A stretch of 33,865 nt of DNA from Anaerolineae bacterium (GTDB taxonomy: Bacteria; Chloroflexota; Anaerolineae; Aggregatilineales; Phototrophicaceae). The translations under genes and the position numbers were made by a program. The notes beneath the pieces are model-generated. The model had not been told where the DNA came from and ran no database searches. It saw only the letters and a list, made by a program, of their open reading frames with translations. Within the stretch, counting starts at the first letter, position 1, and the number at the start of each line of letters is the position of its first letter. Location: NCBI GenBank assembly GCA_030950085.1, contig JAUZRW010000176.1, forward strand, positions 1 through 33,865, written 5' to 3'. Below are positions 1 to 33,865 of this stretch, piece after piece.

Positions 1-135
1 TCGGATTGGGGCGCTGAACTTTACGCCAACCTCATCTCCATCCTTGAAACGGCTCGCCGTCAGGGGCAGTCTATCTTTGAAACACTCAAGATGATTTTTG
101 CACCACAGCCTGATTTCTCATGGATAGCTGAATAG
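1..135 (+). CDS. C-terminal end of a transposase, probably IS66-type (partial)
   Basis: The window opens inside a reading frame whose last 44 codons run to a TAG at 133-135. The peptide contains the phrase ELYANLISILETARRQGQSI, typical of the last helix of IS66-family (TnpC-type) transposases, where a conserved Thr/Ala-Arg/Cys-Arg-x-Gln-Gly motif precedes the C-terminus. The catalytic DDE part lies outside the window, so activity cannot be judged. The stop codon lies inside the left arm of a long hairpin. Family assignment is from memory of the C-terminal motif; another DDE family is possible. Confidence 0.5.
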   Translation, partial: SDWGAELYANLISILETARRQGQSIFETLKMIFAPQPDFSWIAE

Positions 136-175
136 ATACATGAAATCCTTAACCGATGTATCTATTCAGCTATCC
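122..175 (+). terminator. Perfect 19-bp inverted repeat around the transposase stop codon
   Basis: Positions 122-140 and 157-175 are perfect reverse complements (one further T-A pair extends inward), with a loop of about 14-16 nt. The left arm contains the transposase TAG, so the transcript end would fold into a very stable hairpin. No T-run follows, so this is not a canonical intrinsic terminator. It could instead shield a mobile gene from read-through or be a remnant of an element end. Confidence 0.4.
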
Positions 176-188
176 GTGAGATTCCTTC

Positions 189-212
189 GGACAGGCAGAA
201 GCCAGTCCCTAC
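189..212 (+). repeat. Family A palindrome, copy 1 (imperfect stem)
   Basis: GGACAGGC, loop AGAA, then GCCAGTCC and the invariant CTAC. One stem position is mismatched compared with the near-identical copy at 31654-31677, which is a perfect palindrome. Confidence 0.65.
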
Positions 213-234
213 AGTTTGCCTTTTTTGAACCTAT

Positions 235-263
235 CTTCGTGTCCTTCGTGCCTTCGTGGTGAA
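235..263. repeat. Family B dispersed repeat, copy 1
   Basis: The segment reads cttcgtgtccttcgtgcctt followed by cgtggtgaa; its complement is the phrase 'ttcaccacgaaggcacgaag'. It lies 22 bases from a family A palindrome, an arrangement that recurs at about 2.27, 26.0 and 31.7 kb. The rest of 136-375 shows no gene. Confidence 0.55.
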
Positions 264-375
264 TTTTTTAGGCATTTTCTCATAGGTAGGTAAACTGTTA
301 CTAACCGATATTCGCGTTACTACGAATTTTGAACTATAGCGGACACTAATCCACAAAATGCTGCTGACTGGCAAA

Positions 376-2208
376 TTAGGGATTATCGCCTGTCGGCTGC
401 AACGACGAGAAGTAATCGCGCACGACATCTTGCATTCCGAGTGGCACATAATCATTTTCCAGCGCACGGTTGGCGGCATCTTCATAAGTGCGGAAGACCT
501 GATTATAGGGAACACTCACCTCGCCTGTTGGGTTATCTTGGAAATCGCCTTCTACAACGGGCGAATCACTGGTATCGGTTTCCAAAACCACATTGCCATC
601 GCCATCGGTATTGATAGAGTTGGGCGCGTAGACCTCTTCGTAAACAATTTCACCTTCGCCATCGGGACTATTGCCGCCGCCCGATTGTTCGCTGACTGAC
701 CCTAATCCCTCTTGACGACCTGCGGCTTCACTATCTCCTGCGCCACCGCCTTCATTGCCGAGTTGCGAATTGCCTTGTTGTGGCGGTTGCCCAACTTGTG
801 GCTGCCCACTATCGGGATTGTCGCTAGGGGCAGAGGCATCACCAGAATTTTCGCCCTCAACAGCATTGTCGGATTCGCCTTCTTGTTGCTGTCCGTCTTG
901 TGCTGACTGCGGTTGACCATCTTGGCTTTGTTGCCCCTGTTGCGATTGTTGCTGACCGTCTTGGCTTTGCTGCGATTGTTGCTGACCGTCTTGTGCGGAC
1001 TGTTCTTGCCCTTGTTGCGATTCTGATTGTGCAATGTCTTGAGCGGCTTCTTGTGCTTGTTGTGCAGCTTCTTGCAATGCCTCTGCTGCTTCATTACGTC
1101 GCTCGACATCATTTTCAATGGCAGCCAAATCATCTAGCATTTGCTGTAATTGCTCTTCTGAGATATTTGAGTCACTTGCTGGGGTATTTTGGGCGAGTTC
1201 TGCTAATTGCTGTGCCAATTCAGGAAATTCTTCTTGCAAGGCTGCGGCAGCCGCAGTCATTTGTTGTTGCAATGCGGCTTCTTGCTCTGGAGTCAGTTCC
1301 GACAAGGCATCTTGCATCTGTGCCAATTCTTCACTCAGGCTTGAGGAGTCGGCTGTGTCACTCGTGTCACTGTCAGATGGATTTTGCAATACTTCTGCCG
1401 CCGCCGCTAATGCTGCCGAATCAGCCGCCGTTTCATCACTGATTTCTTCTGCAAGTTGGCTCAGGTCAGCTTCAAGTTCACTCATTGCCACAAAACTATC
1501 TTCGGCAGTCGCCGGTTCTTCGCTCAAATCATCCAACGTGACTTCGAGCGATTCGAGTAAATTACTGCGTTCTTCATCGGTGAGGGCGCTATCGGTTGCC
1601 ACATTTTCGGTGATATCGCGCACCGCATCCGCCGCTTGCTGAACAGCCGTCTCCGTTGCTGCCGATGTGCCATTATTGCGTTGGCTTCCTATCAAGGCAT
1701 AGGCTCCCAGAATAATGATTAAAACCAGCGATAAAGACACAACACCAATCCATTCCAGCCACCGAACCTCTAGTTTAATGTGTTTGCGCGGGTCAACATC
1801 TTTGGCATGACTCATGGCATCAGCGACTTGTAATTCTGCTAGTTCGGGTGCAGTCTGAATACGCCCATCCATTAACTCGATAGCTGTGGAGATACGCTCT
1901 TGCAAATCAAAGGCGCTATCAAATTGGCGTGCTGCTTCAATGCCATTTTTGCCGAAGAGCCGTAATGCGCTGCTTATCAACACGACAATCGCCGCAATAC
2001 CGCCACTAATCACACCTACCATCAGCATCGGGGAGACGACACGGAAAATACCGAGTATCAGTGTGGTGATAATGCCGATGCCAATTGCCGCCATCAGCAC
2101 ACGCGGCAAATACAGCACAATCCGCCGCAAACGCCAGCGCCCTTCCCAACGATTAATCATTTTCTCAAATTGTGCGCGATTATTGCTTTGGACAATACGG
2201 GCTGTCAT
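376..2208 (-). CDS. Gln/Glu-rich membrane protein of an ABC exporter cluster
   Basis: A 610-residue protein of unknown function. Three hydrophobic helices lie near residues 35-57, 60-82 and 151-173. Residues 185-380 form an acidic, Ala/Glu/Gln-rich region likely to be coiled coil. Residues 380-500 are a low-complexity Gln/Ser/Gly/Asp tract encoded by near-tandem DNA repeats (about 900-1020). The last 90 residues return to ordinary composition and contain VPYNQVFRTYEDAANRAL and YVPLGMQDVVRDYFSSL, a tail I associate with membrane proteins beside ABC-2 exporters in Chloroflexota. The ATG has a GAGGAA Shine-Dalgarno six bases upstream. It follows the ABC permease and probably acts with it at the membrane; the role is inferred from context only. 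The Gln-rich tract may vary in length between strains. Confidence 0.75.
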   Translation of the reverse strand: MTARIVQSNNRAQFEKMINRWEGRWRLRRIVLYLPRVLMAAIGIGIITTLILGIFRVVSPMLMVGVISGGIAAIVVLISSALRLFGKNGIEAARQFDSAFDLQERISTAIELMDGRIQTAPELAELQVADAMSHAKDVDPRKHIKLEVRWLEWIGVVSLSLVLIIILGAYALIGSQRNNGTSAATETAVQQAADAVRDITENVATDSALTDEERSNLLESLEVTLDDLSEEPATAEDSFVAMSELEADLSQLAEEISDETAADSAALAAAAEVLQNPSDSDTSDTADSSSLSEELAQMQDALSELTPEQEAALQQQMTAAAAALQEEFPELAQQLAELAQNTPASDSNISEEQLQQMLDDLAAIENDVERRNEAAEALQEAAQQAQEAAQDIAQSESQQGQEQSAQDGQQQSQQSQDGQQQSQQGQQSQDGQPQSAQDGQQQEGESDNAVEGENSGDASAPSDNPDSGQPQVGQPPQQGNSQLGNEGGGAGDSEAAGRQEGLGSVSEQSGGGNSPDGEGEIVYEEVYAPNSINTDGDGNVVLETDTSDSPVVEGDFQDNPTGEVSVPYNQVFRTYEDAANRALENDYVPLGMQDVVRDYFSSLQPTGDNP

Positions 2209-2237
2209 AAGACATTCCTCAAAAATACAATTTTACT

Positions 2238-2263
2238 GTAGGGGCGTACCTGCGTGTGCGCCC
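2238..2263 (+). repeat. Family A palindrome, copy 2
   Basis: GTAG followed by GGGCGTAC, loop CTGC, then GTGTGCGCCC. The stem is imperfect, but the outer GTAGGGG/CCC frame is kept. It lies between the ABC permease gene and the Gln-rich protein gene, in GTAG-first orientation. Confidence 0.6.
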
Positions 2264-2264
2264 G

Positions 2265-2289
2265 TTTTTCTTGGCATTTTTACGGTTCT
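2265..2289. repeat. Family B repeat, probable shortened copy
   Basis: tttttcttggc, atttttacggttct looks like a deletion derivative of the longer copy at 31720-31755 (tttcttggcgctctttgcg, then ttttggcggttcaat). It sits between two family A palindromes. Call is tentative. Confidence 0.35.
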
Positions 2290-2309
2290 ATCAATCAGGG
2301 ATAAATCGC

Positions 2310-2335
2310 GGGAGACCACACGGGGTCTCCCCTAC
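2310..2335 (+). repeat. Family A palindrome, copy 3
   Basis: GGGAGACC, short loop, GGTCTCCC, then CTAC. The 8-bp stem is perfect and its inner pairs differ from those of the other copies. It is in CTAC-last orientation, facing copy 2 across the shortened family B unit. Confidence 0.65.
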
Positions 2336-2350
2336 ATTTACTAGGTCGAT

Positions 2351-3730
2351 TTATCCGCTTCTTCGCATTTGACGCACGGCAAGATTAATCAAGAATGCTG
2401 TCAAGCCAAGATAGATGACCGACGTAATAATCCATGGCGCAATCACAGGAATGAAATTTCCATTGCTGGCAAGTTGCACATCCAACAAGGCGACGCGCTG
2501 TTGGTCAATCAGCATTTGTTGGGTGTAAAACGCCGATGTTACGGGATTAAGGGAACTCATTACCATATCGCCATAAATCAGTGTAGCCTCACCAATTGCC
2601 GTATCTGCATTAACTGCAACGCCACTAATCGCATTACTAAACGCGCCATTGAATAGCAAGAATGATACAATCGGCAGACCAAAAACCAGCACCACAGCGA
2701 CAGTATACACTCGCACGATTGCGGTCAGCGTTCGTTCGGTCAATGCCGAGAAAAACATGCCCAACGCGCCTAGTGCAAAAGCTGTGACAGTCAGTAGCAC
2801 AAAAGCAATCGCCACTTCGACACCACTCACACCGCCAAACAAAAAGGCGATACTCTGCAAAGGAATCGCACTCAGGAGCATCATCAAGATATAGCCCAGT
2901 GCTGATTCCATTTTGCCAACAATAAAGGCAGGCGCAGAGAGAAGGGTCGTTTGCAGCAAGTCGAATGTCTTGCGTTCGCGTTCACCTGTGACAGCACCGG
3001 CGGTTAAAGCGGGAACGATAAAGACAATCAGCAAGAGTTCAATACCGACAACGCCAATGAAGAGCAAGCGCCCTAATTCACCTGTGATAATCGTGTCTTG
3101 CGTGTTGACTCGTGGTAGTTGCAGCAGATAGAGCAAGACTGTAAAACTACCCATCAGCGACAAGAAAATTGTGATAATCGCAAAAGAACGCACACCGCGC
3201 ATCCGTCCGCGCAATTCTTTCAGCATGACTGCATTGGCATGATAAGCTCGCAAGTCACGGAAACCGAGTACAGTCGCCCAAATTAGCGGAATCAGTGCCA
3301 ACACAGCCGGAAAGAACCGCAGCCAGAATAGTGCAACGAGATTGCCAGCTAATCCAATTATCAGCAGTAAAACTGTCCATAATTCTTGTGCCGCATTGCC
3401 AGATGACAGCAGCAGTAGTAGGCTCATATTGGTAGCAATACCGATTAATCCCGCAATCACCAGCACACCACGGTCAGCATCAAGTCCACCGAGTAGCAAA
3501 GATGGTAAGCTGTTCACATCAATGAATTGGAAGCCAACCAGTATTAACGACAATATAAGGGCAAGCGCATTAATCATTGCGCCCCACTGTAAAACTTTGG
3601 TAATTTGCCGTATCAACGCTTCACGCGGAGTCAGTGCCGCATCGTTGTCAATCCACGCATCTTCGGCATTGCCACGTCTGCCAAAAATGCGCCATAATGT
3701 ATCAAGTATTTTTCGTAGAAAAGCTAACAT
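2351..3730 (-). CDS. ABC-2 type transporter permease
   Basis: A 459-residue polytopic membrane protein with roughly ten to twelve hydrophobic segments. The central block VPALTAGAVTGERERKTFDL followed by LLSAPAFIVGKM is the classic ABC-2 permease signature (A-x-x-x-x-GERE-x-x-T-x-x-L-L-x-x-P). Residues 1-45 are a cytoplasmic, charged N-terminus. It would form the membrane channel for the ATPase at 6017-6973, but the two are separated by a four-gene restriction/DUF cassette. Its ATG lies only 12 nt after the endonuclease stop, so it is probably still co-transcribed. It is followed by the Gln-rich membrane protein. The substrate is unknown. Confidence 0.85.
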   Translation of the reverse strand: MLAFLRKILDTLWRIFGRRGNAEDAWIDNDAALTPREALIRQITKVLQWGAMINALALILSLILVGFQFIDVNSLPSLLLGGLDADRGVLVIAGLIGIATNMSLLLLLSSGNAAQELWTVLLLIIGLAGNLVALFWLRFFPAVLALIPLIWATVLGFRDLRAYHANAVMLKELRGRMRGVRSFAIITIFLSLMGSFTVLLYLLQLPRVNTQDTIITGELGRLLFIGVVGIELLLIVFIVPALTAGAVTGERERKTFDLLQTTLLSAPAFIVGKMESALGYILMMLLSAIPLQSIAFLFGGVSGVEVAIAFVLLTVTAFALGALGMFFSALTERTLTAIVRVYTVAVVLVFGLPIVSFLLFNGAFSNAISGVAVNADTAIGEATLIYGDMVMSSLNPVTSAFYTQQMLIDQQRVALLDVQLASNGNFIPVIAPWIITSVIYLGLTAFLINLAVRQMRRSG

Positions 3731-3742
3731 CGCTCAGAACTC

Positions 3743-4525
3743 TCAATCTTCATTATTAAACGGATAAGTTGTGCGGTCTGTACGTTGGGATACCAACTGA
3801 ACCAACTTCTCCCAATCTATTGCACCATCTGGCAGACAATATTCCTGTGCAAATTGGAGCGTAAATCGGTTGATGATTTTTGCATAAGCCTCTTGAAAAT
3901 TTTCGTCTTGTTGCTTCGCCCTATGACCCAATGGCTCGATAATACCCATATATAAATCATCATTGCCCGAAATAAATCGCCAAAAATCTTGACCGCATAA
4001 TTTCCAATATCTGCCATCACGCTTACTATGATTCGCGTCCCTGCCATAAGAGCAACCATTGACCGCGATAATTTCTAAAGTTGAGTGTTGCTCTTGCAAA
4101 ATTGTTCTAGCATTATCGAAATTGATAATCATTTTTCCAATTTGGCTGGAATTACCCCAATTGGGTCCAGATTTAATTTCAACGATGAATAACCTTTCAT
4201 GATGCTGAAAAATAGCATCTATCCCTTCAAATTCATCTGTAGATGGTTTGTATCCAGCATAGACTTGCTCACAAACGAAGATGGCAACACCTTCTAGAAA
4301 GTCTCCAAACAGAGTTTCCTCCTGCGAAGAAAGATAAGCATCTAAGATACTGCGAATCAATCCTTCCGCAGTGAGTATATTTTTAGCCTTAAAGAGATAT
4401 GGATTTTTACGTTTTAAAACAGTTAGCAAACGCAGTTTTTCCAGCTTCTCCAAACGGTTGTTATGGAATGTGCCAATATGCTCTTCCACATAAGCTGTTA
4501 CGTCATCCAAATTCAGTTTTTTCAT
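3743..4525 (-). CDS. Type II restriction endonuclease, PD-(D/E)XK fold, PmeII-like
   Basis: A 260-residue protein that would cut DNA not protected by the methyltransferase encoded just upstream. Residues 40-85 (KNPYLFKAKNI, then LDAYLSSQEETLFGDFLEG) match, as I remember it, the PmeII-type restriction endonuclease family. The nuclease core is visible as D103 (FEGIDAIF) followed by E116-I-K118 (FIVEIKSGPNWGNSSQ), the spacing expected of PD-(D/E)XK. The start ATG overlaps the methyltransferase stop (ATGA), so translation is coupled. GC content is low in sampled lines compared with flanking ABC genes, suggesting acquisition. The recognition site cannot be deduced. The family name is moderately certain, the nuclease fold more so. 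Confidence 0.8.
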   Translation of the reverse strand: MKKLNLDDVTAYVEEHIGTFHNNRLEKLEKLRLLTVLKRKNPYLFKAKNILTAEGLIRSILDAYLSSQEETLFGDFLEGVAIFVCEQVYAGYKPSTDEFEGIDAIFQHHERLFIVEIKSGPNWGNSSQIGKMIINFDNARTILQEQHSTLEIIAVNGCSYGRDANHSKRDGRYWKLCGQDFWRFISGNDDLYMGIIEPLGHRAKQQDENFQEAYAKIINRFTLQFAQEYCLPDGAIDWEKLVQLVSQRTDRTTYPFNNED

Positions 4526-5346
4526 AGCAATCGCTTCTGAAAATTGGTAAATTCTGCTTCAACCATCTGGACATATTCTGGCATGATATCAATGCCGATA
4601 ACTTCGCGTCCCATCTCATACGCTGTTAGGATTGTCGTCCCCGAACCCATAAAGGGGTCTAATACTCTATCACCAGATTGTGTGAATAACTTGATAAACC
4701 ATTCTGGTAGTGCCTTCGGAAAAGCAGCACTATGTTTACGATTGCCTGTTTCGGTTGCTAGATGAATTACATTAGTCGGATAAACTTTATCTCGCCCAAC
4801 CCAATTAGAAACATTCTTGCCAAAACCGCTACCGACCTTTGATTCATCGCGGTGTTTATCAGTATCGCTCAAGTTATTTAGGCGTGATTTTGCCCAATCA
4901 CCAATCGGAATCATCACCGTTTCCTGATACATATTGAACTTTTTATTTTTATTGAATTGTAAAAGGCGCTCCCACGAATCCCTAAAACGATTCGGCCATT
5001 TACCCGGATAAGAGTTTTTCTTGTGCCACATAAATTCTTCTGTCCACAACCAATTCTGTTCGCGCAATGCCTTAATCAAATCTAGGACGTAAGTATGACG
5101 CTCACCATTAACAACACGCTCCTTGATATTCAGGATGAATGTTCCTTGTGGATGCAGCACACGCAGAAGTTGTTTAGAAATCGGCAAAAACCAATCGACA
5201 TAATCATCAGGGTGAATACCACCATAAGTATTCTTACGCTGGTCAGCATAGGGTGGTGATGTAAAAATCAGGTGAACAGAATCATCTTCTATGACCTGTA
5301 ATTGTTTTTTACAATCACCCTCAAAGATTTGAACTGAGTCAAGCAT
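4522..5346 (-). CDS. Beta-class site-specific DNA methyltransferase (R-M partner)
   Basis: A 274-residue DNA methyltransferase. Catalytic motif IV TSPPY is at residues 29-33 and the AdoMet-binding motif I DPFMGSGTT at 230-238; the order IV then I marks the beta class, and Ser in TSPPY favours N4-cytosine over N6-adenine methylation. Between them are target-recognition features (GKWPNRFRDSWERLL, about 115-129). It overlaps the endonuclease gene by four bases and would protect the host from it. Upstream lie 146 nt with no clear gene, then DUF2442. The start ATG has only a distant AGGG, so expression may be weak or leaderless. No controller (C) protein gene is seen. Confidence 0.9.
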   Translation of the reverse strand: MLDSVQIFEGDCKKQLQVIEDDSVHLIFTSPPYADQRKNTYGGIHPDDYVDWFLPISKQLLRVLHPQGTFILNIKERVVNGERHTYVLDLIKALREQNWLWTEEFMWHKKNSYPGKWPNRFRDSWERLLQFNKNKKFNMYQETVMIPIGDWAKSRLNNLSDTDKHRDESKVGSGFGKNVSNWVGRDKVYPTNVIHLATETGNRKHSAAFPKALPEWFIKLFTQSGDRVLDPFMGSGTTILTAYEMGREVIGIDIMPEYVQMVEAEFTNFQKRLL

Positions 5347-5492
5347 AGGTTTTATGCCCTGCTTTATTGATTGATATCTTCATAAATGTCTCTCAATTTT
5401 TGATTTTTGTCCGCCAATTGCTTCTTTGGATGTTGTGCATCTATTCCTCGATTTGTTGCAGATAATTTCTATCCACATAACCGAGATTACCC

Positions 5493-5774
5493 TTAATCTT
5501 CCGTTGTGAGTTGTGGATAGCGAGGGCGAATCCCACGCAACATGCCTTCGATATCTAAGCCCTCATCTAGTTGCTGCCAATAGATTGCAAAGGCATACAC
5601 CTTATAATCTTGCTGTTGCTCTGATGAAGCATCTCGTAGCCAAGGATGCCAGTCTATCGGGTTGCTGATTTTCGACCCATCATCCAACGTGATAATAACA
5701 TCGCTTGTGGTTATTGTTACATGCGTGGGACGACGGTTATTCTGAAGTAGATTCATTTCCGATTTCTGTGTCAT
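5493..5774 (-). CDS. DUF2442 family small protein
   Basis: About 93 residues. THVTITTSDVIITLDDGSKI followed by a DWHPWLRDAS block and LDIEGMLRG is the DUF2442 pattern (short beta strands, an 'LDDG' turn, a W-x-P-x-L-x-x-A segment, and a D-I-x-V/I-E-G-L end). I placed the start at the ATG eight bases after GGGAG; a GTG three codons and an ATG two codons upstream, or an ATG six codons downstream, are possible. It overlaps the end of DUF4160 by about 38 nt in another frame. DUF4160-DUF2442 pairs recur in bacteria and are suspected toxin-antitoxin-like modules; the function here is unproven. Confidence 0.8.
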   Translation of the reverse strand: MTQKSEMNLLQNNRRPTHVTITTSDVIITLDDGSKISNPIDWHPWLRDASSEQQQDYKVYAFAIYWQQLDEGLDIEGMLRGIRPRYPQLTTED

Positions 5775-6015
5775 TTTCATCACTCCCGTGAATCTGATTC
5801 CATTTTGCGATTAGGATATCACGATTTGATTCAACTATCTGTATCGCTGTCTTTAACTCTTTACGGCTTAAGCCTTCGTTATCAATCATTTCTACCGGAT
5901 TGAGTCCAAGACGTGCCATACCGTCATCTTTGGTAACATGGACATGCGGTGGTGGGTGGTCATTGAAAAATATCGTCACCCGATAACCGTCTTTATATAT
6001 AATGGTGGGTGACAT
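5737..6015 (-). CDS. DUF4160 family small protein
   Basis: A 92-residue protein with the DUF4160 hallmarks: MSPTIIYKDGYRVTIFFND, the HPPPHVHV motif near residues 19-26, a G-x-x-P-V-E strand region, and a C-terminal helical part SRKELKTAIQIVESNRDIL. The last 15 residues are acidic and overlap the start of DUF2442. The ATG begins one base after the TAG of the ABC ATPase, with no good Shine-Dalgarno sequence of its own, so it probably depends on coupling to ATPase translation. The partner DUF2442 follows immediately. The likely role is one half of a TA-like pair or a DNA/RNA-linked accessory; this is inference. Confidence 0.85.
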   Translation of the reverse strand: MSPTIIYKDGYRVTIFFNDHPPPHVHVTKDDGMARLGLNPVEMIDNEGLSRKELKTAIQIVESNRDILIAKWNQIHGSDENDTEIGNESTSE

Positions 6016-6016
6016 C

Positions 6017-6973
6017 CTATGTCACGAGACCTTTCGTGACACGCATGAACATATGCTCAAGGTCGCGGATTTCTTCACTAAAGCCCAGCACGGCAATATC
6101 GTTATCATTGAGCTGTTTGTTGAGCGCTATTACGCCATCGTCATCGCCTGCAAAGTCAACTCGTACCCGTGACCGCCCACCACGCGGAGTCAATAATTCA
6201 ACTGAGACAACATCTTGCATCCCATTCAAAAATGCGATTACCTGTTCAGCCGTTTCATTGTCTTTTACGGTGACGGTGATTTCCCGTGATTCCATCAATT
6301 CTTGCTTGAGGCTATCAATACTGCCTTCCATAATGATTTGTCCGGCTTCGATAATGCCAATGTGCGAACAAATATCTTCAACATCGGCGAGAATATGTGA
6401 TGAGAAGAAAATCGTCTTGCCCATATTCGCCAACTCACCCAGTAACTCACGGATTTCTACACGCGCTCGTGGGTCAAGCCCAGAAGCCGGTTCATCAAGA
6501 ATGAGTACCTGTGGGTCATGCGCCAGTGTCCGTGCTAGAGACAAACGTTGCTTCATACCGCGTGACAATTTATCCACCATATCTTCGCGTCGATGCGCTA
6601 AGTCCACGAGTTCTAGTAAATCACCGACAAGGCGCTTACGGTCATTTTCGGGGATATCGTAACAAGCCGCGAAAAAATCCAGATATTCCCAGACGCGCAA
6701 ATCTTCATAGACACCAAATTCATCCGGCATATAGCCAATCGCTCGGCGCACTGCCCGACGGTCTTCTAGCACACTATAACCGGCGACCCATGCCTCACCT
6801 GATGTCGGGCGAGTCAGAGTGGTTAAGACGCGCATTGTGGTTGTTTTGCCTGCGCCATTGGGTCCAACAAAACCATAAATTGAACCGGCTGGCACATTAA
6901 TAGATACACCGCGCACTGCCTGAAAACTACCGAAATTTTTGTGTACTTCTTTTGTTTCAATAATATTGTCCAT
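6017..6973 (-). CDS. ABC transporter ATP-binding protein
   Basis: A 318-residue ATPase of an ABC-2 type exporter. Walker A GPNGAGKTT lies at residues 37-45, the signature LSRGMKQRL near 140, and Walker B VLILDEPASGLDP plus the SSHIL switch follow. The C-terminal 90 residues are the DUF4162-like extension of drug/polysaccharide/Nod-type ATPases. It would energise the permease at 2351-3730. A family A palindrome lies in the 231-nt gap between this gene and the secreted membrane protein gene upstream, so it may have its own promoter. DUF4160 begins one base after its stop. Confidence 0.92.
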   Translation of the reverse strand: MDNIIETKEVHKNFGSFQAVRGVSINVPAGSIYGFVGPNGAGKTTTMRVLTTLTRPTSGEAWVAGYSVLEDRRAVRRAIGYMPDEFGVYEDLRVWEYLDFFAACYDIPENDRKRLVGDLLELVDLAHRREDMVDKLSRGMKQRLSLARTLAHDPQVLILDEPASGLDPRARVEIRELLGELANMGKTIFFSSHILADVEDICSHIGIIEAGQIIMEGSIDSLKQELMESREITVTVKDNETAEQVIAFLNGMQDVVSVELLTPRGGRSRVRVDFAGDDDGVIALNKQLNDNDIAVLGFSEEIRDLEHMFMRVTKGLVT

Positions 6974-7100
6974 CGCGCTTTAACGCTCCCTTGCTATGGC
7001 GATTCTATCACCTGTTTATGTCATTTCTGTGGAGATGATGTGCTAATTCATCCTATAACTTCTCAGAAAACGTTCTGCAATCTCAAAAGTTCGTTTGTAA

Positions 7101-7124
7101 GGGCGCAATACATTGCGCCCCTAC
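7101..7124 (+). repeat. Family A palindrome, copy 4
   Basis: GGGCGCAA, loop TACA, TTGCGCCC, then CTAC: a perfect 8-bp stem. It lies between the secreted membrane protein gene and the ABC ATPase gene. Confidence 0.7.
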
Positions 7125-7204
7125 AGAGTTACGATTAGTTTTCTAAACATTGTAATAATAGTCATCATTTTGGGCGAAAATACAGAATCTCGATGCACTG
7201 AAAT

Positions 7205-9748
7205 TTAGAAATAGCCCGTTACGACGATTTTGGTATCTCGAATACGCGCCGTTGCTGCCGAACCCGGTACATCACGGTTAAGCGACATCCGCATATCAAT
7301 CATGCCATTTGCTCCTACAAAACGCTGTGGATTCGGGACTTCGTAAGTTTCACGGACAGTACCTGCCATCTCAACCCATTCATTCGCTGTCCAATCCCAA
7401 AGTTCAACTGAGACATCGCGCCCATAACTGCTGGAACGGTCAAGGATAATCGTCATTGTTTCGATACGGTTAAGACGGGCTTCTGCTAAGGGCATCAAGC
7501 GTGTGACGAGTGTCGCCGGATTAATCAGTGTCAAATCATTGAAACTGCCTTCGACTAAATCACGGTCACGCATTGCCCAAATATATTGGTCGCCTTCAAT
7601 TGTGACCAGTTCTGATGATGTCGGGATTTCAACATCGACACTCAGTTGGATGATATGCAGCACGGTATCCACTGAGAGGTAGGTCACGCCTTGCAATTCA
7701 ATATCCGGCGGTACTTCGTCGGTTGACCAGCCGATGAGATAGGCACTGTTGCCTATGCTATTGGTCGCAAATTGGTCACGCATGAATGAACGCAGTAAGG
7801 CACGCCGCCGTAGGGTTTCTTCACTATCATCCACGTTATCTCGATTAAAAGAGCGCGAGGGTGTTAGGGTATCACCCATCACAACGCGAGTCGTTTCCAG
7901 ACTATTGAATATATTGCTACTACTGCGAGCTTGTACCCCTAAATCCAAGCCATAAGCAATTTGCATCGGTGATTCGGATGGCACAAGGTCATTATCATTA
8001 TCACGAATGTTTTGCATGTCGGATGAATCAAAGTTGACCACATTGCCCGGTGCGAACGGTTCATCTAAGCGATAGAAACCATTACGCGAAATAATGACAG
8101 CATCTTCTAGCGTGATATCACTGTTATTGCGAACACTGCCACGTATTGTTTGTGTATCAAGGGGACTGTCTTCTGGTGTCAGGTCAGTCTCATAAACAAT
8201 CGTGACACTGCCGTTGATGTCAGGAGCTTGTGTCACACCAGATGTCGTAAAATTGGCAAAGATGCCACCATCAATTGATACATTTTCAACCAGAAAATCA
8301 TCATTTTGCACAATATTTGCTGTTGATTGTGTGATATTCTGCTGTAAAAAATTGTTTTGCGATAAGCCCGGCATGACCCGTACAAAACGCCCATCTGGTA
8401 CAGTCATCACATAGGTTTCGCGGCGCGGAGAAAGCACGCTAATCAATTGGTCAAAGCGAGCGATATCTGTATCAACAAAAGATTGCACCACATTGAGCCG
8501 ACTGACAATAATTTCACTACCGCGCAAATTAAAACCAACATTCCACGCCACGCCTGTAAAAGCCGCTATCAGCAACGGAATCGAGAACCATGCCCATTCG
8601 CGTTTATTGAGGCGCGATAAAACGAAGTAATTCAAGGGGCCAATCAGCAAAATGTACGCCAAAATATAGGCAATCATTGACATGACAGGGGGCAAGAGTT
8701 CAATATCCGGCAAAATGGCAGAGGCGCGTGCGGCATCTTGGGATTCGATAAAGCCACGAGTCCAGCCGGGTTCAGGCGCAGTGGTCATTAACAAGTTAAA
8801 CCAGAAGTCGCCCAATCTGTCCCAGCCCAGTAAGGGAGCAAGTGTGGGGTCGCCTGCAAGGAAATCAACTGTTCCAGAGCCATAACGTCGCCGAGCAAGA
8901 ACCGGAATACCCTCGCTAGTTTCGGCAAGTACCTGTGCATCCTCTTGTAATTCACCGACTGCTATAAAAGAACGTTCGGCAAGTTCTGCATTATCGTTGG
9001 CGAAAGTTGCCAAGCCCTGCACATCGTCCACGCTCTGACCATCACTTGGCACAATCGGCAAAATAGTGGTAAATGCTGCCGATGTTTCTTGCCAGCGTGC
9101 GCCACCTATCACAATGAGATGCCCACCCATTGCGACCCATTGCGTCACAGCCTCCCGTTGGCTCACGGTGAGGTCTTCGCTGTTGACATCATAAAAAATG
9201 AGGGTGTTAATCGCTTGTAAGGCATTGACGGCTGGGGGCAGATGGCTAGTCTCCCAGCGTGCCTGTTCTGCGAGTGAACCTGCCGGAGCAATATTATTCA
9301 AATTGAGACTTTCGGCACTGAGGCGCGAAACCACTAGATATAGAACATCTTCCGGCTCTAAAACACGCAGATTATGGGTTTGTTCGGCAACGCGCACGCC
9401 GTCATCATCGAGCAGTTCTACGATGATTTGCGTCGGGAAGGTACGCGCCTGTATATAAAGAAAGGCTGTTTTCTCTGAACCAGAGGGTAAATCAATCGGG
9501 GTGCTATAAGCATTACTGACCACACGTCCAGACGTTTCGGGGCGTATAGTGAGACGACCTGTGATGCTATCGCCATTGTTGCGAACGTTAATGCGAATCG
9601 GCAACCAGTAATCAGGGCGAAAATATTGGTCATATCCAGCTTCTACGGTGACTTGTACCAAATCACCGGTATCTTGTGCGGAAACTGGCATCAGAAGCAT
9701 TAGCAGTAAGGCGCTGATGAGCATCCAAATGATGCGACGAGGGGTCAT
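7205..9748 (-). CDS. Secreted, membrane-anchored protein with Rossmann/GATase-like domain
   Basis: About 847 residues. I chose the ATG that begins MTPRRIIWMLISALLLMLLM and leads to VSAQ, a good signal peptide; an ATG 15 codons upstream would bury it. After the signal comes a beta-sandwich-like region, then a Rossmann/glutamine-amidotransferase-like segment (INTLIFYDVN, later WVAMGGHLIVIGGARW and GSGTVDFLAGDP), then two membrane helices (MIAYILAYILLIGPLNYFVL and IPLLIAAFTGVAWNVGF), and a large extracytoplasmic C-terminal part. No catalytic Cys is evident, so the GATase-like fold is probably structural. This architecture next to an ABC-2 ATPase and permease resembles uncharacterised envelope exporter clusters, with distant similarity of design to gliding-type ABC/GldG systems. 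Its substrate is unknown. Confidence 0.75.
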   Translation of the reverse strand: MTPRRIIWMLISALLLMLLMPVSAQDTGDLVQVTVEAGYDQYFRPDYWLPIRINVRNNGDSITGRLTIRPETSGRVVSNAYSTPIDLPSGSEKTAFLYIQARTFPTQIIVELLDDDGVRVAEQTHNLRVLEPEDVLYLVVSRLSAESLNLNNIAPAGSLAEQARWETSHLPPAVNALQAINTLIFYDVNSEDLTVSQREAVTQWVAMGGHLIVIGGARWQETSAAFTTILPIVPSDGQSVDDVQGLATFANDNAELAERSFIAVGELQEDAQVLAETSEGIPVLARRRYGSGTVDFLAGDPTLAPLLGWDRLGDFWFNLLMTTAPEPGWTRGFIESQDAARASAILPDIELLPPVMSMIAYILAYILLIGPLNYFVLSRLNKREWAWFSIPLLIAAFTGVAWNVGFNLRGSEIIVSRLNVVQSFVDTDIARFDQLISVLSPRRETYVMTVPDGRFVRVMPGLSQNNFLQQNITQSTANIVQNDDFLVENVSIDGGIFANFTTSGVTQAPDINGSVTIVYETDLTPEDSPLDTQTIRGSVRNNSDITLEDAVIISRNGFYRLDEPFAPGNVVNFDSSDMQNIRDNDNDLVPSESPMQIAYGLDLGVQARSSSNIFNSLETTRVVMGDTLTPSRSFNRDNVDDSEETLRRRALLRSFMRDQFATNSIGNSAYLIGWSTDEVPPDIELQGVTYLSVDTVLHIIQLSVDVEIPTSSELVTIEGDQYIWAMRDRDLVEGSFNDLTLINPATLVTRLMPLAEARLNRIETMTIILDRSSSYGRDVSVELWDWTANEWVEMAGTVRETYEVPNPQRFVGANGMIDMRMSLNRDVPGSAATARIRDTKIVVTGYF

Positions 9749-9865
9749 AGAATCCAATCCTGAAATGTCTTGAAGAACAATAGTCTGCCACATTGTATCA
9801 TGGTGTCGGGTAGATTCGATGACAGGCTTTTGAAATTCTGATGAATTTTTGGGTTATGCTTCAAT

Positions 9866-9901
9866 TTCTTAGAGGAGGGCGTGTTCTTAGAGGAGGGCGT
9901 G
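9866..9901. repeat. 18-bp tandem duplication
   Basis: ttcttagaggagggcgtg occurs twice head to tail (9866-9883 and 9884-9901) without mismatch, in the 244-289 nt gap between two minus-strand secreted-protein genes. It lies about 120 nt upstream of the membrane protein gene at 7205-9748 and could be an operator pair or a recent slippage event. Confidence 0.7.
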
Positions 9902-9972
9902 ATTTTTCGATTGGTTATCGGGCATTAGCCAAGTTTAGGATTATGGCATACAAAGAGAGAAAACGGCGCGTA

Positions 9973-10010
9973 TTGAAATGGGCATAACAACCAAGCTATG
10001 CCCATTTCAA
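9973..10010 (-). terminator. 14-bp perfect hairpin downstream of the SH3b protein gene
   Basis: TTGAAATGGGCATA (9973-9986) pairs perfectly with 9997-10010, leaving a 10-nt loop. It begins 27 nt after the stop of the minus-strand gene at 10038. No strong T-run follows on the minus strand, so it may be a Rho-independent terminator of weak type or a transcript-end stabiliser. Confidence 0.5.
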
Positions 10011-10037
10011 ATCTCATAGAGCGAAGTACGACAACAA

Positions 10038-11759
10038 CTAGGTACAAGGAAAACTAAAACTCTGCCCATCGGACGTTGTGGCACGTACTACTGTTGGACC
10101 ATCTGGATTGTAAGCCAGATTAAATGAGCCAGATTCTGCACCGGATGTTTGGGCTGCTGATGTACCGTAAGCATCACCAAGCGTTGCTGAAATGGTCTCG
10201 CCATCGGGCAAGTTACGCCATGCTAATTCCCCCTCAACAGCATAAGCGGCACCTGCACCACAACTCCGCAGAAAGACAGTCAAACCCTCCCCTGATGGTT
10301 GGGCAAAAGGGTCAGCCTCGCGGACAATGGTCGGTGTTCGGTAGGTCACACAAGCGTATGCTTCCCCCTGAAAGGCACGGACTTCCCATGACAGTTCGCT
10401 TCCTGTCGGGATTTGCCCCACATTCAATTCAATAGATGTGCTATCCGTGAAATAAGATGCGGCAAATGCTCCTGTAAAATCATAAAAGACAATTTCATAG
10501 CGTGTTGCGCCTGTCGCTTCTGTCCAAGTAAAGACAGTTGGGCGTGGTGTGATACCACTCGTGGGTCCAATCAGACTAAATTCGCTGCAATTGACATCAG
10601 CTAATTGCGAATCGGATGCGGTATTGCCACCATTAGAGGGCGATGTTGTTGGCGGCGGTGTTTCGCCCGGACACAAGATTTCAATCTGATAACTCATCAG
10701 TGATGCTGGGATTTCTTCCAGATAGCAGAAAATTGCGCCAAAATCATCGACAGGTTGAGGCGTAGTCGGCGCACAAGAAACAAGACGGTCATTTGCTTCG
10801 CCATCTAAGCCACGATTAGCCGCATCCCCCAAGCACAGCAGCGTACTATAGCCGAGTGGCACAGTCACACCGTCAATTTCGGCTTGCCCACTAAAGACAA
10901 TCAATTCAAGGAAAAGTTCCCCGTCAATTTCAAGCACTCGCAGCCCTATTGTTGAAGCAATGACGACATTTGCGCCGTTCACTTGCAGTTCAATGTCGAT
11001 ACCATTGGGTCCCTGTACCAGCAAAATATCTTCGGGGATACCTTCACAACTAGCTTGACCAATCCCCGTTCGTAAGTAGAAGGCTTGCATCGTAGTTTGC
11101 AATTCTGGCGCTAAAATCGGGAGTTCGTCAAATGCCTCATCTTCGGCAATGACCACACGATTAATCCATGTCGGGCGGTTGTTATAGGCAACACGTAACC
11201 ATTGACCATCTTCGCTCTGACCATCGGCTTGTAAAATGGCATTTTGCCCTGCACCACCCACTACATTGAAGTTCAGTCCCGGTCCACTGCGAACATTCGC
11301 ACCCTGCGGCGTAATAATCGTAACCGCCATGCCATCTGCTGGGATAAATGCCTCATCGGGGTCAACCGCATTTTCGACTTCCGTATCGCCCATCAAAATG
11401 AAGGTGACATTTTGACCGGGGATAGTATTCGGTAGATTTGCCTGAATGCTCATGACGGCAACACCCCATGTACCTGTTTCTTCATCCAAACCTGCTGTGG
11501 CGATGGTTTCGATATCAGCAATAGCCGCGATATCGGCTGGTAAAGCAAAATAATCATCTGGTACTTCGTTCAAAAACGCAGCTTGTACAAGGTCAAAACC
11601 ATAACAGGCGTTATTGCGTTCTAAACCCTCACAGGTGTTATCTATCTCAGCAAGAGCCTCTTGAATCAAAGCCGAGCATGTTGGTTGTGCGCTAATCACC
11701 ACGACTGAAAATAGCATGATGAATAGTGTCAGTCCCCCAGTCGATAAAAAGCGTTTCAT
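10038..11759 (-). CDS. Secreted protein with SH3b and FecR-like domains
   Basis: 573 residues with a signal peptide (residues 1-24, cleavage near VISA-QPT). Residues 25-140 are a Cys-containing domain of unknown fold (CSALIQEALAEIDNTC, NNACYGFDLVQAAFL). Residues 146-204 form a bacterial SH3 domain (ANVRSGPGLNFNVVGGAG, later WLRVAY and WINRVV), which often binds cell-wall material. Residues 235-310 resemble a FecR-like beta domain (VFSGQAEIDGVTVPLGYSTL). A Pro/Thr linker then leads to a fibronectin-like segment (PRPTVFTWTEATGATRYEIV) and a Cys-containing C-terminus. The ATG has AAGGA nine bases upstream. It is flanked by hairpins on both sides and is probably monocistronic, and it is likely part of the cell envelope. 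Confidence 0.75.
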   Translation of the reverse strand: MKRFLSTGGLTLFIMLFSVVVISAQPTCSALIQEALAEIDNTCEGLERNNACYGFDLVQAAFLNEVPDDYFALPADIAAIADIETIATAGLDEETGTWGVAVMSIQANLPNTIPGQNVTFILMGDTEVENAVDPDEAFIPADGMAVTIITPQGANVRSGPGLNFNVVGGAGQNAILQADGQSEDGQWLRVAYNNRPTWINRVVIAEDEAFDELPILAPELQTTMQAFYLRTGIGQASCEGIPEDILLVQGPNGIDIELQVNGANVVIASTIGLRVLEIDGELFLELIVFSGQAEIDGVTVPLGYSTLLCLGDAANRGLDGEANDRLVSCAPTTPQPVDDFGAIFCYLEEIPASLMSYQIEILCPGETPPPTTSPSNGGNTASDSQLADVNCSEFSLIGPTSGITPRPTVFTWTEATGATRYEIVFYDFTGAFAASYFTDSTSIELNVGQIPTGSELSWEVRAFQGEAYACVTYRTPTIVREADPFAQPSGEGLTVFLRSCGAGAAYAVEGELAWRNLPDGETISATLGDAYGTSAAQTSGAESGSFNLAYNPDGPTVVRATTSDGQSFSFPCT

Positions 11760-11960
11760 AGCAACAATTCCTTTTGCTTCTAAATGATGCCGTGTATTAA
11801 AGGTAGTGTATCATGCCCTCGAAAATTGTGAAGCAGGTGAGAGGAGTTTCTAGCAATTTTTTACAAGTTATTTTACACATTTGATGCAAGGGTTATAAAT
11901 CGATTTTCTACTTCGCTTGAATTTTATTAGAGTAAGCATCTCATATTAATGAGAAGAATC

Positions 11961-11990
11961 AAAAACGCTTATCGCATCGACGAGCGTTCT
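11961..11990 (-). terminator. Intrinsic terminator of the minus-strand PPC gene
   Basis: On the minus strand AACGCT, a 13-nt loop and AGCGTT form a hairpin followed directly by TTTTT (the plus strand shows AAAAACGCT at 11961-11969). It lies about 50 nt after the PPC gene stop at 12041. The rest of 11760-12040 shows only AT-rich sequence and a short TCTCAT/ATGAGA inverted repeat. Confidence 0.55.
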
Positions 11991-12040
11991 CACATTATCT
12001 ACCTGTCTCATACCTAATAAATGAACCCTTCGCTACGGAT

Positions 12041-13525
12041 TCAATTATTCAAAATACGGGTCAGGCTCAGGTTAAAATCGCCTGTCGTATTGGTCGGGCG
12101 ACCACTGCCTTCATAGCGCGAAGCCCGTATATAATGCACGCCCGTATAGGTCAAAATATAGTGTTCGATTCGTGCATTCTGATTAGCGCCACTATCATCG
12201 TCGCGCAGCATCCGCACCTGATTGTTATCTAATAATTCTAAAACGGCATCAAGGTCGCCGGTGCTTTTATCCATACTAATCGTCACCACATCGCCTATTG
12301 TTCCCCAAAATACATAGAGTGATTCGCTATCATCATCATTAATGACATCTTGCACTGTCGTTCCATACAGTAAACGAGGAATATTAGACTCTACGTCATC
12401 GAAAGCGAAGCCATTATCTTGCAGTGTGAGGTTGAACTCGCCAAAAGTATCACCCTCACTGCGCCCGAAACGTGTCGCAATAATATTGTACTGACCTGTT
12501 GCTGGAATACGAAACGAAGCGATACGGGCATTGGTGCCACTGCCACCGTCATCATTTTCAATCAAGGGTTGATAGCCCGCATTGGTTAAAATGAGGTAAG
12601 CATCCAATTGACCGGGGAAACGCGCTCTTTCCATTGTAATGGTGACAATCTGGTCGCGTTCGGCAGTGAATTGATAATATCGCTGAAACTGCTCTTCGGT
12701 TAATTCAGCTTTAATCGTTTGGTTGAGGAATATGACCTGTGGCGACTGTCGATTATTGCCCAAACCACTATTCGCACCTTCACCAATAATCAAGACAAAA
12801 CTGCCGACACTCTCGCCCGTTGCTTCGCCGTAACGTGTCGCCACAATAATATATGTCCCGGTCTCTGGAATCACGAGGTTATCAATACGCGAATTGCGTG
12901 TGTCGCCATCGGCATCGTCATTTTCAACAATTAAGAAACGGTTGCTATCGACGATTTGTAACATAGGGTCTAATGTGCCGGATGAGCGCACCATTTCAAT
13001 CGTGAGGATGTCGCCTGCATTGGCTTGGAATGTATAATAGATTTGCGGTTGTGTGTTGGTAATCGTATCAGTAATGGGGATGCCATATTGTAAGTTTGTT
13101 CCCTGTTGCGATAATACACCGATGCGCTCAATGCTCAATTCATAATCGCCGCTTGTGCTACCGAGCGAATAGCCAAAACGCCCGATAACCAGATAGACCA
13201 AGCCATTTTCTTCAAACGTGAGCGTTGTTTCCACATTGCGGCTGCCCTGTGTATCATCACGCCGAAATAGCACATCACCATTGGCTGTGAAAATGGTCAG
13301 TACAGGGTCAAGGTTGCCATCACTTGCTTCTAGCGTAAAACGCACGACTAGCCCACGCGAACCTTCCATACGATAGACCACTCGCGGAGTCGCGTCGTCA
13401 ATGCGCCCCTGAATGATTGAACCAACTACTAGCGTTTCCGCTTCAATATTTTCTTGTGCGGCTGATGTGAGGGTCAGCAGCAATAAAATGATGCCATAAA
13501 ACAGATACCGTATCATATTCGTCAT
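12041..13525 (-). CDS. Secreted PPC-domain repeat protein
   Basis: 494 residues: a signal peptide (MIRYLFYGIILLLLTLTSA) followed by four copies of a bacterial pre-peptidase C-terminal (PPC)-like beta-sandwich of about 115 residues. Each repeat carries the D-[GTQ]-x-L-D-[AP]-x-L-x-[IL] strand, an acidic N/E-DD turn (FRRDD, VENDDADGD, IENDDGGSG, LRDDDSG) and the closing pattern GxYxIxAxRx. The acidic turns may bind calcium. No peptidase domain is present, so the PPC repeats stand alone, probably for adhesion or cell-surface structure. It is divergent from a second PPC gene across 188 nt, suggesting shared regulation. The first ATG and one three codons later are both possible starts. Confidence 0.8.
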   Translation of the reverse strand: MTNMIRYLFYGIILLLLTLTSAAQENIEAETLVVGSIIQGRIDDATPRVVYRMEGSRGLVVRFTLEASDGNLDPVLTIFTANGDVLFRRDDTQGSRNVETTLTFEENGLVYLVIGRFGYSLGSTSGDYELSIERIGVLSQQGTNLQYGIPITDTITNTQPQIYYTFQANAGDILTIEMVRSSGTLDPMLQIVDSNRFLIVENDDADGDTRNSRIDNLVIPETGTYIIVATRYGEATGESVGSFVLIIGEGANSGLGNNRQSPQVIFLNQTIKAELTEEQFQRYYQFTAERDQIVTITMERARFPGQLDAYLILTNAGYQPLIENDDGGSGTNARIASFRIPATGQYNIIATRFGRSEGDTFGEFNLTLQDNGFAFDDVESNIPRLLYGTTVQDVINDDDSESLYVFWGTIGDVVTISMDKSTGDLDAVLELLDNNQVRMLRDDDSGANQNARIEHYILTYTGVHYIRASRYEGSGRPTNTTGDFNLSLTRILNN

Positions 13526-13572
13526 TGTACAGCGTATCTCATAGAATCAGAAGTATAGGGGTGTACAAGTAT

Positions 13573-13600
13573 ATTTTATATAGCGATGAAGATGTTACAA
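13573..13600 (-). promoter_or_regulatory. Possible minus-strand promoter in the PPC divergent gap
   Basis: On the minus strand TTGTAA (13600-13595), a 16-nt spacer and TAAAAT (13578-13573) lie about 50 nt upstream of the PPC gene start. The other direction is AT-rich (TTGATG at 13663, TATACATTATAAA at 13685) but less clear-cut. Confidence 0.35.
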
Positions 13601-13713
13601 GTTGACCATAAAATGCAAAAAACGTATAAATATGCCCTCTAATTTGATACACATTTATCATTTTGATGCTAAAATGGTCATGATATACATTATAAATTCA
13701 GGAGTTTGAATAA

Positions 13714-15096
13714 ATGCAGAAAAACATTTTGCGCGGTTTTATCGTCTTACTGATGTTGCTCATCCCGTCCACATTGTTGGCGCAGGGTAGCGCGATTAGT
13801 GTCGGTGATACAGTAACTGGTGAGGCTGTTGGCAATGATGTCGAGTACACCATCGACTTAGCGACAGGCGAGGTGATTGTCATTGACCTTAGCTCGGAAG
13901 ATTTTGACACATTGGTCAAAGTACAAGATGCCAACGGTAGTGAATTGGCTCGTAATGATGATGGCGGTGAAGGCTTCAATTCGCTATTAACTTTTGATGC
14001 CCCAGAGATTGGCACATACACCATTGTTGTCACCTCTTTCTTCAACAATACCGTTGGAAACTACACCCTCAGCGTGCAGTCTGACACAGGCGGCGGTGGT
14101 GAAAGTGGCACAGGTGTCAGTGCAGAGTGTGGTACATTTAGTGGCAATACAGGTGATTTACAGTTTGGTGAAACCGTCACTGAAACTGCGACTGGCAATG
14201 TGACATATGATATCAACCTTCAAGCTGACCAAACAGTGATTATCAGTCTCTCATCTGATGACTTTGATACATATCTCGAACTATTAGACACAAGTGGCGC
14301 GAGTATTGCCTCTGATGATGATAGCGGTGGTAATCTCAATTCACGTTTAATCTTTACAGCGCGTGAATCAGCAACCTATACCATCCTTGTGCGTTCATTT
14401 GGTACGGCAGAAGCGAGTGGTATCTATACCATTTCTGTCACGGAAAACTGTGCTTCAACGGATGGCGGGACGATTGCTTATGGCGAAACAATTTCGCTAG
14501 CACCCGACGGCGCACTTCAATTGCTGATTACCTTTGACGGAACAGCCGGAGATGTGATTAATTTGATAGTATCATCCAGCACAGGTGAAGATACAACGCT
14601 CTCACTTTATGACTCTAGTGGCACTTTAATTGTAGAGGACGATGACAGTGGCGAAGGATTAAATCCCGCGCTACGACGCTTTGTTCTGCCTGCGACTGGC
14701 ACTTATGAGATTGATTTGCGAGGCTTTAGCTCAGATGCCATACTCGACCCAATCGAAATCACACTCGAAGAAACCGAATTGCTCGAAATCACAGCCGAAC
14801 CCTTAGAAATAATACTCGACGATGAGGTTAGCAGTGATGTCTTGTTCTTTGAGGCGCAGAATAATACACAATATCTGCTCGTGATTGAGTTGGATAGAGA
14901 CCTTGATGACTCGCTCTATATTGATATTTCTCAATCAGGTGAATCTTTCCCCAGCATCCGCTTTACAACATCCGGCGCATCCAGTTTTGCGGCGGTCTTC
15001 ACAGCCGATTTCACCGGTATGATGACAGTAGAGCTTGAATACTTCGGATTTAGGAACGATGCAAACTTCACGATTGCAGTAGAAGAACTTGACTAA
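13714..15096 (+). CDS. Secreted PPC-domain repeat protein (divergent paralog)
   Basis: 460 residues, with a signal peptide ending near TLLAQ (residues 1-23). Three clear PPC-like repeats follow (about 25-125, 140-245, 250-350), each with the S-x-x-D/E-D-F/T-x-L-x-[VL] strand, an acidic turn (RNDDGGEG, SDDDSGG, EDDDSGEG) and GxYxIxV/L closing. A fourth, more diverged beta domain covers 355-460. A Gly/Ser-rich linker (DTGGGGESGTG) separates repeats one and two. AGGAG lies nine bases before the ATG. It resembles the minus-strand PPC gene next to it in design rather than in detail, suggesting an old duplication. It ends in a good terminator and is probably a surface protein. Confidence 0.82.
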   Translation: MQKNILRGFIVLLMLLIPSTLLAQGSAISVGDTVTGEAVGNDVEYTIDLATGEVIVIDLSSEDFDTLVKVQDANGSELARNDDGGEGFNSLLTFDAPEIGTYTIVVTSFFNNTVGNYTLSVQSDTGGGGESGTGVSAECGTFSGNTGDLQFGETVTETATGNVTYDINLQADQTVIISLSSDDFDTYLELLDTSGASIASDDDSGGNLNSRLIFTARESATYTILVRSFGTAEASGIYTISVTENCASTDGGTIAYGETISLAPDGALQLLITFDGTAGDVINLIVSSSTGEDTTLSLYDSSGTLIVEDDDSGEGLNPALRRFVLPATGTYEIDLRGFSSDAILDPIEITLEETELLEITAEPLEIILDDEVSSDVLFFEAQNNTQYLLVIELDRDLDDSLYIDISQSGESFPSIRFTTSGASSFAAVFTADFTGMMTVELEYFGFRNDANFTIAVEELD

Positions 15097-15115
15097 TTTC
15101 ACCGAAGCACAAATT

Positions 15116-15143
15116 AAGGGCATCCGCGAGGGTGTCCTTTTTT
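15116..15143 (+). terminator. Intrinsic terminator
   Basis: A 10-bp stem (AAGGGCATCC / GGGTGTCCTT with G-T pairs) is closed by a GCGA tetraloop and followed by a run of T. It lies 20 nt after the plus-strand PPC gene stop. Confidence 0.85.
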
Positions 15144-15237
15144 GTTCTATCATCCATTGTCACAGAAATTGTCACAGAAGCGAGGCTGTTTGATGCTCGT
15201 GAAATTAAGCCGTCAATCCTAAATTTTCACACCTGCG

Positions 15238-16299
15238 TTATGTTCCAATGAGTAGAATCTCCTGCGATTTTTTGTTGGTCGATAAGGCGTATTGATAGTG
15301 ACCATAATAGGCTATTCGCACATTAGCTTTGTACTTTTTCATCAGTTGTATGAGGTCATTTTGGGTGGGGATGCCATCGCTACGATATGACACAATTAAG
15401 ATACTAGCGCGGAAATGGGCAAATAAGTCGTCAAAGGCTTGATGAATCTGATGTTTATCTGTCCAACGGCTGGCTTTGATTTTTAAGCGACGATGCTTAG
15501 AGCGAAAGTCGATTTTCTCTTCCCATGTGTCATACTGCGACAACCCTTCTAGGAAATGATAAAAATCACGATAATTCGTGGCGCTCCCTTTTTCAGAGAT
15601 ATAGGGTGGGTCAATATAGACCAAATCATAGTCATTCGATAGCGACAGGCTATCTTGATTGACAGCATAATTGATTTGTGTATTGTCGAATATGGCATGA
15701 TGAGCCTCTGTCACAAATAGCCGAAACCATACCTCAAATGGTTTATCCCAACTACTTTTGTTCCCAAAAGAGCGTTCGACATCGGCAAGGCGAACATATA
15801 AATTTTTGCGATGAAATAAATTATAGGGGCGTTTGACAATACAGGCTTGCGCGAGGGCAAAAAACGCGAGACTCTGCTTATACGGATTGTCGAGGTGGCG
15901 AATGTTGGTGATGACTGTATCAATCCAGCGATTTTCTTCATCTGTGAAGTAAATATCATGAAAGACACCTTCAACTAAATCGGGATAGTGCATTTCTGAA
16001 TGGCGCTCAAGCACAAAATTGATGTCGTCATCTGTGAGTCGTATTGCCGAATTTTCTATCAGCGCCCGTCCGAAGTGAGTGTTGAATCGCAGCACATCAT
16101 TATAGGTGACAGTCTTGTTCTCTTGCTTAAATTTATAAGCAATTACGCCCGTCCCACCAAAAGCATCTAAACAGGTCTGAAAATCCAAGTCGCTAATCTC
16201 GTTCCAAATCCAATTGACGAGTTTCGCCTTACTGCCCTGATAGCGTGTTGATGGGAATTGATGGGTGTATTCAGGAAATAGGGGCAATTGAGAAAACAT
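15238..16299 (-). CDS. DNA adenine methylase, D12 class (orphan)
   Basis: 353 residues. The D12-class (alpha) N6-adenine methyltransferase pattern is clear: motif X RYQGSKAKL at 19-27, AdoMet motif I DAFGGTGV at 45-52, and catalytic DPPY at 230-233 (VYIDPPYISEKG). The N-terminal QLPLFPEY is typical of stand-alone D12 enzymes. It would methylate adenine in a specific site, but no endonuclease gene is adjacent; its upstream neighbours are a DUF433/DUF5615 toxin-antitoxin pair. It may be an orphan regulator, a protective anti-restriction methylase or a relic of an R-M system. The ATG has AGGTTG upstream. Confidence 0.88.
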   Translation of the reverse strand: MFSQLPLFPEYTHQFPSTRYQGSKAKLVNWIWNEISDLDFQTCLDAFGGTGVIAYKFKQENKTVTYNDVLRFNTHFGRALIENSAIRLTDDDINFVLERHSEMHYPDLVEGVFHDIYFTDEENRWIDTVITNIRHLDNPYKQSLAFFALAQACIVKRPYNLFHRKNLYVRLADVERSFGNKSSWDKPFEVWFRLFVTEAHHAIFDNTQINYAVNQDSLSLSNDYDLVYIDPPYISEKGSATNYRDFYHFLEGLSQYDTWEEKIDFRSKHRRLKIKASRWTDKHQIHQAFDDLFAHFRASILIVSYRSDGIPTQNDLIQLMKKYKANVRIAYYGHYQYALSTNKKSQEILLIGT

Positions 16300-16345
16300 G
16301 ATATCAACCTATTTTAATACTTTGTTGAGTTTCATCGGGGAAAGA

Positions 16346-16696
16346 TTAACCCATAGGCACGTAGCGGATGATATTCTCAAAGTCTTCTGGTGTGCCTGCG
16401 CCGATAAGAACTTCAAGTTCATCAAGAATTTGACCAATACTAATAGTTAGTCTGACCTCAATGATGCCAGGGACAGACAATCCAGCACGAACCCGTTCAT
16501 AGGCGAATCGAGGTATTGTCTTCACATCATGGGTCAAGAGGATGCGGTTTTCATCTGCAATCCAGTCCAGCAATTCGGGGTCTGATGACTGGAACATTTC
16601 GGTATCTTGAACGCGAACGATGTCTATATCTGGAAGACGTGTCAAAATACCTTTGAGAATACGTCCATCAAAATTCTCGTCGGCTGCAAAACGCAT
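16346..16696 (-). CDS. DUF5615 PIN-like toxin
   Basis: 116 residues when started at the ATG that overlaps the DUF433 stop by one base (TAATG); a longer frame upstream exists but lies within DUF433. The N-terminus MRFAADENFDGRILKGIL carries the acidic D-E-N triad of the DUF5615/Mut7-C PIN-like nuclease fold, and LLTHDVKTI (D57) and the D39-P-E-L region complete the pattern. Such proteins are predicted RNases acting as toxins. The upstream antitoxin-like DUF433 gene is translationally coupled. The D12 methylase starts 46 nt downstream. Confidence 0.85.
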   Translation of the reverse strand: MRFAADENFDGRILKGILTRLPDIDIVRVQDTEMFQSSDPELLDWIADENRILLTHDVKTIPRFAYERVRAGLSVPGIIEVRLTISIGQILDELEVLIGAGTPEDFENIIRYVPMG

Positions 16697-17049
16697 TATG
16701 AATCTTGCTCCTTGCGTTTTTGTGCCAATAATTTGCGAAAATGTTCTGTACGTGCTTTCTGCATGGGTGTATAACGGGCTTCCCATTCTTGTCGGATTTG
16801 TTCAGCTTCATCATTGACTTGCTGAATATAAGCATCCACGACCTCACGATTGGCAAGGTAATAGGCAATAATTGCGTAAATGTCTGCTAGTGAGATAGTG
16901 GGAAAACCTTCATGGATAGCTTCGGGAGATTCTCCCAGACGATAGGTGCTAATAAGAGTATGTAATGTGACCCGTGTATTGCTGATACGAATGATACCAT
17001 CATCATCATTTTGTAGAGGAACATTCATAGCAACAGGAATAGTTATCAT
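16696..17049 (-). CDS. DUF433 antitoxin
   Basis: 117 residues. The DUF433 winged-helix pattern is visible: IRISNTRVTLHTLISTYRLG followed by SPEAIHEGFPTISLADIYAI and AYYLANREVVDAYI. A Lys/Arg-rich helical extension (from about 78) would wrap the toxin. It precedes and overlaps the DUF5615 toxin gene by one base, the usual antitoxin-first order. The ATG follows GAGAGG by seven bases. It probably represses its own operon. Confidence 0.85.
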   Translation of the reverse strand: MITIPVAMNVPLQNDDDGIIRISNTRVTLHTLISTYRLGESPEAIHEGFPTISLADIYAIIAYYLANREVVDAYIQQVNDEAEQIRQEWEARYTPMQKARTEHFRKLLAQKRKEQDS

Positions 17050-17080
17050 ATGACAACCTCTCGAAAACTAATTTTCTTTA

Positions 17081-19045
17081 TTATCTTTGATTATCATCTT
17101 GTATCCTGATAATTGTCTTACCATTTTTGCTGTTATTGTTTCCTATCTTTTTGGCTTTTTGCTGGATTTCTTCTATCGCTTCGATTTCTTGTTCTACTTC
17201 GTCTTCATGGTCTAATTGCACAGGCAAGCCTTCCATCGTCATAATCGTTAGGGCATTCGTCGTAGGAGAAGAGCCTTCGCGCAAGATATAATCGAAAACC
17301 ATACGCCCCTCATCAACATGCTCACGGAAATGCAAATTACGTATCTGTGGATTGCCGTCTGCAAGCTGCGTCAGTTCAAGGTCATGGGTGGCAATTAGAC
17401 CGACACCATGCTGATTGACCAACGCTTGAATATAACTTTGGCTACCGATAAGCCGTTCACGATTATTTGTCCCTCTAAAAATTTCATCAATCACGTAGAA
17501 GAGAGGAGCATCATGGTTGGCTTGTAGAGCATCTAACAAATCGCGCAGCCGTTTTACTTCGGCATAGAAATAAGAAATGCCATCGTCTAGCGAATCAGTG
17601 ACGCGGATACAGGTAAAGAGTCGGAAAACTCGCGCAGACAATTTATCAGCATGAACAGTCCCGCCAGCATAAGCCAAAACCAGATTAACGCCTAATGTCC
17701 GCAGAAATGAACTTTTTCCTGCCATATTACTGCCTGTGATAATGACGACATCGCCTAATTTATCGAAATTGAAATCGTTGCTGACACGCTGATGATGTGG
17801 AATCAGGGGATGTGCGATAGATTTTGTGCTAAACACAGTATCGGACTCGCTAGTATGCAGATGTGGCACAGTTGTATCAGGGTTGAGATAGGCATGGTTC
17901 GCTAATGCGTTCAATGCCTCGACTTCATGCCAAACATCTAACCACTGTGGCATTGATTCGGTTAAAATCTGTTTTTGCTGCTGCAAACGCCGCAAGAAGA
18001 ATAAATCCCACGGCACAATCGCATTGAGGGTTATCCACAAGAGGGGATTACCGCGCAAATTGGATGCGGCTAATGTCCGCAATAATTGGCGAATATGCCC
18101 TGACGGACGTTCTTCTAGCAAGGGCTGACACAACTTACGAAGATGGGGGGTCTTCTCGTAAGAATAACTTTCCAGATGCTTCATGATGGCTTGCAAGCGT
18201 GTGAGGGCATCGGCGATTTGCTGACCATCGGCTGTCAGTGAGCCGATTAATCCAGCACGACTGATATAGTACAAAGCATAAATCACCCATACCGCACTTG
18301 ACCATCCCGACGGAAACAACCCAAATTGGCTCAATCCGAATAAGACAAAGTTCAATGCCGCTAAAATACCCAAAATCCACAATGCACGATTGACCTTGCC
18401 GTCCTCAACATCAGTTTCAAGCCAGCCGCGCAACATGCCAGCATCTAAGGGCTTACGAATAGTTGCTGAAGAGAGTCGTGCCGCGAGTATCAACTTATCA
18501 CGGAAGGTCGGGCGTGGAATAATCTCTTGCACCAATACCTGACGTTGTTGAATCACCTGAAAACTCGGTGTGTTATTAATCAACCATGACCGCAGGCGAT
18601 GTGTGCCATGATGCGATGTTGCCGTATTGAGCAAGCGCAGCAAATTGCGTAAATCGAGGTCAACTTCTAGGGGATGCAAAGCGGCTTCAATCGTTGTTTC
18701 GGGGATATGCTGCCAATCCAATGTTTGACGGGCGCGATGCTCTTGTTTTAGTGTGCGCCAGACTTTATGCCGCGCAATACTCTTTTCGACGCGCCGATGA
18801 ATCACAACCAGTCCAATGAATCCAATGATGGTCGTGATGAGTGTTAGCGCAAAGAGCCATGTAAAATTCGTGAATAGCAAGATAAACGAAGAGATTCCAC
18901 CACCGAAGACTACCAGCGCACGCCAATTGGCTATGCGGTCACTGACACTATCGACTTGCTTGATGCGTTCTGATAGACGTTCGATTTGTTGGCTATAGTT
19001 TGCTTCACGAGGTTGTTGGCGCATGTTCGTTTTTATTCCGTCCAT
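17081..19045 (-). CDS. Membrane-anchored MutS-like ATPase
   Basis: 654 residues. Only the core and ATPase parts of MutS are present: Walker A GSNMAGKSS at 438-446, then a D-S-L-D-D-G-I-S-Y-F-Y-A-E signature, Walker B LFYVIDEIFRGTN, and the THD switch. The mismatch-binding domain I is absent. Two N-terminal hydrophobic stretches (about 43-83) and further ones around 220-265 suggest membrane anchoring. The central helical lever/clamp region is retained. The C-terminus is a charged, coiled-coil-like tail ending in a Lys/Asn-rich stretch. Such MutS-related proteins without domain I are known but poorly understood. No mutL lies nearby. Starts at either of two ATGs (19045 or 19024) are possible. 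The DUF433 ATG lies 31 nt downstream of its stop. Confidence 0.85.
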   Translation of the reverse strand: MDGIKTNMRQQPREANYSQQIERLSERIKQVDSVSDRIANWRALVVFGGGISSFILLFTNFTWLFALTLITTIIGFIGLVVIHRRVEKSIARHKVWRTLKQEHRARQTLDWQHIPETTIEAALHPLEVDLDLRNLLRLLNTATSHHGTHRLRSWLINNTPSFQVIQQRQVLVQEIIPRPTFRDKLILAARLSSATIRKPLDAGMLRGWLETDVEDGKVNRALWILGILAALNFVLFGLSQFGLFPSGWSSAVWVIYALYYISRAGLIGSLTADGQQIADALTRLQAIMKHLESYSYEKTPHLRKLCQPLLEERPSGHIRQLLRTLAASNLRGNPLLWITLNAIVPWDLFFLRRLQQQKQILTESMPQWLDVWHEVEALNALANHAYLNPDTTVPHLHTSESDTVFSTKSIAHPLIPHHQRVSNDFNFDKLGDVVIITGSNMAGKSSFLRTLGVNLVLAYAGGTVHADKLSARVFRLFTCIRVTDSLDDGISYFYAEVKRLRDLLDALQANHDAPLFYVIDEIFRGTNNRERLIGSQSYIQALVNQHGVGLIATHDLELTQLADGNPQIRNLHFREHVDEGRMVFDYILREGSSPTTNALTIMTMEGLPVQLDHEDEVEQEIEAIEEIQQKAKKIGNNNSKNGKTIIRIQDDNQR

Positions 19046-19153
19046 TCAATGTTACTTCAGTGTAGCAGAAATTCGCGCAAAATTCGGCATGATTTTAGAA
19101 ACACACGAGGTAGAGTATGATTTTGAATAAGATGCGTTGTGTTCAAAAGATAA

Positions 19154-19197
19154 TTGAACCGCCAAGACGCAAAAGCGCCAAAATGCCAAGAAAATCT
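19154..19197. repeat. Family B repeat, copy 3
   Basis: ttgaaccgccaagacgcaaa followed by agcgccaaaatgccaagaaaatct. It lies directly before the ribosome-binding site of the DUF2283 gene and creates a false upstream extension of that reading frame. The reverse complement of the 31720-31755 copy aligns with it. Confidence 0.55.
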
Positions 19198-19213
19198 AAA
19201 AAAAGGTGACATA

Positions 19214-19510
19214 ATGCACATTAAATATCATCCTGATATTGATGCACTGTATATTGGCTTAAATGAACGGGTGAAGTCAAAAACTCGGCAAATCACGGAT
19301 AGCATTGTCCTTGATTTTGATGTTGACGATAAGCTAATTGGTATTGAAATTTTGGCTGCCAGTGAGTCCGTTGCTGACCCTGTAGCTATTGCTCATGAAA
19401 TTTTGTCCGAAGCATCTGAACGCCCAGACCCAGAAGCCATTCGTGCCGGACGGCGTGCAATGGCAGCAGCCCGTAAAGCGAAACACAGCGAGAAATCAAA
19501 GTCGTCATAA
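19214..19510 (+). CDS. DUF2283 family protein
   Basis: 98 residues. The opening MHIKYHPDIDALYIGLNERV and the following DSIVLDFDVDDKLIGIEIL are the DUF2283 pattern (two short strands, a helix, then a beta hairpin with 'D-x-x-G-x-x-V/I-G-I-E-I-L'). A basic, Ala/Arg/Lys-rich tail of about 30 residues follows and may bind nucleic acid. I chose the ATG behind AAAAGGTGA; an upstream ATG belongs to a dispersed repeat. DUF2283 genes are often found beside small toxin-like genes, but none is next to this one; the next gene is an AlbA_2-type protein 96 nt later. Confidence 0.8.
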   Translation: MHIKYHPDIDALYIGLNERVKSKTRQITDSIVLDFDVDDKLIGIEILAASESVADPVAIAHEILSEASERPDPEAIRAGRRAMAAARKAKHSEKSKSS

Positions 19511-19606
19511 GATAATTTCAAAAAAATAACACAGGATTGAGAAAATGGGGGTATAATAAGTGGCAATGGTACGCTAGACACGAAAAATACGATGACTTAG
19601 AATATC

Positions 19607-20617
19607 ATGCCTCTCGAAAATCCCCAAATTATTGCATTATGGACAGAAGATGACCTGCTGGATATTCCACCTGCTGAAACCGACGATTACGAATTTAAGT
19701 CGAGTCTCATCAGAAAAAGTAGTCATTACCGAACAGACTTGCGGAATAAAATCGTCAAGACAGCGTCTGCTTTCTGGAATACGGGCGGTGGGATTTTGCT
19801 GGTCGGTGTCGATGATAAGGGACAGGTCGATGGCGGCATCCCGATGACAATGGGCAAGCAAAAAATTCGGGATTGGGTGGATACGGTACTAACCTCTGTT
19901 ACGCCTGTTGGTCCCTATGAAGTCCGCACGATTGAAGCGTCAAAAGACGATTCCCGTATTGAAGCTGATTGTGTTGTACTCGTGGTTGCCTTTGGTGAAA
20001 GTTTCGATTTGCCGCATATGGCACCTGATAAACGCTATTATGTGCGTGCTGGGGCGCATTCTAATCCGGCTAATCATTATCTGGTGGAGGCAATTCGGGC
20101 GCGGCGTGGCTTGCGTCGTCCGATGTTACGGGCATTGCTGCGCGAGAATCCACAAAAAGCAGGCGTGGTTGAACTTGCTATCGTTGCCGTGAACGACCTT
20201 CCAGCATTAAATGTCTCGATTAATTTTCAACCGATTCCAACGCATTTACAAGAACAAATGCCAAGCCGCTTGCCTCTCATTGTCCCCTTGATTGACCGTA
20301 ACTATCCCTTCCGCATGGATATTGCGACTCTGCGGCGCTTGAGTTATTGGTTGGGAGATGACCCCTTTGAAGTGATTTTGCAGTATGAAGGGGTGCGCGG
20401 GACACGTTTTGAAGAGCAGCAGCCGATTGACCATCATCGCAGTGTGGGACCCGCAGAGATTCGCCTCAGCAATGGCAAAGCGCCAGAGAAAATGTTCATC
20501 AAACTCTATAAGCAAATTAGCCGCCTCAATAGCAATATTGAGCAGGCTGTCAATGGTCACGATGAAGATAGTGATGAAATCGACACTGAAATAGACAATG
20601 CTGAATGGGAGGTATAA
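19607..20617 (+). CDS. AlbA_2/Schlafen-like DNA-binding-domain protein
   Basis: 336 residues. The N-terminal 170 residues form an AlbA_2 (Schlafen-type, formerly AAA_4) domain: the E29-F-K31 strand (DDYEFKSSL), the helix-turn ASAFWNTGGGILLVGVDDKG at 53-72, then KIRDWVDTVL and YYVRAGAHSNPA. The C-terminal 165 residues are a domain I do not recognise (MDIATLRRLSYWLGDDPFEV). Proteins of this family bind nucleic acid or act as tRNA/RNA nucleases in some defence systems; here only the domain is certain. Its stop overlaps the ATG of the small membrane protein (TAATG), so the two are coupled. Confidence 0.78.
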   Translation: MPLENPQIIALWTEDDLLDIPPAETDDYEFKSSLIRKSSHYRTDLRNKIVKTASAFWNTGGGILLVGVDDKGQVDGGIPMTMGKQKIRDWVDTVLTSVTPVGPYEVRTIEASKDDSRIEADCVVLVVAFGESFDLPHMAPDKRYYVRAGAHSNPANHYLVEAIRARRGLRRPMLRALLRENPQKAGVVELAIVAVNDLPALNVSINFQPIPTHLQEQMPSRLPLIVPLIDRNYPFRMDIATLRRLSYWLGDDPFEVILQYEGVRGTRFEEQQPIDHHRSVGPAEIRLSNGKAPEKMFIKLYKQISRLNSNIEQAVNGHDEDSDEIDTEIDNAEWEV

Positions 20618-20982
20618 TGTTACTTTTTACCATCAAGTTTGTTCACTCACTTATTCTGGTCTATATGCTGGGTTGTCTCTATCTCGTATGGCAATATGGA
20701 CTGACGGGCTTCTATAAACGGTGGATGCCGCTTGCCTTAGCGTCGGTTGCGCTGGAAGGGGCGGTGTTTTTTGGTTATGGCATGAAGTGTCCCTTAACAG
20801 AGTGGGCGCTTGCACTCGGCGATAAGACAGGGAGCGATTTGCTGATGGATATTCTGTTTGAACAACCTGTGAATATCATACCGAGTTATATCACTTTTTT
20901 TGTGGTAGGATTATGTGTTGCAGGATGGCGTTTCTGGCAAGAACAGAAACCGCTCAATTATGCAGAACAAAGAGCGTCGTAG
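20617..20982 (+). CDS. Small membrane protein (three to four helices)
   Basis: 121 residues when started at the ATG four bases after GGGAGG, which overlaps the AlbA_2 stop. Hydrophobic helices lie at about residues 4-26, 37-56 and 88-107, with a conserved-looking GYGMKCPLTEWALALG loop reminiscent of DUF2784-type proteins. The function is unknown. Translational coupling suggests it works with the AlbA_2 protein, perhaps as a membrane partner. The TAG stop is part of a family A palindrome. Confidence 0.7.
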   Translation: MLLFTIKFVHSLILVYMLGCLYLVWQYGLTGFYKRWMPLALASVALEGAVFFGYGMKCPLTEWALALGDKTGSDLLMDILFEQPVNIIPSYITFFVVGLCVAGWRFWQEQKPLNYAEQRAS

Positions 20983-21002
20983 GGGCATGATGTATCATGT
21001 CC
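20979..21002 (+). repeat. Family A palindrome, copy 5
   Basis: GTAG then GGGCATGA, loop TGTA, TCATGTCC (one G-T pair). The TAG of its leading GTAG is the stop codon of the upstream membrane-protein gene. Confidence 0.65.
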
Positions 21003-21044
21003 AAAATGTCTATAAAACGAAGAAAATAAGGTCGAATTATCCCC

Positions 21045-22499
21045 TTGAATCCAACAATCAACTTTGACGATTTACTGACTTATCTCGAAAGTGAAACGCT
21101 TCAAGAAAGACAACACGCCGCGATAGAACTCTCGCGCATCAAAGACGAAACAATTATTCCGCCTTTATTAGATGCTCTCAATGATTGCGATAGTACGGTG
21201 CGAGCAAATGCGGCGGCAGGCTTAGGACTCAATGAAGCGAAACAAGCAGTTGAAGCACTGATTACATTGCTGCAAGATAGTGACGATATTGTGCGCGAAC
21301 GAGCAGCGACAGCATTGGCACAAATTGGCGATGAGCGTTCGATTGACCCACTGATTGATGCCCTTGATGATAGCAATACATGGACGCGCAATCGTATTAT
21401 TTATGTCTTAGGCGCGAGTAAGAATCCGCGTGCTGTCGAACCCTTGATTGTGCAACTCGATAGCGAAAATCCTTCGACACAAGGCGTAGCAGCATGGGCA
21501 TTGGGCGCGATTGGTGATAAGCGTGCCAAAGACCCTCTCATTGGCTTGCTTCAAGACCCTGATTTTAGTGTGCGTGGCAATGCAGCATGGGCATTAGGTG
21601 AATTGGCAGACGAAAACTTGATTCCGACACTGCTTCCACTCTTAAACGATACATCGCCAGAAGTACGCGGAAAAACATGCTGGGCATTGGGCAATATCGG
21701 CGAAGTCACAAGCCATACAGAAATGGTCAAAGCACTGATTCCCTTGTTAGATGATTATGCCGAAATCCCGAATAGTTCTGCCCATATTTTCGTGTGCCAA
21801 TATGCCGCCGAAGCCCTCTCGCAGATTGGCACAGATGCAGCGAATAGCGCTATCGACACATGGAAACCAATCGCCCGTGAGAAATTACTGCCGCGCCGAA
21901 TCCAAGATTTAATACGTGCTTTCCGCCATAAAGACCTTGAAACTCGCCAATCCGCTATCAGTCAATTGGTGGAAATCGGGGCTGCTGCGCTAGATGCACT
22001 GGTCGAAGCCTTGCAATCATCCGATGATGCCCGTATCCGACAAGGTAGCGCGCAGACACTCGGCTTATTAGAAGATAAAGGCGCTGTTCGTCCTCTCATA
22101 ATGGCATTGGCTGACCCTGATATTGGCGTGTGGAGTCAAGCAGTAGCGGCACTCGCAAAACTTGGCAAAATGGCAGAAAAACCATTGCGTCCGCTATTGA
22201 CTAGCAAAGAAACACGGGTGAAACAAGGGGTGGCAATTGCGCTGTGGCGGATTAAGCGCGAGAAAAAAGCCTTTCCTGTACTGTTACAAGCACTCCAAGA
22301 TGAAGAATTGGTTGTGCGAGGGAGTGCCATTAGCAGTTTATGGATGCAACCTGATGAACGGGCAGTGGCGACTTTGCAAATTCGCTTGCAGCAGGAAGAA
22401 GGCATGATGGCGAAGTATATTTTACAGGCATTGCAAACTATCGGCACACCAACAGCACAGGCGACTATCGCGCACTGGTTAGCGAGTCAAGGGGATTGA
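21045..22499 (+). CDS. HEAT-repeat protein
   Basis: 484 residues made almost wholly of HEAT / PBS-lyase-type repeats (about 13-14 of 31 residues), with repeated units such as PLIDALDDSNTWTRNRIIYV, VRGNAAWALGELADENLIPT and RQGSAQTLGLLEDKGAVRPL. These stack into a curved helical scaffold for protein binding; the phycobilin-lyase role is not implied. The frame begins at TTG (21045), as no ATG or GTG precedes the first repeat; AAGG lies about 13 bases before it. It follows the AlbA_2 and membrane protein genes by 62 nt. Its stop is immediately followed by the complement of the endonuclease stop on the other strand, with no base between. Confidence 0.88.
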   Translation: MNPTINFDDLLTYLESETLQERQHAAIELSRIKDETIIPPLLDALNDCDSTVRANAAAGLGLNEAKQAVEALITLLQDSDDIVRERAATALAQIGDERSIDPLIDALDDSNTWTRNRIIYVLGASKNPRAVEPLIVQLDSENPSTQGVAAWALGAIGDKRAKDPLIGLLQDPDFSVRGNAAWALGELADENLIPTLLPLLNDTSPEVRGKTCWALGNIGEVTSHTEMVKALIPLLDDYAEIPNSSAHIFVCQYAAEALSQIGTDAANSAIDTWKPIAREKLLPRRIQDLIRAFRHKDLETRQSAISQLVEIGAAALDALVEALQSSDDARIRQGSAQTLGLLEDKGAVRPLIMALADPDIGVWSQAVAALAKLGKMAEKPLRPLLTSKETRVKQGVAIALWRIKREKKAFPVLLQALQDEELVVRGSAISSLWMQPDERAVATLQIRLQQEEGMMAKYILQALQTIGTPTAQATIAHWLASQGD

Positions 22500-23609
22500 T
22501 TATTCTTTGAGCAGACTGAGCCATTTATCGACGTGTACCTTTTTGATGTCTGTACCTTTTTCATAATCCTGAATCAGATTTTGAGTGTAAAGTTGGATAA
22601 ATTCGCCTGTGTTATCAATGAGACGCAAATAGTATTTGACAGAACTTATCAGTCCATTGACAATGACTTCACAACCATGTTCATGATAAATTTGCTTGAT
22701 AAATTTTGAGACATTTTCTGCATCTTCAGTGTCGGGAGAATGAGTGGTCAGCAAGTAAAAACGATTTAGCGGATGCGATTTTATCTTCTCATAAGCAACC
22801 CGTACCATAGATGATGTAATTGGTTTACCATGTTTCACTTCAACAACTTCAAAAAAGCCCCCTTCTAGGTCTGTTATTTCAATATCCCCAAGACTATCCG
22901 ATTTGCTATCTGATGTTGTATGGCTCTTGAGTGGTAATAGTCGTTTCTGTGCAAAGCGAGGATGCCCTATCAGCAAGTTATACAGAGAGTAGATAGCAAT
23001 AACAGGCAAGCGAGATGCTCCTGAACCTGTATAGTCGCCAAAGAAATGCTGTTCAAGCATGTTAACCACATCAAGAATGGTTAATTCTGTTCTATCTCGG
23101 AACGAAGGTGCGATAATAACCTGTTCTTTTTGGTATTCAAGCAATAGTGCCAAAATAGTCACAAGATATTCCAACGGGTCGGCTTGATTAACTTCTACAT
23201 CGTTCAAAATCTCTAGGAAGGCTCGCTTCACATCCCGATTGCGTATTTTGCCGGGAAAATCAAATGTGAAAGCATGTACCTGCTCCAAAGAACGTGTTAA
23301 CCATCCACTCTCTGCTATCGCATAGCGTGTGAAAAATTCTTGCAAGAAAGGTGTTACATAATTCGTATCATAGCTTCTCCCTGAATAACCGTCAGATAAC
23401 TCAACTTTATGCTGACGAATATCTTGATTCGGGTTGTCAATCTTCTTTGTAAGTGAGGTGATAACAACTGTCAGCACAGCCTTCTGAGTTTCAGCGTTTG
23501 AGACTATCATTTGACACCAATCCAATTGCCCACTTTTGAGCGTGACAATTGTTTTTTGTTGTGCATTTTGATATGCAGATTTTAGGATTTCGGTAGCGGA
23601 TGTCATCAT
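22500..23609 (-). CDS. Type II restriction endonuclease, probably SacI-like
   Basis: 369 residues. The overall layout (N-terminal helical domain with LSDGYSGRSYDTNYVTPFLQ and ESGWLTRSLEQ, then a nuclease core) matches, from memory, the RE_SacI group. The PD-(D/E)XK core is D242 (SLGDIEITDL), with E257-V-K259 in FFEVVEVKHGKPITSSMV. The ATG lies one base after the methyltransferase stop, so the pair is one operon. GC is visibly low in sampled lines. It would cleave DNA lacking the cognate methylation. The family assignment is moderate; the methyltransferase partnership and the catalytic motif are well supported. Confidence 0.8.
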   Translation of the reverse strand: MMTSATEILKSAYQNAQQKTIVTLKSGQLDWCQMIVSNAETQKAVLTVVITSLTKKIDNPNQDIRQHKVELSDGYSGRSYDTNYVTPFLQEFFTRYAIAESGWLTRSLEQVHAFTFDFPGKIRNRDVKRAFLEILNDVEVNQADPLEYLVTILALLLEYQKEQVIIAPSFRDRTELTILDVVNMLEQHFFGDYTGSGASRLPVIAIYSLYNLLIGHPRFAQKRLLPLKSHTTSDSKSDSLGDIEITDLEGGFFEVVEVKHGKPITSSMVRVAYEKIKSHPLNRFYLLTTHSPDTEDAENVSKFIKQIYHEHGCEVIVNGLISSVKYYLRLIDNTGEFIQLYTQNLIQDYEKGTDIKKVHVDKWLSLLKE

Positions 23610-23610
23610 A

Positions 23611-24609
23611 TTAGAAAAGCTGTGGTTGAACAGGTTGCAAGTCAGCTAAACGGTCTTGTGCTTGTTGGCAATAATCAGGATTCAGTTCAAAACCGATGTA
23701 ACGCCGATTCAGCATTTTACAAGCAACAGCCGTTGAACCCGAACCGATGAAGGGGTCAAGCACAATATCATTCTCTTTCGTTAATAGATGCAAAAATTCA
23801 ACAATCAACTTTGCTGGATACACTGCCGGATGTTTCATGCCTTTAATCGATTCGACAGCCATTGTTAGCGCATCTTTTTTAAGTGGGTTGCCATGAATAC
23901 GAATGATTGTGAAACCATTTGTTTCGAGCTGTATTTGCCGTCCTCCGGCTTGCCCACCAAAAGGCTCTGAGTGTATGCCGCGAATTTTCATGCGGAAACT
24001 TTCGATTTTGCCCAATTTAACTTCTTGTATTACAGTCAATAATTCTTGGCGAGCATGTTGTTTTTGTTCAGGCGCTAAATCCGATTCTTCAATGAGTTTA
24101 TAATAGCCTTGTCCTATTTTTGAGGAAGGTTTTGGCTTCTTGCTTATGGTGTCGGGCTGCAGGAAAGCATCCATGTTGTAGTAATAATCATTAGATTTTA
24201 CAAAATGAAAAAAAGGTTCTGTACTACTCACTAAACGTCTTTTATATTGGCGCGGTGTCGGATTACTCTTGACCCATGTAATCGCATTGACCAGCTTTAC
24301 GGGATAGGTTTCTGTGACTTGGATAGCAAAACGGTATGGGACTAACAATAAACTGCTATTTTCATATTTATCGCCAAGATTGAAAACAATATTCCCATCC
24401 TCTCGTAAGATGCGGATACAATCTTCAAAGAGTGTCAGTAATTTTTCGAGATAATGTTCTAATTGGTCTTCGTTTCCCATTCCCCCACCATAATCACGTT
24501 GCTGATAATACGGAGGCGATGTCATGATGAGGTTGATACTCTTATCTGGTATAGTTTTGATGAGGTCAAAGCAATCACCACAAATAATATTATCCAACGG
24601 CAAATTCAT
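23611..24609 (-). CDS. Beta-class DNA methyltransferase (second R-M pair)
   Basis: 332 residues. Motif IV TSPPY lies at 30-34 and AdoMet motif I DPFIGSGST at 285-293, again in beta-class order. The central part contains GIHSEPFGGQAGGRQIQLET (about 211-230), a target-recognition-like stretch. TSPPY favours N4-cytosine or N6-adenine; which one cannot be told. Its product protects against the endonuclease immediately downstream. AAAGG lies seven bases before the ATG. It is divergent from a PLP enzyme gene. Its architecture differs from the first R-M methyltransferase, so the two modules are of independent origin. Confidence 0.9.
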   Translation of the reverse strand: MNLPLDNIICGDCFDLIKTIPDKSINLIMTSPPYYQQRDYGGGMGNEDQLEHYLEKLLTLFEDCIRILREDGNIVFNLGDKYENSSLLLVPYRFAIQVTETYPVKLVNAITWVKSNPTPRQYKRRLVSSTEPFFHFVKSNDYYYNMDAFLQPDTISKKPKPSSKIGQGYYKLIEESDLAPEQKQHARQELLTVIQEVKLGKIESFRMKIRGIHSEPFGGQAGGRQIQLETNGFTIIRIHGNPLKKDALTMAVESIKGMKHPAVYPAKLIVEFLHLLTKENDIVLDPFIGSGSTAVACKMLNRRYIGFELNPDYCQQAQDRLADLQPVQPQLF

Positions 24610-24774
24610 CGAAAAACCTTTTATAGACCTTTTGTGCTATTGCTTGCCTATTATGGTTGAAAACATAGGATACAGCAAGTTTCTTATCGGCACATCGGAT
24701 ATGTTGGACTATGAAACTGTCGCATGATAGATGGTAATATCAACGCAATCAGTTACTTGCAACGGAGACAGCGC

Positions 24775-25896
24775 ATGAAAATCGAAACAGAGGCGATTCA
24801 CAGTGGCTATGATGTTGATTCGGCAACCGGAGCATTGACCGCGCCGATTCATCTCAGTACAACATTTGAGCGCGATGCCGATGGCGAATACTCGCGTGAC
24901 TATGTTTATACGCGCAGTGAAAACCCCAATCGTAGCGAGCTAGAATCGCGTCTGACAACACTTGAAAATGGCTTTGAAACAGCCGCTTTTGCATCGGGTT
25001 CAGTCGCAATGATGAGTATTTTACAAGCACTACAAACTGGTGACCATATTCTCGCACCGGATAACCTCTATTTTGGCATCAAAGTCATCATGACCGATAT
25101 TTTTGCAGCGTGGGGATTAGAAACTGTCTTTGTCGATATGACAAACCTCGATACTGTGAAAGCGGCAATGAAGGCAAATACACGGCTGGTCATTATCGAA
25201 ACTCCTTCTAACCCTCTGATTAAAGTCACGGATATTCAGGCAGTGGCGAATATTGCCCATGATAATGATGCCTATCTGGTCTGTGATAATACCATCCCGA
25301 CACCTGTTTTTCAGAAACCGCTTGAACTTGGTGCTGATTTTGTCGTTCATGCCACCACTAAGTATATCGCCGGACATAGTGATGCACTCGGCGGTGCAGT
25401 CATCGCCAAAGAAGAGTGTGCTTTATGGCAACGGCTACGGGTGATTCAAAAAGTCGGTGGGGCTGTGCCTTCGCCATTCGATTGCTGGTTGATTTTGCGC
25501 GGCTTACAAACCTTGCCCATCCGTGCCAAAGCCCATGCTGAAAATGCTCTAACAGTCGCCCATTTTCTGGAAAATCACTCGAAAGTAGAAGCTGTTCTCT
25601 ATGCCGGACTGGAATCGCACGCACAACATACTATCGCTAAAAAGCAAATGACAGGCTTCGGCGGCTTGCTCTCATTTTTGGTGCAAGGTGGGCAAAATAA
25701 AGCGATGGCTATGACCACTCATCTGCATCTGATTAAACGCGCCACGAGTTTCGGCGGTACACATTCCACGATTGAACATCGCGCCTCAGTTGAACAAGGC
25801 ACAAGCACGCCTCAAAATCTGCTGCGGCTATCAGTTGGCATTGAACACAGCGACGATATTATTGCTGATTTAGCACAGGCACTCGACGCGATTTAG
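24775..25896 (+). CDS. PLP-dependent trans-sulfuration enzyme (Cys/Met metabolism)
   Basis: 373 residues from the ATG behind CGGAGA; an ATG 17 codons earlier has no ribosome-binding site. It is a Cys/Met-metabolism PLP enzyme (cystathionine gamma-synthase / beta- or gamma-lyase type): YTRSENPNRSELESRL at about 46-61, the ETPSNPLIKV segment, VCDNTIPTPVFQ with the PLP-contacting Asp, and the Schiff-base lysine K196 in HATTKYIAGHSD. The C-terminal SFGGTHSTIEHR and LLRLSVGIEHSDDIIADL complete it. Length fits the family. The exact reaction (synthase or lyase) cannot be read from sequence. It acts in the cytoplasm in methionine/cysteine supply. Confidence 0.92.
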   Translation: MKIETEAIHSGYDVDSATGALTAPIHLSTTFERDADGEYSRDYVYTRSENPNRSELESRLTTLENGFETAAFASGSVAMMSILQALQTGDHILAPDNLYFGIKVIMTDIFAAWGLETVFVDMTNLDTVKAAMKANTRLVIIETPSNPLIKVTDIQAVANIAHDNDAYLVCDNTIPTPVFQKPLELGADFVVHATTKYIAGHSDALGGAVIAKEECALWQRLRVIQKVGGAVPSPFDCWLILRGLQTLPIRAKAHAENALTVAHFLENHSKVEAVLYAGLESHAQHTIAKKQMTGFGGLLSFLVQGGQNKAMAMTTHLHLIKRATSFGGTHSTIEHRASVEQGTSTPQNLLRLSVGIEHSDDIIADLAQALDAI

Positions 25897-25950
25897 AGCA
25901 TTTTTTTGTTAGACAGCATCGCGTCCGAAGTATTTTTCACTGTTCAAAAA

Positions 25951-26011
25951 AAGCGTAACACGGAGAATCAGAGGCGCAGAGTATCATTTTGAATTAGGGT
26001 TTTGTGTTCTT
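25951..26011. repeat. Family B repeat, copy 4
   Basis: aagcgtaacacggagaatca, then gaggcgcagag, and at the far end ttttgtgttctta: a shortened version of the copy at 28055-28143, with the same imperfect inverted layout (cagag on one side, ctgtgtt-like on the other). Confidence 0.55.
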
Positions 26012-26065
26012 ATGAGACTTTGAGGGTCAAATGTATTCGAGTGCATTTCAAAGTTTTGGCGAAGT

Positions 26066-26089
26066 GGGTTTAGCACGCTAAACCCCTAC
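26066..26089 (+). repeat. Family A palindrome, copy 6
   Basis: GGGTTTAG, loop CACG, CTAAACCC, then CTAC: a perfect 8-bp stem, CTAC-last orientation. Confidence 0.7.
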
Positions 26090-26110
26090 GATAAGCAATG
26101 TATTTTGAGC

Positions 26111-26134
26111 GTAGGGGCAAGATGTATCTTGTCC
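26111..26134 (+). repeat. Family A palindrome, copy 7
   Basis: GTAG then GGGCAAGA, loop TGTA, TCTTGTCC (one G-T pair), GTAG-first orientation. Its outer bases and loop equal those of the 20979-21002 copy while the stem interior differs (CAAGA instead of CATGA) with a matching change opposite. Confidence 0.7.
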
Positions 26135-26185
26135 AGTTGAGCGTGTGACACTTTTCTGAAATCTACGCAATCTTTTTCGGTTTGA

Positions 26186-26214
26186 TTGACCGCGCTATCA
26201 TTTTGCTGTACAAT
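26186..26214 (+). promoter_or_regulatory. Sigma-70-type promoter of the DUF6891 unit
   Basis: TTGACC (26186-26191), a 17-nt spacer, and TACAAT (26209-26214). This is the best-formed promoter in the window. The predicted start of transcription, near 26221, falls inside the palindrome at 26217-26228. Confidence 0.7.
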
Positions 26215-26216
26215 AA

Positions 26217-26228
26217 GAACATATGTTC
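26217..26228. promoter_or_regulatory. LexA/SOS-box-like operator
   Basis: GAACATATGTTC is a perfect 12-bp palindrome matching the Gram-positive-type LexA (DinR) consensus GAAC-N4-GTTC. It overlaps the predicted transcription start, a position expected for repression. Whether this organism's LexA uses this site type is not known from the window. Confidence 0.55.
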
Positions 26229-26251
26229 AAAATGAGAAAAGGAGACATTTT

Positions 26252-26431
26252 ATGGATGAGATGCACAGCCAACTGCACGATTTCATCAACACACAAATCA
26301 AAGTGGGATTCAAACCTCGTGAGGCTATTATTGAAGCGGCTGTTGACACTCTGCGTAATGATTGCGGCGGTTTTCTGGTGCGACAAGAAGCGGCAAAAAT
26401 CGTCGATAAATTGCTGATGGAGCATGTATGA
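26252..26431 (+). CDS. DUF6891-type protein, N-terminal half (separate frame)
   Basis: 59 residues (MDEMHSQLHDFINTQIKVGF, PREAIIEAAVDTLRND, AAKIVDKLLMEHV). The ATG follows AAGGAG. The composition fits the helical N-terminal part found in front of the DUF6891 core in related proteins, as I remember them, and the next frame continues with the core. It overlaps the second gene by eight bases (ATGTATGA). Either this is a natural two-gene, coupled arrangement or a frameshift of an originally single gene. It is probably under the SOS-like operator upstream. Confidence 0.7.
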   Translation: MDEMHSQLHDFINTQIKVGFKPREAIIEAAVDTLRNDCGGFLVRQEAAKIVDKLLMEHV

Positions 26432-26843
26432 GGCTCAAAAAACGTGGACACACGAAACCGATTGCGACAAATTAGATGAGGTATTTGCTGAACTAGACCG
26501 TCAGGGTATTGTAGCGCGACAAAACTTCACCTGCTGCCAAACCTGCGGACATACTGAAATTGGCTATGAAATTGATGATGCCATGGAATATCGTGTGGTA
26601 CGCGGCTATGTCTTTTTTCATCAACAAGATACTGAGCATGTCATCGCAACCGACAAACTCTATCTCGCTTATGGTTCTGTCGATGGCAAAGAAGAAGATT
26701 CGGTTGACATCGGTTATGAAGTGCTTGCCGCATTGCGACGGGCGAGATTATCGGTGGACTGGAACGGCATGATTCACAAGCGCATTTGTATTCAGGATAT
26801 TCAGTGGCAACGGCGGCGTTTACCAGAAGCCATCCTCGAATAA
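26424..26843 (+). CDS. DUF6891 domain protein (C-terminal core)
   Basis: 139 residues. Characteristic stretches are TWTHETDCDKLDEVFAELDR, then GIVARQNFTCCQTCGHTEIG with a CxxC-like cysteine cluster (C38-C-x-x-C), GYVFFHQQDTEHVIATDKLY and LYLAYGSVDGKEEDS. It ends with a Trp/Arg-containing helix (LSVDWNGMIHKRICI). The function is unknown. The start ATG lies inside the end of the preceding gene. A good bidirectional terminator follows. Confidence 0.78.
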   Translation: MYEAQKTWTHETDCDKLDEVFAELDRQGIVARQNFTCCQTCGHTEIGYEIDDAMEYRVVRGYVFFHQQDTEHVIATDKLYLAYGSVDGKEEDSVDIGYEVLAALRRARLSVDWNGMIHKRICIQDIQWQRRRLPEAILE

Positions 26844-26848
26844 ATACA

Positions 26849-26882
26849 AAAAGTGGGATGTTGACTATCGCATCCCATTTTT
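26849..26882. terminator. Bidirectional intrinsic terminator
   Basis: AAAAAGTGGGATG, 10-nt loop, CATCCCATTTTT. It serves the convergent DUF6891 gene (plus) and the membrane protein gene (minus); its outer edge touches the latter's stop codon. Confidence 0.8.
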
Positions 26883-27403
26883 CATGATTCCATCACCTCT
26901 ACTGATAAAACGACTTTTGAACGCGGTAAATAGTAGATAATATGTGGTTCAAGGTGTTTGATGCGAATAATCGCTTTTTGTGGAGCGTTAAACCTTATAT
27001 TGTTAACTGACAGCGAATACGTTTCACCAGATTTGACGACAGCCAAACCTTGCATCGCTTCAACATGACCATCCTTCACATCATTGCCAAATCTCCCGAC
27101 TATCATCACGACTATCAATTCAATCAGGAGACCAACAGTAAAAGTTAGTGCAGGCGGGATAGAATTGCCCGTGACACCCTCACGGAGAAAGACATTCACA
27201 GTATAAATCCCCAGAACCAACAAAAAAATAGCACCCAAAACAATAAATATTATCCGCCTTCTGACGCGCTTTTGCAGGTTCAGTTTTTGCTCTGGTGTGA
27301 TACGCCCTTCGCGGTTGGCGGTGATATCATCCTCTGTGATATTCAAAGCCTCCATCAGTTCTTCTTGACGTGTGAGGGACTTGTTTTTAATTTTTTCGGA
27401 CAT
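26882..27403 (-). CDS. Two-helix membrane protein with ANREGR motif (paralog 1)
   Basis: 173 residues of unknown family. A cytoplasmic N-terminus contains NITEDDITANREGRITPEQ (about 21-39). Two hydrophobic helices follow (about 50-72 and 85-104). The C-terminal part is a small beta-rich domain (GETYSLSVNNIRFNAPQKAI) ending in HIIYYLPRSKVVLSVEVME. The upstream neighbour at 27473-27991 has the same plan, so these are tandem paralogs. CGGAG lies seven bases before the ATG. Such a design suggests a membrane protein with a soluble sensor-like tail, but no function can be assigned. Confidence 0.75.
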   Translation of the reverse strand: MSEKIKNKSLTRQEELMEALNITEDDITANREGRITPEQKLNLQKRVRRRIIFIVLGAIFLLVLGIYTVNVFLREGVTGNSIPPALTFTVGLLIELIVVMIVGRFGNDVKDGHVEAMQGLAVVKSGETYSLSVNNIRFNAPQKAIIRIKHLEPHIIYYLPRSKVVLSVEVMES

Positions 27404-27455
27404 GGCTACACTCCGATAATGAACAGGATAACTCTATTATTATCGAAAATGAGAC

Positions 27456-27479
27456 AAAAAAACCCCTAATGATTAGGGG
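27456..27479 (-). terminator. Intrinsic terminator between the ANREGR paralogs
   Basis: On the minus strand CCCCTA, 5-nt loop, TAGGGG, then TTTTTTT. The stem overlaps the stop codon of the gene at 27473-27991, so the two paralogs are largely transcribed separately. Confidence 0.75.
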
Positions 27480-27991
27480 GTTGGTTCGGCAGCGAGGAGG
27501 ATTTTAGCGTGTTGTGTACGGTACAGTCGGTAAGGGACTTCGTGACGGAACAACTTGAATAGCTCTTTCTTGACATAAAAATCGTTGCCATCAATCCGTA
27601 GCAGAAAATTATTCATGCGCTCATCAGCCTTGACAACACGTTCCATTGTGCCACTGATAAGCTCCACATCGGCATTGCGAATATCCGCATTGAGCAGCAT
27701 CCATTGTCGCCCATTCATGCCCACGAACAGCGCATTAATAATCGTCACGAAAATACCCATCAATTGCAATACGAGCGACGAATTGACCTGTGCAAAATAG
27801 AAAAAAGTTGCAGCCGCGATGCCAATTCCCATGAATCCGCTACTGGCAATCATCAACGTTCGCATCTGTAATGCCTCTAAGCGTTGGCGTTGATTGTTGC
27901 CGAGTCGTCCCTCACGATTCGCCGCTAAATCATCAGCATTGAAGTCCATTGGTTGCATCAGTTCGGTCACAGGTGGAATATCGGGTGTCAT
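27473..27991 (-). CDS. Two-helix membrane protein with ANREGR motif (paralog 2)
   Basis: 172 residues, same plan as its downstream neighbour: N-terminal MDFNADDLAANREGRLGNNQ, two hydrophobic helices (about 45-67 and 71-91), then a beta-rich tail (VELISGTMERVVKADERMNN) ending in YRLYRTQHAKILLAAE, parallel to the YYLPRSKVVLSVE end of paralog 1. Shared D-[DI]-x-A-N-R-E-G-R with a Q a few residues later, and the shared tail pattern, argue for duplication; overall identity is low, so it is old. AGAGG lies five bases before the ATG. Confidence 0.75.
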   Translation of the reverse strand: MTPDIPPVTELMQPMDFNADDLAANREGRLGNNQRQRLEALQMRTLMIASSGFMGIGIAAATFFYFAQVNSSLVLQLMGIFVTIINALFVGMNGRQWMLLNADIRNADVELISGTMERVVKADERMNNFLLRIDGNDFYVKKELFKLFRHEVPYRLYRTQHAKILLAAEPTP

Positions 27992-28054
27992 GCTTGCCTC
28001 TGTTTCAGTAAATCATAATTCGCAGTTTATCAGTATTTATTTACCTTTCAAGAA

Positions 28055-28143
28055 AAAGCGTAACACAGAGACGCAGAGAATCAGAGGCACAGAGCGATTT
28101 TTGAAAAGGATTCTTTGTGTTCTGGGTGTCTTTGTGGTTCAAT
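28055..28143. repeat. Family B repeat, copy 5 (longest)
   Basis: aagcgtaacacagagacgca and gagaatcagaggcacagag are followed, on the far side, by ctttgtgttctgggtgtctt and tgtggttcaat, whose complement reads like the left side. It is an imperfect inverted repeat whose right edge meets the manA stop codon. Confidence 0.6.
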
Positions 28144-29081
28144 TAAGCCATCCATGAGCGTAACACTGTTCCATTGCCTGACAAGACATATGCGCCCAAT
28201 GCGGCTGGGACAAGTGCTGTTTGCCCTTTGTTCATATCACAACTTTGGACGTTATGTTCAATCCGAACCTTTCCAGCGATACAGGTCAGCGCATGGAAAT
28301 GACCGTCTGTATTGAATGCCAACGAATCGTCTTTCAGTTGATGGCGCAATGTCTGGAAATAATCGCCATCTACGATTAATTCGCCTGTTGGATGGGTGAT
28401 ATCGGGCAATGCCTCTACATTGGAGACTTGTACCCCTTTTTCGATATGCAGTTCACGCGGTTTGCCATCTAAACCGAGTCGATTCCAGTCATAAAGGCGA
28501 TACGTCATATTGCTTGATTGCTGCACTTCATAAAGCAAAATACCGGGACCAACGGCATGGATTGTATTAGCCGGCAGATACAGCACATCATTTGGCTGAA
28601 CAGTGGCATAAACCAGTAAATCTTCAAGCGTGCCTGTGCGAATCGCCTCTGCCATAGCCGCACGCGATGTTCCCGATTGCACACCAATCACGAGTTTTGC
28701 ATCGGTGTCAGTTGCCAACATCATCCATGCTTCGGTTTTGCCGCGTGGGTCGCCTTCCAGTTGGCGTGCTTGTTCATCATTAGGATGCACTTGTACCGAT
28801 AACCAAGCGGAGGCATCCAGAAATTTGATGAGTAGCGGCATCCCTTCGCTGGGGTCAAAGCCTGCGCCGATAATGGCACTTCCTTGTTCTGTAATCAGTT
28901 CCGATACTGTGCGTCCGCGATACTCGCCATTCGCTATCGTGCTGGAATCATGCAATTCCCATGCTTCACCATAGGGTTCATCGCTGGGTAAATCTTTGCC
29001 TATTTCAGTTTCCAGTTTTCGACCACCCCATACTTTGACATGCAGCGTCGGAGTCAGCAAAAAAGGATAGAGATTGCTCAA
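28143..29081 (-). CDS. manA: Mannose-6-phosphate isomerase, class I
   Basis: 312 residues. It interconverts fructose-6-phosphate and mannose-6-phosphate, supplying GDP-mannose for surface glycans. Zinc-binding residues are visible: Q97 and H99 (SVQVHPND), E117 (GKTEAW) and H175 (PANTIHAVG). Short class I isomerases of about 310 residues fit this length. The start is TTG, supported by AAAGGAG seven bases upstream; no ATG is nearby in frame. Two plus-strand surface genes and an LCP protein lie nearby, consistent with envelope glycan needs. Its stop is at the edge of a dispersed repeat. Confidence 0.9.
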   Translation of the reverse strand: MSNLYPFLLTPTLHVKVWGGRKLETEIGKDLPSDEPYGEAWELHDSSTIANGEYRGRTVSELITEQGSAIIGAGFDPSEGMPLLIKFLDASAWLSVQVHPNDEQARQLEGDPRGKTEAWMMLATDTDAKLVIGVQSGTSRAAMAEAIRTGTLEDLLVYATVQPNDVLYLPANTIHAVGPGILLYEVQQSSNMTYRLYDWNRLGLDGKPRELHIEKGVQVSNVEALPDITHPTGELIVDGDYFQTLRHQLKDDSLAFNTDGHFHALTCIAGKVRIEHNVQSCDMNKGQTALVPAALGAYVLSGNGTVLRSWMA

Positions 29082-29104
29082 TAGGATACTCCTTTGGATA
29101 CTTG

Positions 29105-29131
29105 TGCTAGACTAGGATTGTGACTCTAGCA
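29105..29131. repeat. 7-bp inverted repeat in the manA/TPR divergent gap
   Basis: TGCTAGA (29105-29111) and TCTAGCA (29125-29131) face each other across 13 nt, 24 nt upstream of manA. It could be an operator for either divergent gene. Nothing else in 29082-29245 is clear. Confidence 0.35.
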
Positions 29132-29245
29132 TATCTGCGAGAAAAAGACATGACTCGACAAAAATTACGATGCAATTGCTCGCCAACACTTGCCGCAAAT
29201 GCCATGATGGGATAAGTTTAGAGGCGTAGCTCAGGAAGAGGTATT

Positions 29246-31621
29246 ATGCGCGATATACAAGAACGAATTGATGATATACGCCAGCGAATGCAGACTGCTA
29301 GTGGCAAGCAATGGGTTGAACTGGAACGGCAGGCTCGCACGCTGTTAAGTGAAGCAAAAAATACCCAATATGAGGCGGAGGCACAGGCTCTCTTTGCAGA
29401 ACTCGCCCAACGCAGCCGTGACCAAGCCAGCCCTGCGAATCCGGCGGTGCGTGGTTTAATGCGTCGGGCGCGGATTCGCATAGAAATGGCAGGGGATGAT
29501 GATGATATTGATGAAGCGATTGATATCTTAACCGAAGCAATTTCGATGAATCCTGATGATGCTGATGTGATTGACTTGTTACAACAAGCCGCCGCACAAA
29601 ATGAGCAAGCTGCACAACGGGTTCGGGATTTGTTCAACCGCTATGGTGTTGATGCCCAAGTAAGCCCACAGGTAGCAGCGCCACAGCAACAGCCACAAGA
29701 TGACCCACCGCCGCCACCGCGATATGAGCAATCTCGGCGGCAAGAACAAACGCCACAAGAAACACAAGCGCCACAGCGTCAGACAGATTACAGCGATACC
29801 GATGATTTGATGTCGGAATTGACCGAAGCCTATTATGCTGGGGATTATCAACTGACGATTGATTTGGCGAATCGTATTCTCTCGCGTGACCCACAAAATT
29901 CTGCGGCGACTGATTATCGCCAGAAATCCGAAGATAACCTGATTCGGGGTGTCGTCCCAGACCATCGCATCCCCTTTGATGCACGAGTCAGTTACAACCG
30001 TGCCAATTCGCTGGTTCGCGCCGGTAATTACGATGAAGCGAGTAAACTTTATCGTGAAGCGCGAGAAACGGCGGAAGTCAACGGTATTCTCAGTTGGAAA
30101 GATGTCGAACAGGCTTTGCTCGATATCCAAGACCTCGCCCTCGCCCGTGAATTGATGAATGATGGCGATAGGTTGATGGCGGCTGATAATTGGGCGGAGG
30201 CATTGCGAAAATACGAAGGGGCATTGCGCGTTGTCCCCAATGACCCACAAGCCGAAGAACGTCTTGAGATGATTCGTAAAGTACAGCACGATGTTGATTC
30301 CGCCGCCGTTGAATTGAATATGCTCTCTGGTTCATTGGATGAGCAAGTCATACAGTTGCAAAATATTCGCTCCCGATTAGCGCGAGTACGACAATTGCTG
30401 CCGACAAGTGAACGGCTTGCACGGTTACAACAAGAAGTCGTGACCCATTTGACGGGTGTGCGAACACAACTCCATGACCAAGCACGCGCTACGTTAGACC
30501 GTGCCAATAACAGCACATCAATAGATGACCGTCTGATGCTGGCAAATGATGCCCTCAGACTGGCAGAATTCTCGGTAGAACTTAATCCGGGTGATGCGGA
30601 TTCATCACAATTATTGGCAGAATCACGGGCGCTGGTCGGCGATATGCAGCGTGCCAAGCAAACTATTGAACGCGCTTCGGCGTTGATTGCCCAAAATTTC
30701 GACAGTGAATTGACTCAAGCACGGGGAATGTTAGCCAATCTCAGCAACAATGCCCAAGATGACCGTTACCGTGCGACAGTTAATGACCTCTTTATGCGCT
30801 ATCTGGAACGCGCAGAAATCGCCTTTGAAGAAGGAGATACAACAGAGGCGAAGCAGTGGATTGATGCCATGGGCGAAGACCCTTTCCGCATTTTAGGGCG
30901 ACGCACAGAAATTTATCGACTAGAGGGAATCATTCGCGGACAACGCAATCGAAACCGTGCCATTGGTGGTGGAATCATTGTTATCATTCTGCTGATTGCT
31001 ATCGCAGGGGCGTTTGCAGCCCGTCCACAAATTAGTGCCGTATTCTTCCCGACTGACACGCCAACGGAAACATCGTCTCCAACGATTGCCGCAACAGAAA
31101 CCGCGACACAAACGCTGACACCGAGCTATACGCCCACACCGAGTAACACGCCTACACCGTCGCCATCATGGACACCGAGTTTAACTGCAACGTGGACATC
31201 GACTCCAACGTGGACGTGGACACCCTCGCCGACATGGACACCCTCTTGGACACCGACGGCATCGTTGACACCGACGCATACCAATACACCGACGCATACA
31301 CCGACGGCATCGTCTACGCCTACTGCATCTGCGACTTCTACAGCATCACTCACACCGAGCATTACATCGACACCCTTGCCTATTTGTCGTGTGATTGTCT
31401 TGGAATCGCAGGGGATTCGGCTACGCGAAGAACCGAGTGTCAATTCAGTACGCCTGAATACTTTGTCGCAAGGGACGGCTATGGATGTCATAGAGCAAGT
31501 GCGCGAGATTGGCATCTGGTATCGTGTACGGCTGGATACGCCAGAAGGCGTTGCTTTTGGCTGGATACGTTCGGACACTGTGCAAGCGATTTCACCGAGC
31601 GGTTGTCCGGCGATTCCGTAA
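29246..31621 (+). CDS. TPR-like protein with one membrane helix and secreted SH3b domain
   Basis: 791 residues. The cytoplasmic N-terminal 560 residues are helical: a first TPR-like block ([20 protein letters not shown]), a Pro/Gln-rich linker (about 145-180), then a longer TPR region ([59 protein letters not shown]). One transmembrane helix lies near 572-592. A Thr/Pro/Ser linker of about 100 residues (about 605-710, tandem DNA repeats at 31060-31380) crosses the wall, ending in an SH3b domain ([28 protein letters not shown]). The layout suggests a scaffold linking cytoplasm to the cell wall. GAAGAGG precedes the ATG. Confidence 0.82.
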
Positions 31622-31653
31622 TGACAGTAAACCATAGCTTTATTTTTTGCGGC

Positions 31654-31677
31654 GGACAGGCAGAAGCCTGTCCCTAC
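31654..31677 (+). repeat. Family A palindrome, copy 8
   Basis: GGACAGGC, loop AGAA, GCCTGTCC, then CTAC: perfect stem. Nearly identical to the copy at 189-212 at the other end of the window. A truncated relative (gcgtagggctgtgattttt) follows at about 31695. Confidence 0.65.
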
Positions 31678-31719
31678 AAACGATGATTTTTGAAGCGTAG
31701 GGCTGTGATTTTTCACCGC

Positions 31720-31755
31720 TTTTCTTGGCGCTCTTTGCGTTTTGGCGGTTCAATT
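31720..31755. repeat. Family B repeat, copy 6
   Basis: tttcttggcgctctttgcgt, then tttggcggttcaattt. Its complement aligns with the 19154-19197 copy. It follows a family A palindrome in the 168-nt gap before the convergent LCP gene end. Confidence 0.55.
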
Positions 31756-31789
31756 TTAGGTTTTATAGTAACTATACAGGTTGCTAGAT

Positions 31790-33331
31790 TTATTGCCCAC
31801 GCATGATGGATTCCATATCAGAACCTGTCACGATAATAATGCCACTGACAGCAAGGCCATCACTGCCGATTTGAATACGGTCTGGTGATAAGCCGAGAAT
31901 AGCCGCTACCCAGCGTGCAGTATCCCGTCCTCCGCCATAATCAAGAATGACAGTGGGTTGCTTCGTCGGGTTGGGAACATTACCGATTTCATTGACACGG
32001 ATACCCTGACCTAGCAAATACTCTTGGGTGCGCCCAGCAAGTCCTTGTATTTGAGTGCCATTATAGACACGCACCGCCGCATTTTCTATCTCTGCACGAA
32101 CACGTAAATCAGCGATTGTGACTTCACCGATATCTGGGAAGAAGGTTTCGGCAATTAAATCTTGAATACGCGAATGAATGGGAATTAAGATTTGTTGGGT
32201 GCCATCGGGGGTTTGTCCCGGTTGAACATAACCGACTCCAATCACCTGATAACGGATATTCTCACGCGAGATTTCATTCATCAAATAGCCCAAGCCGATA
32301 ATTTGCTGAATATTCAAATTAGTGCGATAACTGCCGGATAGCTCATTCCATAAACTGGGAATACTCGTCAATAAAGCCTGCACACCGCCCGAACTCAGCA
32401 CTTGGCTTCGTAGTGCTTCTATTGTTTGTTGTTGACGACGCGCACGGTCAAGGTCGCTATTTTCAGTTGCACGAGTCCGCGCATATTGTAGTAAGCGTTC
32501 GCCATTCATCCGTTGTATACCGGGGTCAAAGGCGACAGGGATAGTCCCAAAACCAGCATCGGGATAATAGTCATCGCGGATAGTTTCTGTCACCTCGATT
32601 TCAACCCCATCGGGCGCGATAATATCCACGACTGATTCAAATACCGTGAAGTTAATCATGATATAGTAATCAATCCGAATTCCGAAATTCGCATTAATGG
32701 TCTCCATAGCAAGACCGGGACCTGCCCCATTGGGATATGCCTCTAAATCGCCAAGATAATTTGCTCGATTGAGACGCGAGGACTCATTGTAGTTTGGGAT
32801 GGATACCCACAAATCACGCGGGAAAGAAATCACACCGGCGGTTTTGCGAACAGGGTCAATATGAACGACCATCATCGTATCAGTACGATATGCCCGTTCG
32901 GTGGTATAACCGACGCGCTCATCAATGCCCATCAGCAAAATATTAATGTCACGGGGTCCTAAACTCGCGGCTTCGGCAGCCCCCGCTACGGGAGTCGGTT
33001 CATCTGGCGCGAGAGTCGCTTGCTGTGTTGGTAACTCTGTTGCGATAGGAGCAACATCTATGCCTGCTTGTGTCGGTACAATGCTTGGGATGGGTGTCAT
33101 TGTGGGGACATCTACGACTATAAGCGGCGTTACAGTCGGTTGCACATCAAAGGTATCAGGATTTATAAAACCATCGGCAACATCTAATAACGATTCCACT
33201 TGTTGCCCGTTATCCCATAAATCAATCGTATATTGCTCTGCGAGACCAAACGTTAGAAATGAGCAAACGCCCGTCACGACGAGTAATGTGCCAAAACCGA
33301 TAATACTCACTAACCAGCCAGAAATCCGCAT
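31790..33331 (-). CDS. LytR-CpsA-Psr (LCP) family protein
   Basis: 513 residues. LCP proteins attach polysaccharides or teichoic-acid-like polymers to peptidoglycan. One N-terminal membrane helix (about 6-30) is followed by a Thr/Pro/Val linker (about 60-120), then the LCP domain (about 128-290): DINILLMGIDER, the R149-T-D-T motif, the ISFPRDLWVSIP motif, and RARRQQQ that positions the lipid phosphate. The C-terminal LytR_C domain lies at about 415-505 (VRVYNGTQIQGLAGRTQEYL). AGAGGG lies four bases before the ATG. Its presence in a probable Chloroflexota genome fits their varied envelope. Confidence 0.9.
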   Translation of the reverse strand: MRISGWLVSIIGFGTLLVVTGVCSFLTFGLAEQYTIDLWDNGQQVESLLDVADGFINPDTFDVQPTVTPLIVVDVPTMTPIPSIVPTQAGIDVAPIATELPTQQATLAPDEPTPVAGAAEAASLGPRDINILLMGIDERVGYTTERAYRTDTMMVVHIDPVRKTAGVISFPRDLWVSIPNYNESSRLNRANYLGDLEAYPNGAGPGLAMETINANFGIRIDYYIMINFTVFESVVDIIAPDGVEIEVTETIRDDYYPDAGFGTIPVAFDPGIQRMNGERLLQYARTRATENSDLDRARRQQQTIEALRSQVLSSGGVQALLTSIPSLWNELSGSYRTNLNIQQIIGLGYLMNEISRENIRYQVIGVGYVQPGQTPDGTQQILIPIHSRIQDLIAETFFPDIGEVTIADLRVRAEIENAAVRVYNGTQIQGLAGRTQEYLLGQGIRVNEIGNVPNPTKQPTVILDYGGGRDTARWVAAILGLSPDRIQIGSDGLAVSGIIIVTGSDMESIMRGQ

Positions 33332-33339
33332 GTACCCTC

Positions 33340-33747
33340 TTGTTTCTATACCATTTGATTTGCGTTGGGCATTATAGCATAGACAGTTCTAAATGTGGTG
33401 GGAGTGAATCCGACGATTGGGCTACGGTTAGCAGCATTTCATCTCAGTACATAAATGGAGATATTCCAGACAATCCCGACTATCATATTTTAGTATCAGG
33501 TCGCCCAACAGGTGACATGCTCGCAGCAAGTCCGAACATAAGAATGTTGTTGATTCCATTTGCCGGGCTGCCAGAAACCACAAAAGAAATCATGGGCGAT
33601 TATCCGCAAATTGTGATTCATACCTTACATCACAACGCCTCACCCACCGTAGAAATGGCACTGACGCTATTGATGGCGGCGGCTAAAAATACCTTGCCGA
33701 TTGACCGCATATTTCGTAATCATGAAGGGTTTAATTCAGTTTCATAA
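33340..33747 (+). pseudogene. Truncated D-isomer 2-hydroxyacid dehydrogenase fragment
   Basis: Residues from about 38 on (YINGDIPDNPDYHILVSGRP, TGDMLAASPNIRMLLIPFAG, HTLHHNASPTVEMALTLLMA, AAKNTLPIDRIFRNHE) match the N-terminal catalytic domain of D-2-hydroxyacid/phosphoglycerate dehydrogenases. The frame then stops after GFNSVS, so the NAD-binding Rossmann domain and catalytic His/Glu are absent. The N-terminus is also unconvincing: no ribosome-binding site precedes the ATG and the first 37 residues do not look like this family. The break near 33720 suggests an insertion or deletion boundary. It is probably inactive. Confidence 0.7.
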
Positions 33748-33801
33748 AAGATAGACAAATATAAGTAAATATAGTCCTCTGTTTCCTAGAGCGATGATTG
33801 T

Positions 33802-33830
33802 TTGTATTCCAATCAGTTTCCATGTATAAT
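33802..33830 (+). promoter_or_regulatory. Possible promoter near the right edge
   Basis: TTGTAT (33802-33807), 17-nt spacer, TATAAT (33825-33830), plus strand. It would drive a gene beyond the window; it lies just after the point where the dehydrogenase frame breaks. A TTGACA also occurs at 33831-33836. The rest of 33748-33865 shows no gene. Confidence 0.4.
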
Positions 33831-33865
33831 TTGACATCATAAAGATTTGAGTCACTTGAAAAATC

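Follow-up and report, generated by a model that had tools for sequence, protein, structure and literature searches.

We found that the palindrome GAACATATGTTC, located in the window (the whole stretch of 33,865 nucleotides that was analysed), is very probably the LexA operator of a two-ORF unit encoding DUF6891, as judged from its sequence and setting. The first-pass annotation had proposed that an SOS operator covers the transcription start, and this proposal is supported by the LexA motif of the genome, the score of the site on a matrix of LexA boxes and the geometry of the promoter. The features of the region are as follows:

26186-26191, plus strand: -35 hexamer TTGACC, a consensus match and not a start codon.
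26209-26214, plus strand: -10 hexamer TACAAT, with a 17-bp spacer to the -35 hexamer.
26209-26231, plus strand: 23-base element TAYAATAAGAACRTATGTTCAAA, common to the promoter of a DinB-superfamily gene (L024 1993-2015).
26217-26228, no strand assigned: putative LexA operator (SOS box) GAACATATGTTC, from the motif match and a matrix score of 17.64 bits.
26252-26431, plus strand: ORF1, 59 aa, N-terminal DUF6891 part (profile 2-57 of 189; 20.2 bits against a cut-off of 27).
26424-26843, plus strand: ORF2, 139 aa, C-terminal DUF6891 part (profile 59-189; E 2.2e-52, 178.2 bits).

The GAAC-N4-GTTC palindrome described by the first-pass annotation is indeed present at 26217-26228 with both half-sites perfect, and it is the sole GAACN4GTTC of the 34-kb window. 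Its reported position just past TTGACC-17-TACAAT was confirmed: the site begins 2 nt past the -10 hexamer, would cover the predicted +1, and ends 23 bp ahead of the probable start codon ATG 26252. The promoter search of 25850-26900 gave three matches (1.9 expected from shuffles), and TTGACC-17-TACAAT was the top one with 10 of 12 positions; being a consensus match, it says nothing on promoter use. ATG 26252 is a likelier start than TTG 26186, because that TTG belongs to the -35 hexamer and AAAAGGAG precedes ATG 26252. The ORF originally drawn at 26186-26431 opens with this TTG of the -35 hexamer, and the accompanying remark that the palindrome sits "seven bases after the start codon-ward" matches nothing in the sequence. 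Rfam gave no match in 25900-26900. A reading of the GAACATATGTTC palindrome as an RNA hairpin was also considered but not taken up.

A profile search with PF01726 gave one strong match in this genome, on C105; the protein has 232 aa and combines LexA_DNA_bind with Peptidase_S24. Two weaker matches were found, one above the cut-off on C161, where the frame has 90 codons, and one below it on C261. The Ser (GESM) and Lys (TLKY) motifs of self-cleavage are present in this LexA. The textbook scissile pair of LexA is Ala-Gly; the pair in this protein (L014 306-1004, minus strand) is Ala-Ser, and reading by eye of 29 LexA proteins (this one and those of loci L047-L075) gave Ala-Ser in 17 and Ala-Gly in 12. 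The promoter of lexA itself reads TTGACA-cac-GAACTTACGTTC-gt-TATACT, with a perfect GAAC-N4-GTTC between the -35 and -10 hexamers, 71 bp upstream of the lexA ATG, and a second site, GAACAAGTATTC, lies behind GAACTTACGTTC. Upstream of recA we found GAACTTTTGTGC, which has one mismatch and GTGC as its second half-site; by eye it lies in the spacer of a TTGCAT-17-TATCCT promoter, and the promoter script failed to find a good one upstream of recA, FHA or uvrB.

The same motif was seen across the family. Within 350 bp upstream of the lexA-type genes, all 30 loci (the best 30 of 39 genomes with matches, this genome included, one of them, G023, L060, not a full LexA) carry a site within one mismatch, 19 perfect and 11 with one mismatch, and by eye most of these boxes lie between TTGACA and the -10. 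For recA, over the same distance, 24 of the 30 regions (the best 30 of 35 genomes with matches, again with this genome) have such a site, 2 perfect and 22 with one mismatch, mostly as GAACN4GTGC. Because the upstream regions of lexA and recA in this genome and in the family carry it, the LexA motif of this lineage, as read from these sequences, is GAACN4GTTC, with GTGC in recA. The first-pass annotation had held that a different motif at lexA and recA would speak against its reading; the genome's own GAACTTACGTTC and GAACTTTTGTGC and the boxes of relatives agree with the palindrome.

The number of sites alone proves nothing, because a mean of 0.39 GAACN4GTTC is expected per window (at least one site in 32 of 100 shuffles) and the genome holds 36 perfect sites against 53 of a reversed control pattern; location and quality carry the case. 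With gene calls from our own codon-usage script rather than a published gene finder, 10 of the 36 perfect sites lie between genes, at most 200 bp upstream of one, compared to 3 of the 50 control sites taken in out of the 53 (Fisher p = 0.0066), and 22 of the 36 lie in coding sequence. Nine perfect sites fall within 100 bp upstream of genes; at the control rate (2/50), the number would be about 1.4. In the 100 bp upstream of 136 control-locus genes, no perfect box was found (0/136), and five genes had a site within one mismatch. In L005, a 639-codon frame holds two perfect GAACN4GTTC at its 3' end (1953 and 2103), 150 bp apart, and no gene was called in the 200 bp downstream.

Pfam assigned the genes behind the ten intergenic upstream sites to uvrB, lexA, ligA, DinB_2, glyoxalase, FHA, SLT, YCII, Uma2 and DUF6891. 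Classical repair genes are only some of the ten; at the Uma2 site, the gene is divergent with another gene that has no Pfam match. The uvrB, ligA and DinB-superfamily genes have a perfect GAACN4GTTC just upstream. The results showed that the DinB_2 promoter TATAATAAGAACGTATGTTCAAA and the window sequence TACAATAAGAACATATGTTCAAA differ at two positions over 23 bases, and among 175 loci this 23-base element was found only in L024 and in two copies of the window region (L039, L043). In the DUF6891 and DinB_2 promoters the box stands directly behind the -10 hexamer, and in those of lexA, ligA, SLT and YCII between the -35 and -10; either placement would be expected to block the polymerase. Similar stretches (GCGTAAC...GGCGCAGAGTA) were noticed by eye ahead of both promoters, at about 25950-26140 of the window and upstream of 2001 in L024, and may be an interspersed repeat. 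The glyoxalase-like gene (L007, about 2001-2090) has, besides its perfect LexA box, two more GAACN4GTTT sites upstream, a possible triple operator.

To score the window site, we built a matrix from 46 lexA and recA boxes of relatives (26 lexA, 20 recA), with this genome excluded. Three of the 29 lexA loci of relatives were omitted, G011 with two one-mismatch sites and no clear first box, and G035 and G018 with a core identical to that of G064; three of the 23 recA loci within one mismatch (G019, G011, G015) were omitted because their sites were out of position. The matrix takes in no second lexA boxes, and one of its rows (G023, L060) comes from a gene that does not encode a full LexA. On this matrix GAACATATGTTC scores 17.64 bits, compared to a training median of 15.36, and leads the next best site in the window (11.3 bits) by 6 bits. 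Across 50 control loci from this genome (180,033 positions), the highest score was 13.63 bits, and none reached 17.64. Among 37 sites of this genome (the 36 perfect ones and that of recA), GAACATATGTTC ranks fourth, behind L018 (upstream of the SLT transglycosylase), L021 (in a coding frame) and L007 (upstream of the glyoxalase-like gene). At a threshold chosen after seeing the list, 11 of the 15 perfect sites with at least 14.6 bits are non-coding, compared to 3 of the 21 below it (Fisher p = 0.0005). The other four of the 15 lie inside coding frames (L021, L036, L005 at 1953, and L016), which means that sequence alone also gives silent or false sites.

DUF6891 is sporadic, being found in 5 of 154 genomes of the order and in 4 of 396 genomes of a class sample, three of which were already among the order's five, and because it is rare the footprinting is thin. 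The 61 relatives and the 41 family genomes sampled are all of other genera, so that they give no close footprint. We compared the upstream regions of 14 other DUF6891 loci: G025, G037, G049, G146, G504, three Obscuribacterales, five actinobacterial plasmid loci (five of the seven plasmid records) and one phage (one of three records). Within the family, DUF6891 was found in just one other genome, G025, where the one-mismatch GAACACATTTTC (12.68 bits) lies 51 bp ahead of the start, in the 17-bp spacer between TGGACA and TATGAT, an arrangement as in lexA promoters; the variant is of the type found in second lexA boxes. Of 126 control genes, one reaches 12.68 bits in its 250-bp upstream region, and the lexA box of G025 is itself one of the 46 training boxes.

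For the other 13 loci, the best scores in 250 bp upstream ranged from -2.35 to 6.24 bits (control genes: median 1.93, 95th percentile 6.72 bits). They were -2.35 in G037, 0.82 in G049, -0.51 in G504, 3.3, 4.46 and 2.92 in the Obscuribacterales, -1.33 in the Bacillus phage and at most 6.24 in the five actinobacterial loci; G146 gave 4.78 bits for the one-mismatch GATCTGCCGTTC, which stands 109 bp ahead of the ATG used. The lexA boxes of G037 and G049 are perfect and that of G146 has one mismatch, though their DUF6891 genes have no box. The DUF6891 gene of G049 starts about 10 bases after another ORF and may be in an operon. As to the conservation before orthologs that the first-pass annotation asked for, the one other family member (G025) shows a box-like site with one mismatch, and the 13 loci outside the family, among them the four genomes of the order and class (G037, G049, G146 and G504), show none. 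Because no box-like site precedes the DUF6891 loci examined outside the family, these sequences suggest that LexA control of DUF6891 is at most a family-level trait. This poor conservation limits the generality of the control, not the status of GAACATATGTTC as a LexA box.

In this assembly, the gene behind the probable operator is split in two. With a Pfam gathering cut-off of 27 bits for DUF6891 (PF21831), ORF2 passes and ORF1 alone fails, and the two ORFs overlap by the 8 bases ATGTATGA (window 26424-26431). In seven other aligned orthologs and G504, DUF6891 is a single ORF of about 185-205 codons depending on the start; in Streptomyces and Embleya there are three longer proteins with an extra N-terminal part. 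The Bacillus phage vB_BcoS-136 (L174 2492-2854) has a 120-codon ORF that resembles the C-terminal part alone, with 34% identity to ORF2. A conserved NFTCCQTCGH stretch lies in the alpha/beta part of DUF6891 and is missing in G025. For the G037 ortholog (185 aa), AlphaFold2 gave a model with a mean pLDDT of 91.5, in which N-terminal helices are followed by the alpha/beta part. Searches with this model gave no Foldseek match at E <= 0.001 and no VIA-align Z >= 8 (best 6.5, on the N-terminal helices), and its sequence had no PDB match. ORF1 and ORF2 had no match at E 0.1 in NCBIfam, PADLOC or PHROGs, and the G037 ortholog had only marginal matches (NCBIfam 0.092, PHROGs 0.047).

We weighed the LexA-operator reading of GAACATATGTTC against a chance GAACN4GTTC that lies unused beside a promoter. 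The 0.39 sites expected per window, the 22 of 36 genomic sites in coding sequence and the poor conservation before distant DUF6891 orthologs all speak for chance, which we nevertheless consider unlikely, since the site stands directly behind a 10-of-12 promoter match, its 17.64 bits are unreached by any control position, its geometry is common to the DinB_2 promoter, and a box-like site is found at the other family ortholog in G025. That another repressor with a similar palindrome, such as a local HTH regulator, uses the site is less probable still, and we give it very little weight: 12-bp palindromes of such shape fit many HTH dimers as a matter of general knowledge, but Pfam found no DNA-binding domain in six proteins scanned around the site, and the same motif stands at lexA, recA, uvrB and ligA.

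A further alternative concerns the gene and is compatible with the LexA-operator reading of GAACATATGTTC: the box may be a true one standing before a decayed gene, with the DUF6891 frame broken, or an assembly error may mimic the break. We regard this as a considerable possibility, although one we do not favour. The gene is one uninterrupted ORF in the 5 other class genomes in which it was found and in the 3 Obscuribacterales, and ORF1 and ORF2 abut on the profile at 57/59; yet ORF2 retains the conserved residues, its own ATG overlaps the ORF1 stop as in coupled genes, and the phage encodes the C-terminal part alone. If the gene were broken, the operator could be a relic. It is conceivable, though rather doubtful, that DUF6891 is in this lineage an unrecognised SOS effector family, made only upon damage, whose helical N-terminal module and C-terminal module work here as separate, translationally coupled proteins.

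The LexA/RecA mechanism is established in other bacteria. If GAACATATGTTC is the LexA operator of the DUF6891 unit, a LexA dimer in the undamaged cell would occupy 26217-26228, covering the transcription start immediately past the -10 hexamer, and would block RNA polymerase at the TTGACC/TACAAT promoter. DNA damage would activate RecA, upon which LexA would cleave itself, and the two-ORF DUF6891 unit would then be transcribed with lexA, recA, uvrB, ligA and the DinB-superfamily gene. LexA binding, repression and damage induction at the DUF6891 unit are what we infer from this arrangement.

The dinB gene is reportedly damage-inducible in B. subtilis. Compared to SOS-controlled genes of the DinB superfamily, the DinB_2 gene of this genome shares its -10/operator arrangement with the DUF6891 unit, whereas DUF6891 has no Pfam match to DinB_2. 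According to PMC3323433, GAAC-N4-GTTC is the LexA motif of B. subtilis and, by extension, of Gram-positive bacteria. The core is the same here, with both half-sites perfect, and is present at lexA and over promoters; the differences are that the second half-site at recA is GTGC and that the controlled gene is an uncharacterised DUF. In Streptomyces venezuelae, the LexA operators are described as tCGAAC-N4-GNNCGa, and many targets have no known function (PMC9380542). The operator type and the targets of unknown function resemble those found here; the main text of PMC9380542 never uses the term DUF, and the five actinobacterial plasmid DUF6891 loci score at most 6.24 bits upstream.

The operator is ordinary in kind, and its DUF6891 target is new. 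No LexA regulon study for Chloroflexota, the phylum to which the proteins seem to point, and nothing on DUF6891 or PF21831 was found in the open-licence papers searched, and the earlier statement that damage control of a DUF6891 gene had not been described agrees with the lack of any such report there. The LexA motif of this lineage is now defined as GAACN4GTTC, with GTGC at recA. Because the gene shares a predicted set with repair genes, a role of DUF6891 in DNA repair or damage tolerance is our working guess. The site groups the DUF6891 family with lexA, recA, uvrB and ligA as genes predicted to be damage-inducible, and this placement is the only functional lead found for DUF6891.
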